Shown: positions 1 to 64,000 of the stretch, piece by piece
Position numbering within the stretch: position 1 is the first letter of the stretch
Layout: the number at the start of each line of letters is the position of its first letter
Source: Acidiphilium multivorum AIU301
GTDB lineage: Bacteria; Pseudomonadota; Alphaproteobacteria; Acetobacterales; Acetobacteraceae
DNA: 64,000 nt
Assembly (NCBI RefSeq): GCF_000202835.1
Contig: NC_015186.1
Location: forward strand, 1,302,001 to 1,366,000
Reading direction: 5' to 3'
Notes under the pieces: model-generated
What the model was told of the DNA's origin: nothing
The model's database searches: none
The model's input: the letters and a program-made list of their open reading frames with translations, nothing else
Translations under genes and position numbers: made by a program

Positions 1-586
1 TCGGCGCAGCACCAAACGCGGCGAACATGGACGAGAGGATTGGCGCCGGCGGCACGCGGATCTTGAAATTGTGCAGATCCGCCGGCGTCCTCACAGGCTT
101 CGTGCCGGAGGTGACGTTGCGGAATCCGTTTTCCCAACTCGGCCCGATCTGGTGCATGCCGTGCGCGTCGATCTTCTTCGCGATATAGGCGCCGAGCGGA
201 CCGTCGACCGCCGCCCACACATCCTTCGGCGTGAGGAACGCGTAACCGATATTGACGATGCCGGCCGCCGGAATCGTCGTTGCCAGAATGGAACTGGCCA
301 TGTTCATGATCTGGATCCCGCCGAGCCTGGTCTGCGCGATCAGCTGCTTGTCGGTGCCGAGCTGCGCCGCGGGGTAGAGCTTGATCTCGAGCCCGCCATG
401 GGTCGCCTCGCGGATCGCCTTGATCGCCTGCGCCGCGCGGATGTTCACCGGATGGGTCGGCTCCTGGCCGGTGGCCATCTTCCAGCGAAACTGCGCCGCA
501 TCGCCCCTGCGGGTCAGGATCGCGAAGGCCGGCACGGATGCCGCCCCCGCCAGCAGCGTGCGCCGCCGGATCGTGTTATTGCTCAT
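1..586 (-). CDS. TRAP transporter substrate-binding protein, DctP family (3' end outside window)
   Basis: Periplasmic solute-binding subunit of a tripartite ATP-independent (TRAP) transporter, which delivers an organic acid or sugar acid to the membrane permease. The N-terminus has a twin-arginine-like leader (RRRTLL followed by a hydrophobic Ala-rich stretch and a DAAQ-type cleavage region). The mature part has DctP hallmarks such as KLYPAAQLGT followed by a G-Q-M/I-type segment. The start is set by a strong AAGGAGGAAAC ribosome site at 591-601. Only the first 195 codons are present. It is co-oriented with the transketolase/dehydrogenase genes, so it probably imports their substrate. The permease genes would lie outside the window. 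Confidence 0.85.
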   Translation of the reverse strand, partial: MSNNTIRRRTLLAGAASVPAFAILTRRGDAAQFRWKMATGQEPTHPVNIRAAQAIKAIREATHGGLEIKLYPAAQLGTDKQLIAQTRLGGIQIMNMASSILATTIPAAGIVNIGYAFLTPKDVWAAVDGPLGAYIAKKIDAHGMHQIGPSWENGFRNVTSGTKPVRTPADLHNFKIRVPPAPILSSMFAAFGAAP

Positions 587-637
587 CGTTGTTTCCTCCT
601 TTTGAAATGATGCAGCCATTACCTCGACGTTTTCATC

Positions 638-1642
638 TCAGAGCCACGCCCTGATCTGCCGCGCCATCGCTTCGGCCGAGATGCCGTAGCGGTCGTGCAG
701 CGTCGGCAGCGCGCCGGCCGCGAGAAACTCGTCCGGCAGGCCGATCTGCCGGAACCGGGGCGCGATGCCGGCGCGCAGCATCCCGGCCGCCACCGCCTCG
801 CCGAGCCCGCCGACCACCGTGTGGTTCTCGGCGACGACGACGAGACGCCCGCCCTTGCCGGCGGCGGCGAGGATCGTCTCAAGATCGAGCGGCTTGATCG
901 TCGCCGCGTGCAGCACCTCGACGCCGATGCGGTCCGCCTCCAGCATCTCGGCCGCCTGCAACGCGCGCATCGTGGCAAGCCCGGTCGAGATCACCAGAAC
1001 ATCGTTGCCTGTCCGGATCGTCTTGGCCTTCCCCAGCTCGAACGTGTAGCCATATTCGTCGAGGATCAGCGGCACGTTGCCGCGCAGCAGCCGCATGTAG
1101 ACCGGCCCGTCATGCGCCGCGATCGCCGGTGTCGCCTGCGCGATCTCGTGCGCATCGGCCGGATCGACGATGGTGAGATTCGGCATGCCGCGGAAGATCG
1201 CGATGTCCTCGGTCGCCTGATGGCTCGGCCCGTAGCCGGAGGTCAGGCCCGGCAGGGCGCAGACGATCTTCACGTTGAGCCGTTCTTCGGCGATCGCCAT
1301 GCAGATGAAGTCATAGGCGCGGCGGGCGGCGAACACGGCATAGGTCGTCACGAAGGGCAGCGCCCCCTCGCGCGCGAGGCCGGCGGCGGCCGACATCAGC
1401 AGCTGCTCGGCCATGCCCATCTGGTAGAAACGCTCCGGATAGGCCTTCGCGAAAATGTGCAGGTCGGTATATTTCGCGAGATCTGCGGTCAGCCCGACGA
1501 TCTCGGGGCGCATCTTCGCCAGTTCGACGAGCGCGTTGCCGAACGGCGCCGGCGCGGTGCGCTGGCCGGGTGCGGCGATCGAGGCGATCATCGCCGATGT
1601 GGTCAGGCGCGTCTTCGGCGCCCTGGTCTGTGCGGTGCTCAT
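638..1642 (-). CDS. transketolase, C-terminal (pyrimidine-binding) subunit
   Basis: A 334-residue protein matching the Pyr-domain plus C-terminal domain half of transketolase, which transfers two-carbon ketol units using thiamine diphosphate. It has the FxxxRAYD region (FAARRAYDFIC) and the G-P-S-H-Q loop (GYGPSHQATEDIA) of the family, and a typical C-terminal transketolase domain from about residue 210. The start is the ATG at 1642, which overlaps the stop of the N-terminal subunit (ATGA). That tight coupling fits a heteromeric split enzyme. An in-frame extension 18 codons longer exists but would run into the partner gene. Split transketolases beside transporters often act on unusual sugars; the substrate here is unknown. 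Confidence 0.85.
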   Translation of the reverse strand: MSTAQTRAPKTRLTTSAMIASIAAPGQRTAPAPFGNALVELAKMRPEIVGLTADLAKYTDLHIFAKAYPERFYQMGMAEQLLMSAAAGLAREGALPFVTTYAVFAARRAYDFICMAIAEERLNVKIVCALPGLTSGYGPSHQATEDIAIFRGMPNLTIVDPADAHEIAQATPAIAAHDGPVYMRLLRGNVPLILDEYGYTFELGKAKTIRTGNDVLVISTGLATMRALQAAEMLEADRIGVEVLHAATIKPLDLETILAAAGKGGRLVVVAENHTVVGGLGEAVAAGMLRAGIAPRFRQIGLPDEFLAAGALPTLHDRYGISAEAMARQIRAWL

Positions 1643-2538
1643 CACGGGGCCTTTGCGCTGAAATTGCCGTCGAGCAGGTCGATCGCCTGCTGCCATTCCT
1701 CGGCCTCGACGCGGAGGAAGTGGTTACGCTCGCGGGTTTCGAGGAAGGGCACGCCCTTCGCCATCTGGGTATCGCAGATCACGATGCGCGGCGCGGCGAC
1801 TTTCGCGGCGCGCGCGGCGTCGAAAGCGGCGACCACGGCGTCGATGTCGTTGCCGTCCACGCGCTGGGTATGCCAGCCGAAGGCGCGGAAGCGTTCGTGC
1901 AGCGGCTCGCGCGACGACATCGCCGAGGACGGTCCGTCCGCCTGCTGGTCATTGACATCGACGATGCCGATGAGGTTGTCGAGCTGCCAGTGCGCCGCCC
2001 CCATCACGCCTTCCCAGATCGAGCCCTCGTTCAGCTCGCCGTCGGAGAACAGCGTGTAGACGAAGGCGTCCGATTTTTTCCGCTTCAGGCCGAGCGCCAT
2101 GCCGACCGCGATGCCGACGCCGTGGCCGAGCGAGCCGCCGGTGATCTCCATGCCCGGCGTGTAGGCGGCCATGCCCGACATCGGCAGGCGGCTCTCGTCG
2201 GCGCCATAGGACTCGATCTCGCTCTCGGGCAGAATCCCCGCCTCGATCAGCGCCGCGTAAAGCGCGATCGCATAATGGCCGATCGACAGCAGGAAGCGGT
2301 CGCGCCCCTCCCAGTGCACGTCGTCCGGCCGGTAGCGCAGCGCATGGAAATAGGACACCGCGAGCACATCGGCGATGCCGAGCGCCTGCGCGATATAGCC
2401 CTGCCCCTGCACTTCGCCCATCCGCAGCGCGTGCCGGCGGATGCGATAGGCCCGCTCGCGCAGCGAAACGTTCGAGCCGGCATGGGGGAAGCCGCCATTG
2501 CGGGCTTCCGGGGACAAGACCTGTTTGGTGGAAGACAT
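1642..2538 (-). CDS. transketolase, N-terminal (thiamine diphosphate-binding) subunit
   Basis: A 298-residue partner of the downstream gene. It carries the ThDP pyrophosphate-binding motif, which begins GDG in the family and reads SDGELNEGSIWE here, ending with the conserved Asn near DVNDQQ. GSLGHGVGIAVGMAL upstream is the classical transketolase N-half signature. Start ATG at 2538 gives an N-terminus typical of split transketolases (RERAYRIRRHALRM). A longer in-frame reading into the dehydrogenase gene was rejected because it is only the shadow of that gene. The order is dehydrogenase, Tkt-N, Tkt-C, TRAP protein, all on the minus strand, suggesting one catabolic operon. Confidence 0.87.
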   Translation of the reverse strand: MSSTKQVLSPEARNGGFPHAGSNVSLRERAYRIRRHALRMGEVQGQGYIAQALGIADVLAVSYFHALRYRPDDVHWEGRDRFLLSIGHYAIALYAALIEAGILPESEIESYGADESRLPMSGMAAYTPGMEITGGSLGHGVGIAVGMALGLKRKKSDAFVYTLFSDGELNEGSIWEGVMGAAHWQLDNLIGIVDVNDQQADGPSSAMSSREPLHERFRAFGWHTQRVDGNDIDAVVAAFDAARAAKVAAPRIVICDTQMAKGVPFLETRERNHFLRVEAEEWQQAIDLLDGNFSAKAP

Positions 2539-2567
2539 GGGGCAGAATTCCCGGCGCTGTTTCTGGA

Positions 2568-3317
2568 TCAGTGGATCAGCATGCCGCCATTGACGTCGAT
2601 CACCGCGCCCGTGACATAGGCGGAGAGATCGGAGGCGAGGAACAGGAAGATCCGCGCCACGTCCTCGGCGGTTCCGAGCCGGCCGATCGGAATCCCCTTC
2701 AGGATCTCGGCGCGCATCTCGTCGGTCAGCTTGCCGCCGGTGATCTCGGTCTGGATCAGCCCGGGCGTCACCGAATTCACGCGGATGCCGGCGGGGCCGA
2801 ACTCGCGCGCCATCGCCTTGGCGAGGCCGAGCACGCCGGCCTTCGCCGCCGAATAGTGCGGCCCGCCGAAAATCCCGCCGCCGCGCTGCGCCGAAACCGA
2901 CGACATGCACGCGATCGAGCCGCTGCCACGCGCGCTCATATGCGGCAAAAACGCCTGGCTGAGATGGAACACGCCGGTGAGGTTGACGTCGATCACCCGC
3001 TCCCAGTTCCGCGCCTCGATCTCCAGCAGCCGCAACGGTTCGGTGATGCCGGCATTGTTGATCAGGATGTCGGCCTGGCCGAACGCGCCGATCACCCGGC
3101 GCGCCGCCTCATCGCAGGCCGCGCGGTCGGTGACGTCGCAGGCCACGCCGAGATGCCCGGCGCCGAGCGACGCCGCTGCCTCGTCGGAAGCCTCCTGATC
3201 GAGATCGAGAATGGCGACCCGCGCGCCATGTTCGGCGAACAGCCGTGCGGTCGCGAGGCCGATCCCCTTCTTGCTCGCGCCACCAGATATGACTGCGGTC
3301 TTGCCCTTGAGCAGCAT
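2568..3317 (-). CDS. short-chain dehydrogenase/reductase (SDR)
   Basis: A 249-residue classical SDR that oxidises or reduces a sugar, polyol or similar alcohol with NAD(P). Visible motifs are the nucleotide-binding glycine motif (SGGASKKGIG, residues about 11-20), NNAG near residue 88, the catalytic Ser and Y-x-x-x-K (HYSAAKAG), and the C-terminal DVNGGMLIH. Asp at the end of beta-2 (LDLDQ) suggests a preference for NAD. It is the first gene of the minus-strand catabolic operon and is divergent from the LysR gene, with about 100 bp between them. The substrate cannot be deduced from sequence alone. Confidence 0.85.
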   Translation of the reverse strand: MLLKGKTAVISGGASKKGIGLATARLFAEHGARVAILDLDQEASDEAAASLGAGHLGVACDVTDRAACDEAARRVIGAFGQADILINNAGITEPLRLLEIEARNWERVIDVNLTGVFHLSQAFLPHMSARGSGSIACMSSVSAQRGGGIFGGPHYSAAKAGVLGLAKAMAREFGPAGIRVNSVTPGLIQTEITGGKLTDEMRAEILKGIPIGRLGTAEDVARIFLFLASDLSAYVTGAVIDVNGGMLIH

Positions 3318-3361
3318 GCGTTTCCTCCGTGTATCCGAAACGGAGAAAAGCGCCTGACGAA

Positions 3362-3407
3362 TGAAATTTCAAAAGGATAATTTGCATAAATCGGTGAATC
3401 TGGTTCA
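3362..3407. promoter_or_regulatory. candidate LysR operators between SDR and LysR genes
   Basis: The SDR/LysR divergent gap contains two short palindromes: TGAAATTTCA at 3362-3371 and TGAA-N5-TTCA at 3395-3407. AT-rich DNA separates them (around TTTGCATAAAT). LysR-type proteins typically bind T-N11-A style dyads in such gaps and control both directions. Function is inferred from position. Confidence 0.4.
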
Positions 3408-3420
3408 TCTGTGTTTCGCC

Positions 3421-4326
3421 ATGCTGAACACCATTCCGCTGTCCATGCTGCGCGCCTTCGAGGCCGCCGGGCGAACCGGCTCCTTCCGCGCCGCCGCCGC
3501 CGAACTCAACCTGACGCCGAGCGCGGTGAGCCACGCGATCCGCAAGCTCGAAGACCTGCTCGGCGTCCGGCTGTTCCTGCGACAGGCCAGGACGATCGAG
3601 ATGACCACCGAGGGACAGACGCTGATGCGCCATGTCGCGGAGGCGTTCGACACGCTGCGGCGGGGCATGCAGGCCGTCTCCACCCGCGCGCCGCGCCTGT
3701 TGCGCCTGCATGTCGCGCCGAGCTTCGCGACCCAGTGGCTCGCGCCGCGGCTGCAACGCTTTCTCGCGGCGAACCCGCAGGTCGAGGTGCGCATCGCCGC
3801 GAGTACCGACTATGCCCGCTTCAGCGACGGCGCCTTCGACGCCGACATCGTCTACGCGGCGGCGCCGACCGCGCGGGTCATGCCCGGCATGGTGCGGATT
3901 TCCCTCGGCGAGGAAACCGTGACACCGCTCTGCGCGCCCGCGCTTGCGGCGCGGATCACGAGCCCGGCCGATCTGGTGCAGGAAACGCTGATCCACAGCG
4001 ACAACAAGATGCTGCGCTGGCCCGACTGGTTCGCCGCCAACGGGCTGAGCACGCCGGCGCCGCACGGCCTGCGCTTCGACCGCAGCTTCCTCGCCATCAG
4101 CATGGCGGCCGACGGACTCGGTGTCGCCCTCGAATCAACCAGGCTGGCCGAACGCGAGATCGCCGGCGGCCGGCTGGTGGCCCCGCTGCGGGGACGCTCG
4201 GTCGACCTGCATTATCTCGCGCATTTCCTCGTCTATCCGCAGCCCAGCCAGGCCAATCCGCTGATCTCGCGATTTTCCGCCTGGCTGCAGCAGGAACTCG
4301 CCGCATCGCCTCACTCGAAGATATAA
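3421..4326 (+). CDS. LysR-family transcriptional regulator (GcvA-like)
   Basis: About 301 residues. The N-terminal winged helix-turn-helix (LSMLRAFEAAGRTGSFRAAA, then LTPSAVSHAIRKLE) is a textbook LysR domain, followed by a periplasmic-binding-like effector domain (from about residue 90). The start at 3421 places MLNTIPLSMLRAF at the N-terminus as in GcvA-type relatives; an in-frame ATG at 3361 would add 20 atypical residues. It is divergent from the SDR-transketolase-TRAP operon, its likely target. Its 3' end overlaps the 3' end of kdpE by 16 bp on the opposite strand. Confidence 0.88.
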   Translation: MLNTIPLSMLRAFEAAGRTGSFRAAAAELNLTPSAVSHAIRKLEDLLGVRLFLRQARTIEMTTEGQTLMRHVAEAFDTLRRGMQAVSTRAPRLLRLHVAPSFATQWLAPRLQRFLAANPQVEVRIAASTDYARFSDGAFDADIVYAAAPTARVMPGMVRISLGEETVTPLCAPALAARITSPADLVQETLIHSDNKMLRWPDWFAANGLSTPAPHGLRFDRSFLAISMAADGLGVALESTRLAEREIAGGRLVAPLRGRSVDLHYLAHFLVYPQPSQANPLISRFSAWLQQELAASPHSKI

Positions 4327-5006
4327 CCGAGCCCCGGCCGCGTCCTGATGTGCCGGTCCGCGAACGTCCCGAGTTTCTGGCGGATGTTGCGGATATAGAT
4401 GCGGATGTAGGTGCGGTCGGAGTCATGCACCCCGCCCCAGCCGGCACGCAGGATGTCGTCATGCGTCACCAGCTTGCCGCGATGCCGCGCCAGCGCCGCC
4501 AGGATCCGGAATTCGGTCTTGGTGAAATGGATCTCGGCGCCGTCGAGGCTGACGCTGCGGGCCGCCTCGTCGATCCGCAGCCCGTCGATCTCGATCGCCT
4601 CGGTCGGCACCCCCTGCCCGGTCGCGATCAGGCGGAAGGCGTTGCGGATGCGCGCGAGCAGCTCGCCGAGGCCGAAGGGTTTCTCGACATAGTCGTTCGC
4701 TCCCGCGTCGAACGCCGCGATCTTCTGCGCCTCCTGGTCCCGCGCCGAAAGCACGATCACCGGCACATCCGAGAATTCCCGCAGCTTCACGATCACGTCC
4801 TGGCCGTCGAGATCGGGCAGGCCGAGATCGAGCAGGATCACGTCCGGCACCATCGTCGCCGCCAGCCGCAACGCCTCCGCCCCCCGCTCCGCCCGCAGCA
4901 CGACATATCCCGCCGCCTCCAGCGCCGGCTTGAGGAAGCGGTGGATCTGCGGCTCGTCATCCACCACCAGCACGCGGCCGGTCTCGATCCGCTTCGCCTC
5001 GGTCAT
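4311..5006 (-). CDS. kdpE: response regulator KdpE
   Basis: A 231-residue OmpR-family response regulator that activates the kdp potassium-uptake operon. The receiver domain has the acidic pair D16-D17, phospho-acceptor D60 in LLDLGLPD, and K109 in EKPFG. The C-terminal winged-helix DNA-binding domain ends with RTRPGLGYIFE. The start ATG overlaps the kdpD stop (ATGA at 5003-5006), so the sensor and regulator are translationally coupled. The 3' end overlaps the convergent LysR gene. Confidence 0.95.
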   Translation of the reverse strand: MTEAKRIETGRVLVVDDEPQIHRFLKPALEAAGYVVLRAERGAEALRLAATMVPDVILLDLGLPDLDGQDVIVKLREFSDVPVIVLSARDQEAQKIAAFDAGANDYVEKPFGLGELLARIRNAFRLIATGQGVPTEAIEIDGLRIDEAARSVSLDGAEIHFTKTEFRILAALARHRGKLVTHDDILRAGWGGVHDSDRTYIRIYIRNIRQKLGTFADRHIRTRPGLGYIFE

Positions 5007-7606
5007 GGCACCGGCAGCTCCACGCGGATGATCGTTCCCGGCAGCCCGTCCGCCGGCAGGTCGCGCCGCGGGCTCTCGGCGGCGATCGTCCCGCCCATCG
5101 CCTCGACGAAGGCCCGCGCGATCGCCAGCCCCAGCCCCGTGCCGGGCGCCACGCGGTCGCCCCGCACCACCCGGAAGAAGCTGTCGAACACATGCGGCAG
5201 ATCCTCGGGCGGAATTCCCACCCCCTCATCGGCGACCGACAGCACGACGCTGTCCCCCGCGCGCCGCGCGAACACCGAGATCGCCCCGCCCTCGGGCCCG
5301 TATTTCACCGCGTTCTCCAGCAGATTGACCAGCACCTGTTCCAGCAGCGCCGGATCGGCGCGCACCGTGGCCGCGTCTTCGGGAATGTTGACCGCGGTGT
5401 GGAACGCCTCCTTCACCCGCGCCACCGCGTGTTCCACCACCGGCGCAAGATCCACCTTCTCGTGCCGGGCAACGATCTCGCCCGTCTCGATCCGCGCCAT
5501 CCCGGTGATGTTGGCGAGAAACCGCGTCATCCGCCCGACATCCTCGACGATGCTGGCCAGCAGGTCGCGCCGCGTCGCTTCCGGCAGCTCGCCATCCGCT
5601 TCCGCCAGCGTCTCGGCCGCGCCGCGGATCGCGGTCAGCGGCGTGCGCAGGTCGTGCGAGAGCGAGGAGAGCAGCGCCGTGCGCAGGCGCTGCGTCGACT
5701 CATGCGCCCGCGCCTCCGCCGCGCTGGTGGCCAGCCGCAGCCGTTCGGCGGCCAGCGCGGCCTGGTCGGCGAGCGCGCTGAGCGTCTGGATCACCGGCTC
5801 GGCCGGGGGGGTCTCGGGCCGCACGCCGAGCACGCCGATCGCCCCTGCCTCGGTCGCCAGCGGCTGGAACCGCCAGGCCGATGCGGGCAGCGTCGTCGTG
5901 CCCATGCCGGTGGCCACGCGATTGCGCCAGGCGAATTCCGCCGCCGCCACCGCCGCCTCGTCGAACCCGCCGGCGCGGGGCAGCCCGTCGTCCCGTGCGA
6001 GGAGCAGCACCGCCTCGCCGGCCAGCGCCCGCGCCTCCGCTTCCACCACCGCGGCCAGCCCCGCCTCGTCCGAAACCTGCGCCAGCGCGCGGCCGAACAG
6101 CGTGATCCGCCGCAGCGCCTCGATCCGCGTGCGCGCGGTCTCCGCCTCCGCCCGCACCCGCCCTGCCAGCGAGCCGGTCAGCACGCCGACGACGAGAAAC
6201 GCGAACAGCGCGGTCACGTCCCGCGGGTTGGTCACCGAAAGCGTGTAGATCGGCGGGAGAAAGAAGAAATTCCACAGCACGAAGCCGGTCAGCGCCGCGA
6301 AGATGCCGACGCTGCGGCCATACAGGCTCGCCATGCCGACGACGATCGCGGTGAAAACATACCCCATCGCCTCGGCCGGCAGCACGCCGCGCAAGGCGAA
6401 CCCGCCGATCGTCGTCAGGATCATGATGCCGAGGCTGATACCGAAAGGCATCAGCTTCGGCGGCGGCGCGCGATGCGGCGGCGCCGGCCGGCTCGCCGCG
6501 GGATCGGGAACCACATGCAGCGCATAGGCCCGCGCGCCCCGCGCAAGCCGCGAGGCGAGTCCGCGCCGCCACCGCCACCGACCACGGCCGCGCGCGATCA
6601 CGATATGCGCGACGTTCTGCCGCGCCGCCGCATCGAGCAGGGCGGCGAACACATCCGCGTTTGTCGTCGTCTCGACGGTGCCGCCAAGCTGGATCGCGAG
6701 ATCGAGCGCCGGTTGCACGGCCATGCCGGTCGCCGCCCGCTCGGCATGGAAGGCGAAGAACGGCGCGCGCAGCGCCTCGGCCAGCCGGGAGGCGTGCCGC
6801 ACCACCTGCTCCGCCGCCTCGCCGGCCTCGACCACCGCCATCACCCGCTCCGCCGCAGGCCAGGGACCTGCGATCGCCTGCGCGCGCATATAGGCGGCGA
6901 TGTCGCGATCGACATGCTGCGCCACCCGCCGCAGCGCCATCTCGCGCAGCGCGGCGAGATTCCCCGGCCGGAAGAAGCCGCCCAGCGCCCGCCGCGCGAC
7001 ATCCGGCCGGTAGACCAGCCCCTGCTTCAGCCGCGTCCGCAATTCCTCCGGCGGCAGGTCGATCAGCTCGATGTCGTCGGCAAGGCCGAGCACCGTGTCG
7101 GGCAGCGTTTCCGCCACCCGGATACCGGTAATCCGCGCCACCTGGTCGTTCAGGCTTTCGAGATGCTGGACGTTCAGCGTGGTCCAGACATTGATCCCCG
7201 CCTCCAGCAGCGCCGCGACGTCCTGCCAGCGCTTGGCATGGCGCAGGCCCGGCGCGTTGGCATGCGCAAGCTCGTCGACCAGCAGCAGCGCCGGCCGCCG
7301 CTTCAGCGCGGCATCGAGATCGAATTCCTCCAGCAGCCGGCCGCGATAGGGCACGATCCGCCGCGGCAGCACCGGCAGGTCGGCGAGCTGTTCCGCCGTT
7401 TCGGCGCGCCCGTGCGTCTCGACCAGGCCGACGACGACATCCGTTCCCGTCTCGAAGCGCCGCCGCGCCGCGGCCAGCATTTCCCACGTCTTGCCGACCC
7501 CTGGGGCCGCGCCGAGGAAAATCTTGAGCTGCCCGCGCCCGTCACTGTTCGCGCGGGCGAGCAGCGCGTCCGGGTCGGGCCGGTTCTCTGGCGATGCGGA
7601 TCCCAT
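5003..7606 (-). CDS. kdpD: sensor histidine kinase KdpD
   Basis: An 867-residue membrane sensor kinase for potassium limitation or osmotic stress that phosphorylates KdpE. The order is: N-terminal KdpD domain with Walker A GAAPGVGKT (32-40) and Walker B-like LLVDELAH (108-115); a universal-stress-protein-like region about 250-370; four closely spaced transmembrane helices about 385-485; a GAF-like region; HisKA with the phospho-acceptor H651 in SLSHDLRTPL; then HATPase with NLLENAVKYG and DEGVGIPPED. The length is normal for KdpD. It is separated from kdpC by more than 1.1 kb of atypical DNA, so it may have its own promoter near the palindrome at 7704-7719. Confidence 0.95.
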   Translation of the reverse strand: MGSASPENRPDPDALLARANSDGRGQLKIFLGAAPGVGKTWEMLAAARRRFETGTDVVVGLVETHGRAETAEQLADLPVLPRRIVPYRGRLLEEFDLDAALKRRPALLLVDELAHANAPGLRHAKRWQDVAALLEAGINVWTTLNVQHLESLNDQVARITGIRVAETLPDTVLGLADDIELIDLPPEELRTRLKQGLVYRPDVARRALGGFFRPGNLAALREMALRRVAQHVDRDIAAYMRAQAIAGPWPAAERVMAVVEAGEAAEQVVRHASRLAEALRAPFFAFHAERAATGMAVQPALDLAIQLGGTVETTTNADVFAALLDAAARQNVAHIVIARGRGRWRWRRGLASRLARGARAYALHVVPDPAASRPAPPHRAPPPKLMPFGISLGIMILTTIGGFALRGVLPAEAMGYVFTAIVVGMASLYGRSVGIFAALTGFVLWNFFFLPPIYTLSVTNPRDVTALFAFLVVGVLTGSLAGRVRAEAETARTRIEALRRITLFGRALAQVSDEAGLAAVVEAEARALAGEAVLLLARDDGLPRAGGFDEAAVAAAEFAWRNRVATGMGTTTLPASAWRFQPLATEAGAIGVLGVRPETPPAEPVIQTLSALADQAALAAERLRLATSAAEARAHESTQRLRTALLSSLSHDLRTPLTAIRGAAETLAEADGELPEATRRDLLASIVEDVGRMTRFLANITGMARIETGEIVARHEKVDLAPVVEHAVARVKEAFHTAVNIPEDAATVRADPALLEQVLVNLLENAVKYGPEGGAISVFARRAGDSVVLSVADEGVGIPPEDLPHVFDSFFRVVRGDRVAPGTGLGLAIARAFVEAMGGTIAAESPRRDLPADGLPGTIIRVELPVP

Positions 7607-8205
7607 GCGGGATGATCACGCCATCTCCGGCAGGCGCGCAAGCCCCGGCGCCGGTCCCCGCCGCCTGACGCCGTCCGGCGCCCCGCCAGGGTGAGGTTCA
7701 ACCTGAGTATCGATACTCACAAAAATGCTCAAACGTCCTGTTTCCACGCGCCGCGGGTAAATATACGCAGCTCGGTTAAAGCGGATGGCGCGATTCTCTC
7801 CAAGCCGCAACAATGATGTTCCAAAGCCTGGATAATAGCCGCCGGACACGTGATTTGCTGATCACCATTTTTCCGCGATTGTGCCGAGGGCGGAATCGGA
7901 ACAACACACCGGCCTCGACCACGCGGGTGACCTGGTTGCGCCCGGAGCCGTTCGAACTGAAATACTCGACCCATCCGCCCGGCGAGCAGGGCCTTTGCCG
8001 AATGCGTAATCGGTGAAGAGCCCCGCGCCGGACGAGGCGGCGATCAGCCGGTTGAGGTTGCGCCGGCGGGGCGCTGCTGCGGAATGGTGGCGAATCATGA
8101 TGCCTCCTTCAGGCTCTTGCTTCGCGGCTGCCTTGCAAGCTTTACCAAGGAACAAAATTCAGCCCTTTATCGACAACCAGAACGATACGATTTGATCTCG
8201 ATTTA
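7607..8205. other. gene-poor spacer between kdpD and the AT-rich membrane gene
   Basis: No convincing full gene. The best candidate is a minus-strand ORF at 7862-8098 (78 codons) with an excellent GAAGGAGGC ribosome site directly before its ATG. Its sequence reads like a real coding start (RRRNLNRLIAASSGAG) but then becomes Arg/Ser/Pro-rich. A more protein-like stretch (GWVEYFSSNGSGRNQVTRVV) continues in another minus-strand frame, to about 7785. That is the pattern expected of a frameshifted relic. No homology is recognised. Confidence 0.35.
7704..7719. promoter_or_regulatory. perfect 16-bp palindrome upstream of kdpD
   Basis: TGAGTATCGATACTCA is a perfect inverted repeat about 100 bp upstream of the kdpD start, in the gene-poor spacer. 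It looks like an operator for a dimeric regulator and suggests a separate kdpDE promoter. No matching site was noticed elsewhere in the kdp region. Confidence 0.45.
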
Positions 8206-8706
8206 TCACTCCCATGGATTGGGAAGCTCGGCGCCGTATAATTTGAAAGAAAAAAATGATAACAGTATTAAAGAAACAAGACTTATTATGATTGTCAGGA
8301 TGGACACCGTCGAGCAAATAAATATTTCAACAAAAATCGGCTTATATTTTGTCAAAAATAAAATTGAATATTCGATAACCATAATGGAAATAAATGGCTG
8401 AACGATCCTGAAAAGATAATCAGAAAAAAATTTTGTGTTGATATGCCTTTTCAACGAAAGCAATCTCATCAATATCGACGATGAAACAATAATCCATGGC
8501 AAAATGCTTGACTCCAGTAAATTTTTTTCTCCTATGCCAATTTTCCTATTCATCAAATAAAATATGACTATCGAAAATACCATCAACCACATGATGGCCC
8601 AGACCGTGAAAAGCCGCATCGTTATACGTGGCACAACTTCCAGCGAATGAACGTGCGGCATCTGATGTCTTTTCTTGCCCACGGCGGCTTTCCGTTTATC
8701 CGGCAT
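8206..8706 (-). CDS. hypothetical multi-pass membrane protein, AT-rich
   Basis: Up to 166 residues, not recognised. About four hydrophobic segments are visible (about residues 31-52, 67-82, 103-117 and 125-155) separated by short basic loops. It lies only 17 bp after the kdpC stop on the same strand, so it can be read as part of the kdp transcript. Base composition is strikingly unlike the neighbours: 8341-8400 has only 14 G/C in 60 bases. The start is uncertain: ATG codons at 8706, 8661 and 8616 all lack a strong ribosome site, and 8616 begins right at the first hydrophobic segment. The composition suggests recent acquisition. Confidence 0.55.
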   Translation of the reverse strand: MPDKRKAAVGKKRHQMPHVHSLEVVPRITMRLFTVWAIMWLMVFSIVIFYLMNRKIGIGEKNLLESSILPWIIVSSSILMRLLSLKRHINTKFFSDYLFRIVQPFISIMVIEYSILFLTKYKPIFVEIFICSTVSILTIIISLVSLILLSFFSFKLYGAELPNPWE

Positions 8707-8722
8707 CGCAGCATGAAATCCG

Positions 8723-9322
8723 TCATTTCTGGCTGTTTCTGGCCAAAGCGAGGTTCAGCCGCAGCACGTCGACATGCGCGGTGCCGATCACGCCGAACGC
8801 CGGCCGCACCGCGAGGCGGCGCACCAGGCGCTCGACCGTCGCCGCCGGCATTCCCCGCGCCCGCGCCACCGCGGGCGCCTGCCGCAGCGCGTTCGCCAGC
8901 GAAATGTCCGGATCGAGCCCCGACCCCGACGAGGTCGCCGCATCATCCGGCACCGGCCCCGGACCATAGGCCTTGCGATAGGCGGCGATCCGCGCGGTGA
9001 CATGGGCGACGAGCGCCTTGCTGGTCGGCCCGAGATTGGACGCGCCGGATTCCGAGGCGTCATAGGGCGTGGGTATGGTCTGGCCTTTCGCATTCGTCCC
9101 CGTCAGCGCCGAGGGACGGGAATGGAACCATTGCGCCCCCCGGAAATCCTGCCCGATCAGCGCCGAGCCGACCGCCTGTCCATGAACCCGGATCAGGCTG
9201 CCATTCGCCTCGAAGGGAAAGACGAGCTGCGCCAGCCCGGTCACGGCCAGCGGTGCTGCCAGTCCGAGCAGCAGGGTGAAGAGGACGACAAGGGAAAACG
9301 CGGGGCGGAGTTCGCGCAACAT
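8723..9322 (-). CDS. kdpC: potassium-transporting ATPase subunit KdpC
   Basis: A 199-residue single-pass subunit that stabilises the KdpFABC potassium pump. It has an N-terminal membrane anchor (residues about 8-32) and conserved KdpC segments: GSALIGQDF with FHSRPSA, then ASxSGASNLGPTS, and the C-terminal SGSGLDPDIS and VNxLRLNLAL-type ending (VDVLRLNLALA). It follows kdpB by 15 bp. Confidence 0.95.
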   Translation of the reverse strand: MLRELRPAFSLVVLFTLLLGLAAPLAVTGLAQLVFPFEANGSLIRVHGQAVGSALIGQDFRGAQWFHSRPSALTGTNAKGQTIPTPYDASESGASNLGPTSKALVAHVTARIAAYRKAYGPGPVPDDAATSSGSGLDPDISLANALRQAPAVARARGMPAATVERLVRRLAVRPAFGVIGTAHVDVLRLNLALARNSQK

Positions 9323-9337
9323 GACGGTCTCGCTCGA

Positions 9338-11374
9338 TCAGCTGAAGATGTGGAAACTGTTCAGGATCAGGTCGATCACCTTGATCCCGACGAACGGCGT
9401 GACGATGCCGCCAAGCCCGTAGATCAGCAGGTTGCGCCGCAGCAGCGCCGCCGCCCCCATCGGCCGGAAGGCAACGCCGCGCAACGCCAGCGGCACCAGC
9501 ACGACGATGACCAGCGCATTGAAGATCACCGCCGAGAGAATGGCGCTTTCCGGCGAGGCCAGGGCCATGATGTTGAGGGCGCCGAGCTGCGGGTAGCTCG
9601 CTGCGAAGATCGCCGGCAGGATCGCGAAGTATTTCGCGATGTCGTTGGCGATCGAGAACGTCGTCAGCGCGCCACGGGTGATCAGCAGCTGCTTGCCGAT
9701 CTGGACGATCTCGATCAGCTTGGTCGGATCGCTGTCGAGATCGACCATGTTGCCCGCCTCGCGCGCCGCCTGCGTGCCGGTCTGCATCGCGACACCGACA
9801 TCAGCCTGCGCCAGCGCCGGCGCGTCGTTGGTGCCGTCGCCGCACATCGCGACCAGCCGTCCCTCGGCCTGCGCCTTGCGGATATAGCCGAGCTTGTCCT
9901 CCGGCGTCGCCTGCGCGATCACGTCGTCCACACCGGCCTCGGCGGCGATCACGCTCGCTGTCACCCTGTTATCTCCGGTGACCATGACGGTGCGGATGCC
10001 GATCCGCCGCAGCGCCTCGAACCGCTCCCGGATCCCCGGCTTGACGATGTCCTTCAGCTCGATGACGCCGAGCAGCGCGCCCTCTGCCATCAGGCCGAGC
10101 GGCGTGCCGCCGGCGCGCGCGATGCGGTCCACCGCCGCGCCGAAGGCGTCCGGCGCGGCGCCGCCCACCAGGTCGAGGATCGAGTCCACGGCCCCCTTGC
10201 GCCAGTGCCGCTCGCCGGCATCGATGCCCGAAAGCCTTGTGTTCGCGCTGAACTTCACGATTTCCGCCCCGTCCGGCAGCACCGGATCGACGCCGAATTC
10301 CTCCCGCGCCAGCCGCACGATCGACCGCCCCTCCGGCGTCTCGTCGCCGAGCGAGGCGCAGGCGGCGGCCTCGGCCATGCGCCGCACATCCACACCCGGC
10401 ACCGGATGGAACGCAGAGGCCATGCGGTTGCCGAAGGTGATGGTCCCGGTCTTGTCGAGCAGCAGCGTGTCGACATCGCCGGCCGCCTCGACGGCGCGGC
10501 CCGAGGTCGCGATCACGTTGAAGCGCACCAGCCGGTCCATCCCGGCGATGCCGATCGCCGAGAGCAGACCGCCGATCGTGGTCGGGATCAGGCAGACGAA
10601 CAGCGCCGCGAGTTCGGCGATGCCGAGCCGCGTGTGCGAATAGGCTGCGAAGCCGGGCAGCGTGACGACCACGATCACGAACACGATGGTCAAGCCGGCG
10701 AGCAGGATGTCGAGCGCGATCTCGTTGGGCGTCTTCCGCCGCGCCGCCCCCTCGACCAGGGCGATCATCCGGTCGAGAAAGCTCGAGCCCGGCTCGGAGG
10801 TGACGCGGACGACCAGCCAGTCCGACACGAGCTCGGTGCCGCCCGTCACCGCCGAGCGGTCGCCGCCCGCCTCGCGGATGACGGGAGCGGACTCGCCGGT
10901 CACCGCACTTTCGTTGACGCTCGCGATACCCTCGACGATTTCCCCATCGGCGGGAACCAGGTCCCCGGCCTCGACGAGCACGAGATCCTCCCGCCGCAAC
11001 TGCGGCGCCGGCACCAGGGTGAACGCGGCGCGATCCGCCGGATCATCCAGCCGCTTCGCCATCGTGTCGCTGCGCGCCCGCCGCAGGCTCTCGGCCCGCA
11101 CCCGTCCGCGCCCTTCCGCGACCGCCTCGGCGAAGGTCGCGAACAGCACCGTGATCCACAGCCAGATCGCGATGACGATCGAGAAAGCCCAGGCTTGGCC
11201 TGAAACCATTTCGCGAATGCCGACGAACGTCGTCAGCAGGGCGATGATCTCGGTCACGAAGATCACCGGATTGCGGATCAGCGTCCGCGGGTTCATCTTG
11301 GCGAAGGCATCGCGTATCGCGCGGATCAGGATATCGCGATCGAACAGCCCGATCGTCTCGGCTTTGCGGGACAT
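9338..11374 (-). CDS. kdpB: potassium-transporting P-type ATPase subunit KdpB
   Basis: The 678-residue catalytic P-type ATPase subunit of the high-affinity Kdp potassium pump. It shows TGES (159-162) in the actuator domain, the phosphorylation motif DKTGT with D307, and [19 protein letters not shown] in the hinge region. Several membrane segments lie in the N-terminal quarter, around 225-275 and at the C-terminus. Length and motifs are complete, so it should be active. It starts 11 bp after kdpA. Confidence 0.97.
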
Positions 11375-11385
11375 GTCAGCGCTCC

Positions 11386-13083
11386 TCAGAAGGTCTTGCC
11401 GGCGAGCAGCAGGTAATGTTCGACGATCGGGCCGAGCAGGTCGGCCGGCATGAACTGCAGCCCGACCAGGATGACGATGACGCCGATCAGCAGGCCGATG
11501 AACAGAGGCCCATCGGTCGGAAACGTGCCCTCCGAATGCGGCAGCCTCGGCTTGGCGCCGAGCGATCCGGCGATCGCGAGCACCGGGATCATCACCGCGA
11601 ACCGGCCGAACAGCATGGCGAGGCCCAGCCCGTAATCGAGCAGCATCGTGTTGGCCGAAAGGCCCGCAAAGGCGCTGCCGTTATTTTCGGTGGCCGAAGT
11701 CCAGCCATAGAGCATTTCGGAGAGACCGTGCGGCCCCGCATTGGCAAGCGATGCCAGCCCCGATTTGGTCAGCAGCGAGAAACCCGCTCCGGCCAGGATG
11801 AACAGGGTCTGCACCAGAATTGCCAGCATCGCGAGCTTCATCTCCCGCGCCTCGATCTTCTTGCCGAGATATTCCGGCGTCCGGCCGACCATCAGCCCCG
11901 CGACGAACACCGCGAGCAGCGCGAAGAGAACGATGCCGTAAAGCCCCGAGCCGACGCCGCCGGGTGCGATCTCGCCCAGTTGCATCATGAACAGGGCCGT
12001 CAGCCCGCCGAGCGGGAGATAGCTGTCGGTGAACGAATTGACCGCGCCGGTCGAGGTCCCGGTCGCCGCGATGTTGAACGTGGTCGACTGCGCCACGCCG
12101 AAGCGCACCTCCTTGCCCACCATGTTGCCGGGATGCGCCGCGAGGCCGGCATGGACGAGGATCGGATTGTTCGCCGCCTCCGCCGCATAGGCGCCCACCA
12201 TGCCGCACGCGAGGATCACCGCCATCACGGCGAACAGCGCCCGCCCGTCGCGCCGCCGCCCCGCCACATGGCCGAAGGCGATCGGCAGCGCGAAGCCGAT
12301 GACCAGGATGAGCCAGATTTCCAGAAGGTTCGTCCAGGCCGTCGGATTTTCGAACGGATGCGCCGAGTTGGCGTTGAAGAACCCACCGCCGTTGGTGCCC
12401 AGTTCCTTGATCGCCTCCTGCAACGCCACCGGCCCGCGGGCGATGGTCTGCATCCCGCCCGCGAGGGCATGGACATGGGCATAGGGAGCAAGCGTCATCG
12501 GCACGCCGGAGCCGATCAGGAACAGTGCGGCGACTACGGCGATCGGCAGCAGGAGATACAGGGTGATCCGGACGAGATCGACGTAGAAATTGCCGAGCGT
12601 GCGAATGCCGCCGCCCGCGAAGGCGCGCATGAGCGCCGCCGCCGCGGCAAGCCCGGCTGCCGCGGAGAGAAAATTATGCACCGCGAGGCCGAACATCTGC
12701 GCGCCATAGGAAATCTGGCTCTCGGGCGCGTAGGCCTGCCAGTTGGTATTGGTGGTGAAGGAGACTGCCGTGTTGAAGGCGAGCTTCGGACTCATGCCCC
12801 TGATGTGTTCGGGGTTGAAGGGCAGGAAATACTGGAGCCGGAGAATCGCGTAGAGCAGCAGGAAGTGGATCAGGCTGAGCAACAGCAGGCCCACCGCATA
12901 GGCGCCCCAGGCCATCTGGCGCTGGGGATCAATGCCGCAAAGGCGATAGATCGGCGCTTCGATCGCCGCGAGGAATCGCAGCTCGCCGCGATAAAGTCGG
13001 GCGAGATAGGCGCCCAGCGGAAAGGCCGCGCCGAAGACGAGGGCGAGCGCGAGGGCGATGAACCCTATTCCGTGCAAGGTCAT
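11386..13083 (-). CDS. kdpA: potassium-transporting ATPase potassium-binding subunit KdpA
   Basis: The 565-residue channel-like subunit of the Kdp pump, about ten transmembrane helices. Selectivity-filter-type segments are visible, including [11 protein letters not shown] and [19 protein letters not shown]. The N-terminal [15 protein letters not shown] is typical of the family. The start ATG at 13083 directly follows a small ORF rather than kdpF itself. Confidence 0.97.
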
Positions 13084-13104
13084 GGGGGTTTCCGTTCGGA
13101 GACG

Positions 13105-13245
13105 CTATTGTTCGGGGGGATGCCGGTGAAGAACCTGGCGTGCCACCTGCCACATCCACAGGATGACGAGGACGATGGCGAGGGCACTGCCGATGCAGAT
13201 CAGGGCATCGGCGATCAGGCCGGAGATGTTTGCCGCCACATGCAT
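13105..13245 (-). CDS. 46-residue single-pass membrane micro-protein between kdpF and kdpA
   Basis: Starts MHVAANISGLIADALICIG, has one long hydrophobic helix (about residues 8-31) and a basic-amphipathic tail ending RHPPEQ. Its ATG lies 5 bp after the kdpF stop and its TAG lies 21 bp before the kdpA ATG, so it sits inside the operon. In the usual kdpFABC order no gene lies here. Composition matches the GC-rich neighbours and the reading frame is clean. It could be a second small accessory or regulator of the pump. No homologue is recognised. Confidence 0.6.
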   Translation of the reverse strand: MHVAANISGLIADALICIGSALAIVLVILWMWQVARQVLHRHPPEQ

Positions 13246-13250
13246 GGCGT

Positions 13251-13337
13251 TCAGAAATCCTCGGGCCGCAGGAGGGCCCAGACGAGATAGACGAGGATCA
13301 GCAGGGCGGCGATGCCGGAGAGAATGAGGTCGATCAT
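13251..13337 (-). CDS. kdpF: potassium-transporting ATPase subunit KdpF
   Basis: A 28-residue single-helix subunit starting MIDLILSGIAALLILVYLV and ending LRPEDF, the standard KdpF pattern (short helix, then L-L-x-P-E-x-F). It stabilises the KdpABC complex in the membrane. The true start is the internal ATG at 13337; a longer in-frame reading from 13445 is Arg-rich and overlaps the preceding micro-ORF. Confidence 0.9.
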   Translation of the reverse strand: MIDLILSGIAALLILVYLVWALLRPEDF

Positions 13338-13351
13338 CGATCCGGCTTTCG

Positions 13352-13435
13352 TCAGATCTTCTCGCAGGCGTTCACGTAGAGCAGGAAGAGGCCGAAGATC
13401 GCGAAGGCAAGAACGAGCGTAAGAAGGTCCGCCAT
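13352..13435 (-). CDS. 27-residue membrane micro-protein at the head of the kdp operon
   Basis: Begins MADLLTLVLAFAIFGLFLLY and ends VNACEKI: one hydrophobic helix followed by a short Cys-containing polar tail. It ends 14 bp before kdpF. Tiny proteins of the pattern hydrophobic helix plus Y-V-x-A-C-E-K/R commonly precede kdpF in proteobacteria and usually go unannotated. That recollection is from general knowledge, not a search. It is probably the first gene of the operon. Confidence 0.65.
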   Translation of the reverse strand: MADLLTLVLAFAIFGLFLLYVNACEKI

Positions 13436-13444
13436 GATGGGTCA

Positions 13445-13487
13445 TCCCGAATGCGCCTGACGATCAGGCGACTGACTGTGTTCGGGA
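13445..13487. promoter_or_regulatory. nested inverted repeats in the kdp leader
   Basis: Directly upstream of the first kdp micro-gene an inner palindrome CGCCTGA-N3-TCAGGCG (13454-13470) sits inside an outer inverted repeat TCCCGAA (13445-13451) / TTCGGGA (13481-13487). In RNA this would form a stem only ten bases from the start codon, so it may act as a leader hairpin or as an operator. Confidence 0.45.
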
Positions 13488-13535
13488 TAATGGCTGGCAG
13501 GATCGTAAAGATTCCAGACCAAATTCCGGCTGGAA

Positions 13536-13553
13536 TGTATAGAAAATGTATAG
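13536..13553 (-). promoter_or_regulatory. candidate KdpE binding site (direct repeat)
   Basis: On the minus strand CTATACA-TTTT-CTATACA: two identical 7-mers with an 11-base period, about 100 bp upstream of the first kdp start codon and just after the lysS terminator. OmpR-family regulators such as KdpE bind direct repeats with roughly one-helical-turn spacing, and the known KdpE site in E. coli is a T-rich element. Assignment to KdpE is inference from spacing and position. Confidence 0.5.
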
Positions 13554-13559
13554 ATCCGG

Positions 13560-13591
13560 GCCGCGCGGGTGGTTTTGGCCGCCCGCGCGGC
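13560..13591 (-). terminator. stem-loop terminator of lysS
   Basis: GCCGCGCGGG (13560-13569) pairs perfectly with CCCGCGCGGC (13582-13591) across a 12-base loop, starting 7 bp beyond the lysS stop. The downstream minus-strand sequence is AT-rich (CTATACATTTTCTATACA) rather than a pure T run. Confidence 0.65.
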
Positions 13592-13597
13592 GAAGGG

Positions 13598-15157
13598 TCA
13601 GCGGGCGAGGCCCTGTTCGATCAGGGCGATGGTGGGGGCGATGCCGTAAAGCGCGATGAAGCCGCCGAAGCGGGGGCCCTCGGTCTGGCCGAGCAGGACC
13701 TGGTAGAGGCAGCCGAACCACTCCCGCAGGCTGGCGAAGGGATGGCGCTTGCCGACATCGTAGAGCAGGTTCTGCAGGGCCTCGGCATCGGCGTTGTCGG
13801 GGATGGATTTCAGACCGTCGGCGAGGTCGAGCAGGGCCGTGCGTTCCAGCTCGGTAGGGCTGCGATACTGTTTCGCGGGCTTGATGAAGTCCTGATAGTA
13901 GCGCACCGCGAAATCGACCAGGCGGGCGAGGAAGGGGGCCGATTCCGGGGACGCTTCCGGCCGGTAGGCCCGGATGAAGCCCCAGAGCAGGTCGGGGGTT
14001 TCGGCGTTGACCACCGAGGCGAGGTTGAGAAGCATGGCGAAGGGGATCGGACTGCTGGAGGCCGTGGGGATCTCGCCGCCATGGATGAACCAGGCGGGAT
14101 TGTCCTCCGCCCTGCCCTTGCCCTCGCGGAGATTGTCCTGGTTGGCGAGGTATTCGTCGGTGGCACGGGGAATCACGTCGAAATACAGGCGCTTGGCCCG
14201 CTGGGGCGAGGCGAACATGAACTGACCGAGGCTTTCGGCCGGGGCGTAGGTCAGCCATTCCTCGACCGAGAGGCCGTTGCCCTTCGACTTGCTGATCTTC
14301 TGGCCGTGCTCGTCGAGGAAGAGTTCGTAGGTGAAGCTCTCGGGGGGCTCGCCGCCCAGGGCGCGGACGATGGCGCTGGAGAGGCGGACGGAATCGATCA
14401 GGTCCTTGCCGGACATTTCGTAGTCCACGCCGAGGGCGAACCAGCGCATCGCCCAGTCGGCCTTCCATTGCAGCTTGGCGCCGCCATCGAGGATCGAGGT
14501 TTCGTGGAGGATGCCGGTTTCGGGATCGCGCCAGGTGACGCTCGCCGCATCGACATCGACCTCGTCGATGGCGACCTGCATGACCTGGCCGGTGCGCGGG
14601 TGCAGCGGGAGGATGGGCGAGTAGGTGGCCCGGCGCTCGGGGCCGAGGGTGGGGCGGATGATGTCGCGGATGACATCGTGCTTGGCCGCCACGGCGCGGA
14701 GGGCGTCGTTGAAGCGGCCGGAGGTGTAGTATTCGGTGGAGGAGGCGAATTCGTATTCGAAACCGAAGGAATCGAGGAAGGCTTGCAGGCGGGCGTTGTT
14801 GTGGGCGCCGAAGCTCGGGTGGGTGCCGAAGGGGTCGGGCACGCGGGTGAGCGGCTGGCCGATGAACTCGCGGAGCATGTCCTGTTGCGGGACGTTGCCG
14901 GGGACTTTGCGCAGGGCGTCCATGTCATCGGAGAAGGCGAGCAGCTTCGAGGGCAGGCCGGTGAGCCTGGTGAAGGCGAGCCTGATCCAGGAGGTGCGGG
15001 CGACCTCCATGAAGGTGCCGATATGCGGCAGGCCGGAGGGGCCGTAGCCGGTTTCGAACAGGGCCGTGGATTTCCCCGATTTGTGCAGGCGATGGACGAC
15101 GCGTTCGGCTTCGCGGAAGGGCCAGCTCGTGGGGGTATCGGCTTCGGACTTTGTCAT
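13598..15157 (-). CDS. lysS: lysyl-tRNA synthetase, class I
   Basis: A 519-residue enzyme charging tRNA-Lys. It is a class I synthetase: PHIG (residues 44-47, HIGH motif) and KISKS (287-291, KMSKS motif). Class I LysRS replaces the class II enzyme in archaea and many alphaproteobacteria, so this supports the taxonomic guess. The N-terminal TALFETGYGPSGLPHIG is diagnostic. The gene stands alone, followed by a stem-loop and then the kdp operon on the same strand. Confidence 0.95.
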   Translation of the reverse strand: MTKSEADTPTSWPFREAERVVHRLHKSGKSTALFETGYGPSGLPHIGTFMEVARTSWIRLAFTRLTGLPSKLLAFSDDMDALRKVPGNVPQQDMLREFIGQPLTRVPDPFGTHPSFGAHNNARLQAFLDSFGFEYEFASSTEYYTSGRFNDALRAVAAKHDVIRDIIRPTLGPERRATYSPILPLHPRTGQVMQVAIDEVDVDAASVTWRDPETGILHETSILDGGAKLQWKADWAMRWFALGVDYEMSGKDLIDSVRLSSAIVRALGGEPPESFTYELFLDEHGQKISKSKGNGLSVEEWLTYAPAESLGQFMFASPQRAKRLYFDVIPRATDEYLANQDNLREGKGRAEDNPAWFIHGGEIPTASSSPIPFAMLLNLASVVNAETPDLLWGFIRAYRPEASPESAPFLARLVDFAVRYYQDFIKPAKQYRSPTELERTALLDLADGLKSIPDNADAEALQNLLYDVGKRHPFASLREWFGCLYQVLLGQTEGPRFGGFIALYGIAPTIALIEQGLAR

Positions 15158-15233
15158 GATTTGCGTTTAGGGTCGGCGGGCGACCGGGTCAAACGCATGG
15201 GTCGGGGGCCGGGCGCGCAAGCGCGCCGGCTTG

Positions 15234-15851
15234 TCAGGACCGGGGAAAGAAGCGGGTTCGGAGCGGGGGATCGGGCGGGCGGAGCCAGACGGCGCCGCGC
15301 GGCGCGCCGGGGCGTTCGGGCGGCGGCGGATGGGGCGTCGGGCCGGGCGCCGGGCCGGGTGCCGGATCGGGCGGCGGGTCGGGCGTTGCGGCCATTTGTG
15401 CGGCGCGGGGTGGGCGCGGTTTCGGCGGCAGCGCGAGGGCGGGCGGCGGGGCGATGCCGATGGTGTGGCAGAGCGGGCGGAGGATGCGGCCGGCGGCGGG
15501 GGTGGCGGCGATGAAGGCCTGCATGTCCGGCGCATCGAGCAGGGCGCGGAGTTGCGGGGCGAGGGATGCGGTGGCGGGAAAGGCGCGGCGGAGCCAGCCA
15601 TGGGCGCGCGGGAGACCGTGCGGCGGGCCGGAGCGGCCGGGGCGGCCGGGGCGGCGGCGCGCCGGGGCTCGCGGCCTGGTGGCAAGGGCTTCGAGGCGGG
15701 CGCAGAGGCGGCGCAGGCGGGTCCAGGCGAGGATGGTGAGGCTGCCGCGCCGGTGGCGCACGCCCTCCGCCGCGACGCAGGCGCAGAGCGCGGCGATGAA
15801 GCCGGCGAAGCGGAGCAGGAAGCCGGGCGATGCGGGGGCGGCGGCCGTCAT
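15234..15851 (-). CDS. conserved hypothetical protein (Rhodospirillales type)
   Basis: About 205 residues from the ATG at 15851. An N-terminal hydrophobic stretch (GFLLRFAGFIAALCACVAA) is followed by a basic linker. A compact region near the middle (PQLRALLDAPDMQAFIAATP, then AAGRILRPLCHTIGI) resembles uncharacterised proteins of acetic-acid-bacteria relatives. The C-terminal third is Pro-rich low-complexity. No function is recognised. An in-frame ATG 12 codons upstream is possible. It is upstream of lysS on the same strand, about 75 bp away. Confidence 0.6.
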   Translation of the reverse strand: MTAAAPASPGFLLRFAGFIAALCACVAAEGVRHRRGSLTILAWTRLRRLCARLEALATRPRAPARRRPGRPGRSGPPHGLPRAHGWLRRAFPATASLAPQLRALLDAPDMQAFIAATPAAGRILRPLCHTIGIAPPPALALPPKPRPPRAAQMAATPDPPPDPAPGPAPGPTPHPPPPERPGAPRGAVWLRPPDPPLRTRFFPRS

Positions 15852-16138
15852 TCCCGCTAACAAGCATGACCGGCCGGGGGTGGGCAAGGAGGTTGCGCCG
15901 GCGGATCAGCCGCCTGCCGGATTTCGGGACGGCTCCCGGCTTTTTCGATGTCGTCTCCGGACAAAGTGTCGGAAAACTTTACACATTGCGGCGACCGAAA
16001 CTTTATCCCATTGAAATCATTTATTTTATTTTGTCGGCATGATTTTTGCTCTCGAAACGAACGTTGGCATTGGCGCCGCCAGGCCGCTTCACGAACGAGA
16101 CCGGGACATTTTGGTCCCACAGGCAAAGGAATAAACGG

Positions 16139-16861
16139 ATGCAACACAAACGGAACGGGTCGGGGATGCTCAGGGCTGCCCTGCTCGGGGCTGTGGCCTG
16201 CGGCGCGATCAGCCTCGCGGGCGTGGCCACGGCCCATGCGACGCCGGTCAGCGGGACGTACAACATCACCGTGTGGCAGGGATACAATCCCAACCCCGGT
16301 TCGAGCACCGATCCGTCGCAGCTCGCCAATACGAGCAACACGATTTTCAACAATAGCAACGACAAGATCGCGAACCTCACCTATACGGGCCCTCTCAACC
16401 TGTATCAGGGGTCAGGCGCCAATAACGGGTATGGCAATATTCAGAGCTTCCTGCAGTACGGCGGCACCCTGTCCTCCGTCACATTCTTCAACGGCGCAAC
16501 GACTCTCAATACCAAGATGAGCTCGAGCGGGTTTAATCTGACGACCGTCTTTGAAATCCAGGGATATCTCTCCCAGCCGATCTATGCCGGTTCGATCAAC
16601 AGCGACGATGGGTCGAGCCTTTACACCGACAACCTGACGAAACTGGTTGCCGGCCAGGCGAACCCGCAGACCGCCACCAACCCCTACAGCTACAGCCTGC
16701 CGACCGGGGCGTTCCAGATTCTTTATGTGGAGGCCAATGGCGCGCCGGCGCAGCTGACCATGGACGCGACGAAGGTTCCGGAGCCCGGCTCGCTCGCGCT
16801 GCTGGGGACCGGTCTTCTCGGCCTCGGGCTGATCAGCACGCGTCGGCGCCGCAAGGCCTGA
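16139..16861 (+). CDS. PEP-CTERM sorting domain protein
   Basis: A 240-residue exported protein. A signal peptide with basic N-region and hydrophobic core (LRAALLGAVACGAISLAGVA) ends near AHA-TP. The mature part is Asn/Ser/Gly/Thr-rich, as in surface or extracellular matrix proteins. The C-terminus is a classical PEP-CTERM tripartite signal: VPEPGSLALLGTGLLGLGL followed by STRRRRKA. It would be processed by an exosortase. The start at 16139 has an AAAGGA ribosome site; a longer in-frame reading from 16046 lacks one. It is monocistronic, ending at a strong terminator. Confidence 0.9.
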   Translation: MQHKRNGSGMLRAALLGAVACGAISLAGVATAHATPVSGTYNITVWQGYNPNPGSSTDPSQLANTSNTIFNNSNDKIANLTYTGPLNLYQGSGANNGYGNIQSFLQYGGTLSSVTFFNGATTLNTKMSSSGFNLTTVFEIQGYLSQPIYAGSINSDDGSSLYTDNLTKLVAGQANPQTATNPYSYSLPTGAFQILYVEANGAPAQLTMDATKVPEPGSLALLGTGLLGLGLISTRRRRKA

Positions 16862-16888
16862 CGATCGCGCCACCGAGCGCCTGAGCGC

Positions 16889-16926
16889 GGCCGGATCGGA
16901 GATTACCGATCCGGCCGTTTGCGTTT
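16889..16926 (+). terminator. rho-independent terminator after the PEP-CTERM gene
   Basis: GGCCGGATCGG (16889-16899) pairs perfectly with CCGATCCGGCC (16906-16916) around a 6-base loop, followed by the T-rich GTTTGCGTTT. Confidence 0.85.
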
Positions 16927-16985
16927 GGCGTTGCGGCGGGTTTCCGCGCCACCATTTGGTGGGCGGGACGATTACGGTGGGGGCC

Positions 16986-17402
16986 ATGACGCTGGAGGCG
17001 GGCATTGTTCCGATTTCCGCGACGGAGCGGATCGGGCCGGGGCTGACGGAGGCGGCGTTCCGGGCGTCGCCGTGCGGGGCGGGTGCGCGGGAGTTTGTCC
17101 GCAACGATCCGCACCGGTCGTATGTGCTGAAGCCTGTCTCGTTCGAGGGGCGGGATTGGATTGCGGTCGTGTATTTCACCGATGGGCGGCTGATACGGGC
17201 GTCGCTGTCGCGGATCACGGATCGAACCTGGCTCACGGTCGATCCTGAGTATGAGCAGCAATGGACCGCAGCGCTCAAGGCGGAGATGGAGACAAGGCTG
17301 CAACGGAAGCTGCCGGCGACATTTCCGTGGGGAGAGATCGACGTCGAATACGATCAGCGGTCAATTTCAGGGTATCTTATTTTCAGTTATTGCGGGCGGT
17401 AA
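16986..17402 (+). CDS. hypothetical protein
   Basis: About 138 residues from the ATG at 16986 (an ATG ten codons upstream is also possible). There is no signal peptide or membrane segment. Coding quality looks real: regular alternation (YVLKPVSFEGRDWIAVVYFTDGRLIRASLSRI) predicts a small mixed alpha/beta protein, perhaps a beta-sheet with a C-terminal helix ending YLIFSYCGR. No family is recognised. It lies between the PEP-CTERM terminator and the left end of the insertion element, about 100 bp from it. Confidence 0.6.
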   Translation: MTLEAGIVPISATERIGPGLTEAAFRASPCGAGAREFVRNDPHRSYVLKPVSFEGRDWIAVVYFTDGRLIRASLSRITDRTWLTVDPEYEQQWTAALKAEMETRLQRKLPATFPWGEIDVEYDQRSISGYLIFSYCGR

Positions 17403-17502
17403 GGCGGTATCGCTCTGCGTTGTAAGGTTTGATGCGGGATCAGATAGTCGTTGGTAGCGATAAATCGGTCATTGACGATTGGTGTTATGAGCTTCTGCTT
17501 AG

Positions 17503-17521
17503 CGCCCATGCACGAACCCGC
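17503..17521 (+). repeat. left terminal inverted repeat of the insertion element
   Basis: CGCCCATGCACGAACCCGC. It matches the reverse complement of 19978-19996 with one mismatch (T versus A at the sixth base). Its inner end forms a hairpin, CCCGC-TTC-GCGGG (17517-17529). Confidence 0.8.
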
Positions 17522-17629
17522 TTCGCGGGAATAGGGCTGGGGTTGAAGCGGCACATTTCGATGAGGTCTTGAGCGCGGGGCGGTAGGCTTCTCAGCATGG
17601 GGTTCCCTTCATTTTAAGAGGAACCTCCG

Positions 17630-18535
17630 ATGCCAGTTTCACCTATCGAACGGCCTGTCAGCGCGCTCCGGCAGCGCATGCTCGAAGATATGGCGATGCG
17701 CGGCCTGCGATCGGCCACGCAGCGGGACTATATTCGCTTTGTTCAGAGCTTCGCGGCATTCCTCAGGCGGCCGCCGGACACGGCGACAGCTGAGGATATC
17801 CGTCGCTTTCAGGTTCACCAGCACGAGAGCGGGGTGCAACCGCCGACGATCAACTGCTCGGTTTCGGCGCTACGGTTTTTCTTCACGGTGACGCTCGATC
17901 GGCCGGACCTGTCGCGGCGCCTGGTCTTGGCGCGCTCGCCTCGCAAATTGCCGGATGTGCTGAGTGTCGATGAGGTCGGCCGGCTGCTCGAGGCTGCCCC
18001 CGGCATCAAGTACAAGGCCATTCTCGGTACCGCCTATGGCGCCGGCCTGCGCGTGTCGGAGGTGGCAAGCCTCAAGGTCGACGATATCGACAGCACGCGG
18101 ATGCTGATCAGGGTCGAGCAGGGCAAGGGCCGCAAGGACCGCAACGCCATGCTTTCACCCCAGCTGCTCGCCCTGTTGCGGTTGTGGTGGACGGAAGGCA
18201 AACGCCGTGGCGTCATGCTGCCCCATGGCTGGCTGTTCCCCGGACGCAGTGCCGCCGATCCGGTCTCGACGCGACAGATCAACCGCGCGGTTCATGAGGC
18301 CGCGGAAGCGGCCGGGATCCGGAAGCGGGTCTCGCCCCACACGCTGCGCCATAGCTTCGCGACCCATCTTCTGGAGCAGGACGTCGATATCCGCGTGATC
18401 CAGGTGCTGCTGGGGCACAGCAAGCTCGATACGACCGCGCTCTACGCGCGTGTGGCGACCAAGACGATACGCTCGGTCACCAGTCCACTCGAGCGTTTGG
18501 CGTCACTGATGGAGGGCAAGGCATCCACCGGCTGA
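17630..18535 (+). CDS. tyrosine recombinase/integrase (XerC/D-like) of the insertion element
   Basis: A 301-residue site-specific recombinase. An N-terminal SAM-like core-binding domain (about 12-95) is followed by a catalytic domain with all expected residues: R141 in GAGLRVSE, a Lys in the QGKGRKDR region, H237 and R240 in SPHTLRH, H263 in LLGHSKLD, and nucleophile Y272. An AGAGGAACCTCC segment precedes the ATG. It is followed after 4 bp by the HUH transposase, so both are probably translated from one mRNA and used together in transposition. It appears intact. Confidence 0.88.
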   Translation: MPVSPIERPVSALRQRMLEDMAMRGLRSATQRDYIRFVQSFAAFLRRPPDTATAEDIRRFQVHQHESGVQPPTINCSVSALRFFFTVTLDRPDLSRRLVLARSPRKLPDVLSVDEVGRLLEAAPGIKYKAILGTAYGAGLRVSEVASLKVDDIDSTRMLIRVEQGKGRKDRNAMLSPQLLALLRLWWTEGKRRGVMLPHGWLFPGRSAADPVSTRQINRAVHEAAEAAGIRKRVSPHTLRHSFATHLLEQDVDIRVIQVLLGHSKLDTTALYARVATKTIRSVTSPLERLASLMEGKASTG

Positions 18536-18539
18536 GGCG

Positions 18540-19733
18540 GTGGACGCCTCGCTCGAGGTCGCCGATATCTTCCGCGTCGCCGGCCCCGCTTATCGGGCCA
18601 GCCATGCCGGGCAGCTGAGCCTGCATCAGCTCAAGGTCATGTCGGCGATCGAGAATTGCCGCACCGCCGCCCTGGGCGGTCATGTCGAAGCCTGCGAGGA
18701 CTGCGGCCATCGACGGATCGCTTATAACAGCTGCCGCAACCGGCACTGCCCAAAGTGCCAGGGTGCCGCCGCGCGCACCTGGCTCGCCGCGCGCGAGGCC
18801 GACCTGCTGCCGGTTGGATATTTCCATGTCGTCTTCACCGTGCCGGCCGCGATCGCCGACATCGCCTTCCACAACAAGGCTGCCGTCTATGACCTGCTGT
18901 TCCACGCCGCGGCCAAGACGATGCTGACGATTGCCGCCGATCCCCGGCATCTGGGCGCACGGATCGGCATCACCGCCGTGCTCCATACATGGGGGTCGGC
19001 ACTGACCCACCACCCACACGTGCACATGATCGTGCCGGGCGGCGGCATCTCGCTCGACGGTGAGCGCTGGATCTCCTCGCGGCCGGCCTTCCTCGTGCCG
19101 GTGCGCGTCCTGGGCAAGTTGTTCCGCCGCCTGTTCATCACCGGCCTGATCGCGCTCCACGATCAAGGACGGCTTGCCTTCTTTGGCGACCTCGCACCAC
19201 TCGCCGACCGGCGCACCTTTCTGCGCCACCTCTCGCCGGTCCGCAGCAAACGCTGGGTGGTTTACGCTAAGCCGCCCTTCAGCGGCCCCGCAGCGGTGCT
19301 TGCCTATCTCTCGCGCTATACCCACCGCATCGCCATCTCGAACCGGCGGCTGCTCGCCTTTGACGAAGCCAGCGTCATCTTCCGCTACAAGGATTATCGT
19401 CGCGATGGCGCCGACCGCCACCAGGCTATGACGCTCGCCGCCGACGAGTTCATCCGCCGCTTTCTGATCCACGTCCTGCCACGCGGCTTCCACCGCATCC
19501 GCCACTACGGCTTGCTCTCCGCCACGGCGCGCAAACCCAATCTCGTGCGCGCCCGAGAACTCCTCGCCGCCGCGCCGCCCTCCAACAACGATGAGCCCGA
19601 TGAGCCTCGCGATGTTCGTCCGCCGTGCCCCTGCTGCGGCGGCCACATGGTCATCGTCGAGACGTTCGCCCGCTGGTGTCAGCCCAGGGCGCCGCCGTGT
19701 CCCACGACGTCAACCGGGAGAAATTCATCGTGA
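18540..19733 (+). CDS. IS91-family HUH transposase
   Basis: About 397 residues starting at GTG. The N-terminal zinc-binding region has paired cysteines (C52/C55, then C65, C70/C73: CEDCG and CRNRHCPKC). The HUH metal site is HPHVH (H160, H162) and the nucleophilic tyrosines are Y256 and Y260 in AYLSRYTHR, the Y-x3-Y pattern of IS91 transposases. A C-terminal CPCCGG zinc knuckle is also present. The enzyme nicks single strands for rolling-circle transposition. Complete motifs suggest an active or recently active copy. Confidence 0.9.
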   Translation: MDASLEVADIFRVAGPAYRASHAGQLSLHQLKVMSAIENCRTAALGGHVEACEDCGHRRIAYNSCRNRHCPKCQGAAARTWLAAREADLLPVGYFHVVFTVPAAIADIAFHNKAAVYDLLFHAAAKTMLTIAADPRHLGARIGITAVLHTWGSALTHHPHVHMIVPGGGISLDGERWISSRPAFLVPVRVLGKLFRRLFITGLIALHDQGRLAFFGDLAPLADRRTFLRHLSPVRSKRWVVYAKPPFSGPAAVLAYLSRYTHRIAISNRRLLAFDEASVIFRYKDYRRDGADRHQAMTLAADEFIRRFLIHVLPRGFHRIRHYGLLSATARKPNLVRARELLAAAPPSNNDEPDEPRDVRPPCPCCGGHMVIVETFARWCQPRAPPCPTTSTGRNSS

Positions 19734-19977
19734 CCCGGCGCCGATCGAACTACACGCACACCGCAGCAACCGCGCTTCGGTCAACGCTTCCCCTTGTGCC
19801 CAAGCCTATCACCCGCGATCCCATAATCACTCTCAACCATCATCCCAGAACGCGAAATCGCCGTGCCAGCCGCCAATGGCGGAACCAGACTCCACGCCGG
19901 CCCCTACTCAGGGACCACGCAACCATCCCCAGCCTCAGCCGAAAATCAAATTCCCCATAGACTAGCGCCCGCTCACC
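19734..19977. other. non-coding 3' part of the insertion element
   Basis: Between the transposase stop and the right inverted repeat. Short overlapping plus-strand ORFs here are Arg/Pro/Ser-rich with no recognisable domain. The stretch ends in the hairpin CCCGC-TCACC-GCGGG (19968-19982), a plausible transposase recognition or termination structure. Confidence 0.5.
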
Positions 19978-19996
19978 GCGGGTTCGTGCTTGGGCG
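19978..19996 (-). repeat. right terminal inverted repeat of the insertion element
   Basis: Reads GCGGGTTCGTGCTTGGGCG on the plus strand, the inverted counterpart of 17503-17521. The overlapping hairpin arm GCGGG (19978-19982) mirrors the hairpin at the left end. Confidence 0.8.
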
Positions 19997-20105
19997 GTTT
20001 TCGTACGCCCGCAGGCATCCGAAAACCTTCACCACAGAGGACTTTACCGGCACGCTGCTTATGTCGCGTCTGGCTCGCTTACCGCTATTCGAGCGCTTTA
20101 ATTCT

Positions 20106-20130
20106 CCTCCCCCGGCGCAGCCGGGGGAGG
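20106..20130 (-). terminator. stem-loop terminator of prfC
   Basis: CCTCCCCCGGC (20106-20116) and GCCGGGGGAGG (20120-20130) form an 11-bp perfect stem with a 3-base loop, 8 bp past the prfC stop on the minus strand. The following minus-strand bases are AGAATTAAAG, so there is no long U tract. Confidence 0.65.
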
Positions 20131-20137
20131 TGCAAAA

Positions 20138-21718
<1,581 letters not shown>

Positions 21719-21763
21719 GCCCAGCCTATAGCAACGGCGGGGCTTGATGGGTAGGCAAGGCGG

Positions 21764-22858
21764 ATGAGCGGGACGCGCAAGGCGGTGCTGATCGGGGCGG
21801 AGGTGTATCGGGCGGCGATCGCGGCGCCGCCGCATCCACTGGCGACGATGAGGGCGCCGGTGGCGGAGGATCTGATCCGGGCGATGGGGTGGCTGGCGGC
21901 GGGGCAGTATCGGACGGCGCCGGTGGCGGGGCGGGCGGCGCTGGAGCGGTTTCACGATCCGGCCTATCTCGACGCGCTGGAGGCGGCGGAGCGGACGCAG
22001 GAGGTGCCGGCGGAGGCGCGGGCGCGGTTCGGCATCGGGGCGGAGGGGAATCCGTTGCATCGCGCGGTGTATCGGCGGCCGGCGACCTCGGCGGGGGGCG
22101 CGATGCTGGCGGCACGGCTGACGGCGGAGGGCGGGGTCGCGCATGTGCCGGCGGCGGGGAACCATCATGCCTGGCCGGCGCGGGCGAGCGGGTTCTGCTA
22201 TATCAACGACGCGGTGCTGGCGCTGATGGAGTGGCTCGACCTCGGGCTGGAGCGGCTGGTCTATCTCGATCTCGACGCGCATCACGGCGATGGGGTGGAG
22301 GCGGCGTTCGCGCGCGATGGGCGAGTGACGACGATCAGCGTGCATGAGGCGGGGCGGTGGCCGCGGACGGGGGGGACGAGCGACGCGGCGGCGGGGGTGT
22401 TCAATTTTGCCGTGCCGGAGGGGTTCTGCGACGCGGAGCTGGCGTTCCTGATGGAGGCGCGGATCGTGCCGGCGATCGCGGCGGCGCGGCCGGAGGGGAT
22501 CGTGTTCCTGCCGGGGGCGGATGCGCTGGCGGATGATCCGATGAGCCGGCTGGCGCTGTCGAACCGGGGGTTGTGGGCGGCGCTGGAGGCGATCCGCGGG
22601 CTGGCGCCGCGGCTGATCGTGCTCGGGGGTGGCGGGTATAACCCGTATGCGCTCGGGCGGGCCTGGGCGGGGTTGTGGGGCGTGCTGAACGGGCACGCGG
22701 TGCCGGAGACGCTGCCGCCGGCGGCCTTGGACGTGCTGGCGGGAATCAGCTATTTCCGCGGGCAGTCGCGGCCGAGGCCGGCGCACTGGCTCACCCGCCT
22801 CGACGATCCGCCGCAGGCGGGCCTGGTGCGGGACGAGGTGCGCCGCCTCGCCGCGTGA
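21764..22858 (+). CDS. histone deacetylase / acetylpolyamine amidohydrolase family protein (AcuC-like)
   Basis: A 364-residue arginase-fold zinc hydrolase expected to deacetylate a protein lysine or small amine. Motifs are the tandem His and following GFCYIND (NHHAWPARASGFCYIND), zinc-ligand segments DLDAHHGDG and PGADALADDP, and the Gly-rich GGGGYNPYALGRAW. All expected metal-site positions appear present. It is followed by a DUF192 gene after about 20 bp. The physiological substrate is unknown. Confidence 0.88.
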   Translation: MSGTRKAVLIGAEVYRAAIAAPPHPLATMRAPVAEDLIRAMGWLAAGQYRTAPVAGRAALERFHDPAYLDALEAAERTQEVPAEARARFGIGAEGNPLHRAVYRRPATSAGGAMLAARLTAEGGVAHVPAAGNHHAWPARASGFCYINDAVLALMEWLDLGLERLVYLDLDAHHGDGVEAAFARDGRVTTISVHEAGRWPRTGGTSDAAAGVFNFAVPEGFCDAELAFLMEARIVPAIAAARPEGIVFLPGADALADDPMSRLALSNRGLWAALEAIRGLAPRLIVLGGGGYNPYALGRAWAGLWGVLNGHAVPETLPPAALDVLAGISYFRGQSRPRPAHWLTRLDDPPQAGLVRDEVRRLAA

Positions 22859-22877
22859 CGCAACAAGGAGCAGGACG

Positions 22878-23363
22878 ATGAGACGCTGGATGGGAATTTG
22901 CCTTGCGGCCGGGATTGCTGGCGGATCGGCCGTCGGGGTGGCCGCGGCGGCGATCACCGGGCCGCAGGCGAAGCTGCCGACCGAGACGATCACCATCGTC
23001 AACCAGCACGGCAAGCGGTTCACCTTCACGGTGGAGAAGGCGCTGACGCCGAAGCAGCAGGAAATCGGGCTGATGTTCCGCAAGAGCGTGGCGGCGGACG
23101 AGGGGATGATCTTTCCGTGGAACCCGCCGCAGGTGTCCGAGATGTGGATGAAGAACACGCTGGTGCCGCTGGACATGGTGTTCGTCGGGCCGCACGGGAC
23201 GATCCGGCATATCGCCAACGAGACGGTGCCGCAGAGCCTGCGGATCATTTCCAGCCATGTGAAGGTGGCGGCGACGATCGAATTGCAGGGCGGGATCACC
23301 GCGAAGGACGACATCGATGTCGGGGACAAGGTGATCGGGCCGCAATTCGGCGACGACAAGTGA
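22878..23363 (+). CDS. DUF192 family exported protein
   Basis: 161 residues. An N-terminal signal peptide (MGICLAAGIAGGSAVGVAAAA) precedes a DUF192 domain recognisable by GLMFRKSVAADEGMIFPW, the central WMKNTLVPLDMVF and the IELQGG segment near the C-terminus. Function is not established for the family; it is probably periplasmic. An AAGGAGCAGG ribosome site precedes the ATG. Confidence 0.88.
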   Translation: MRRWMGICLAAGIAGGSAVGVAAAAITGPQAKLPTETITIVNQHGKRFTFTVEKALTPKQQEIGLMFRKSVAADEGMIFPWNPPQVSEMWMKNTLVPLDMVFVGPHGTIRHIANETVPQSLRIISSHVKVAATIELQGGITAKDDIDVGDKVIGPQFGDDK

Positions 23364-23410
23364 GGCGCTTGCCTCGCACCTTGGAGGCGCTGTAGTAGCA
23401 AGCGTCCGTG

Positions 23411-23484
23411 CGGGGCGTGGCGCAGCCTGGTAGCGCGCTTGTTTTGGGTACAAGAGGCCCCCGGTTCGAATCCGGGCGCCCCGA
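23411..23484 (+). tRNA. tRNA-Pro (TGG)
   Basis: Full cloverleaf: acceptor CGGGGCG/CGCCCCG, anticodon stem CTTGT/ACAAG with loop TTTGGGT giving anticodon TGG, and T arm CCCGG-TTCGAAT-CCGGG. Discriminator A at 23484; CCA is not encoded. Confidence 0.93.
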
Positions 23485-23510
23485 GACGGACCGACCGAGA
23501 GGAATGCCGC

Positions 23511-23822
23511 ATGAATCGCGCCCGCATCTATCTGCCGCCGAAATCCGCCATGCAGTCCGGCTGGGCGAAGACGAGGGAATGGGTGCTGGAGTTCGAGCCG
23601 GCGATGGCGAAGCGGATCGACCCGCTGATGGGCTGGACCGGCAGCGGCGACATGATGGCGAGCCAGGTGCGGCTGAGCTTCGCGACCCGCGAGGAGGCCA
23701 TCGCCTATGCGGAGAAGCATGGCATCGCCTTCGATCTCGAGATCCCGACCGAGCGGCACCGGCGGCCCAAGGCCTATGCCGACAATTTCCGCGCGGACCG
23801 GCGGGCGAACTGGACGCACTGA
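23511..23822 (+). CDS. ETC complex I subunit, NDUFS4/NDUFA4-type accessory protein
   Basis: A 103-residue protein of the alphaproteobacterial and mitochondrial complex I accessory family. Signatures are ARIYLPPKSAMQSGWAKTREWVLEFE, then MGWTGSGDMMASQVRLSF and the C-terminal PKAYADNFRADRRANWTH. It helps assemble or stabilise NADH dehydrogenase at the membrane. The start at 23511 follows AGAGGAATG. An in-frame extension to 23439 would run into the upstream tRNA and is rejected. It lies between two tRNA genes. Confidence 0.9.
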   Translation: MNRARIYLPPKSAMQSGWAKTREWVLEFEPAMAKRIDPLMGWTGSGDMMASQVRLSFATREEAIAYAEKHGIAFDLEIPTERHRRPKAYADNFRADRRANWTH

Positions 23823-23874
23823 GGCGGCCCGGTCTGGCATTCGGCGGCGAATTGGGCGATGTTCGCCGCCGCAC

Positions 23875-23951
23875 GGCCCTGTAGCTCAACTGGATAGAGC
23901 ACCCGCCTTCTAAGCGGGTGGTTGCGTGTTCGAGTCACGCCAGGGTCGCCA
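23875..23951 (+). tRNA. tRNA-Arg (TCT)
   Basis: Cloverleaf: acceptor GGCCCTG/CAGGGTC (one G-T pair), D arm GCTC...GAGC, anticodon stem CCCGC/GCGGG with loop CTTCTAA giving anticodon TCT, and T arm GCGTG-TTCGAGT-CACGC. An encoded CCA ends at 23951. Confidence 0.93.
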
Positions 23952-24125
23952 GTTCTATCAACGGGTTGCGTGAGGTTTCATCCCCCTGCCCTGCTCCGTC
24001 ATCGTGCCTTGCGGGGCACAGTTCGCGGGCCGCGAGACGGCCAACTTCGTGCGGATATGCGATTGTTTGCGCCGCCCGTATCCGGGTGCGCGGCGCCGGG
24101 AACGGCGCGGCCGCTGCGGCGTTGC

Positions 24126-24156
24126 AAAAAAAAAGCCCCGGATCTCTCCGGGGCTT
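24126..24156 (-). terminator. rho-independent terminator (minus strand)
   Basis: AAGCCCCGG (24133-24141) and CCGGGGCTT (24148-24156) form a 9-bp stem with a 6-base loop. On the minus strand it is followed by a run of nine T. No minus-strand gene is obvious just upstream, so it may insulate the tRNA region from antisense transcription. Confidence 0.7.
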
Positions 24157-24653
24157 ACCGTCAGAAATGATCTCCCTGAACGCGGATCTCTGAAACCAAG
24201 GCCGTTGAAAGAAAGGGGTCCTGAAATTCGATCGTCTAATTACATGTCGATTAATGATTTTTCATGACACATCGGTTAATTAATTACAACTAGTCTCATT
24301 AAAATGTGATCATTGTTTATATTTTGATACAGACGGTTACGCATCGCGCCGGCCGATGGCCGGTGCGCAAGGCCGTGACGGCGGCAGCACCCTGTGGCAA
24401 CGAAGTGCGGGAGCGAACGCGGTTCCGTTCGCGACGGCAGGCAGGGAAGCGCGCCGGCCCGATGCGCACGCACGCGAAGGGCGGCCGTGCAAGGGGCATT
24501 CGCGACAAGGGCGACAAAAGACACAAAAATAAGGAAAGTATTAATTACGAGATAAGAGATAGTTATAGAGACAGCCGTTAATTTTTTGTTGATCATTTGT
24601 GACTAGTTTTCCGACAAAAATCATAAAAACCATAAACAAAAATGAGGTCGGAG
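24157..24653. other. gene-free mosaic region, AT-rich flanks around a GC-rich core
   Basis: No gene is seen. 24230-24335 and 24520-24650 are strongly AT-rich, whereas 24340-24520 is GC-rich with Arg-rich spurious ORFs on both strands. The downstream AT-rich part probably holds the promoter of the pilin-like gene starting at 24654. Confidence 0.5.
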
Positions 24654-25196
24654 ATGACGATAGTCTATCGCGTAAAATGGGTCCTGTTTGGATTTGCCGT
24701 TGGCCTGGTGGTGTCCGGATTTATTCTGGCGTTTGCAAAATATACATACGTCAACCGGATTTCCTTTCTTTCCAATTACCGTTTCAATAACAAGAAGAGC
24801 CTGATGTATTTCAATCAGGCCATTCATTATGCCGAATTCAACACGGGGCAATTCATACATACGGCCGAAAGTCAGGACAGCCATAATGGCCATCTTTATA
24901 TTGCAGTAAATTCAAACAATATAAATCATTACAGCATATTGATTTCCAAAATCTCGGCACGGGTATGCCGCTTCATTGTCGACATGTCATACAGTTCAAA
25001 TATCATAAAAGACGTATATATAAACAGGAAGGAAATCGACCGGTTTCAGTTCCAGCCGATCAGCGGCCGGTTCCTGCTGGTGAACGGCAAGGCGGTCTCC
25101 ATCGAGCAGAATGCCTATGCGCGACGGGTGTGCGAAAGGGCGGATGGCCGCGTGCAGATCCGCCTGGAGATCATGGATCATGCCCGGGAAGACTGA
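24654..25196 (+). CDS. hypothetical membrane-anchored protein with a pilin-like C-terminal domain
   Basis: 180 residues, AT-rich compared with its neighbours. One N-terminal transmembrane helix (about residues 9-29) is followed by a soluble Asn/Ser/Tyr-rich domain. Two cysteines (C105 and C160) bracket a region containing YINRKEIDR and RFLLVNGKAVS. This arrangement resembles the disulfide-bounded C-terminal region of type IVb pilins, but no class III signal peptide is visible, so the assignment is tentative. The start at 24654 follows GAGG with suitable spacing; an ATG at 24642 has no ribosome site. It may be horizontally acquired. Confidence 0.55.
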   Translation: MTIVYRVKWVLFGFAVGLVVSGFILAFAKYTYVNRISFLSNYRFNNKKSLMYFNQAIHYAEFNTGQFIHTAESQDSHNGHLYIAVNSNNINHYSILISKISARVCRFIVDMSYSSNIIKDVYINRKEIDRFQFQPISGRFLLVNGKAVSIEQNAYARRVCERADGRVQIRLEIMDHARED

Positions 25197-25298
25197 TGCC
25201 GCCGGCCGGGCGTGGCGCGGCACGCCGATGACGCGCATCGGGACGACACGACGGACCTTGCCGATGGCCGGGCACGGCAGGATCGGGGCCGGGCCGGC

Positions 25299-25529
25299 AT
25301 GAACGTCCGCACCGAGGGAGGCGATCAGGCGATGGCGTCGCCGCGGCACCGTCTCCGCGCCCTGATCGAATGGATCAGCGCGAAAAGCGTCGTGCTCTAC
25401 GATCGTCCGCTGATGGCGCTGACGGTCGTCCTGCTCGGCGCGATCGCCCTTGTCGATCTCGCCCTGCTGATCAGGGCGGTCTCCGGCGCGTCCGCATCGC
25501 ATGCGGGGCTCTATCCCGTTGATAAATAG
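25299..25529 (+). CDS. small putative single-pass membrane protein
   Basis: 76 residues from the ATG at 25299 (an alternative ATG at 25332 gives 65). It has a polar basic N-terminus, one hydrophobic helix (MALTVVLLGAIALVDLALLI) and a short tail. It lies about 100 bp downstream of the pilin-like gene on the same strand. No family is recognised, and it could be spurious. Confidence 0.4.
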   Translation: MNVRTEGGDQAMASPRHRLRALIEWISAKSVVLYDRPLMALTVVLLGAIALVDLALLIRAVSGASASHAGLYPVDK

Positions 25530-25688
25530 GTTATCCTTTTCCGGTCGGACGATGGTCCGGCGATCACGGAGCGGGCCGGCATGCGGCGCGCCGCGAGGCG
25601 CCAGGGCGGGGCGAGGAACGCCCTTGCGGGCGGCGGCGCCATAATATAGACATCATGCATTCCTGATTTGTTCGAATGTTGCTCGCCC

Positions 25689-26801
25689 ATGACGATTTCC
25701 TGTGCCGCTCCGGCGCGCCGGCCGTGGCTGCTGCCTGCCCTGCTGGCGGCGGCCGTGATCGGCCACGCGCGGCCGGCCGCGGCGGCCGCCTGGTCGGGCT
25801 CGGCGGTGCTGGCCGAGGCGGCGGCGATGCCCGCGCGGCCGGACGGGCTGCGCTTCACCCGCGATTCGGCGGATGCGGCCAGCGGCAATGACGGCTTCAC
25901 CCTGACCTCGCCGTTCGGGGCCCGGCAGCAGGTCAGCTACGGCATCGATGACCGCGCCTACGGCGCCTATGAAGAGACGACGCTGACCGACACCGTCATC
26001 GGCGATGGCGGGGAGCGCCTCAGCGTGTCTGGCGGGCTGGCGCGGCGGCGCCAGGGGGACAGGACGGATGCCGGCTACGCCATGACGACCGGCGTTTCCT
26101 ATCGCTGGCGCGGCGCCACCTGGGGCGGAACGCTGCGGGCGCGGCTGCAACGGTCGGATATCGGGTTCGGGTATGGGCCGGTCTGGCTCGCGCCGGGCGG
26201 TGGGCGGCAGCGCGACGTTCTGCTGCGCTGCGCCGGGCGGCGGCACGATGGCGGCGGGACGACGAGCCTCGCCGGCACGGTGATGCTGGGGCGCGGCAGC
26301 GCCGGGTTCGACCCCGCCGCGCCGGGGCTCGCCCGCTCCGATTTCGCCTATGGCCGGCTGACGCTGACGCGCAGCACCGCCCTGCCGGCGGGCGCCGTGC
26401 TGACCACGGCGTTTTGCGACCAGTACGGCAACGGCCTGCTGTTCAATGCCGATCGCGTCAGCCTCGGCGATCTCGCCAGCGCCGATCCGGCCCTCGCGCC
26501 GATTTCGCCGGCGAGCCGCGGCGTGCTGGCCGGGCAGCAGGCGGTGTTTCCGCTCGGGGCGGCGGGCGGCCTGCGGATGCTGCGCGGCGGCGTGTTCTGG
26601 AATGTCGCGCGCACCGCGCAGCCGGCCGGCGCCGGGATGCCCGGCAGCCGCGCGATGATGACGGCGGCGGGGGTCGAGATGCGCTCGCGGCTGTTCCGCC
26701 GGGTGTCGATCGATGCCGATCTCGGCTGGGAACGGCTGAACGCGGGCAACGGGCCGCGCAACCGCCCGTTCGGACGGTTCGCGGTCTCGCTGGTGTTCTG
26801 A
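25689..26801 (+). CDS. putative outer-membrane beta-barrel protein
   Basis: 370 residues. A signal peptide (RRPWLLPALLAAAVIGHARP, cleavage near AAAA) is followed by many short alternating hydrophobic and aromatic strands separated by Gly/Asp-rich turns. The chain ends in Phe (GRFAVSLVF), the usual outer-membrane insertion signature. No porin or transporter family is identifiable. The ATG at 25689 is preferred because the signal peptide begins there; an in-frame start 7 codons earlier is possible. The gene is convergent with the betaine-binding gene. A 14-bp tandem duplication lies between them at 26829-26856. Confidence 0.65.
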   Translation: MTISCAAPARRPWLLPALLAAAVIGHARPAAAAAWSGSAVLAEAAAMPARPDGLRFTRDSADAASGNDGFTLTSPFGARQQVSYGIDDRAYGAYEETTLTDTVIGDGGERLSVSGGLARRRQGDRTDAGYAMTTGVSYRWRGATWGGTLRARLQRSDIGFGYGPVWLAPGGGRQRDVLLRCAGRRHDGGGTTSLAGTVMLGRGSAGFDPAAPGLARSDFAYGRLTLTRSTALPAGAVLTTAFCDQYGNGLLFNADRVSLGDLASADPALAPISPASRGVLAGQQAVFPLGAAGGLRMLRGGVFWNVARTAQPAGAGMPGSRAMMTAAGVEMRSRLFRRVSIDADLGWERLNAGNGPRNRPFGRFAVSLVF

Positions 26802-26852
26802 GCCGGCCCCCTGCCCTGCCCGGCCCGGCCGCCTCGGGTCAGCCGCCTCGGG

Positions 26853-27782
26853 TCAGCCGCGCGCGGGAGAGGCGAGTGGCGCGCGCATCCGCTTCAGCCA
26901 GGCCGGATGCGCGGCGATCCATGCCGCGGCGACCGGCCCGACGGCCTCGCGCTTGACCTGGATGTCATACATCATGCGGCTTTCCGCCCGGACCGGCAGG
27001 CGGAAGCGGTGCAGCAGGCCGCCGATGGCGGGGCATTGCGCGGCGTAGCCGGCGCGCGTCAGGATCAGGCTTCGCGCCGCCCCCTGGTCGTGGCCGAAGG
27101 CGGCGGCGCCGCCGCCGAGGTAGCGGATGCGGTATTCGACGTTCATCGCGTCGGGCTGCCAGCCGAGGAACAGGATCGGCTCGTGGTGGCGGATCTTCGC
27201 CGCCAGCGCCCGCAGCATGCCGCCGGCGCCGGCCTGCACGAGGTGGAAGCCGCCGAGGCCGTCGGTGTTGTGGCGGATCATCGACAGCAGCTGACGGTCA
27301 CCGACATTGTCGGGCTCGATGCCGTAGATCGTGTGGTCGAGCTGGCCGGCGAACTTGTGGATGTCCGCGAAGTCCTTCAGGCCGGCGCGGTAGAGATAGG
27401 CCGGCACCGCGAGGGTGTGGCGGGCGCCGGACAGGTCGGTCCCGGCGACGGCGATGCGCTTGCGGGCGACATCGGAATCCCGGATCGCGGTGACCGATGA
27501 CATCCAGTTATCGGGCCGCCAGTCCTGCAGGTAGACGTCGAGCCGGCCGTCGGCGAGGCGATGGTAGATCGTCTTGAGGCGGGCGGGCTCGATCCTCACC
27601 TGGTAGCCGAAGGGTGCCACGATGGCGCCGAAGACGGCGTTCTGCACCTGGTTGTCGAGCCATCCGCCATGGCCGAGGCGGATCGTGCGGCAGGCGGCTG
27701 GCGGCTGCGCCCGCGCCGGGGCCGGGGCGATCGCGATGGCGGCGGCGCAAAGGGCGGACAGTCGCAGGGTTCGTGCAAGCAT
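26853..27782 (-). CDS. glycine betaine/choline-type ABC transporter substrate-binding protein (ProX/ChoX-like), orphan
   Basis: 309 residues. A signal peptide (LRLSALCAAAIAIAPAPARAQ) precedes an OpuAC-type binding fold: LGHGGWLDNQVQNAVFGAIV at the start of the mature protein, LQDWRPDNW supplying aromatic ligands for a quaternary amine, then GIEPDNVGDR and FLGWQPDAMN. It binds an osmolyte or choline in the periplasm. No permease or ATPase gene lies nearby, so it must serve a transporter encoded elsewhere. Its stop codon lies in the second copy of the 14-bp tandem repeat at 26829-26856. Confidence 0.82.
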   Translation of the reverse strand: MLARTLRLSALCAAAIAIAPAPARAQPPAACRTIRLGHGGWLDNQVQNAVFGAIVAPFGYQVRIEPARLKTIYHRLADGRLDVYLQDWRPDNWMSSVTAIRDSDVARKRIAVAGTDLSGARHTLAVPAYLYRAGLKDFADIHKFAGQLDHTIYGIEPDNVGDRQLLSMIRHNTDGLGGFHLVQAGAGGMLRALAAKIRHHEPILFLGWQPDAMNVEYRIRYLGGGAAAFGHDQGAARSLILTRAGYAAQCPAIGGLLHRFRLPVRAESRMMYDIQVKREAVGPVAAAWIAAHPAWLKRMRAPLASPARG

Positions 27783-28045
27783 GGTTTCCTCATCATCAAG
27801 CGGGGCGCGGCCCGCCGGTTGCTGCTATCGGCCCGCAGGCGGCCTGCCAAGCGGGCGGGGCGCGCGATCACGCAACCGTGCCCGGCGGCGGCGCGAAGGC
27901 GGGGGTTGATTCATCTCCGGCAGTTATCAAACCTATTCCCCGATCGCTCTAGGACGATGAATCCGACAGGCCTACATCCTGGACATCGCGGATGAGACGG
28001 CCCCGTCGTGAGGCCGGGACATCCGGAAAGTTCAGGAGACTGACA

Positions 28046-28270
28046 ATGAAAAAGACCATCATCGCTTCCGTGGCGGCCGCCGCTCTGCTGGGTGTCTCCG
28101 GCACCGCCCTTGCCGGCATGGGCATCCCCGACATGCCGGCCCAGCCGATCACCGCGCAGACCCCTCCCGGCGTGATCGGGCAGGCCTACCCGTCGTTCAC
28201 CGGGCCGTCGCAGCCGGTGGTGAACGCGCCGTTCGCGCACAAGGTGGTCGGCAACAGCGGCAACGAATGA
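28046..28270 (+). CDS. small exported protein
   Basis: 74 residues: a clear signal peptide (MKKTIIASVAAAALLGVSG, cleavage after ALA) and a short Pro/Gln/Gly-rich mature part with no cysteine. The ATG at 28046 has a good CAGGAG ribosome site. No family is recognised. Confidence 0.65.
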   Translation: MKKTIIASVAAAALLGVSGTALAGMGIPDMPAQPITAQTPPGVIGQAYPSFTGPSQPVVNAPFAHKVVGNSGNE

Positions 28271-28350
28271 TCGGGCGCGGCGCCCGTCACATTTCCGCGC
28301 ATCACGCGACGTTGCCTTGAGCGGCGTCGCCGTGCTGCGACATCTGGGAC

Positions 28351-28914
28351 ATGAGGACGGAAGCCGCGATCTGCCTGATCGTCTTGGGGTTCGGAGCGGG
28401 TGCTCGCGCCATGGCGGCGGGGCGCCCGCATTTCGTCTCCGAGATCGGACACTGGATGGTGCTCAGGGACGGCCGGGGACGGCATGAAGTGTGCTACGCG
28501 GCGACTTACCCGGTCTGGGGCCCCATGAAGGGACGGAGCGGGCGGCGCCTCGTGCTGATCGTGGCGGAACATCGCGGCCATGCGGCGGAGACCGCCATCG
28601 ACGGGCTCGCGGCGGCGCCGGCCGACCCGGCGGTGCGAATCGGCCCGCGGCGGGTCCGCTTCCGCACGCGCGGCGCCATCGCCTTCGCGCCGGCGGCAAG
28701 GCCGGTCATCCATGATCTGAAGGCGTACAAGCGGGTGTATCTGGGCGTCGATACCGGGCGGCACGGCGTGGCCACAACGGCCTTCAGCCTTGACGGATTC
28801 ACCAAGGCCCATGCGCTGAGCAGGAAGATCTGCGCGATCGCGTGGACGGGACGGCCGCTGCGCGGCGATGCGGACAGCACGGAGACGGGACAGCACCATG
28901 CCTCGACCAACTGA
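28351..28914 (+). CDS. putative exported protein, IalB-like
   Basis: 187 residues with an N-terminal hydrophobic leader (AAICLIVLGFGAGARAMAA). The order of elements (GHWMVLRDGRGRHEVCYAAT, then a strand-rich middle and a late Cys, KICAIAW) resembles the invasion-associated locus B fold found in periplasmic proteins of alphaproteobacteria. This is a weak resemblance judged by eye. The 3' end overlaps the next small gene by 17 bp in another frame. Confidence 0.55.
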   Translation: MRTEAAICLIVLGFGAGARAMAAGRPHFVSEIGHWMVLRDGRGRHEVCYAATYPVWGPMKGRSGRRLVLIVAEHRGHAAETAIDGLAAAPADPAVRIGPRRVRFRTRGAIAFAPAARPVIHDLKAYKRVYLGVDTGRHGVATTAFSLDGFTKAHALSRKICAIAWTGRPLRGDADSTETGQHHASTN

Positions 28915-29038
28915 GAGCCGGCGGGATTCGCCGCGGACGCCGCCGCGAAAGGAAGGCGGCGAGCTGCCGGTATGGGTGTTCGGGCTGGTCCCCCTCGTGG
29001 TGGCCGCGCTGATGCTGCTGCTCGCGCTGCGGGTGTAG
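28898..29038 (+). CDS. 46-residue single-pass membrane protein
   Basis: A polar, basic, Pro-rich N-terminus (MPRPTESRRDSPRTPPRKEG) is followed by one hydrophobic helix (VWVFGLVPLVVAALMLLLAL) ending RV. The start overlaps the end of the IalB-like gene, which suggests translational coupling. The TAG stop overlaps the palindromic repeat beginning at 29036. Confidence 0.55.
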   Translation: MPRPTESRRDSPRTPPRKEGGELPVWVFGLVPLVVAALMLLLALRV

Positions 29039-29144
29039 AGCACGTTCCGATCCTGATGGATCGGATGTCGTGCTCTATCTTGTTGATAACCAGAGCATCT
29101 TTATCCGATCAGATGACTCCATCTGATCGGATGATGCTCTAGAG
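29036..29144 (+). repeat. palindromic intergenic repeat, copy 1 (two hairpins)
   Basis: Two palindromes in tandem. Hairpin A (29036-29077) has arms TAGAGCAC/GTGCTCTA and inner CCGATC/GATCGG. A linker containing CTTGTTGATAA follows. Hairpin B (29092-29140) has arms AGAGCATC/GATGCTCT and inner CCGATCAGATG/CATCTGATCGG. Inverted copy 2 lies at 31349-31414. Such GATCGG/AGAGCA elements are dispersed in many alphaproteobacterial genomes (general knowledge). Confidence 0.8.
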
Positions 29145-29319
29145 AGGTTTCGGGAGGCGAAGGCGCCGGAACATACGGGGCGGCTCGGCTTGTCTCGCCC
29201 CCCGGCGCGCAATAGCATGGCCGACGCCGGTCATTGCCGCGCCGCACCGAGCCGATGCGGCGCAGAGGGTGGCCGGACGATCGCTGCAACTTGATCCCGG
29301 CCAACCAGCAGGAGCCACG

Positions 29320-30306
29320 ATGACCCGCCTCGATGCCAAGCTCGCCCGGATCCGCGCGGGGAAGTACCGGCCCAGCGACTTCATCATCGCCGATGCGAAG
29401 GACGGCGACATGGGACCGAGCATCACCGCGGCGGGGCCGAAGCGCGAGCGCGACGGCAGCTGGACCCGCCACCGCACCAGGGCCGAGTTCCTCGACCAGG
29501 TCAGGGCGATCGTCGCGCAGGACATCGTCGATATCATGCTCGTCTCGGCCTCCAACCTCGAAGTGCTGGCGGCGCAGGGCACGTTCGCCGGCAGCGCGGT
29601 GAAACCCGCCATCCGCGCGAACGACACGACCGACATCTGGCGGATGCGCGGCGCCACCTATCACCTTGCGGCGTCGCGTCCGTTCCGCACCGCCGACCTC
29701 GCCCAGGCCGCGCGCCTCACCGATCTCGGCCTGTATTCGATGACGTTCTGCAACGATATCGAGACCGACCTCGCCGCGCTGGACGCGTTCGCCGCGTTCC
29801 GCGCCGATGCGCGGGCGGCCGGCTTCACCTATTTCCTCGAAGTGTTCAACCCGAACATCGCCTGCGGCATCGACCCGGAACAGATCCCCTTCTACGTCAA
29901 TGACTGCATTCATCGCTGCCTCGCCGGCGTGATGCAGGCGGACCGGCCGCAATTCCTCAAGATCCCCTATAACGGCCCGAAAGCGCTCGAGGAGCTGGCG
30001 TCGTACGATCCGTCGCTGATCGTCGGCGTGCTCGGCGGCAGCGCCGGCACCACGCGCGACACGTTCGAACTGCTGCACCAGGCGGAACGGTACGGCGCGC
30101 GCGTCGCGCTGTTCGGCCGCAAGATCAACCTCGCCGAGGATCCGCTCGCCATAGTGTCGCTGATGCGCGAGGTCGCCAGCGGCGCGGTCTCGCCGGAGGA
30201 GGCGGTGAAGGCCTATCACGGCACGCTGCAGGCACAGGGGATCGCGCCGACGCGCCCGCTCGCCGACGACCTGCTGATCACGGAAGCCCCCCTCAGGCAG
30301 CACTGA
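29320..30306 (+). CDS. class I aldolase-like TIM-barrel protein (DeoC/LacD/FbaB type)
   Basis: 328 residues. The start ATG at 29320 follows AGGAG. The barrel-like order includes ADAKDGDMG near the N-terminus, an internal FLKIPYNGPKAL segment whose Lys could form the Schiff base, and a C-terminal phosphate-binding-type VLGGSAGTTRDTFE loop, then ALFGRKINLAEDP. These suggest a class I aldolase acting on a phosphorylated sugar. Only 7 bp separates it from a PfkB-type kinase, which could supply the phosphorylated substrate. The specific sugar is unknown. Confidence 0.7.
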   Translation: MTRLDAKLARIRAGKYRPSDFIIADAKDGDMGPSITAAGPKRERDGSWTRHRTRAEFLDQVRAIVAQDIVDIMLVSASNLEVLAAQGTFAGSAVKPAIRANDTTDIWRMRGATYHLAASRPFRTADLAQAARLTDLGLYSMTFCNDIETDLAALDAFAAFRADARAAGFTYFLEVFNPNIACGIDPEQIPFYVNDCIHRCLAGVMQADRPQFLKIPYNGPKALEELASYDPSLIVGVLGGSAGTTRDTFELLHQAERYGARVALFGRKINLAEDPLAIVSLMREVASGAVSPEEAVKAYHGTLQAQGIAPTRPLADDLLITEAPLRQH

Positions 30307-30313
30307 CGCGCCC

Positions 30314-31351
30314 ATGAGCGACATGGCGCGACGTGGCTTCGTCACCGGCGGGACCTGGTGCGTCGACCGCAACCGTGTGGTCGAGTTCTGGCCGGGCGAG
30401 GACGGCCTCGTCGAAATCCTGGAGGAACAGGCGCGCGGCGGCGGCTCGGCGTGCAACCTCGCCCTCGGCATCCGGCGGCTCGACGCCGGCATGCCCGTGG
30501 AGACCATCGGCGTGGTGGGCGATGACGAAAACGGCCGCCTGCTGCATGCCGCGGCCGCGGCGCACGGCATCGACGCAACCGGGCTCACCGTCGTCGCGGG
30601 TGCGCCGACGCAGTTCACCGACGCCTACACCTCGCGCCGGAGCGGACGGCGGACGCACATCTTCCGGGCCGGCGCCGCCGATGCGCTCACCCCCGATCAT
30701 TTCGACTTCGCCGCCACCAGCGGCCGCATCCTGCATCTCGGCCTGCCCGGCATCCACGCGCGGATGGACGGCGCCTGGGGCGACGCCGCGAACGGCTGGG
30801 TCGCGACCCTGCGCAAGGCGCGGCGGGCCGGGCTGCTGACGAATCTCGAACTGTGCAGCGTTCCGGCCGAACGCCTCGCCGCGCTGGTGCGGCCCTGCCT
30901 GCCGGAACTCGATCTGCTGGTGGTCAACGACGTCGAGATCGGCGCGATCGCCGGCATGGCGACATGCGACCATGGAGAGACCGACACGGCGGCGTGCCTG
31001 CGCGCCGCGCGCGCGGTTCTGGCCAGCGGCGCGATGCGGCTCGTGGCCGTGCATTTCCCGCGCGGCGCCATCGCGGTCGCGCGCGACGGAACGGTTGCCG
31101 CGAAGGCGTCGGTCCGCGTGCCGGAGGCGGAGATCGCCGGCGCCAATGGTGCCGGCGACGCGTTCGCCTCAGGTTTTCTCTACGGTTTTCACGAGGGCTG
31201 GGAGACCGCGCGCGCCCTCGCCCTCGCCCACGCCGCGGCGGCCGTCTCGCTGCGCAGCATCGGCACGACCGATGCGATCGAAACCTGGCAGGACTGCCTC
31301 GACATCGCGTGCCGGTGGGGATGGCGGGAGGAGCTGACCGGTCTCGGCTGA
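30314..31351 (+). CDS. PfkB-family carbohydrate kinase
   Basis: A 345-residue ribokinase-like sugar kinase. The substrate-side Gly motif is GGGSACNLALGIRRL (about residues 42-56), and the C-terminal signature GANGAGDAFASGF contains the catalytic Asp. It is immediately downstream of the aldolase-like gene, forming a phosphorylate-then-cleave pair. The stop codon is the TGA at the edge of the palindromic repeat copy 2. Confidence 0.85.
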   Translation: MSDMARRGFVTGGTWCVDRNRVVEFWPGEDGLVEILEEQARGGGSACNLALGIRRLDAGMPVETIGVVGDDENGRLLHAAAAAHGIDATGLTVVAGAPTQFTDAYTSRRSGRRTHIFRAGAADALTPDHFDFAATSGRILHLGLPGIHARMDGAWGDAANGWVATLRKARRAGLLTNLELCSVPAERLAALVRPCLPELDLLVVNDVEIGAIAGMATCDHGETDTAACLRAARAVLASGAMRLVAVHFPRGAIAVARDGTVAAKASVRVPEAEIAGANGAGDAFASGFLYGFHEGWETARALALAHAAAAVSLRSIGTTDAIETWQDCLDIACRWGWREELTGLG

Positions 31352-31414
31352 TGCTCTGATTATCAACAAGATAGAGCACTACATCCGATCCAGAAGGATC
31401 GGATGATGCTCTAG
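31349..31414 (-). repeat. palindromic intergenic repeat, copy 2 (inverted relative to copy 1)
   Basis: GATGCTCT-GATTATCAACAAG is followed by a hairpin with arms TAGAGCA (31372-31378) / TGCTCTA (31407-31413) and inner CCGATCC/GGATCGG. The segment around TTATCAACAAGATAGAGCA is the reverse complement of the linker region of copy 1. It sits between the convergent kinase and ABC ATPase genes and supplies bases of both stop codons. It could also act as a bidirectional terminator. Confidence 0.8.
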
Positions 31415-32178
31415 TCGAGGTGAACCGGGTTCAGAACGCGGCGCAGGAAGCTCTGCGTCCGCGCCTCGCGCGGCGCGCCGATCACCGAGTCCGGCGGCCC
31501 CTGCTCGATGATCGTGCCGGCATCCATGAACACGACCCGATCGGCCACCTCGCGGGCGAACGCCATTTCATGGGTCACGACGATCATCGTCATGCCGGCC
31601 TCGGCCAGTCGCCGCATCGCGGTCAGCACCTCGCCCACGAGTTCGGGATCGAGTGCCGAGGTCGGTTCGTCGAACAGCATCAGCGCCGGCTCCATCGACA
31701 GCGCCCGGGCGATCGCCACCCGCTGCTGCTGGCCGCCGGACAACTGGGCGGGATAGGCGCCGAGCTTGTCGGCGAGGCCGACGCGCTCGAGATTGGCGCG
31801 GGCCGTCGCCTCCGCCGCCGCCCGCGTCAGGCGCAGCACCGTCATCGGCGCGACGATGCAGTTCTCCAGCGCGGTGTGATGCGGAAAGAGGTTGAACTGC
31901 TGGAACACCATGCCGATGTGCCGGCGTGCCGCATCGATGTCGCAATCCGGGTCGAGCAGGTTCTCGCCATTGACCTCGAGCCGGCCCTGCTGCGGCCGTT
32001 CGAGCAGGTTGATGCAGCGCAGCAGCGTCGACTTGCCCGACCCCGACGGGCCGATGATGCACACCACCTCGCCCCGCGCGACGCTGAAATCGATTCCCCT
32101 CAGCACATGGTTCTGGCCGAATCGCTTGTGCAGCCCTTCGATCTTCACAACCGTCCGGCCTGGATCGACGCCGCTCAT
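31411..32178 (-). CDS. polar amino-acid ABC transporter ATP-binding protein
   Basis: A 255-residue ATPase powering amino-acid import. Walker A is GPSGSGKST, the signature is LSGGQQQR, Walker B is [12 protein letters not shown], and the switch His is in VVTHEMAFA. It is closest in style to GlnQ/HisP/GltL. The start at 32178 overlaps the permease stop (ATGA). The stop TAG lies in the palindromic repeat. Confidence 0.93.
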
Positions 32179-32999
32179 GCTCCCGTCACCCGCGATACCT
32201 CCATCCGCCGCACCAGCATCGACAGCGGCAGCGTGATCAGCAGGTAGCCGAGCCCGGCCACCACGAGCGGCGTGATGTTGACGTTGGTATTGGCCGTGGA
32301 CCGCCCGAATTCCGTCAGATCGAACTGCCCGGCCGACAGCCCGACCACGAACACCAGCGACGAATCCTTGATGAGCATGATCAGCTCGTTCGTCAGCGGC
32401 GGCACCATGAGCCGCAGCGCCTGCATCAGCACGATCTTGCGCATCGCCTGCGCCGAGGACATGCCGAGCGAGCGCGCCGCCTCGACCTGGCCTTTCGGCA
32501 CGGCCTGGATGCCGGCGCGCATCGTCTCCGCCATGTAGGCGCTGCCGACGACGCCGAGCGCGACCCAGACCGTGCCGTAGGGCGACCACGGGATCGTCAG
32601 TCCGGAAAAGGCCAGCGGCAGCAGCGAAAACGCGATGAACACGACAAGCGAGGGCAGGCCGCGGAAGAATTCGATATAGACCGTCGCCAGCCAGCGATAG
32701 GGCGCGACCGGGGACAGCCGCATCAGCGCCAGCACGAGGCCGAGCACGAGGCCGAGTACGAACGCGCCGGCCGTATAGAGCGCGGTGTTCAGCAGCGCGT
32801 TGGCGAGGCCGTGGAGAATCGTGAATTCGATCAGCCGCGGCTCGAAGAAGGTGCGTCCGATCTCGCGCCACTTGGCGAACTCGGCCGCCAGCGCGAGAAC
32901 GATGGCCAGAATGGCGTATTGCGCCATCCTGGACCGCCTCGCCCGCAGCCGCGGGCTTGCGCGCCGGCGCGCCGCCGGCCGGTCGGCGTCGCCGCTCAT
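32175..32999 (-). CDS. polar amino-acid ABC transporter permease
   Basis: About 274 residues from the ATG at 32999. It has a basic cytoplasmic N-terminus, then about five transmembrane helices. The permease-ATPase coupling (EAA) loop is [29 protein letters not shown], typical of the His/Glu/Gln/Arg family. The start lies 5 bp after the binding-protein stop. One permease gene implies a homodimer in the membrane. Confidence 0.92.
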
Positions 33000-33004
33000 C
33001 CGCC

Positions 33005-33844
33005 TTACTGTTTGACGTCCTGCGGGATCTGGCCGAACCACGTCTTGAAGATCTTGTTGTATTCGCCGTCGCTCTTGGCCTTGGCGAGGACGGTGTTCAG
33101 CACGCCGGCCAGCCGGGTCGCGTTGGCGCTGTTCTTCTTGAACGCGAATCCGTAGTGCTCGCCGGTATCGAACTCGGCCACCACATGGGTGTCGGGATGC
33201 GTCCTGGCGTATTCGTACATCGGGCCGTTATCGTTGATCGCCGCCGCGACGGCGCCGACGCTGACGGCCGAGGCCTCGGCGATCAGGTCGGGAAAGATGA
33301 CCGTGGTGTAGCCGAATTTGGCGGCCCGCTTGTCGGCGTAGATCTGCCCGGTGGTGTTGACCTGCACGCCGAACCGCTTGCCCTTGAGGCTGGCCAGGCC
33401 GTGCACGCCGGAGCCCTTCTTGGCCAGGAGAACCTGCGTCGCGTCGAAATACGGATCGGAGAACAGCACCGCCTTGGCGCGTTCCGGCGTGATCGTCTCC
33501 GCGCCCATCGCGACATCGCAGCGATTGGCGGCGAACACCGCGCCGGAGGTCACCTGGTTCCAGTCGATGCTGATGATCCGGGTCTTCACGCCCAGCCGCT
33601 TCGCCAGCAGATCCAGCATGTCGACATCGAAACCGACGACCTTGCCGTCCTTGTTGATATACTCGAAGGGCTTGTAGGACAGATGGGTGCAGATCGTCAG
33701 GTGACCCGGATTGACGAGCTTGATGCCGTTCGGGACGGCGCCGGACGCCGCCGCCGGCAGCGCCAGCAGGACCGCGGCGCCGGCGGCCGCCAGCCTCGCC
33801 CCACGCCGTCTTGCCGACAGTTTGCTGATTGCCGCACGCAACAT
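33005..33844 (-). CDS. amino-acid ABC transporter substrate-binding protein
   Basis: About 279 residues from the ATG at 33844, with GGGAGACGG just upstream. A signal peptide ([19 protein letters not shown]) precedes an SBP_bac_3 fold: [24 protein letters not shown], then [20 protein letters not shown], and [15 protein letters not shown]. It is the first gene of the three-gene transporter operon (binding protein, permease, ATPase). The substrate is a polar amino acid; the exact one is not determinable. Confidence 0.92.
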
Positions 33845-34024
33845 GTCCGTCTCCCGTTCTTCCTGTGATCGTGTCTTGCTGTTTCGGGTTCGCACCCGTT
33901 AATGGCCCTTATGGCGGTTCCCGCTTCGGCGGTCCATGCATGACCGCAGCATGGCAGGATAGACCGCTCCCGGCCCGGCCGGAAGGGAGGGCCGAGGCCC
34001 GGATTGGTGGCGGCCGGCGCCTTG

Positions 34025-34702
34025 TCACCCTTCGGTGTCGGTCTCCGCGAGCCGCAGGCGGGCGATCTCGGCCTCGATGACGGCGGGCGCCGGATCGGCG
34101 ATCCAGCGCGCCGGCCGCGCCACCGCCTCGGCAAGGCGCGCGTGATACGCGGCGCGGCCGATCTCGAACGCGCCGAACCGGGCCAGGTGCGCGGTCAGGA
34201 ACTGCGTGTCCAGCAATGAAAACCCGCCCAGCCGCAGCCGCGCCACGAGGTGCACCAGCGCGAGCTTCGAGGCATCCCGCACGAGCGAGACCATGCTCTC
34301 GCCGAAAAAGGCGCCGCCGATCGCCAAGCCATACAACCCGCCGACGAGTTCCCCGCCCTGCCAGACCTCGACGCTGTGCGCATGGCCGCGCCGGTGCAGG
34401 TCGACGAAGAGGCGCTCGATCTCCTCGTTGATCCAGGTCTCCGGCCGCACCGGCCGGCGTGCGGCGCAGGCGGCGATCAGCGCGGGAAAATCCCGGTCGG
34501 AGACGATGTCGAGGCTCGTGTTCCGCAGCGTGCGCGCGAGCCGGCGCGGCAGGTGGAACGCCTCCAGCGGCAGCACGCCCCGCCGCTCGGGATCGAGGAA
34601 ATGCAGGTCCGCCGCATTCCGCCGCTCGGCCATCGGAAACAGGCCGAACCGATAGGCGCGCAGCAGGATGTCCGCCGTCAGTTCGAAACGTGGCGAGTCC
34701 AT
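34025..34702 (-). CDS. aat: leucyl/phenylalanyl-tRNA-protein transferase
   Basis: 225 residues. It adds Leu or Phe to N-terminal Arg/Lys of proteins, making N-degrons for ClpAP. Family segments visible are YRFGLFPMAE at the N-terminus, the FHLPRRLARTLR region, ETWINEEI, GHAHSVEVWQGGELVGGLYGLAIGGAFFGESM and LLDTQFLTAHLARFGA. The length is normal. Confidence 0.95.
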   Translation of the reverse strand: MDSPRFELTADILLRAYRFGLFPMAERRNAADLHFLDPERRGVLPLEAFHLPRRLARTLRNTSLDIVSDRDFPALIAACAARRPVRPETWINEEIERLFVDLHRRGHAHSVEVWQGGELVGGLYGLAIGGAFFGESMVSLVRDASKLALVHLVARLRLGGFSLLDTQFLTAHLARFGAFEIGRAAYHARLAEAVARPARWIADPAPAVIEAEIARLRLAETDTEG

Positions 34703-34757
34703 GGCCGATGATGGTCCGAAACGCGGGGGCGGACAACCGGCCCGGCAGCGGCGCTGC

Positions 34758-36215
34758 TCAGGCGGCGTGCATCGCGTCCGCGCCGGCCGGGGCCGCTTCG
34801 CCCGGCTGGCGGATCCGGAATTCGCCCACGAGGCCGGACAGCCGCGACGCCTTCTCGGAGAGGTTGCGGCAGCCGGCGGTCGCCTGCTCGGCCATCGCCG
34901 CGTTCTGCTGCGTCACATGGTCCATCTCGCTGATGGCGGCGTTCACCTCGGCGAGCCCGGTCGCCTGTTCCCGCGCCGAGGCGGTGATGTCGCCCATCAG
35001 GCGGCTCAGGGTGCCGATTTCCCCGCCGATCCGCTGCAGCGCCTTGCCGGTCTCGTCGACGAGGTTCACCCCGGCCTTGACCTCGCCGGACGCCGCGAGG
35101 ATGAGCGACTTGATCTCCCGCGCCGCGTCGGCCGAGCGCTGCGCCAGGGCGCGGACCTCGGTGGCGACGACGGCGAAGCCCCGCCCGGCATCGCCGGCGC
35201 GCGCCGCCTCGACCCCGGCATTGAGCGCCAGGAGATTGGTCTGGAAGGCGATCTCGTCGATGATGCCGATGATGTTGGTGATCTTGTTCGAGGAGGTCTC
35301 GATCCGGTTCATCGCCGCCACGGTGTCCTCGACGACCGTGGCCGAATGCCGCGCCGTCGCCTCCGCCTGGCTGACCGCCGCCCCCGCCTCGGCCGCGCCC
35401 TGCGCCGTGGTGCGGACCGTTGCGGTGATCTGCTCGACGGCGGCGGCCGTCTGTTCGAGGCTCGCCGCCTGCCGTTCCGTCCGCTGCGACAGGTCGCCCG
35501 AGGCGCGGGCGATCTCGTCGGTCGCCGCCAGGACGTGCTGCGCGTCCTGGTCGATGCGCGACAGGGTTCGCTGCAGCTTCTCGATGGAGTTGTTGAAATC
35601 GACCCGCAGCGTTTCATACTCCGCCGGCAGGGCCCTGGTGATCCGGAACGTCAGGATTCCCGCCGAGAGGTTCCGCAGCCCGTCGGCGATCGCGGTGACG
35701 ACGGCGGCCTGCGCGCCCATCACCCGCTCGCGCTCGGCGGCGAGGTCCAGTTCCGCCTGCTTCGCCGAGGTCATGTCCTTGAGCGTCTCGACCACGAACA
35801 CCGTGTTCCCCTCCGCATCGCGGATCGGCCCGGCATCGATTCCGAGATAGCGCCTGCGGCCGGTCAACGGCATGTCGCACCAGTTCTCGGCGCTCATCCG
35901 GCCGTCCTGCCCGCCGCTGTTCTGCGCGTAGAGCTGGCCGGCCTGCCCGCCATTGCCCGACAGCACGAGATCCGCCATGCACGGGCGCGGCGCCGGGTAA
36001 AATCCCTTCCAGTGCTCCTTCGTGCCGATCACCTCGGCGGCGGCAAGGCCGGTCAGTTCGGCGCAGGCGGGATTCCAGAACACCACGGCGCCGTCGCGCC
36101 CGAGCACGAACAGCGGAACGCTGATCTGTTGCAGCGCGGCAAGCAACATGCCCGCATCCTTCGAGAGCGGCAGAGCGTCTTTGGATTTCCTGATGCTGAA
36201 CACGGTCGGCGGCAC
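34758..36215 (-). CDS. soluble methyl-accepting chemotaxis protein with PAS domain
   Basis: 485 residues starting at GTG. An N-terminal PAS domain (about 22-145; [20 protein letters not shown] and [18 protein letters not shown]) is followed by an HAMP-like linker and an MCP signalling domain with the hairpin tip [26 protein letters not shown]. No transmembrane helix is seen, so it is cytoplasmic and probably senses a redox or ligand cue through PAS. It likely signals to CheA/CheW encoded elsewhere. The tail is Ala-rich with no CheR-docking pentapeptide. Confidence 0.88.
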
Positions 36216-36243
36216 CCCATGGCAAGCTGGTTCGCCGCCCGGG

Positions 36244-36266
36244 CTAGAGCACTATCATTAATGAAA
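36244..36266 (+). repeat. possible fragment of the palindromic intergenic repeat
   Basis: CTAGAGCACTATCATTAATGA just upstream of the chemotaxis gene shares TAGAGCACTA with copy 2 of the repeat but lacks the GATCGG hairpin. It may be a decayed end of the same element. Confidence 0.3.
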
Positions 36267-36268
36267 CC

Positions 36269-36823
36269 TTACCTCGCGATGCGCGCGATGCACCTCTGGC
36301 GCGGGCGCAGCGGCAGCGGATAGGCCGGCCAGGATGCCACCCACCGGCTCAGCAGCGACGCCGAAGCCACCACCGCGAGGGTGAAGGGCAGCACCACCGC
36401 GGCGGCGAACCACGGCCCCGGATGCAGCAGCGCGGGATAGAGCGCGAGCGCCACGCCGGGCGGATGATAGGCCCGCAGCCGGGGCAGCACCGCCAGCGCC
36501 GCCACCGCGGCGAGCGCCGCGGTCTGCGGCCCGGGGCCCAGTCCGGCCGCCGCGGCGGTGCCGATCAGCGTGCCGAGGGTCGAGCCGGCGATCACCGCGA
36601 AAGGCTGCGCCACCGCGGCATCCGGCAGGCACAGCACGATCGTCATGGTGGCGGCGAAGGGCGGGATCAGCAACAGGCCGAGATGGCGGCCGCCGAGCCA
36701 GGCCAGCGCCGAGAGCAGCCCGCCGATCCAGACGATGCCGGGCAGCGGCGGGCGGTGCGGCGCGCCCCATTGCCGCGTGATGGCACCGAGCGAGGCGAAC
36801 CCGCCGCGCCGCGCGAACGTCAC
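36269..36823 (-). CDS. HPP-family membrane protein
   Basis: 184 residues, GTG start. About four hydrophobic helices, with the family motif in AYHPPGVALALYPALLHPGPWF. HPP proteins have been linked to nitrite or other anion transport in plastids and cyanobacteria; the bacterial role here is unknown. The GTG start overlaps the stop of the DUF983 gene (GTGA), so the two are co-translated. Confidence 0.8.
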   Translation of the reverse strand: MTFARRGGFASLGAITRQWGAPHRPPLPGIVWIGGLLSALAWLGGRHLGLLLIPPFAATMTIVLCLPDAAVAQPFAVIAGSTLGTLIGTAAAAGLGPGPQTAALAAVAALAVLPRLRAYHPPGVALALYPALLHPGPWFAAAVVLPFTLAVVASASLLSRWVASWPAYPLPLRPRQRCIARIAR

Positions 36824-37272
36824 GCGCCCGCGCTACCCGCGCCCGTCGCCGCCGGCGCCGGCCGGAGGATGCCGACCTTGAGCAGCACGCCCAGCGTCGC
36901 TCCCTTGATCGGCCTCAGCAGCAGGAGGATCAGCGCCAGGGTCAGCGGCAGGAAGATTTCGAGCAGCGTCGAGGACGGCATCCTGCCGCCGCGGTCGAGG
37001 ATGACCGCGGCCGCGACGACGACATGCAGCACGACGACGAGCGTCAGGTAGGGCGGCGCGTCGTCGCACGGCACCCGGCCGAGCGGCGCGCCGCACGCCT
37101 CGCAATGCGGCCGCACATGCAGGTATCCGTCGAATGCCGGGCGCTCGCCGCAGGAGGGGCAGCGCATCGCCAGGCCGCGCCCGAGCACGGTGGTCCACGG
37201 CACATCGAGTCGCGCGCGGGGCCGCCGCGCCATGCCGGGGGCGCTCGCCGCCGGTTCCGTCAGCTGGGTCAT
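36820..37272 (-). CDS. DUF983 family membrane protein
   Basis: 150 residues from the ATG at 37272. Two CxxC knuckles (CPSCGERPAFDGYL and CEACGAPLG) in a rubredoxin-like N-terminal part are followed by DDAPPYLT and two transmembrane helices, the standard DUF983 layout. Its function is unclear in general. It is divergent from the MocR gene and co-translated with HPP. A longer in-frame start at 37563 was rejected because it crosses the promoter palindrome and the MocR start. Confidence 0.85.
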   Translation of the reverse strand: MTQLTEPAASAPGMARRPRARLDVPWTTVLGRGLAMRCPSCGERPAFDGYLHVRPHCEACGAPLGRVPCDDAPPYLTLVVVLHVVVAAAVILDRGGRMPSSTLLEIFLPLTLALILLLLRPIKGATLGVLLKVGILRPAPAATGAGSAGA

Positions 37273-37331
37273 GTCTGTCTCCGCCGCATGGATCTCGCTA
37301 TGGCAATCGTCCATGCAATATCGATGGATTG

Positions 37332-37343
37332 GCATATATATGC
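37332..37343. promoter_or_regulatory. palindrome GCATATATATGC in the DUF983/mocR gap
   Basis: A perfect 12-bp palindrome about 60 bp upstream of the DUF983 start. Its CATATATATG core recurs at 37491-37500. It is a candidate operator for the adjacent MocR-type regulator. Confidence 0.45.
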
Positions 37344-37490
37344 TTTCCTGCCGGGAACCAACGCGGAGATGCCGGCAGCAGCACGGCGATTCCCGCATGA
37401 CCCGAGGAAGGCCCGCCAGCGCGGCATGGCAGAAGATAAGGGACGCCGCGATTGCCTCAGGCCACGGGCGGGGGTAAGAAAGCGGGGATA

Positions 37491-37500
37491 CATATATATG
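37491..37500. promoter_or_regulatory. palindrome CATATATATG before mocR
   Basis: Second identical 10-bp palindrome, 16 bp before the regulator's ATG, where it could block its own expression. The distance to the first copy is 158 bp. Confidence 0.45.
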
Positions 37501-37516
37501 GAACGAGAGCCGGACC

Positions 37517-38914
37517 ATGACGGACCGTGACACGCCCCCCGCCTGGCTGCCGGACATCCGCAAGCCGGACGGGCCGATCTATCTCGCGATCGCCGCGGCG
37601 CTGGAGGCCGATATCCGGTCCGGCGCCCTGAAGCCGGGCGACCGCCTGCCGACCCAGCGCCGCCTCGCCGCCGCGATCGGGATCGATTTCACGACCGTCA
37701 CCCGCGCCTATGCCGAGGCCGCGCGCCGCGGGCTGATCGAGGGCCGGGTGGGGCTCGGCACCTATGTCAGGATTATCCCGCCGCCGCGCGCGGCCGCCAC
37801 CGCCGGCGGCCTGATCGACATGAGCATGAACCTGCCGCCGTGCTTCGACGATCCCGCGCTGGCGGCGCGCCTCTGGCGGGATGTCACGGCGCTCGGGGCG
37901 GAGGCCGGGCTCGACCTGCTGCTGCGCTATCAGGATATCGGCGGCGCCATGGCCGACCGCGCCGCCGGCGCGCACTGGCTGCGTGACCGGATGGGCCCGT
38001 TGCCGCCCGAGCGCGTGCTGCTCTGCCCCGGCGCGCAGGGCGCGTTGCTCGCGATCGCCGGCCTGCTCGCCGCGCCTGGCGATGCCGTCTGCGTCGAGGA
38101 TCTCACCTATCCGGGCTTCCGCGCGCTGGCCGCCCATCGCGGCCTTCGCCTGGTGCCGGTCGCCATGGATGCGGACGGGCTGCTGCCCGACGCCTTCGAG
38201 GCCGCCTGCCGCGCGCACCGGCCGAAGCTGCTCTACTGCACGCCGACCCTGCACAACCCCACGACCGCGACGATGCCCCCGGACCGCCGCGCCGCGATCG
38301 CCGCCATCGCGACGGCGCAGGGCATCGCGATCGTCGAGGACGACGCCTATGGCATGCTGCCGCGCAGCGCGCCGCCGCCGCTCGCCACCTTCGCGCCCTC
38401 CCTGTCCTATTACATCGCGGGGGTGGCGAAATCGCTGTCCCCGGCGCTGCGCCTCGCCTATGTCGTCCCGCCCGACGCCGCGGCCGCGCACCGGCTTGCC
38501 GCCGCGATCCGGGCGACCACGTCGATGGCCTCGCCGCTGACGGCGGCGATCGCGACGCGCTGGATCGGGGACGGCACGGCGGAGGCGGTGCGCGAGGCGA
38601 TCCGCCGGGAAACCGCTTCGCGCCGGCAGATCCTGCGCGCGCTGTTGCCGGAGGCGGGCCTGCGCACCGCCGAGGACGCGTTTCACGCCTGGCTGCCCCT
38701 CGACCCGCCCTGGACCCGCAGCGCCTTCATCGACCGTCTGCGCTCGGCCGGGATCGGCGCCGTCGGCAGCGACGCCTTCGCCGCCGGCACCGCGCCGGAG
38801 GCGGTGCGCCTCGGCCTCGGCGCGCCGGCCACGCGCGAGGCGCTGCGCACCAGCCTGGAGGCCGTCGCCGCGGCACTCGCCGCGCCGCCGCCGCTGGCCG
38901 ACATCATCGTCTGA
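37517..38914 (+). CDS. MocR-type regulator (GntR DNA-binding domain fused to aminotransferase-like domain)
   Basis: 465 residues. The N-terminal GntR winged helix (GPIYLAIAAALEADIRSGALKPGDRLPTQRRLAAAIG, quoted here only as a span of residues 19-55) is fused to a fold-type I PLP domain with EDDAYG and the PLP-binding K305 in GVAKSLSPALRLAY. Such proteins sense PLP or an amine ligand and often control vitamin B6, taurine or GABA genes, and their own promoter. It is divergent from DUF983-HPP with twin CATATATATG palindromes in the gap. Confidence 0.9.
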   Translation: MTDRDTPPAWLPDIRKPDGPIYLAIAAALEADIRSGALKPGDRLPTQRRLAAAIGIDFTTVTRAYAEAARRGLIEGRVGLGTYVRIIPPPRAAATAGGLIDMSMNLPPCFDDPALAARLWRDVTALGAEAGLDLLLRYQDIGGAMADRAAGAHWLRDRMGPLPPERVLLCPGAQGALLAIAGLLAAPGDAVCVEDLTYPGFRALAAHRGLRLVPVAMDADGLLPDAFEAACRAHRPKLLYCTPTLHNPTTATMPPDRRAAIAAIATAQGIAIVEDDAYGMLPRSAPPPLATFAPSLSYYIAGVAKSLSPALRLAYVVPPDAAAAHRLAAAIRATTSMASPLTAAIATRWIGDGTAEAVREAIRRETASRRQILRALLPEAGLRTAEDAFHAWLPLDPPWTRSAFIDRLRSAGIGAVGSDAFAAGTAPEAVRLGLGAPATREALRTSLEAVAAALAAPPPLADIIV

Positions 38915-38927
38915 TCGGCACGGCGGA

Positions 38928-39824
38928 TCAGCCCCGCCCGTCCGCCGCGATCCCCTCGCGCAGATGGTCGATCAGCGCGCGCGCCGCGGCGCGGGTGTTC
39001 CGGCCCATCGGGAAATAGGCGTGGACGGGCACATCGGCCATCGTCCAGTCCGTCAGCAGGCGGACGAGGGAGCCATCATCCAGCGCCCGCCGGCAATCCC
39101 ATTCGCCGGTCGAGGTGATGCCGAGCCCGGCGATGGCGGCGACGATCGCCCCCTCGTTCTCGTTGGTGGTGAACTGCGGCTGCACCCGTGCCGCGATGCG
39201 CTCGCCGTCGCGCTCGAAGGTCCAGGCCAGGGGGTTGGTGGCGGCGGCGCCGCCGATGATCCGGTGGCCCGCCAGATCCTCGGGCCGCGCCGGCGCGCCA
39301 TTCGCGGCCAGGTAGGCCGGCGAGGCCACGATCACCCGGGAGACCAGCGCGATCTGCCGGGCGGTGGCACTCGCCGAATCCGGCAGCGTGCCGATCCGGA
39401 TCGCGACATCCACGGCCTCGCGCACCAGGTCCTGCCGCCGGTCGTCGAGTTCGAGGTGGATCTGCAGCCGCGAATGCCGGGCCGCGAAATCGGCGAGGCG
39501 CGGAATCGCGACATGGATGCCGAAACTCGTCGGCATGCTGAGCCGCAGCATGCCGTGGAACTCGCCGCCCTCGCGCACGCTCTGGCCGGCCTCGTCGAGC
39601 GCGGCGAGAATGGCCTCGATGCGGAGGAGGAACGCCTTGCCGGCCTCGGTCGGCACCACCGCCCGCGTCGTCCTCGACAGCAGCCTGGCGCCGAGTTCCT
39701 GTTCGAGTTCGGCGATCATGCGCGAGACCTGCGGCTGCGACATGCCGCTCTCCCTGCCCGCCGCCGAAAAACTGCCGAGGCGCGCGACCCGTGTGTAGAG
39801 CTTCAGCGCGGCGATGTCCTTCAT
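38928..39824 (-). CDS. LysR-family transcriptional regulator
   Basis: 298 residues. The N-terminal HTH (ALKLYTRVARLGSFSAAGRE, then MSQPQVSRMIAELEQELGARL) is followed by an effector-binding domain. It resembles the large group that regulates a divergent oxidoreductase, but here the neighbours run in the same direction, so its target is not apparent. It is tail-to-tail with the MocR gene, 13 bp apart. Confidence 0.9.
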   Translation of the reverse strand: MKDIAALKLYTRVARLGSFSAAGRESGMSQPQVSRMIAELEQELGARLLSRTTRAVVPTEAGKAFLLRIEAILAALDEAGQSVREGGEFHGMLRLSMPTSFGIHVAIPRLADFAARHSRLQIHLELDDRRQDLVREAVDVAIRIGTLPDSASATARQIALVSRVIVASPAYLAANGAPARPEDLAGHRIIGGAAATNPLAWTFERDGERIAARVQPQFTTNENEGAIVAAIAGLGITSTGEWDCRRALDDGSLVRLLTDWTMADVPVHAYFPMGRNTRAAARALIDHLREGIAADGRG

Positions 39825-39863
39825 GACCGCGAAACCCTACCGCGCCGGCGCGAAACTGTCATG

Positions 39864-40439
39864 TCACGATTGCGCCGCCGGCCGCAGCCGGAGCCGCAGC
39901 CGTTCGATCGCCCGGACGAACACCGCCTGATCGCCGGTCGCCCGCGCCAGCACGAGGGCGCCCTGGATGCCGAGCACGGCCTCCTCGGCGCGGGCGGCGG
40001 CCTCGGCCGGCGCCCAGCCCCGCCGCACCAGCGCGTCGCGCAACGCCGCGATCCACCGGACGAAATATCCGGAGACGGCATCGGCGAACCGGTCCCGCGT
40101 GCCGTCGAGCGCGAAGGCGCCGACCAGGCAGATCCGCGCGCCGGACCGGAAATAGGCGGTCACGGCATCCCACATCCCCTCGATGGCCGCCCCGGGCGCA
40201 ACCTCGGGCGCCTCGTCGCGCAGCGGCGCGAAGACGTGGCGCTCGAACCAGGCGTCCACATCGGCGAGCACCGCCTGCGCCATCTCCTCCTTGCCGCCGG
40301 GAAAGAAGTGGTAGAGGCTGCCCTTGCCAAGGCCCGTCCGCCCGGTGATCCGGCTCAGCGAGGCGCCCTCGTAGCCGAACTCGCGGAACACCTCGCCCAG
40401 CAGCGGCACGACGTCGGCGCGCTGGTTGATCGTCCGCAT
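39864..40439 (-). CDS. TetR-family transcriptional regulator
   Basis: 191 residues. The N-terminal HTH (VFREFGYEGASLSRITGRTG, then LGKGSLYHFFPGGKEEMA) is typical of the TetR/AcrR group; the C-terminal ligand domain is Ala/Arg-rich. It lies 15 bp downstream of the DUF1348 gene, so the two form an operon whose promoter contains a near-perfect 31-bp palindrome (40931-40961), its probable operator. Confidence 0.88.
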   Translation of the reverse strand: MRTINQRADVVPLLGEVFREFGYEGASLSRITGRTGLGKGSLYHFFPGGKEEMAQAVLADVDAWFERHVFAPLRDEAPEVAPGAAIEGMWDAVTAYFRSGARICLVGAFALDGTRDRFADAVSGYFVRWIAALRDALVRRGWAPAEAAARAEEAVLGIQGALVLARATGDQAVFVRAIERLRLRLRPAAQS

Positions 40440-40454
40440 GGCCGCGCCGCCGGC

Positions 40455-40916
40455 TCAGAGCCCGAGATCGGACAGGCCCGGATGATCATCCGGGCGGCGC
40501 CCGAGCGGCCAGTGGAACTTGCGCTCGGCCGGGGCGATCGGCAGGTCGTTGATGCAGGCGAAGCGCCGCCGCATCAGCCCGGCGGCGTCGAATTCCCAGT
40601 TCTCGTTGCCGTAGGAGCGGAACCAGTTGCCGCTGTCGTCGTGCCATTCATAGGCATAGCGGACGGCGATGCGGTCCTCGCCGAAGGCCCATAATTCCTT
40701 GATCAGGCGATAGTCGAGCTCCTTCGCCCATTTGCGGGTCAGGAAGGCGACGATTTCCGCCCGGCCGCTGACGAATTCGGCGCGGTTCCGCCAGCGGCTG
40801 TCGGGCGTGTAGGCCAGCGCGACCTTTTCCGGGTCACGGCCGTTCCAGCCGTCCTCCGCGAGGCGAACCTTCCGGATCGCGCTGTCCCGCGTGAAGGGTG
40901 GGGCGATGATGCTCAT
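40455..40916 (-). CDS. DUF1348 (SnoaL/NTF2-like) family protein
   Basis: About 153 residues from the ATG at 40916. DUF1348 hallmarks are [26 protein letters not shown], the [19 protein letters not shown] helix, [22 protein letters not shown], then [12 protein letters not shown]. It is an NTF2-like fold with an unknown, possibly stress-related function. It is first in the DUF1348-tetR operon. The upstream in-frame ATG at 40949 lies within the operator and is less likely. Confidence 0.85.
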
Positions 40917-40930
40917 CCGCGTCTCTCCTG

Positions 40931-40961
40931 TACCGATTGGTATTCTCAATACCTATCGGTA
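40931..40961. promoter_or_regulatory. TetR-type operator before the DUF1348-tetR operon
   Basis: The left half TACCGATTGGTATT (40931-40944) and right half AATACCTATCGGTA (40948-40961) are inverted with 13 of 14 positions matching across a 3-base CTC centre. It sits 15-45 bp upstream of the DUF1348 ATG. Autoregulation by the TetR protein of this operon is the natural inference. The GGTATT-N3-AATACC core is shared with the site before hmp. Confidence 0.7.
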
Positions 40962-40999
40962 CAGACGGGATCGCGCAACCCCCCGGCCGTGCCGGGCGG

Positions 41000-41323
41000 T
41001 CAGAACAGGGACCGCCGGCCGCTCGCCTCCGCCACGAAGGCGGTGCGGCCGAGAACGCGCAACCGCCCGGCCTCCGCCAGGATCGCCGCGAAATCGGCGC
41101 TGGAGAGATGCGCATCGAGCGCGGCCCGGTCAGCCCATCCCTCCGAGAGATGAAAGAGTCCGGGCACCGAAACGTCCTCGGCGATGGTGAAATACAGGCA
41201 GCCCGGCTTGACCACGGTGAGGGCGACGCAGCGCCGCGCGATCTCGGCGAAGGCCGGCGCATCCTCCGGGGCCAGCCGATAGCTGCCCACGAGGGCGAGG
41301 AAGCGTCGGGACTCTTCGCTCAT
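41000..41323 (-). CDS. antibiotic biosynthesis monooxygenase (ABM)-like small protein
   Basis: 107 residues, ferredoxin-like dimeric alpha/beta-barrel family. It shows LALVGSYRLAPEDAPAFAEI, then KPGCLYFTIAEDVSVPGLFHLSEGWADRAALDAHL, the usual ABM pattern of strand, helix and E-x-W. It may be a quinol monooxygenase or a stress-related oxygenase. It is on the same strand as DUF1348, separated by the operator region. Confidence 0.82.
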   Translation of the reverse strand: MSEESRRFLALVGSYRLAPEDAPAFAEIARRCVALTVVKPGCLYFTIAEDVSVPGLFHLSEGWADRAALDAHLSSADFAAILAEAGRLRVLGRTAFVAEASGRRSLF

Positions 41324-41335
41324 GCGGCGCGCCGC

Positions 41336-42019
41336 TCAGCCGGCCGGCTGCGGCGGAAAGGCGACATAGATGTCGACCCGCCGGTTGGCGGCGCGCCCGG
41401 CGGCCGTCGCGTTGCTGGCGACCGGATCCTGCGGCCCCATGCCGCGCGTGGCGATGCGCTGCCCGCTGATCCCGCGCGAGACGAGATAGGTCTTGACGCT
41501 CGCGGCGCGATTGTCCGACAGCGGGTAGTTGATCGCGTTCGAGCCGGTGCTGTCGGTATAGCCGATGATCTGCACCGTCTCGGTCGGGTTCTGCTGCAGG
41601 CCCTGGCCGAGCTGGTCGAGGATCGGGTAGAGGCGGGGGTTCAGCGTCGCGCTGCCGGTGGCGAAGCCGGCATCGGCCGGCACGTTCAGCTTCAGCCGGT
41701 TGTCGGCGGTCTGGCTGACCTGCACGCCGGTTCCCTGCGCGGTGCGCTGCAGCGCCTGCTTCTGCGCCTCGAGATGCTGGTTCCAGAGATAGCCGCCGAG
41801 CGCGCCGGCCGCAGCGCCGCCCAGCGCGCCGATGACGGTGCCGCGGGCCTGGCCGCCGCTCGCCAGCGCGCCGATCAGCGCGCCGCCCGCGGCCCCGAGT
41901 CCGGCCCCCGTCGCGGCACTCGTGGCCCCCGGATTGTTCGCGGCGTATTGCTGGCTGCAGCCGGCGAGCATGGCGACGCACATCGCCGCGGCGGCGGCTC
42001 GGTTGACGGATCGGATCAT
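41336..42019 (-). CDS. OmpA-family lipoprotein (YiaD-like)
   Basis: 227 residues from the ATG at 42019. A lipoprotein signal peptide with lipobox LAGC is followed by a Gly-rich, glycine-zipper-like membrane region (GAGLGAAGGALIGALASGG, GALGGAAAGALGGYL). The OmpA peptidoglycan-binding domain carries GYTDSTGSNAINYPLSDNRA, and then RVDIYV. It links the outer membrane to the cell wall. Longer in-frame starts upstream lack a signal peptide and are rejected. Confidence 0.9.
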   Translation of the reverse strand: MIRSVNRAAAAAMCVAMLAGCSQQYAANNPGATSAATGAGLGAAGGALIGALASGGQARGTVIGALGGAAAGALGGYLWNQHLEAQKQALQRTAQGTGVQVSQTADNRLKLNVPADAGFATGSATLNPRLYPILDQLGQGLQQNPTETVQIIGYTDSTGSNAINYPLSDNRAASVKTYLVSRGISGQRIATRGMGPQDPVASNATAAGRAANRRVDIYVAFPPQPAG

Positions 42020-42143
42020 TGGTTTCGGCGCTCCGGAATGTCTGTTCTTGAATGTCAGCGAGGCCGCCCGGCAAGCGGGGAAATTCGCCCCGCGCCGGAC
42101 TTCCCTTGTCTTTCTGCCTCCGGATTCTTCCGCAAGCAAGACG

Positions 42144-42941
42144 TCAGCTTCCGGTGAAATTCGGCTTGCGCTTTTCGTGGAAGGCCTCGACACCCTCCCG
42201 GAAATCATCGGACTGGCGCAGCCGGCTGTAGCAATGCCCCTCGAGTTCGATCGCGGTCGTCAGCAGGGCGTCCTCCGTCTCGTTCAGCAGCCGCTTCGCG
42301 GTTCGCTGCGCCAGCGGGGCGAAGGCGCGAAGCTCGTCCACCAGCGCGTCGACGGCGGCCTCGAGGCCGTCATCGGGCACGCATTCGGTGGCGATGCCCC
42401 AGTCCAGCGCCTGGCGGGCGGAGATGCGCCGCGACCGCATGACGATGTCCTTCGTCCGGGTGATCCCCACGATCTTCTGCAGGCGCGCCGAGCCGCCGGA
42501 ACCGGGGATCTGGCCGAGCTTCTGCTCGGGAAGCGCGTATTGGCAGGTCTCGGAGACGATGCGGAAATCGCAGGCCAGCGAGATCTCGAAGCCGACGCCG
42601 AAGGTGTAGCCGCGGTTCGCGGCGATCACCGGCTTCGAGCAGCGTGCCGGCGCGGCGATGTTCCATGCCAGTTTCGAGACATGCTCGGGCGATGCCTCGA
42701 GAAAGCCGCGGATATAGCCGCCCGAGGAAAAATGCTCGCCATCCGCCCGCAGCACGATGACCCTCACCCGCCCGTCCTCGTCGAGGGCTTCGAAGGCGTG
42801 GCGCAACTGGTCGCGCTGCGGCATCGAGATCGTGTTCATCGGCGGCCGGGCGAGGACGATGTCCGCGCGCGCGCGGTCGGCGTCGATCTCGACGCGGAAA
42901 CCGTCGAGGCGGGCGAGGCGGGGATCAGGCTGGTCGGTCAT
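42144..42941 (-). CDS. enoyl-CoA hydratase/isomerase family protein
   Basis: A 265-residue crotonase-fold enzyme. Oxyanion-hole segments (ADGEHFSSGGYIRGF and NRGYTFGVGFEISLACDF) and the later EQKLGQIPGSGGSARL are typical. It probably hydrates or cleaves a CoA-bound intermediate. The start ATG overlaps the ligase stop (ATGA at 42938-42941); it is the last gene of the ligase/molybdenum-hydroxylase operon. Confidence 0.88.
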   Translation of the reverse strand: MTDQPDPRLARLDGFRVEIDADRARADIVLARPPMNTISMPQRDQLRHAFEALDEDGRVRVIVLRADGEHFSSGGYIRGFLEASPEHVSKLAWNIAAPARCSKPVIAANRGYTFGVGFEISLACDFRIVSETCQYALPEQKLGQIPGSGGSARLQKIVGITRTKDIVMRSRRISARQALDWGIATECVPDDGLEAAVDALVDELRAFAPLAQRTAKRLLNETEDALLTTAIELEGHCYSRLRQSDDFREGVEAFHEKRKPNFTGS

Positions 42942-44491
42942 GGATTCGGTTCCCTGGAGGTGGATGGCCCGGAGAGGCACGATGGATCGAGGGCGTAGTC
43001 GCCGGCGACCAGCTTGCGCCGCAGCAGCTTGCCGACGGGCGATTTCGGCAGCTCCGTCACGAAGACATAGCGCCGGGGGCGCTTGAACCGCGCGAGGCCC
43101 GAGGCGATGCAATGCGCATCGAGCGTTTCCGCGGCCACCGGGGCGCGGCATTTCACGAAGGCCGCGACGATCCGGCCCCAGCGCTCGTCCGCCAGCCCGG
43201 CGACCGCGACCTCGGACACCGCGGGATGCAGCGACAGGCAGCTCTCGATCTCGACGGGCGACACGTTCTCCCCGCCGGTGATGATCATGTCATCGACCCG
43301 GCCGGTGACGAAGAGGTCGCCCTCCGCGTCGAGATATCCGGTGTCGCCGGTGAAATACCAGCCGCCGCGGAAGGCGCGCGCGTCGGCGTCCGGCCGCCGC
43401 CAGTAGCCCTCGAACGCCTCGTCGCTCGCGGCATCGGCGATGATCTCGCCCTCCTGCCCCTGGGCGACCTGCGCGTCCGGATCGCCGGGGCCGATCCGCA
43501 CGACGCGCAGACGCTGGTTGATCCCGGCCCGCCCCGCCGAACCGGGCTTGCGCACGGCATCCTGGTCGATCGCGAAGGTGTAGATCTCCGACGAGCCGTA
43601 ATGGTTGACGAACAGGTCCGGACGGAATGCGCCGTCGAGCGCCCGCAGCAGCCCGTCGGTCATCGAGGCGCCGGCGAAGCCGAGCTTGCGGACCGAGGAC
43701 ACGTCGTGCGCGGCAAAGGCCGGATGGTTCAGCAGGTCGTGATACAGCGTCGGCACCAGGTAGAGATTGGTGATCCGCTCCCGCTCGATCAGGCCGAGCG
43801 CGCGCGCCGGATCGAACCGCGGCAGGCAGACGAAGCAGCCGCCGATGAGCGACATGGCGAGCAGCGAGCGCACGCCCATGGTGTGATAGAGCGGCATCAC
43901 GCCCAGGGTGCGTTCGCCGGCGCGGTAGAGGTTCTGCGCGACATGGGCAATCGCCGCGGCGCGCTCGGTGCGGTGGCGGCGCGGAACGCCCTTGGGCTGC
44001 CCGGTCGTGCCGGAGGTGTAGAGCATCAGCGACAGCGCGTCCGCGGAGACGTCCGGCAGCGCGCCATCGCCGGCGAGATCGCGGAAGCCGATCCCGGCCG
44101 ATGCGGCGTTATCCACGCCGATCCGGAGCAGGCCGGCGGCGTCCACCGCGTCACCGGCCGCGTGCGACACCGGCTCGGTCACCAGCGCCCGCGCGCCGGC
44201 ATTCTCCACCACGAAGCCGAGTTCGTCGCCGGTCATCCGCCAGTTGACCGGGGTGATCACCAGCCCGGCGAACTGGCAGGCCCAATGCAGCGTCGCCGCC
44301 TCCCAGCGGTTCTGCAGCGCCGTGACGATCCGCTCCCCCGGCCGCAAGCCCAGCGCCGCGAGGCCGCGCGCCACCGCCTCGATCCTGGAGAGCCAGTCCC
44401 GATAGGAGAGGCGGACGCCCTCATCGACGATGGCGATCGCCGAGGGGTCGCGGGCCGCACTCGCGCGGAAGCTCGTGGCGAGATCAAACAT
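42938..44491 (-). CDS. acyl-CoA ligase (AMP-dependent synthetase family)
   Basis: 517 residues. It activates a carboxylic acid to its CoA thioester. The AMP-binding P-loop is LMLYTSGTTGQPKGVPRRH, followed by NHYGSSEIYTF, GWYFTGDTGYLDAEG, and the C-terminal PKSPVGKLLRRKLV with the catalytic Lys. It is flanked by the hydratase and the hydroxylase subunits, suggesting activation of an aromatic or heterocyclic acid before or after hydroxylation. The start is inside the 3' end of the iron-sulfur gene (8-bp overlap). Confidence 0.9.
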   Translation of the reverse strand: MFDLATSFRASAARDPSAIAIVDEGVRLSYRDWLSRIEAVARGLAALGLRPGERIVTALQNRWEAATLHWACQFAGLVITPVNWRMTGDELGFVVENAGARALVTEPVSHAAGDAVDAAGLLRIGVDNAASAGIGFRDLAGDGALPDVSADALSLMLYTSGTTGQPKGVPRRHRTERAAAIAHVAQNLYRAGERTLGVMPLYHTMGVRSLLAMSLIGGCFVCLPRFDPARALGLIERERITNLYLVPTLYHDLLNHPAFAAHDVSSVRKLGFAGASMTDGLLRALDGAFRPDLFVNHYGSSEIYTFAIDQDAVRKPGSAGRAGINQRLRVVRIGPGDPDAQVAQGQEGEIIADAASDEAFEGYWRRPDADARAFRGGWYFTGDTGYLDAEGDLFVTGRVDDMIITGGENVSPVEIESCLSLHPAVSEVAVAGLADERWGRIVAAFVKCRAPVAAETLDAHCIASGLARFKRPRRYVFVTELPKSPVGKLLRRKLVAGDYALDPSCLSGPSTSREPNP

Positions 44492-45002
44492 CGCCGCCCT
44501 CCCCCGCCGCGCCGCGCAGGGATGCGGCGGCATCGAGCGCCGCCGCGACGATCGGCGCATAGCCGGTGCAGCGGCAGAGATGGCCGCCGACGACCTCCCG
44601 CACGGCCTCCGGCGTCGGGTCGGGCGCGGCGCGCAGGAAGGCATCGAGCGACATCAGGATGCCGGCGGTGCAAAACCCGCATTGCAGCGCATGATGGCGG
44701 CGGAACGCCTCCTGCAGCACGCCGAGCCGTCCCGCCCGCGGCGCCAGGCCTTCCACCGTCCGCACCGCGCAGCCCTCGACCTGCAGCGCAAGGGTCAGGC
44801 AGGCCCGCGCCGGCGCGCCGTCGATCTGCACCGTGCAGGCGCCGCAGACGCCGTGCTCGCAGCCGACATGCGTTCCGGTCGCCCCCAATCCGTGCCGCAG
44901 CAGGTCGGCGAGCGAGGTGCGCGGCGACGCGGCGGCGACCACCTCGCGCCCGTTCAGGGTGAAGCGGATCTCGTGACGTTCGTCGGCGGTCAGGATCGTC
45001 AT
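44484..45002 (-). CDS. molybdenum hydroxylase small subunit, two [2Fe-2S] clusters (CoxS-like)
   Basis: 172 residues from the ATG at 45002. The plant-type ferredoxin cluster motif is GCEHGVCGACTVQIDG plus a later Cys in ARACLTLA. The second helical cluster domain has QCGFCTAGILMS and GHLCRCTGY. It carries electrons from the Mo site to FAD. The stop overlaps the ligase start and the start overlaps the medium-subunit stop. Confidence 0.93.
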   Translation of the reverse strand: MTILTADERHEIRFTLNGREVVAAASPRTSLADLLRHGLGATGTHVGCEHGVCGACTVQIDGAPARACLTLALQVEGCAVRTVEGLAPRAGRLGVLQEAFRRHHALQCGFCTAGILMSLDAFLRAAPDPTPEAVREVVGGHLCRCTGYAPIVAAALDAAASLRGAAGEGGDV

Positions 45003-45817
45003 GCCAGGGCCTCCCCGATGACCTGTCGGCCGAGATGGCGGACCAGGTCGCGCCGGTAGCGCGCGTCGGCGTGGAAATCCGCCCTCGCATCGAGCGACCA
45101 CGCGATGTCGTTCAGGGCGTCGTCGAGCGCCGTGCCGCCGATGCGGGGCAGCAGGCGCAGCACCGGCCGGTCGGCGACGCCGCCGATCGCGAGGCGCACG
45201 CCCTCAGCCGTCGCGACCGCCGCCGCCGCGACGATGGCGAAATCGCCATGCCGGCGGCCGATTTCGGCAAAGCCGCAGCGCCGCCCGGACAAGGCATCCG
45301 GCAGGCTGACCGCCTCGATCAGCTCGTCGTCACGCCGTGCGGTCTGCATCGTGCCGAGGAAGAAGTCGGCGGCGCCGATCACGCGCGCGCCCGCCGCGCT
45401 GCGAAGATGCACCGCGCCGTCGAGGGCCAGCAGGCAGAGCGGAATTTCAGCGCTCGGATCGGCATGGGCGACCGAGCCGCAAACGGTGCCGCGCGCGCGC
45501 GTCTGGTAATGGCCGACCCAGGGAAGCGCGAGACCGAGCAGCGGCGCCTCGCCGGCCAGCCCGGGCCGCGCCAGCAGCGCCGCCTGCCGCACCCCGGCGC
45601 CGATCCGAAGCTGCCCGCCCGCGTGGCGCACCTCGGCCAGCGCGCCGATCCGCATGATGTCGACCAGAACCTGCGGCCGGGCCAGCCGCATGTTCAGCAT
45701 CGCGACCAGCGACTGTCCTCCGGCCAGCACGCGCGCATCGGCCCCGTGGGTCCGCAGCGCGTCCAGCGCCTCATCCAGCGTCCCCGCGCGGCAATAGGCG
45801 AACGGCGCGGGCTTCAT
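44999..45817 (-). CDS. molybdenum hydroxylase FAD-binding medium subunit (CoxM-like)
   Basis: 272 residues. The FAD pyrophosphate contacts are VLAGGQSLVAMLNMRLA near residues 30-46 and a TRARGTVCGSVAHADPSAE segment near 105, characteristic of CutM/CoxM proteins; a C-terminal CO-dehydrogenase-flavoprotein domain follows. It overlaps the small subunit (4 bp) and the large subunit (4 bp), so the complex is translated as a unit. Confidence 0.93.
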   Translation of the reverse strand: MKPAPFAYCRAGTLDEALDALRTHGADARVLAGGQSLVAMLNMRLARPQVLVDIMRIGALAEVRHAGGQLRIGAGVRQAALLARPGLAGEAPLLGLALPWVGHYQTRARGTVCGSVAHADPSAEIPLCLLALDGAVHLRSAAGARVIGAADFFLGTMQTARRDDELIEAVSLPDALSGRRCGFAEIGRRHGDFAIVAAAAVATAEGVRLAIGGVADRPVLRLLPRIGGTALDDALNDIAWSLDARADFHADARYRRDLVRHLGRQVIGEALA

Positions 45818-48573
45818 CGGCCGGCTCCCAGCATGCGCAGCAGCCGTTTCCAGAAGCCCGGCCGCGTGGGCGCCCCGCCGGCGCGGCGCGCCAGCGCCTC
45901 GAAGAAGGCGCCGATGACGACCCGGCTCGCCCCCGCCAGCAGCCGGTCCCCCGCCGCGGCGACCCGGCCGCCGATCCGCACCTCGTACTCGTATTCGATC
46001 CGCGTGCCGCCCGCGCCCTCGGGCAGGAGCCGGACCCGGCCGCTGCCGGAACCGCCCCCCAGCGCCCCCTCGATCGTGCCGGACAGCGTCGCCTCCCGCG
46101 GCTCATCGAGACCGGAAAGCCGGATCGACGCGCTGTAACGCCCCCTCACCGGCCCGACGCCCAGCGTCACCTCGGCGGCGAACCCGTCGGCGCCGACGCG
46201 CCGCACGCCATGCGCGCCGGGGATGAGGGCGGCAAGTTCGTCCGGATCGAGCAGAATGGCCCAGATCGTGGCGGGCGGCGCGCCGACGGACGTATCCCCG
46301 CTTCCGCGCAAAAGCCGTGCGCCCGCACGCGGCTCCTCGCCGGCGACAGGGCCTGCGGGACGGTTCGCGGGGGGCGGCTCCGCCTCGCCGAGCAGGGCGC
46401 GCAGCCGCGAGGGGGTCAGTGGCAGATGGAGTTCGGCAACGCCCAGCGCGTCGGCCACCGCATTGGCGATGCAGACCGGCGTGGACATGCAGTTCCCCTC
46501 GCCGACCCCCTTGGCGCCGAGCGGCGTGAAGGGGGATGGCGTTTCCTCGTGCAGGATCTCGATCGGCGGCACCTCGGTCGCGTAGGGCAGCATGTAGTCG
46601 GCGAAGGTGCCCGAGATGAACGCGCCGTCGTCGCCATAGGCCAGCTCCTCCAGCAGCGCCGCGCCGAGCCCCTGCGCGAACCCGCCGCGGATCTGCCCGT
46701 CGACCATCGCGGGATGCAGGATCGTGCCGCAATCATGCATGGTCACGTAGCGGTCGATCCGCACCCGGCCCGTCGCCCGCTCGATCTCGACGCCACAGAA
46801 ATCGAAGATGAAGCCGTGGCAGAGCGAGGAATTCACCTCGTCCGCATCATTGGGCGCGGCGAGTTCGGGCGGTGTCCAGAATACGGTCTCGCGCAGCGTC
46901 TGGCCGAGTTCGGCATCGATCGTCCCGGGCGCCCAGTGGCCGGCGGCGGCGATGCGGCCGAAGGAGACGCCGTTGCCGGGATTGCCCGCGGCGAAGATCC
47001 GGCCTCCGGCGAAGCGGACCTCGCCGACCTGCACGTTGAGCTGTCCGGCGGCGACCGCCGCAAGCCGGGCCCGCAGCCGCCGCGCCGCGAGCGCCGCCGT
47101 GCCCGCGACCGCCGGCGCGAAGCGGCTGGAATAATTGCCGGAGGCGATCGACCAGGCATCCCTGGCGGTATCGAGGTCGGTCACCACCATGATGTCCGCC
47201 GGATCGAGGCCGAACTCGTCGGCCACGACCTGGGCGAGCACGGTCCGGTGCCCCTGCCCCTGCGGCACCGAGGCGACATGGACCGAAACGCCGCCGAGCG
47301 GGTCGAGCGCCACCGTCGCGCTGGCCTGCGCGCCGTTCTTGGGCCCGGCGCGGCGCCGTTCCTCCGGCGTCAGCACCGTCGAGACATAGCCCATGTTGGA
47401 GACGCTGGGCTCGACCACCACGGCGAGCCCGATGCCGTACAGCCTCCCGGCCGCCCTGGCCGCGGCGCGCCGTTCGAGCAGCGAGGCGTATCCTCCGGCG
47501 TCCAGCGCGCGGTCGAACGCGCCGCGGTAATCGCCGGAATCGTACAGCGCGCCGGTTGCCGTGCGATAGGGAAAGGCGCCGGCCGGAATCAGGTTTCGCC
47601 GCACCACCTCGACCGGATCGAGCCCGAGCTCCACCGCGATCCGCTGCATCAGCCGCTCCAGCGGATAGTAGACCTGCGGACCGCCGAAGCCGCGCACGAG
47701 GCCGGTCGGCGTCTTGTTGGTCGCCACCACCCGGTTGCGGATGCGCAGGTTGCGGATGTCATAGGCCCCGGTCATGTTGCCGTGCATGCGATAAAGCGTC
47801 GCGGGTTCCGGGGCGCGCAGATAGGCGCCGCAGTCTTCCAGCTGGTCCCAGTCCAGCGCGAGGATCCGCCCCTCGGCGTCGACGGCGGCGTCGAGGCGCG
47901 TCACCCGGTTGGTCGCCGACACCGACGCGGCGAGATGCTCCATCCGGTCTTCGATCCATTTCACCTGGCGCCCGGTCAGCCGGGCGCAGGCGGCCATCAG
48001 CACGACATAGGGCGCCACCCCCTGCTTGACGCCGAAACTGCCGCCGGAGTCCGGCGGCATCCGCAACCGCAAGCGGTTGCCCGGCACGTTGAGCGCGCGC
48101 GCCAGCACGGCGTGGATGCTGAACGGCCCCTGGAAATTGGCCTGCACGTCGTAGGAATCGCCGTGCGCGTCATAGGTCGCGATCACGCCATAGGTTTCCA
48201 TCGGCGCGCCGGTGTTGCGCGGATAGCGCGCGACGACGGTGATCCGGCGCGCCGCCGCCGCGAACGCCGCATCCGGATCGCCATAGGAAAAATGCCGCTC
48301 GTTCAGCAGGTTCCCCCCGACCGCCTCGTGCAGCACCGGCGCGCCGGGCGCAAGCGCCGCCTCGGGATCGACGACGGGGTCGAGCAGGCGGTAGCGCACC
48401 CTGACGGCGTCCAGCGCGTCCTCGGCGATGTAGCGATCGGCGGCGATGGCGACGGCGACCGGCTCGCCCACGTAGCGCACGCGGTCGGTTGCCATCACCC
48501 GCGCCTCCGCCGGCACGCGCACGCTCGCGACCAGCGCGCCGGTGACCGGCACGAGATCCTCGCCGGTGATCAC
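45814..48573 (-). CDS. molybdenum hydroxylase large subunit (CoxL-like) with fused C-terminal CoxG/SRPBCC domain, open part
   Basis: 919 residues if read from the GTG at 48573. The aldehyde oxidase/xanthine dehydrogenase fold binds molybdopterin cytosine dinucleotide: GSFGVKQG, TPTGLVRGFGGPQVYYPLERL, QGQGHRTVLAQ, and the catalytic Glu in GAKGVGEGNC. The active-site loop lacks the Cys of true CO dehydrogenase, so the substrate is probably an aromatic or N-heterocycle. After about residue 750 a linker leads to a CoxG-like SRPBCC domain (APPATIWAILLDPDELAALIPG). The true gene begins upstream at 48780 but is interrupted by an in-frame TGA, so this form lacks about 70 N-terminal residues and may be inactive. 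Confidence 0.8.
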   Translation of the reverse strand: MITGEDLVPVTGALVASVRVPAEARVMATDRVRYVGEPVAVAIAADRYIAEDALDAVRVRYRLLDPVVDPEAALAPGAPVLHEAVGGNLLNERHFSYGDPDAAFAAAARRITVVARYPRNTGAPMETYGVIATYDAHGDSYDVQANFQGPFSIHAVLARALNVPGNRLRLRMPPDSGGSFGVKQGVAPYVVLMAACARLTGRQVKWIEDRMEHLAASVSATNRVTRLDAAVDAEGRILALDWDQLEDCGAYLRAPEPATLYRMHGNMTGAYDIRNLRIRNRVVATNKTPTGLVRGFGGPQVYYPLERLMQRIAVELGLDPVEVVRRNLIPAGAFPYRTATGALYDSGDYRGAFDRALDAGGYASLLERRAAARAAGRLYGIGLAVVVEPSVSNMGYVSTVLTPEERRRAGPKNGAQASATVALDPLGGVSVHVASVPQGQGHRTVLAQVVADEFGLDPADIMVVTDLDTARDAWSIASGNYSSRFAPAVAGTAALAARRLRARLAAVAAGQLNVQVGEVRFAGGRIFAAGNPGNGVSFGRIAAAGHWAPGTIDAELGQTLRETVFWTPPELAAPNDADEVNSSLCHGFIFDFCGVEIERATGRVRIDRYVTMHDCGTILHPAMVDGQIRGGFAQGLGAALLEELAYGDDGAFISGTFADYMLPYATEVPPIEILHEETPSPFTPLGAKGVGEGNCMSTPVCIANAVADALGVAELHLPLTPSRLRALLGEAEPPPANRPAGPVAGEEPRAGARLLRGSGDTSVGAPPATIWAILLDPDELAALIPGAHGVRRVGADGFAAEVTLGVGPVRGRYSASIRLSGLDEPREATLSGTIEGALGGGSGSGRVRLLPEGAGGTRIEYEYEVRIGGRVAAAGDRLLAGASRVVIGAFFEALARRAGGAPTRPGFWKRLLRMLGAGR

Positions 48574-48780
48574 GGCAAAGACGCCGGGAATCGCCAGCGC
48601 CTCCCGGACATCGATCTCCTCGATCGCGGCGTGAGGGTGGGGCGAGCGCAGGATGGCGGCATGCGCCGTTGCCGGGCCGACCGGCAGATCGTCGATGAAA
48701 CGTCACCGCCCCGTCAGCAGGGGGGCATCCTCGTTCCGCGGGAGCGAACGACCGAGCGACTTCCGGGCCTGCGTGTCCAT
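48574..48780 (-). pseudogene. N-terminal segment of the CoxL-like gene, cut by in-frame TGA
   Basis: A perfect AGGAGG ribosome site precedes an ATG at 48780 that encodes MDTQARKSLGRSLPRNEDA, then PLLTGR, followed by TGA (48703-48705), and then continues in the same frame with RFIDDLPVGPATAHAAIL and joins the large open frame. Family members normally read LLTGRGRFxDD here, so a single base change (GGA or CGA to TGA) explains the stop. It is either a nonsense mutation, a read-through codon or a sequence error. Confidence 0.8.
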
Positions 48781-48901
48781 GCCTGTTTCCTCCTGGCGCC
48801 GCGATCGCGGCACTCATCTCGGCCGGAGACTAGCGCCGCGAGACCGCGGCTGGCGACCGCATCGCGTCACGCGACTTTGCAAATCATCTCAAAATCGGCC
48901 G

Positions 48902-49795
48902 TCAGGCGGAGCGGAGCACGGCGCGGAACTCTCGCGGCGCGACGCTGACATGGTCGCGGAAAAAGCGGCTGAATTGCGCGGGCGCGCCGAAGCCGAGGCG
49001 CTCGCCGATCCCGGCGAGGCTCTCATCCGCCTTCATCACGGCGGCGACCGCGCGCTCGACCCGCAGCATGTTGAGGAAGACCAGCGGCGTCACGCCGGTC
49101 GAGCGCTCGAACAGCCGGAAGAAATGCGCGCGCGACAGGCCGGCCTCCCGGGCCATACGCTCCATCCCCGGCACGCCGCCGGGATCAGCCCTCATCGCGT
49201 CGATCGAGCGGCGCACCCGATGGTCGATCGAGGCGCGGCCGGCCGCCTCGATCAGCATCGCCCGCCGGTCCCGCCAGGACCCGAAGCGCGCGACGACGCG
49301 AATCATCAACTCGGAGAGCAGGGCCTCGCGCGCCGCCGCCTGCATCGTCGGGTCGACCATCGCGTCGGCGAGATCGTGGGCCAGCCGGCGGATGCCGGCA
49401 TCGATGCGGCCCGCCGAGGCGGGGAAAAATCCCGGCGCTCCCGGCGCGATCCGGTCCGCCTGCACCAGCCGGAGCCAGGACGGGTCGATATACAGCGCCA
49501 GAATCAGCGCATTGCGCCGCGATGGATCGTGCACATAGGCATGCGGCTCCCAGGCGTTCACCAGCACGGCAAGGTCATCGGTCAGCGGCGCCAGGCTCGA
49601 ACCGACCGCGAACCTCGTGTCGTCCCCGCCCAGCTTGAGCAGGACGTGGCAATGCGGATGGGCATGGCGCACCAGGCTGCGGTCCATGTCGAGCAAGGCG
49701 ACCCGGCCAAAGTCGCCATGGGCGATCCGCAGCGCACGCGACACGTTCAGCCCTCCTCGAAACGGGCGCCGCGACCGCAACCGATCATGGGCCAT
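48902..49795 (-). CDS. AraC-family transcriptional regulator
   Basis: 297 residues. An N-terminal cupin-like sensing domain (RHAHPHCHVLLKLGG) is followed by a C-terminal double HTH (MAREAGLSRAHFFRLFERSTGVTPL and LAGIGERLGFGAPAQFSRFFRDHVSVAPREFR, residues about 205-290). It lies directly upstream of the hydroxylase operon on the same strand, about 120 bp from its ATG, and is the best candidate for its activator. Confidence 0.88.
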   Translation of the reverse strand: MAHDRLRSRRPFRGGLNVSRALRIAHGDFGRVALLDMDRSLVRHAHPHCHVLLKLGGDDTRFAVGSSLAPLTDDLAVLVNAWEPHAYVHDPSRRNALILALYIDPSWLRLVQADRIAPGAPGFFPASAGRIDAGIRRLAHDLADAMVDPTMQAAAREALLSELMIRVVARFGSWRDRRAMLIEAAGRASIDHRVRRSIDAMRADPGGVPGMERMAREAGLSRAHFFRLFERSTGVTPLVFLNMLRVERAVAAVMKADESLAGIGERLGFGAPAQFSRFFRDHVSVAPREFRAVLRSA

Positions 49796-50134
49796 GATGA
49801 AAGTTTCACGCGCGCCAGTTTCTCGATCGCCCCTCGCCTGTCAACGGCGCGAGGCCCGGCGCGACGCGATGACGCCAGCGGTCCGCGATGTCCACAGCGG
49901 ATGCGGCCCCCGATCTGCCAGGGTGCGATCTGCCAGGGTGTCGATGAGGTGCAGACGCCATTTCGGAGAGCCGCGAACGCAGATGGGGAAAACCGGTCGA
50001 TGATGGGCCGTCCAGGACCAGGCGTCTTTCCGTCGGGACGGCGAAGGCGGCCACGCCGCGTCATGATATGAGACGATGTTTGCCGCAGCGCGGCATGGAT
50101 GATAAGCGGAACGCTGTCTTGAGGAGGGGCCCGG
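49796..50134. other. intergenic region with 15-bp tandem duplication
   Basis: No gene is supported; ORFs on either strand are Arg/Pro-rich shadows. Contains two perfect tandem copies of CGATCTGCCAGGGTG (49911-49940). It separates the divergent AraC and carbonic anhydrase genes and must hold both promoters. A GAGGAGG segment precedes the carbonic anhydrase start. Confidence 0.5.
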
Positions 50135-50758
50135 ATGGAAGAGCTTCTGGCAGGGTATCGACGGTTCCGCGCGGCGCGCTGGCCGGCGCAGCGGGAAACC
50201 CTGGAGGCCCTGGCGCGCGACGGGCAGAAGCCGCACACGCTGGCGATCGCCTGCTGCGATTCCCGCGTCGCGCCGGAGATGATCTTCGACTGCGCGCCCG
50301 GCGACGTGTTCACGGTGCGCAATATCGCCAATCTGGTGCCGCCCTATGCGCCGGACACCGCCAATCACGGCACCTCGGCGGCGCTGGAATTCGCGGTGCG
50401 GGTGCTGCGGGTGCGGCGCATCGCGGTGATCGGCCATTCCTCCTGCGGCGGCATCGCGGCGCTGCTGCACGAACCCCCGCCCGAGGCGCGCGACTTCGTG
50501 GCGAACTGGGTGCGGATCGCCGAACCCGCCCGCAAGCGCGCCGTGCGCTTCGCCGATGACCCGGTGGAAGCCGCCCGCCGCGCCGAAATCGAAAGCGTGC
50601 GGGTCTCGCTCGAGAATCTCATGACCTTCCCCTGGATCGCCTCCGCGCACAACGCGGGCGAACTCGGCGTCTATGGCTTCTATTTCGACGTTCCGAGCGG
50701 CACGCTGCGCGAGGTGACGGCGGAGGGCGAGCGGCTGATCACCGAGGGCGCGGGCTGA
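50135..50758 (+). CDS. beta-class carbonic anhydrase
   Basis: A 207-residue zinc enzyme interconverting CO2 and bicarbonate. Zinc and catalytic residues are visible: C40, D42 and R44 in ACCDSR, then H101 and C104 in GHSSCGG. VRNIANLVPPY and NHGTSAALEFAV are family hallmarks. It is upstream of panB on the same strand with a 38-bp gap, possibly co-transcribed. Confidence 0.94.
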   Translation: MEELLAGYRRFRAARWPAQRETLEALARDGQKPHTLAIACCDSRVAPEMIFDCAPGDVFTVRNIANLVPPYAPDTANHGTSAALEFAVRVLRVRRIAVIGHSSCGGIAALLHEPPPEARDFVANWVRIAEPARKRAVRFADDPVEAARRAEIESVRVSLENLMTFPWIASAHNAGELGVYGFYFDVPSGTLREVTAEGERLITEGAG

Positions 50759-50796
50759 GCCCGAGCGCGCGCAGGCACGCCCCAGCACAGAAAGGC

Positions 50797-51609
50797 ATGG
50801 CGATGGAAACGGCAGATCGGAAGGCCGACCGCAAATCGATCGGATCGTGGGAACGCGCGAAGCGCAACGGCGAGCGCCGCGCGCTGATCACCGCCTATGA
50901 TTATCCGTTCGCGAAACTCGCCGAGGCCGCCGGGATCGACGGCATCCTGATCGGCGATTCGCTGGGAATGACCGTCCAGGGCGAGCGCGACACGCTGCGG
51001 GTGACGCTGGAGCAGATGGTCTATCACACCGGCATGGTCGCGCGCGGCGCGCCCGCCTGCCTGATCATGGCCGACCTGCCCTTCGGCAGTTTCGAGGCCG
51101 GCCCTGCCCAGGCCTTCGCGAGCGCCGCCCAGTTGCTCAAGGCGGGGGCGGACATCGTCAAGCTCGAGGGCGGGGCGGCGATGGTCGAGACCGTCGGCTT
51201 CCTCTCCGCCCGCGCCGTGCCCGTCTGCGCGCATATCGGTCTGACGCCGCAGCATGTCCGCCAGCTCGGCGGCTTCCGCAAGCAGGGCAAGACCGAGGAC
51301 GCGGCGGCGCGAATGATCGAGGACGCCGCCGCCCTCGCCGAGGCCGGCGCGCGGATGGTGCTGATGGAAGCGATCCCGGCCGGACTCGGCGCCGAGATCA
51401 CCAGGCGGGTGCGCGTGCCCACCATCGGCATCGGCGCCGGCAACGGGACCGACGCGCAGATCCTGGTGATGCACGACGTGCTGGGGCTGACCGGCGGCTA
51501 TGTTCCGGGCTTCGCCAAGGTGTATGCCGACGGGGCGCGGATGGTGCGCGAGGCGATCGGCGCCTATGCCGAAGAGGTCCGCACCGGCATCTTCCCGCCC
51601 GCCGAATAG
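50797..51609 (+). CDS. panB: 3-methyl-2-oxobutanoate hydroxymethyltransferase
   Basis: 270 residues. It makes ketopantoate in pantothenate/CoA synthesis. Signatures are LITAYDYPFAKLAEAAGIDGILIGDSLGM (residues about 29-57), ADLPFGSF with metal-binding residues, VKLEGGAA, CAHIGLTPQH, and PTIGIGAGNGTDAQILVMHD. An ATG two codons later (50803) has slightly better spacing from AAAGG. The length is typical. Confidence 0.96.
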   Translation: MAMETADRKADRKSIGSWERAKRNGERRALITAYDYPFAKLAEAAGIDGILIGDSLGMTVQGERDTLRVTLEQMVYHTGMVARGAPACLIMADLPFGSFEAGPAQAFASAAQLLKAGADIVKLEGGAAMVETVGFLSARAVPVCAHIGLTPQHVRQLGGFRKQGKTEDAAARMIEDAAALAEAGARMVLMEAIPAGLGAEITRRVRVPTIGIGAGNGTDAQILVMHDVLGLTGGYVPGFAKVYADGARMVREAIGAYAEEVRTGIFPPAE

Positions 51610-51678
51610 GCCTCGAACAGCCGGCCGGGATCCTCCGATCCGGCGGGCAGGAGCGGAACCGGGCGATTGGCGGCCGGT

Positions 51679-51822
51679 TCAGCGGCCCTGCTGCGGGATC
51701 TCGATATAGGTCTTGCCGGAACCCGCCGCGCCGCCGCCGGACCCGAACAGGCCGCAGCCGGCCAGGCTGCCGGCCAGCGCCAGCGCGAGGGCCAGGCCGA
51801 TGATGCGCTTCGTCGTGTTCAT
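51679..51822 (-). CDS. small lipoprotein
   Basis: 47 residues from the ATG at 51822: signal peptide (IIGLALALALAGSLAGCGLF) with lipobox LAGC, then a Gly/Ser-rich spacer and TYIEIPQQGR. A GGAGAGGCGGC ribosome site supports the start. It lies just beyond the rpsD terminator on the same strand. Function unknown. Confidence 0.7.
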   Translation of the reverse strand: MNTTKRIIGLALALALAGSLAGCGLFGSGGGAAGSGKTYIEIPQQGR

Positions 51823-51840
51823 GCCGCCTCTCCTTGTGCC

Positions 51841-51882
51841 AAAACGAAACGGGGCCCATACCCGATGCGGATATAGGCCCCG
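51841..51882 (-). terminator. rho-independent terminator of rpsD
   Basis: On the minus strand CGGGGCC (51882-51876) pairs with GGCCCCG (51856-51850), extendable by a few bases, and is followed by TTTCGTTTT. It lies 23 bp past the rpsD stop. Confidence 0.8.
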
Positions 51883-51904
51883 AGACTTCAAACCGGAAGC
51901 AGGG

Positions 51905-52519
51905 TCAGCGCGAGTAGAACTCGACAACCAGGTTGGGTTCCATCTGCACCGGATAGGGAACGTCGGCCAGCTTCGGCGCGCGGGCGAAGGTGCCCTTCAT
52001 CGCGCGGTGGTCGACCTCGATATATTCCGGCACGTCGCGCTCGGCGCTCTGCACCGAGTCGAGCACCATGGCGAGCTGCTTCGACTTCTCGCGCACCTCG
52101 ACGACATCGCCGTCACGCACCTGGTACGACGAGATGTTGACGCGGCGGCCGTTGACGAGAACGTGGCCGTGGCTGACGAACTGGCGCGCGGCGAACGGGG
52201 TGATCGCGAACTTCATGCGATAGACCACCGCATCGAGCCGGCGCTCGAGCAGCTCGATCAGGTTCTCGGAGGTGTCGCCCCGGCGGCGCACCGCCTCCTC
52301 GTAATACTTGTAGAACTGCTTCTCGCTGATATTGCCGTAATAGCCGCGAAGCTTCTGCTTCGCCATCAGCTGCACGCCGAAGTCGGACGGCTTCTTGCGG
52401 CGCTGGCCATGCTGGCCGGGGCCGTATTCGCGCTTGTTGATCGGGGATTTCGGCCGGCCCCAGAGGTTCACGCCAAGGCGGCGGTTGATCTTGTACTTGC
52501 TTTCGGTACGCTTGGTCAT
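51905..52519 (-). CDS. rpsD: 30S ribosomal protein S4
   Basis: A 204-residue ribosomal assembly protein. N-terminal [20 protein letters not shown] and [15 protein letters not shown] are the alphaproteobacterial S4 pattern. The S4 RNA-binding domain shows [31 protein letters not shown], and the protein ends [10 protein letters not shown]. The start at 52519 gives the standard length. It is monocistronic here. Confidence 0.97.
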
Positions 52520-52687
52520 GCGTGCCGCACTCCTTCTTGTTGACGCGGACGTGCCGCTGATGTTGCACCGGTAGGTTCCGCCGCGCATGCGCGACGGAAC
52601 GGGCGCGCACCCCGAAGGTGCGTCCACGTTCCCGGCCATGCCGGTCCGCATAGAGAGGCGGCCACCAAATGTCAAATCCGCGGCGGC

Positions 52688-55600
52688 TCAGAGCGCGAGC
52701 GCCGCCGGGTCCCGCACCCAGCGCGGCACGCTGCCGACAAGATCGAGGCTGATCCGCCGTGCCGGGCGGTCGAGCAGCAGTTCCGCGGTCCCGCCGCTCC
52801 ACATCCCGCGATCGCCCTCGTCCGGGCGGTACCAGCCCGCACCGTGCCAGACCGGCAGGCGCACGCCGTCGGCTTCCAGCGCGGCGGCGCAGATGCCGAG
52901 CCGCCGCCGGTCCTCCGACGCGGGATCGGTATAGGCGGGCCGCGAGACGCGCGCGCGCAGCACCAGCCTCGCTGCCGGCGCCGGCAGCGTGAAGTCGAGC
53001 CGCCCCGCACCCCGGCGCGGCTGCACCGGCGGCGCGTCATCCTCCACCAGCGCCTCGACCACGGCGCCGTGGACGATCTGGTAGTCGAGTTCGAGGGCGC
53101 GGCGATGCAGCCGCGCGCGCACCCGGCGCAGCGCCGGGCCGGTGGTGACGACCGGCCGGCACGAGTCCGCCGGCGCGCCCGGCAGGCCGAGGGCGGCGGC
53201 GAAGCGGTCGCGGTTGCCATCGTCGCGATAGGTCTCGCAGGGCAGGTTCTCCGCCCGGATCACCGCGTGCCGGGCCAGTTCGACATGATAATAGGTCACG
53301 GCGAAGCGTGAGGAGTCGTGCAGGATGGTCGCCTCGTTGACCAGCAGCGTCGCCGGCACCAGCACGCCATCGGCATACACCGCATGCAGCGGCGAGAGGG
53401 TGAGAGGATGCGACGGCATGCAGGGCCCGAACGCGCCGGGCGTGATGACGACCGGATGCAGCAGCGCGGCGGCGGGATCGCGCGACAGGTCGATGCTGCG
53501 CCAGCCGATCCAGACGACCGGCTCCGCCGTGCCGTCCTCGGTGACCAGCCGGTCGCCGGGCCGCAGGGTCTCAACCGGGCGGTAGCCCTCCGCCGTCAGC
53601 AGCCTGGTGCCGCGGGCAAAGCAGGGCATGGCGCCGCCGACGGTGACATAGCTGCCGCCGTACCCATCCGCGGCGATGGCGATCGCCGCCTGCCCCGCGG
53701 CCTCGGCGAGGCCGAACGCGCCGCGCCCGCTCGCGGTGAGCGTGCCGCCCGCATAGCCGACCAGCGAGGGGGCGACGCCGATCAGGTCGATCGCGTCGCC
53801 GGATGCCATGTTCACCACCGGATCGGCCATGGCGGCGACGTCGTTGATCGTCAGGATGCCGTCGGCGCCGGCGAAGGAGACGGTGCCGCCCGTGGCCGGG
53901 CCGGCGAGGTCGAGCGCCGCGCCGGGATCGATGGTCGCGCCGCCGGCGAGCGCGCCGCCGAGCACCAGCGTGCCGCCCGACGCGGCGAGCGCGTCGGCGG
54001 CGTCGATCGGGATGAGGCCGGGCGCGCCGAACGTGCCGATCAGCCCGTAGCCCGAGAGTTCGGCGCCGGAACCGATCGTCAGCGAGGCCGCCCGCAATGC
54101 GCCCTGGGCCAGGGCCAGCGTCGCCCCCGCGGCGAGCGAGGCGCTGCCGGCGAGCGAGAGCGTGCCGCCATCCAGCGCCGCACGCCCCGACTCCGCCAGG
54201 CTGCCGGCCGTCAGCGTGCCATCGAGCAGCAGCGCCCCGCCGCCGCCCAACCCGAATCCGCCCGTGCCGAACGACGCCGCCGCCAGTCCGCCGATGCTGA
54301 ACGTGCCGCCCGCGAGGTCGATTCCGCCGGTGCCGGCCAGGCGGCTCGCATCCGCGAGCGCGAGATCGCCCGCGGTGATCGTCGCCGAGCCGAGCGACAG
54401 GCTCGCCGCGTTGCCGAGCGAGACGATGCCGCCGGCGAGCGTGAGGCTGCCCAGCGCGAGCGAGGCGGTGCCGGCTTCGCGCAGCAGGGCGCCGGTGCCC
54501 AGCGCCGAAGCGCCGAAGGATGCCGTGCCACCCAGCTCGAACGTGCCGGGGGCAGCGGTGCCGAGGGCAAGCCCGGCGGCGGCGAGGCTGCCGGTCACCT
54601 CAAGGACGTCATTGCCCGATACTGCCGCGCCGCCGACATCGATCGTTCCCGCCGCATCGAGAGTGCCGGCGATGCCCAGGGTGCCAGTCCCCTGCGCGTC
54701 GCCGACCAGCGCGCCGTCGCCGAGCGTCGCCGCCGCATTGGCGTCGAACAGGGCGAAGCCGCCGGCGCCGATATCGAGCGCGGCGCCGCTCGCGGGCAGA
54801 TCGAACGTGCCGGCGAAATCATAGGCTCCGGCAACCGACACGGTGCCGGCGACCCCCGGCCCCTCGACCAGCAGCGGCGCGCCGGCATGGGGGCCGAGCA
54901 GCGCGACATCGCCATTGGCCGGCGGCGCGCCGCCCTGCCATGACGACCCGGCATTGAACAGGCCGCCATTGGCGCCGGTGAAGTCGAGCGTGCCGGCGGG
55001 GGCGATCGCGATGCCGATCGCGGCACTCAGGCCGGCGAGCCCGGTGCCGCCGGTGAAGTTCAGCACATCGCCCGTGCCGCCCGCCGGCGCGGTATAGTCG
55101 AGCGCCGCGAGTTCCGCGTTCAGGTCGAGCGCGTTGGCGGCCGAGAGCACCAGCGACCCCACGGCCGCGCCGCCGCCGGTGGCGATCTGCCCATGGCTCG
55201 CGCTGACGGTCAGTTGCAGCCCGGCGGAGCCGTCGCTCGGCACCAGCAGGCCGAGGCCGATGATCGGCGTGGCGATGCCGTTCACCGCCTCGATCGAGGC
55301 GCCGGCGGCCGGCACGTCGTTCAGGGTGAGCGCGGCGCTGCTCGCCCGCAGGCCGATCACCTGATCGCCGGCCGAATCCGTCTCCACCACCGGCGACACG
55401 CCGGCGGCCAGGCTGGCATGGATGGTGACGATCTCGCTCTGCGCGGTATTGCCGATGACGACGCCGGCCACCTCGAACGAAGTCGGGGACACATTGAAGA
55501 CCGACAGGTTGGTGAGGGTGGGAAAGGCGATGCGGTCGCCGGGGCGGAAGCCGGCGAGCGTGGCGGCGAAATCCGTCGGGTCGTCGAGCACGAGGACGCC

Positions 55601-57199
55601 GCCCTGCTCGCCCAGGGTGCTGGCATACCCGGTGCCGTCCTGCCCCGCGCTGGCGCCCGGCGCGAAGCTGATCGTGGCATCGGCGCCGACGGTGACCGGC
55701 GTGGCGTTGAACACGCCGTAGAGCGGCTGCACGGCGCCGAGCTCCAGCACCGCCCCCGGCGCGATGGCGAGATCGATCGAACCGCCGATGCTGCCGGCGG
55801 CGATGCTGAGCGGCGCCGGGCCGAGGGCGAGAATCGTGCCCGGGCCGACGATGGTTTCCGCCTCGCTGAAATTGCCGGCCATCAGCAGGCCCGCGCCCTC
55901 GAGCGTGCCGCCGGCGGCAAGCGAGATGGCATTGTACCCGGTGTTCGGCGCCGCGCCGTCGGCCTCGAGCGTGCCGGCGAAATCGACCACGCCGCCGCCA
56001 GGAATGCCGATCGGCCCGCCCAGCGTGCCGCCACCCGGCAGCAGCGCCGCGCCCGCGGCATCGAGCCCGTCGATCGACAGCGCGCCGAACGCCGCCAGCG
56101 CCGCGCCGGAGGACAGCGTGACGCCGGCGGCCTCCAGCGCGCCCGCCGCGCCGGCGACGAGGGTGGAGGAGTCGAGCGAGAGCCCGCCGGCGATCGACAA
56201 CGCGCCGCCGATCGCGGCCGTCGCACCGCTGGCGAGCGTCGCCACCGCAACGCCGAACGCCCCCGCGAGCGCGACCGACGCGCCGGCCGCCACGTCGAGC
56301 ACCGCGCCGAGACCGTATCCGCCGAGCACCGCGCCGTTGCCGATCGTGATGTCGGTCCCCGGTCCCGGCACCTGCGCGCCGGACCAGTCCGCCGCGGTCT
56401 GCCAGTCGCCGTTGCCGCCGTTCCAGCTCTCGCCGCCCGTCGCCGCCGAACCGGTGACGGAGAAACTCAGGCTGCCGGAGGTGACGGCATCGGGCAGCGG
56501 GCCGCCGGTCTGGCGGAGCACGTATTCGAGCGTGCCGGCCGCGGTAGCATCGAGCCGCACCGCGTCGAGCGCGGCGCGCAGGCCGGCGAGATCGCCGGAC
56601 GCGGCGGTGAGCACCAGCATGCCGGTGCCGTTCCCGGCAACGCCGACATCGTTATGGGCGGCGGCATCGAGCAGCAGCGCGCCGGAACTCGCGATCAGGC
56701 TGACCGCGAGCGTCTCGGCGGCCAGCCCGAAGCCCGCCAGCAGCGCGGCCGGATCGTCGGCGATGGCGAGGCCGAGCGTCTGCGCGACGCCGGCGGTGAG
56801 CGGCAGACTCGCCGGCGGCGCGACGAAGGCGGGCGGCGAATCGGCAAAGGCCTGCACCGCGATGGTCGTCGCCAGCGTCGTCCCGCCGCTGGTGGCGCTG
56901 ACGCCGAGCGTGCCGGTCCCGCTCGCCGAGGCGCCGATGGCGAGGCTCGCCAGCGCATCGTTCACCTGCGTTGCGGTGCCGCTGATGGTGATCGCGTTAC
57001 TGCCCAGCGCAACCGTCGCCCCGCCCGCGCTGCTGGCGGAAAATGCGTAGGCACCCGACAGGGTGACGCTCGCCGGGGCCCCCGCCGCCAGCCCGCCCAG
57101 GGTGAAGCCGCAAGGCGGCACGCCCGCAACCGAGGACAGCGCCAACCCGTCGATCAGCCCGATCGCATCCGGCCCGATAATCTGGAACGTGCCCGACAT
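52688..57199 (-). CDS. large repetitive surface/secreted protein with C-terminal Hint domain
   Basis: 1503 residues from the ATG at 57199 (in-frame ATG four codons earlier possible). Residues 1-1190 are Ala/Gly/Ser-rich with many short beta-strand-type repeats (patterns such as GTLxxAGxIDVGG, LTLAGGIVSLGN), like strand-loop-strand passenger domains. From C1193 (CFARGTRLLTAEGYRPVETL) a Hedgehog/intein-type Hint domain follows, with GDRLVTEDG, VVWIGWRSIDLSRDP, and HPLTLSPLHAVY. Such domains are typical of big alphaproteobacterial adhesin-like proteins. No signal peptide is seen, so type I secretion is likely. Self-cleavage is inferred, not shown. Confidence 0.85.
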   Translation of the reverse strand: MSGTFQIIGPDAIGLIDGLALSSVAGVPPCGFTLGGLAAGAPASVTLSGAYAFSASSAGGATVALGSNAITISGTATQVNDALASLAIGASASGTGTLGVSATSGGTTLATTIAVQAFADSPPAFVAPPASLPLTAGVAQTLGLAIADDPAALLAGFGLAAETLAVSLIASSGALLLDAAAHNDVGVAGNGTGMLVLTAASGDLAGLRAALDAVRLDATAAGTLEYVLRQTGGPLPDAVTSGSLSFSVTGSAATGGESWNGGNGDWQTAADWSGAQVPGPGTDITIGNGAVLGGYGLGAVLDVAAGASVALAGAFGVAVATLASGATAAIGGALSIAGGLSLDSSTLVAGAAGALEAAGVTLSSGAALAAFGALSIDGLDAAGAALLPGGGTLGGPIGIPGGGVVDFAGTLEADGAAPNTGYNAISLAAGGTLEGAGLLMAGNFSEAETIVGPGTILALGPAPLSIAAGSIGGSIDLAIAPGAVLELGAVQPLYGVFNATPVTVGADATISFAPGASAGQDGTGYASTLGEQGGVLVLDDPTDFAATLAGFRPGDRIAFPTLTNLSVFNVSPTSFEVAGVVIGNTAQSEIVTIHASLAAGVSPVVETDSAGDQVIGLRASSAALTLNDVPAAGASIEAVNGIATPIIGLGLLVPSDGSAGLQLTVSASHGQIATGGGAAVGSLVLSAANALDLNAELAALDYTAPAGGTGDVLNFTGGTGLAGLSAAIGIAIAPAGTLDFTGANGGLFNAGSSWQGGAPPANGDVALLGPHAGAPLLVEGPGVAGTVSVAGAYDFAGTFDLPASGAALDIGAGGFALFDANAAATLGDGALVGDAQGTGTLGIAGTLDAAGTIDVGGAAVSGNDVLEVTGSLAAAGLALGTAAPGTFELGGTASFGASALGTGALLREAGTASLALGSLTLAGGIVSLGNAASLSLGSATITAGDLALADASRLAGTGGIDLAGGTFSIGGLAAASFGTGGFGLGGGGALLLDGTLTAGSLAESGRAALDGGTLSLAGSASLAAGATLALAQGALRAASLTIGSGAELSGYGLIGTFGAPGLIPIDAADALAASGGTLVLGGALAGGATIDPGAALDLAGPATGGTVSFAGADGILTINDVAAMADPVVNMASGDAIDLIGVAPSLVGYAGGTLTASGRGAFGLAEAAGQAAIAIAADGYGGSYVTVGGAMPCFARGTRLLTAEGYRPVETLRPGDRLVTEDGTAEPVVWIGWRSIDLSRDPAAALLHPVVITPGAFGPCMPSHPLTLSPLHAVYADGVLVPATLLVNEATILHDSSRFAVTYYHVELARHAVIRAENLPCETYRDDGNRDRFAAALGLPGAPADSCRPVVTTGPALRRVRARLHRRALELDYQIVHGAVVEALVEDDAPPVQPRRGAGRLDFTLPAPAARLVLRARVSRPAYTDPASEDRRRLGICAAALEADGVRLPVWHGAGWYRPDEGDRGMWSGGTAELLLDRPARRISLDLVGSVPRWVRDPAALAL

Positions 57200-57267
57200 G
57201 CCGCCCTCCAAGGTAAGGGCGGCATGATATTATTCTACCTAAAGTAGTTCAACCGGGGAATTTCGCC

Positions 57268-58914
57268 TTAACCGCGAAGTTCCCGGCGCAGGATCTTGCC
57301 GGTCACGGTCTTGGGCAGGTCGTCGATGATCTCCACCGTGCGGGGATATTTGTAGGCGGCCATGCGCTCCTTGCAGAAGGCGATGATCTCCTCCTGTGTC
57401 GCGCTGGTGCCGGGCCGCAGGCTGATCACGGCCTTCACCGTCTCGCCGCGATAGGAGTCGGCCACACCCACCACCGCCGCCTCGCGCACGGCGGGATGGG
57501 TATAGAGCACGTCCTCCACCTCGCGCGGCCAGACCTTGTAGCCGGCGGCGTTGATCATGTCCTTCTTGCGGTCGACCAGGTAGAACCAGCCGTCCTTGTC
57601 CATGAAGCCGACATCGCCGGTATGGAACCGGCCGTTGCGGATCGCCTCGGCGGTCTTGTCCGGCTTGTTCCAGTAGCCCGGCACGATCATCGGCCCCTGG
57701 CTGACGATCTCGCCGACCTCGCCCACCGGCAGTTCCCGCCCCTCGTCGTCGCAGATCCAGGAGATGGTGTTGTAGGCCGGCACCCCGATCGACAGCGCGC
57801 CCGAGGCCGGATCGACCGGCGCCTCGCGCGAGAGCGGCACCACATGCGTGGGCGAGTTGGTCTCGGTCAGCCCGTATCCGTTATGGATGTAATGGCCGAA
57901 CGTCTCGCGGAAGGCGGTGACCACGCTGGGCGGAATCGGCGCGCCGCCGGAGTAGATCCTGGTCATCGAGGCGAGCTTGGCGGGGGCCGCGTCCGGATGG
58001 TTCATCATCGCGATGAAGGCGGTGATGGCGCCGATGGTGAACGCCGCCTTGTGTTCCTCGATCGCGTCGAGCATCACGCCCGGCTCGAAGCGATAGGCGA
58101 GGATCAGCGGGGAGGCGGTGATGAAGGCGGCGGCGATATGGCCGATCAGCCCGGTGATGTGGAACAGCGGCGCGATGCCGAGGATCGGCGCGCCCTCGCC
58201 CAGCCCGATCCAGTCGCGATAGGTCTGGGCGTTGAAGGTGACGTTGCCGTGGGTGTTCATCGCCCCCTTGGGCACGCCCGTCGTCCCCGAGGTGTAGACG
58301 AGGAAGGCGATGTCGTCCGGCTTGTAGGATGGCGCCGGCGGCAGCGCCCCGCCCGCCGCGATCGCCGCCTCGAAATCGACCGTGCCGGCGCAGGCCACGC
58401 GCCGCGTCGCGGCGAAGAGGCGCCTGTCGTTGCGGGTCTGGAAGGCGAGCGCCGAGGTGGTCAGCACGATCTGCGGCCGCAGGCCCGGCTCCAGCGCGCC
58501 CACCGTCTCCTCGAAGGTGGTGTCGTGGCAGACGACCGCCTTCGGCGTGCAGTCGGCGAACAGGATGCCGATCTCCCGCGCCCGGTTCATCGGGTTCACC
58601 GCCACCGCGATTCCCCCCGCCTTCCAGGCGCCGAGAATGGCGATGACGAATTGCGGCACGTTCTGCAGGTAGACCGCCAGCCGGTCGCCCGCGCCGAAGC
58701 CGTGCGCCGCGAGATAGCCGGCCAGACCGTCGCTCAGCCGGTCGAGCTCGGCATAGCTGATCCGGCCGTCGAAATAGAGAATGGCCGGCGCCTGCGGCGC
58801 CCGCGCCACGGCGGCGCGGAACATCACCAGCGCATCGGTGAACTCGGGCACGATCTCGGCGGGCTGGCCCGCGTCGTAGAGCGCGAGCCAGGGTTTCTCG
58901 TCGTAGATGCTCAT
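57268..58914 (-). CDS. long-chain/medium-chain acyl-CoA ligase (AMP-dependent)
   Basis: 548 residues. P-loop LVYTSGTTGVPKGAMNTHG, then YGLTETNSP, GRFHTGDVGFMDKDGWFYLVDRKKDMI (residues around 420-446), and the C-terminal catalytic Lys in DLPKTVTGKILRRELRG. It activates a carboxylic acid with ATP and CoA. The stop of the upstream cyclase gene lies 10 bp before its start, so both are co-transcribed and probably act on the same substrate. Confidence 0.92.
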   Translation of the reverse strand: MSIYDEKPWLALYDAGQPAEIVPEFTDALVMFRAAVARAPQAPAILYFDGRISYAELDRLSDGLAGYLAAHGFGAGDRLAVYLQNVPQFVIAILGAWKAGGIAVAVNPMNRAREIGILFADCTPKAVVCHDTTFEETVGALEPGLRPQIVLTTSALAFQTRNDRRLFAATRRVACAGTVDFEAAIAAGGALPPAPSYKPDDIAFLVYTSGTTGVPKGAMNTHGNVTFNAQTYRDWIGLGEGAPILGIAPLFHITGLIGHIAAAFITASPLILAYRFEPGVMLDAIEEHKAAFTIGAITAFIAMMNHPDAAPAKLASMTRIYSGGAPIPPSVVTAFRETFGHYIHNGYGLTETNSPTHVVPLSREAPVDPASGALSIGVPAYNTISWICDDEGRELPVGEVGEIVSQGPMIVPGYWNKPDKTAEAIRNGRFHTGDVGFMDKDGWFYLVDRKKDMINAAGYKVWPREVEDVLYTHPAVREAAVVGVADSYRGETVKAVISLRPGTSATQEEIIAFCKERMAAYKYPRTVEIIDDLPKTVTGKILRRELRG

Positions 58915-58924
58915 CCAGGCGTCC

Positions 58925-59893
58925 TTACTTGATCACGACGGGGTTCACCGGCGCGCCGGTGCCGTTGACGACCTTGAGCGGTGCGGCGGTGTAGAGGAAG
59001 GTCCACTGCCCGTCCTTCGCGCAATCATCGGCGAGGTCGTCGAGGGCGGCGATCTCGGTGAAGGTGACGCCGAGATTGCGCATCAGCGCGTTGTGCAGCG
59101 GCAGCACCACGCCGGAGACCGGGTCGGCGGTGATCTCGTTGGCGATCGTGTCGGTGACGAGATTGGGAATCTCCATCTCGTGGAACCATTTCACCAGTTC
59201 CTTCGAGTAGGTCAGGCCCGGCTCCATGAAATCCTTGTAGAACTCGTCCTTCTCGCGCTTGTAGTAGGAGCCGATCCAGCCGGTGCGGATGATCAGGATG
59301 TCGTGCTTCTCGATCCTGGTGCCCTGCTTCTCGGCCGCCGCCATGAGGTCTTCGTGGGTGAAGGTCTCGGCGCGTTCCAGCCAGGGCTTGCCGCGATGGC
59401 GGGCCATGTCGATCAGGATGCCGCGGCCGACGATGCCGCGCTCGGCGATCGGCAGCACGCTGGCCTTGGTCATGCCGCCCGCGGTGGTGCGCGCGTCATA
59501 GCCGTTGTAGAGCGTGTCGTCGCACCAGACATGGCCGAGCGCGTCATACTGCGTCGAGCCCTGGAGATACATGAACAGCACGTCGTCGGCGTATTCGGCG
59601 TGGCCGGGGAAGACCGGCCCCTTGCCGCACATGTAATGGCCCTTGTCCATCACGTTGATCCGCACCGGGTCCTTGCGGCCGGGCCAGACCGGGTCGCCCT
59701 TGGGGTGGCACATCTGGATCTGCAGGGTGAAGGTCTTGCCCTGCTTCACCGACTGCACGCCGCGCAGCACCTCCTGGCTGGTGAGGAAGTTGAGGCCGCC
59801 GACCTCGTCGTCCGGCCCCCAGCGGCCCCAGTTCTTCGGATCGTCCTTCAGCAGTTCGGTGACGGGAATCTCGGCGCGCAGTGATCCGGCCAT
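58925..59893 (-). CDS. cyclase family protein (KynB-type metal-dependent hydrolase fold)
   Basis: 322 residues from the ATG at 59893, preceded by GGAGGAAACG. It belongs to the large-size cyclase group (WGRWGPDDEVGGLNFLTSQEV near the N-terminus). The metal motif is altered: GSTQYDALGHVW stands where small cyclases have HxGTHxDxPxH. Members of this group hydrolyse or cyclise amides and lactones. It is first in a two-gene operon with the acyl-CoA ligase. Confidence 0.85.
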   Translation of the reverse strand: MAGSLRAEIPVTELLKDDPKNWGRWGPDDEVGGLNFLTSQEVLRGVQSVKQGKTFTLQIQMCHPKGDPVWPGRKDPVRINVMDKGHYMCGKGPVFPGHAEYADDVLFMYLQGSTQYDALGHVWCDDTLYNGYDARTTAGGMTKASVLPIAERGIVGRGILIDMARHRGKPWLERAETFTHEDLMAAAEKQGTRIEKHDILIIRTGWIGSYYKREKDEFYKDFMEPGLTYSKELVKWFHEMEIPNLVTDTIANEITADPVSGVVLPLHNALMRNLGVTFTEIAALDDLADDCAKDGQWTFLYTAAPLKVVNGTGAPVNPVVIK

Positions 59894-59987
59894 CTTCGTT
59901 TCCTCCATGATGGGGCGGATCGTTGCCGCCCGGGCGCATCCTGCAACGCGCATCCGGGCGGCACAAGAGGCAGCGAGACTGCCGGGC

Positions 59988-61217
59988 TCAGGCTGTTTCC
60001 GTCTGGAACACCGCGGCCGGATGTTCGTCCGCCGGGCCGAAGAACTCGAAGCGCAGCCACTCTTCCGGCACGCCGAGCCCGGCGAGCCCGCCGATCACCG
60101 CGCGCATGAAGGGCTTCGGACCGCAGACATGGAACACCGTGTCCGCCGGCACGTGCGCGTGCAGGAAGGCGGCGGTGACGAACCCTTCGCGATCGTAGTC
60201 GATGCCCGGCCGGTCCTCCTCGGCGGGCTCGGCGTAGAACGTCGTGGTCGAGACGCCGGGCGCCCGCGCCTCCAGCGCGCGGACATGCTCGCGCATGGCA
60301 TGGACGCGGCCGTTCAGCGCGCCATGCACCCAGAAGGTCGGCCGCTCCGGCAACGCCGCCACGATGGTCTCCAGCATGCTGACCATCGGCGTGAGGCCGA
60401 CGCCGCCGCTGACCAGGGCGACCGGTGCCGTCGACGCGGGATCGAGGAAGAAGTCGCCCGCCGGCGCGGCCACGCGCAGGATGGTGCCGGGCACGGCGTG
60501 ATCGTGCAGCCAGTTGGAGATCCGGCCCATCTTCTCGCGCTTGACGCTGATGCGATAGGCACGGTCGTTCGGCGCGCAGGAAATCGAATAATTGCGCCGC
60601 TGCTTGCCGGTGCCCGGCAGGTCGAAGGCGAAGCCGAGATACTGGCCGGGGCGATGGCGCACCACCGTCCCGCCATCGGCCGGCACCAGCGTGAACGACC
60701 GAATGACGCTGCTTTCTTCCACGACCTCCTCGACCGCGAAATCCCGCCAGCCGTTCCAGCCGCCGGGTGCGGCGGCGAGATCGCGATAGATCGCGGCCTC
60801 GCGGCCGATCAGCAGCTCGGCGAGGAACCAGTAGGCCTCGCCCCAGGCGGCGAGGACCTCGTCGGTCGCGGCATCGCCCAGCACGTCGCCGATCGCGGCG
60901 AGCAGCGCGGTCGCGACATGCGGATAATGCTCGGGCAGGATGTTCAGCGCGACATGCTTCTGCGCGATCCGCTCGACCGCGCCGGCCATCGGCGCGAGAT
61001 TGTCGATATGCCGCGCATAGGCCAGCACGGCGCCGGCCAGCGCCTTCGGCTGCGCGCCGGCCGCATCCTGATGCGACTGGTTGAACAGCTCGGCGATCGC
61101 CGGGTTGCGAAACATCAGCTCGTACATCCGGCGGGTAATGGCAAGGCCGTGCTGGTCGAGCGCGGGCACCGTGGCCTTGATCAGGGCAATCGTGCGGTCG
61201 GAAAGCGGAGCGGGCAT
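59988..61217 (-). CDS. hmp: flavohemoprotein, nitric oxide dioxygenase
   Basis: 409 residues. It detoxifies NO to nitrate with NAD(P)H. The N-terminal globin has the proximal heme His in AQKHVALNILPEHY (H88). The FAD domain shows the RxYS-type RRNYSIS and the NAD domain VALVSGGVGLTPMVSML and HVCGPKPFM. The ATG at 61217 is preferred over a TTG two codons upstream. The upstream palindromes at 61291-61314 are a probable regulatory site. Confidence 0.95.
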   Translation of the reverse strand: MPAPLSDRTIALIKATVPALDQHGLAITRRMYELMFRNPAIAELFNQSHQDAAGAQPKALAGAVLAYARHIDNLAPMAGAVERIAQKHVALNILPEHYPHVATALLAAIGDVLGDAATDEVLAAWGEAYWFLAELLIGREAAIYRDLAAAPGGWNGWRDFAVEEVVEESSVIRSFTLVPADGGTVVRHRPGQYLGFAFDLPGTGKQRRNYSISCAPNDRAYRISVKREKMGRISNWLHDHAVPGTILRVAAPAGDFFLDPASTAPVALVSGGVGLTPMVSMLETIVAALPERPTFWVHGALNGRVHAMREHVRALEARAPGVSTTTFYAEPAEEDRPGIDYDREGFVTAAFLHAHVPADTVFHVCGPKPFMRAVIGGLAGLGVPEEWLRFEFFGPADEHPAAVFQTETA

Positions 61218-61290
61218 GGGCAATCTCTTTCTGCAGCCGGAGGATGGTTACCGTCTTAAAGGTGTATTCTCGGTGCAGGTTTTATGCGGA

Positions 61291-61314
61291 ACCGAATTCG
61301 GTATTACCAATACC
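61291..61314. promoter_or_regulatory. overlapping palindromes upstream of hmp
   Basis: ACCGAATTCGGT (61291-61302, perfect) overlaps GGTATT-ACC-AATACC (61300-61314, perfect arms). It is 74-97 bp before the hmp ATG. The second element shares its GGTATT-N3-AATACC core with the TetR operator at 40931-40961. It may be an NO-response or TetR-type operator. Confidence 0.55.
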
Positions 61315-61423
61315 TGTTTTGAGAACCACCCATGCGCGACCCGGCCTCGACAGGCCGGCCCGCGCGTGAGCAACGCATTTTCGATTCAGGAAGCCATCCG
61401 GCCGCGCGGCCTTCGGGCGCGGC

Positions 61424-62584
61424 CTAATCGGCGTCGGCGGTCTCGAACTCGACGTCGCGATGCACGTGCACCGACATGAGAACGCCGAATGCCAACATCA
61501 CCGCGGTCAGCGCCGAGCCGCCATAGGAGACCAGCGGCAGCGGCACGCCCCCCACCGGGATGAGGCCCATCACCATCGCGAGATTGACGAAACAGTAGAG
61601 GAACAGGTTCGTCGAGATGCCGAGCGCCACCAGCCGGCCGAACTGGTGCCCGCAGCGCAGGGCCGTATAGGTCGCCATCGCCACCATCGAGAGCAGGATG
61701 GACACCAGCACGAGCGACCCGGCGAAGCCGAATTCCTCGGCGATGATGGTGAAGACGAAATCGGTCTGCTTCTCGGGCAGGAAGTTGAGCTGGTTCTGCG
61801 AGCCGTGCAGGAACCCCTGCCCCCACATGCCGCCCGAGCCGAGCGCGATCTTCGACTGGATGATGTTGTACCCCGCACCGAGCGGATCGCGCCCGGGATG
61901 GAGGAAGGTGAGGATCCGTTCCTTCTGGTAGCCGTGCAGGTGATGATAGGCGAAGGGCGCGATGACCGCGACGAGCCCGATCACGATCGCGAATTTCCAC
62001 CAGCGCACGCCGGCGCCGAGCATCACCGCGCCGCCGATGCTCATGGTGATCACGGCGGTGCCGAGATTGGGTTCCTTGAGGATCAGCCCGGCGGGAACAA
62101 GGATCGCGAGCGCCGGGGGGATGAGGAAGAGCGGATTGCCGACCCGTTCGTGGCTGGCCCGGTGGAACCACGATGCCAGCGCCATGGCGAGGAACAGCTT
62201 CATCAGCTCGGAGGGCTGCACGTGCACGCCACCGAGGTCGAGCCAGCGCTTGGCGCCAAGCCCCACATGGCCGAATTTCCACACCGCGACCAGCAGCAGC
62301 ACGCCCACCCCGTAAAGCGGCCAGGCGAGTTTCGCGATCAGCCGGATATCGACCATCGCGATCGCGATCATCATGATCAGCGCGGCGAAGAAACGCTCGA
62401 TCTGCGGCGTGGCATAGGGCTGGCCGTGGCCGCCGGCCGCCGAATAGAGCGCCGCATAGCCGATCCCCGCCACCGCGCAGCATGCGAGAACGAACAGCCA
62501 GTTCACCCGCAGCAGCTTGGCGGCGATGCCGGTGCCGCGCTCGTAATAGGGCTTGTAGGTCTTGTCGGTCAGCAGCGTGTTCAT
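61424..62584 (-). CDS. rodA: rod shape-determining protein RodA (SEDS peptidoglycan polymerase)
   Basis: 386 residues, about ten transmembrane helices. SEDS hallmarks are WLDLGGVHVQPSELMKLFL, LILKEPNLGTAVI, GYNIIQSKIALGSGGMWGQGF, and MGLIPVGGVPLPLVSYGGSA. It polymerises lateral-wall glycan together with PBP2. The start overlaps the stop of mrdA (ATGA), as is usual for the pair. Confidence 0.96.
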   Translation of the reverse strand: MNTLLTDKTYKPYYERGTGIAAKLLRVNWLFVLACCAVAGIGYAALYSAAGGHGQPYATPQIERFFAALIMMIAIAMVDIRLIAKLAWPLYGVGVLLLVAVWKFGHVGLGAKRWLDLGGVHVQPSELMKLFLAMALASWFHRASHERVGNPLFLIPPALAILVPAGLILKEPNLGTAVITMSIGGAVMLGAGVRWWKFAIVIGLVAVIAPFAYHHLHGYQKERILTFLHPGRDPLGAGYNIIQSKIALGSGGMWGQGFLHGSQNQLNFLPEKQTDFVFTIIAEEFGFAGSLVLVSILLSMVAMATYTALRCGHQFGRLVALGISTNLFLYCFVNLAMVMGLIPVGGVPLPLVSYGGSALTAVMLAFGVLMSVHVHRDVEFETADAD

Positions 62585-64000
62585 GCCGGCCCCTCCCCGA
62601 CGAGCTTCGCCTGCGGCGCCTCGATCACGGTTCCCGGCGGTGCCGCGGTCAGGTCCCGGGTCAATGCGGCGGTGACCAGGTCACGGGCGATCGGCGCCGA
62701 TGCCGACGCGCCCTCGTTGCCGTGCTCGACCGCCACCGCCACGGCGACGCGGGGGGCGTGCACGGGCGCAAAGGCGATGAAGAAGGCGTTGGGCCGGAAC
62801 TTCCAGGGCAGCGTCGCGTCGTCCAGATTGGCCTTTTCCTCGGCCTGGGTATTGTCGTGCACCTGCGCCGTGCCGGTCTTGCCCGCCATGAACACGCCCG
62901 GCAGGGCGAGGCGCGAGGCATAGCCCGTGCCCTTCGGCGTGTTCACCACATCGAACATGCCCTGGCGGACCGCGGCAAGGCCACGCTCGTCAAGGCCGAG
63001 ATGCGGCCAGCGATCCGGCATGTCCTCGTGCAGCAGATCATGCCCGATCCCGCGCGCGATATGCGGCTCCACCGCCCGCCCGGTGGCGATCCGCGCCGTC
63101 ATGGTCGCAAGGCCAAGCGGCGTCACCTGGGTATAGCCCTGCCCGATCCCCTGGATGACGGTGTTGCCCTTGGTCCAGACCAGCCGGCGCTTCCGCGCCC
63201 AGGCGGTCGTCGGCAGAAACCCCTCGGAGACGGCGGGCAGCCCCAGCGGCAGCTTGCCGATCAGCCCGAGGCGCCGCCCCATCGCCGCGATCCGGTCGAT
63301 CCCGACCGCCAGGGCGACGTGATAGAAGAACACGTCGCAACTCTGCTGCAGGGCGCTGACCACGTTGACATGGCCGTGGCCGTAATGATCCCAGCAGTAG
63401 AAGACATGATCGCCGAGCTTGAGGTAGCCGGGACAGAAGAAGGTCGTGTCCGGCGTGATCGCGCCGCATTGCAGCGCCGCGAGCGCGGCGCAGGGCTTGA
63501 AGGTCGAGCCGGGCGCGTAAAGCCCCCTGGTCGCCCGGTCGCTCATCGGGTGGCGCGGGTCCGACATCCAGGATTTCCACACCGATTCGGGAACGCCCGT
63601 GTCGAAGAGCGACGGATCGAAACTCGGCTGGCTCGCCATGGCGAGGAGCTCGCCGTTGATCGTGTCGATCATCACGGCCGCGCCGGACTGCCCGCTCAGC
63701 CGCTGCGCCGCGATCGTCTGCAGCCCGGCGTCGAGCGTGGTCTGCACCGTCCGGCCCTGCACCCCGTTGTCGCGGTCGAGCACGCGGACGACCGATCCGT
63801 GCACGTTCACCTCGGTCTGCACGATCCCGGGCGTCCCCCGCAGCACGTCGTCGCGCACCCGCTCGACGCCGGCGCGGCCGATCCGCATCCCCGGCAGCGC
63901 GAGAACGGGATCGGAGGCGGCTTCCTTCTGGGTGGGGCGGGCGACATAGCCGATGAGATGAGCCAGCTGCGCGCCGAACGGATAGACCCGCGATGCGCCG
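62581..64000 (-). CDS. mrdA: penicillin-binding protein 2 (5' end outside window)
   Basis: The C-terminal 473 residues of PBP2, the elongasome transpeptidase. Catalytic S-x-x-K is in APGSTFKPC, then a KTGT motif in MAGKTGTAQ. The open frame continues to the window edge (upstream residues read YPFGAQLAHLIGYVARP, a PBP2 pedestal segment), so the N-terminal anchor lies outside. It is coupled to rodA by a 4-bp overlap. mreB/C/D may lie beyond. Confidence 0.93.
   Translation of the reverse strand, partial: GASRVYPFGAQLAHLIGYVARPTQKEAASDPVLALPGMRIGRAGVERVRDDVLRGTPGIVQTEVNVHGSVVRVLDRDNGVQGRTVQTTLDAGLQTIAAQRLSGQSGAAVMIDTINGELLAMASQPSFDPSLFDTGVPESVWKSWMSDPRHPMSDRATRGLYAPGSTFKPCAALAALQCGAITPDTTFFCPGYLKLGDHVFYCWDHYGHGHVNVVSALQQSCDVFFYHVALAVGIDRIAAMGRRLGLIGKLPLGLPAVSEGFLPTTAWARKRRLVWTKGNTVIQGIGQGYTQVTPLGLATMTARIATGRAVEPHIARGIGHDLLHEDMPDRWPHLGLDERGLAAVRQGMFDVVNTPKGTGYASRLALPGVFMAGKTGTAQVHDNTQAEEKANLDDATLPWKFRPNAFFIAFAPVHAPRVAVAVAVEHGNEGASASAPIARDLVTAALTRDLTAAPPGTVIEAPQAKLVGEGPA

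Follow-up and report, generated by a model that had tools for sequence, protein, structure and literature searches.

Operons of the hmfABCDE kind have been described in Cupriavidus basilensis HMF14 and Pseudomonas pseudoalcaligenes CECT 5344. According to PMC6678421, HmfABC is a molybdenum furoyl-CoA dehydrogenase, HmfD a CoA ligase and HmfE a thioesterase, and P. pseudoalcaligenes has an AraC-type regulator. In the conclusion of its authors, wild-type CECT 5344 has an inactive hmf pathway because its AraC protein is not functional. As described there, the gene kinds of both operons match those of five genes found in a window of 64,000 nucleotides (the whole stretch of DNA analysed here) from Acidiphilium multivorum AIU301. 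For strain HMF14, the likeness is one of described gene kinds, the sequence comparison having been made with a plasmid of Cupriavidus pinatubonensis.

The operon and its interrupted large-subunit gene

Pfam and NCBIfam place the five genes in the order molybdenum large subunit, FAD subunit, FeS subunit, acyl-CoA ligase and enoyl-CoA hydratase family, which are the kinds found in hmfABCDE (Table 1). This order recurs in full in 77 of the 98 orthologous loci and in part, within the stretch covered or matched, in the other 21. It is also shared by plasmid p2 of C. pinatubonensis (locus L213), whose proteins A to E are 58, 57, 66, 63 and 80% identical to those of AIU301; the genes of this plasmid carry no hmf annotation and are labelled hmf here from their order and from the genus. 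The AIU301 genes are a probable hmfABCDE 2-furoate operon, whose substrate we infer. The G+C content of the operon is 67-75% per kb, like its surroundings, and a foreign base composition was thus ruled out.

Table 1. Features of the probable hmf locus of AIU301 (positions in the window)
Feature	Coordinates	Strand	Evidence and remarks
Probable hmfA, interrupted by the TGA at codon 26: molybdenum large subunit of furoyl-CoA dehydrogenase, C-terminally fused to a CoxG-like domain	45814..48780	-	Pfam, operon order
Probable hmfB: FAD-binding medium subunit	44999..45817	-	Pfam FAD_binding_5; ATGA overlap with hmfA
Probable hmfC: 2Fe-2S small subunit	44484..45002	-	Pfam Fer2, Fer2_2; ATGA overlap with hmfB; start re-assigned to ATG 45002
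Probable hmfD: AMP-binding acyl-CoA (2-furoyl-CoA) synthetase	42938..44491	-	Pfam AMP-binding; 8-base overlap with hmfC; start re-assigned to ATG 44491
Probable hmfE: enoyl-CoA hydratase-family protein of the 2-oxoglutaroyl-CoA hydrolase type	42144..42941	-	Pfam ECH_1; ATGA overlap with hmfD
AraC-family regulator adjoining the operon	48902..49795	-	Pfam HTH_18; E104, F111, R112, W115 and S118 all changed
Premature TGA, in frame, at codon 26 of hmfA	48703..48705	-	Gly/Ala column in 127/127 covering homologue rows
GTG, first ATG/GTG/TTG in frame past the TGA; re-initiation candidate, disfavoured	48571..48573	-	duplex -3.0 kcal/mol
ATG codon 96, internal, in frame; re-initiation candidate	48493..48495	-	duplex -9.5 kcal/mol (spacing not scored); 95 residues lost

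Read on the minus strand, the TGA at 48705-48703 is codon 26 of a molybdenum-hydroxylase large-subunit frame of 988 codons opened by ATG 48780, exactly where the original prediction had placed it. The peptide read from this ATG up to the TGA is MDTQARKSLGRSLPRNEDAPLLTGR. As also predicted (more than 960 unbroken codons), the frame is open after the TGA for 962 codons, up to the end stop at 45816-45814 of the same strand. The ribosome site called perfect at ATG 48780 was found as well: the start codon is preceded by a strong Shine-Dalgarno match, CAGGAGGAAACAGGC-ATG (duplex of -10.3 kcal/mol, spacing not scored). Codons 10-25 of hmfA (GRSLPRNEDAPLLTGR) align without gap and in frame with the consensus of relatives (GRSVERVEDAALLTGR), so that the gene model, the start and the frame are right. 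Furthermore, the frame is preserved on both sides of the TGA, which is therefore not due to an indel. The rest of the five-gene operon had been described as intact and overlapping, and this held: none of the four downstream genes is interrupted and, with the re-assigned starts, all four junctions (A/B, B/C, C/D and D/E) overlap, by 4, 4, 8 and 4 bases, respectively.

The part of hmfA past the TGA matches Pfam MoCoBD_1, MoCoBD_2, Ald_Xan_dh_C and COXG. Against two CO dehydrogenase models, this part scores 456.7 bits for a cut-off of 950 and 441.1 bits for a cut-off of 991.15, and identity as CoxL was rejected. The HmfA type (furoyl-CoA dehydrogenase) is a better fit for the large subunit than CoxL. 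Hence, the label 'CoxL-type' given to it earlier stands at the superfamily level, but not as CoxL itself, since the scores are under half of the CO dehydrogenase cut-offs.

Distribution of the stop and of the operon

The column of codon 26 holds 110 Gly, 17 Ala and no stop in 127 covering homologue rows, which come from other species. In a first set, 98 of 100 homologous loci cover the codon (93 Gly, 5 Ala and no stop), 97 of the 100 rows being distinct. A class-wide search, in which 26 of 385 genomes matched (own genome included), added 29 further loci, taken from the 33 rows outside the own genome; here the residue is Gly in 17 loci and Ala in 12, and none has a stop. The two sets overlap in at least one place (L011 = L227). 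The nearest homologues of AIU301 hmfA are 72-75% identical. A stop common to relatives was thus rejected, and none of the 127 rows has the stop kept at the site that conserved UGA read-through would leave. Among the relatives examined, the premature stop appears private to the AIU301 genome, orthologues having a sense codon.

Other large subunits have in-frame stops at query positions 801-821, where the unfused form normally ends (all 13 stop-bearing paralogues and 3 of the 29 class homologues); this placement check covered the stop-flagged rows other than L233, G580:C38 and five rows without a fetched locus. The tally at the codon-26 column leaves aside the more distant paralogues, one of which (L007) seems to have Thr there. 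In seven loci (L231, L233, L235, L236, L237, L238 and L239), similarity to the query extends no further than residue 793-837, and three of these loci have a stop at 801-805; their large subunits apparently have no CoxG-like domain fused at the C-terminus. Besides, the hmfA homologue of a Bosea vestrisii plasmid (NZ_CP126308.1, L212 6959-9884) has been annotated as a pair of CDS that overlap, and its alignment needs two frames; this copy looks broken or mis-sequenced too.

No second copy of hmfA was found in the AIU301 genome at E <= 1e-100 (24 candidates, 14 scored). In 12 other species of the genus, of which four have assemblies that are 78-88% complete, no hmfA orthologue was found; at E <= 1e-100, just paralogues with 34-36% identity were detected, in four of these species, and a repeat comparison with six of the sister species gave no match as well. 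The region of the operon and regulator (about 42144-50125 in the window) has no match in the stretches compared from six sister species. To the right of the operon, carbonic anhydrase, panB and/or rpsD are conserved in the sister stretches, the match of the nearest sister breaking at about 50125, and some right-flank match exists in 11 of the 12 species. Absence in the sisters together with a conserved right flank fits either a gain in AIU301 or a loss in the sisters. The search for a left insertion border gave scattered left-flank matches in sister species. No copy of the site was found in viral contigs, and no Acidiphilium was present among the plasmid matches listed (25 of 45 records), the best of which is 68% identical. 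Strains near AIU301 exist: according to a table in PMC8147356, AIU301 has 99.12% ANI to A. multivorum LMS, and A. cryptum JF-5 and Acidiphilium sp. JA12-A1, AccI, AccII and ZJSH63 have 98.97-99.29% ANI to LMS.

Decoding of the UGA codon

Read-through of the TGA was one of the options of the original prediction. All six genes of the locus (operon and regulator) end in TGA and, therefore, TGA is a working stop here. Release factor 2 gave one match above the cut-off, nearly full length (profile positions 14-352 of 353), so that a missing release factor was rejected.

A first form of decoding would be the insertion of selenocysteine, as some molybdenum hydroxylases need selenium and a model of selenium-dependent xanthine dehydrogenase is among the below-cut-off matches. 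However, the genome has no match to the selenocysteine synthase SelA, which the same search finds in E. coli, and the two matches above the cut-off of the tRNA-Sec model are tRNA-Ser with anticodons UGA and CGA. Moreover, the 66 bases from the TGA fold no better than shuffles (z 0.47), and the homologue rows have no Cys at codon 26. To the extent that the assembly is complete, a selenoprotein (SelA, tRNA-Sec, SECIS) is thus refuted, and its probability is practically negligible.

A second form would be the low-level decoding of UGA by near-cognate tRNA-Trp, giving a little full-length HmfA. The frame past the TGA is conserved, and published read-through of UGA depends on the species: with one reporter, PMC9481147 gives a level of about 12% for E. 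coli but of 0.08% for P. putida and 1/2500 for P. aeruginosa. PMC7918605 reports bacterial in-frame stops with dN/dS < 1, and prokaryotic genes with such stops are, according to it, not always dead. However, every homologue examined lacks the stop, and a bulky Trp would be unlikely to be harmless because the column is Gly or Ala throughout the 127 rows. The genome's tRNA-Trp match has the usual CCA anticodon and carries a G at the D-stem position altered in the Hirsh suppressor. No UCA anticodon was detected among 43 tRNA matches, a list that is incomplete (it is for instance without the GAT tRNA-Ile) and from which a suppressor gene may have been missed; a suppressor tRNA of this kind was rejected within this list. 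With SelA absent and release factor 2 present, read-through is disfavoured and retains a small chance.

Re-initiation downstream of the stop

A shortened working enzyme could also result from re-initiation. Besides GTG 48573, which had been proposed, the candidate sites are ATG 48495 and non-standard starts closer to the TGA. The product from GTG 48573 would keep profile positions 48-109 of 110 of Ald_Xan_dh_C and still score above the cut-off of this first domain (37.2 versus 31.3 bits), but it loses nearly half of the domain, and the ribosome site is weak (-3.0 versus -10.3 kcal/mol at the true ATG). At ATG 48495, the duplex of -9.5 kcal/mol is close to that of the true start, but even more is lost, namely 95 residues. 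An SD-like GGCGGTGA overlaps the TGA, six bases 5' of the in-frame ATC of codon 29, with a duplex of -12.0 kcal/mol (spacing not scored). This site and ATG 48495 speak slightly for re-initiation; ATC is a very weak start codon. Furthermore, codons 9-69 retain all 18 columns conserved at >=95% and have therefore not long been free to drift, which argues against an enzyme made from a later start. Re-initiation giving such an enzyme is very unlikely, and the option of GTG 48573 is disfavoured.

A related scenario would preserve the operon in a throttled state from which it is easily revived, together with a rewired AraC: terminating ribosomes would be restarted by the SD-like GGCGGTGA at ATC codon 29 (or at ATG codon 96), or UGA would leak, yielding traces of furoyl-CoA dehydrogenase. 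We give it a slim chance.

Signs of decay in hmfA and in the regulator

The protein branch of hmfA relative to the other four genes (fixed tree) has a ratio of 1.28 (rank 7/45), and of 1.24 (rank 9/50) in a second set. The terminal hmfA branch of AIU301 is the longest of 77 in the first set and the second of 73 in the second one, and that of the other operon genes is also long (rank 3/77 and 2/73). Since the ratio is unexceptional, no long neutral drift is shown; such a ratio is as expected for a recent break. At the 95% level, the changed columns of hmfA are 0/18 in codons 9-69, 2/138 in codons 70-400, 7/184 in codons 401-780 (reached by 2/91 relatives) and 5/52 in codons 781-988 (reached by 1/91 relatives); at the 90% level, 1/9 columns is changed in codons 9-25. 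For the whole HmfA, 12/390 conserved columns are changed, which 3/92 relatives reach, and changes in hmfB to hmfE are not unusual. The C-terminal excess would not be produced by a fresh mutation alone and counts against reading the break as recent. Both the branch and the column comparisons lean against AIU301 because its nearest relatives are distant, other taxa having nearer ones in the set.

The AraC regulator upstream of the operon is unusual. The near-invariant set E104, F111, R112, W115 and S118, intact in 76 of 78 relatives (the other two change one residue each), is entirely replaced in AIU301 without any indel. A double frameshift behind this loss was rejected, as no other frame restores the motif. 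Moreover, 10/94 conserved columns are changed, more than in any of 75 relatives, and the branch ratio is 1.67 (rank 2/50). Of the 98 orthologous loci, 77 have an AraC homologue no more than 400 bases upstream of the operon and one has it elsewhere; in the other 20, none was found. The loss of these residues suggests that the operon is under relaxed selection. Since the near-invariant motif is lost, the operon had probably been silent or little used even before hmfA was interrupted.

Origin of the stop codon

The main rival, which ranks second, is an error of sequencing or of the culture stock: a wrong deposited base or a mutation in the sequenced clone only, the gene of the living strain being intact. 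The TGA was read from one deposited assembly (4,214,744 bases, 9 contigs) and is one codon alone in an otherwise open frame of 988 codons. The lack of any changed column in codons 9-69 (0/18 at the 95% level) also agrees with an error. However, PMC7677001 lists in its table the AIU301 entry as a complete genome (4.21 Mb, chromosome of 3,749,411, eight plasmids). In the same genome, neither the 105 matches to ABC_tran (from 150 scored among 188 candidates) nor the 10 matches to MoCoBD_1 hold an in-frame stop, giving 0/115 combined. This sample covers domains only and would therefore miss N-terminal stops elsewhere; hmfA itself is among the 10 clean MoCoBD_1 matches. In addition, the frame kept on either side of the TGA leaves no indel to be explained, and the adjoining AraC gene independently shows relaxed constraint. 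We consider an error rather unlikely.

The best reading, which we hold to be probable, is a recent and genuine nonsense mutation that inactivates HmfA. The original prediction had listed four options without choosing; this one is now favoured, ahead of sequence error, read-through and re-initiation at GTG 48573. The mutation would have struck codon 26, where the rows examined have Gly or Ala, in an operon that probably was little used or silent before the break of hmfA. Translation would stop after 25 residues, and no large subunit would be made. Since the four downstream genes overlap head to tail, their expression should fall as well once hmfA is no longer translated through. The remaining frame would be intact because the mutation is recent. 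The furoate pathway of AIU301 is thus probably switched off, judging from its genes.

An annotation of 'furoate or CO oxidation' derived for the species from its type strain may consequently be wrong. Otherwise an ordinary nonsense allele, this TGA provides a small, testable example of a silent catabolic operon, with apparent damage to both the regulator and an enzyme.

Comparison with known systems

AIU301 HmfA and CoxL have molybdopterin domains in common, and the best match of HmfA among solved structures, by sequence, is CoxL (8uem, E 6.1e-125). The AIU301 protein differs from CoxL by scores under half of the curated cut-offs and by a fused CoxG domain, and its operon differs from the CoxL system by genes of a CoA ligase and of the hydratase family. 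The C. pinatubonensis plasmid has the same five-gene order, with 57-80% identity; there, however, a transporter or XdhC gene follows hmfE, whereas AIU301 has an OmpA-like reading frame at this place (a label judged from sequence). Unlike the known hmfABCDE operons, that of AIU301 has an in-frame TGA at codon 26 of hmfA. The closest precedent for a silent hmf operon is the wild-type locus of P. pseudoalcaligenes CECT 5344, a complete-looking furoate operon that is silent through its non-functional AraC, as concluded by the authors of PMC6678421. In CECT 5344, one mutation of the regulator restores growth, according to the same report, and the enzyme genes therefore work; AIU301 has instead an interrupted enzyme gene.
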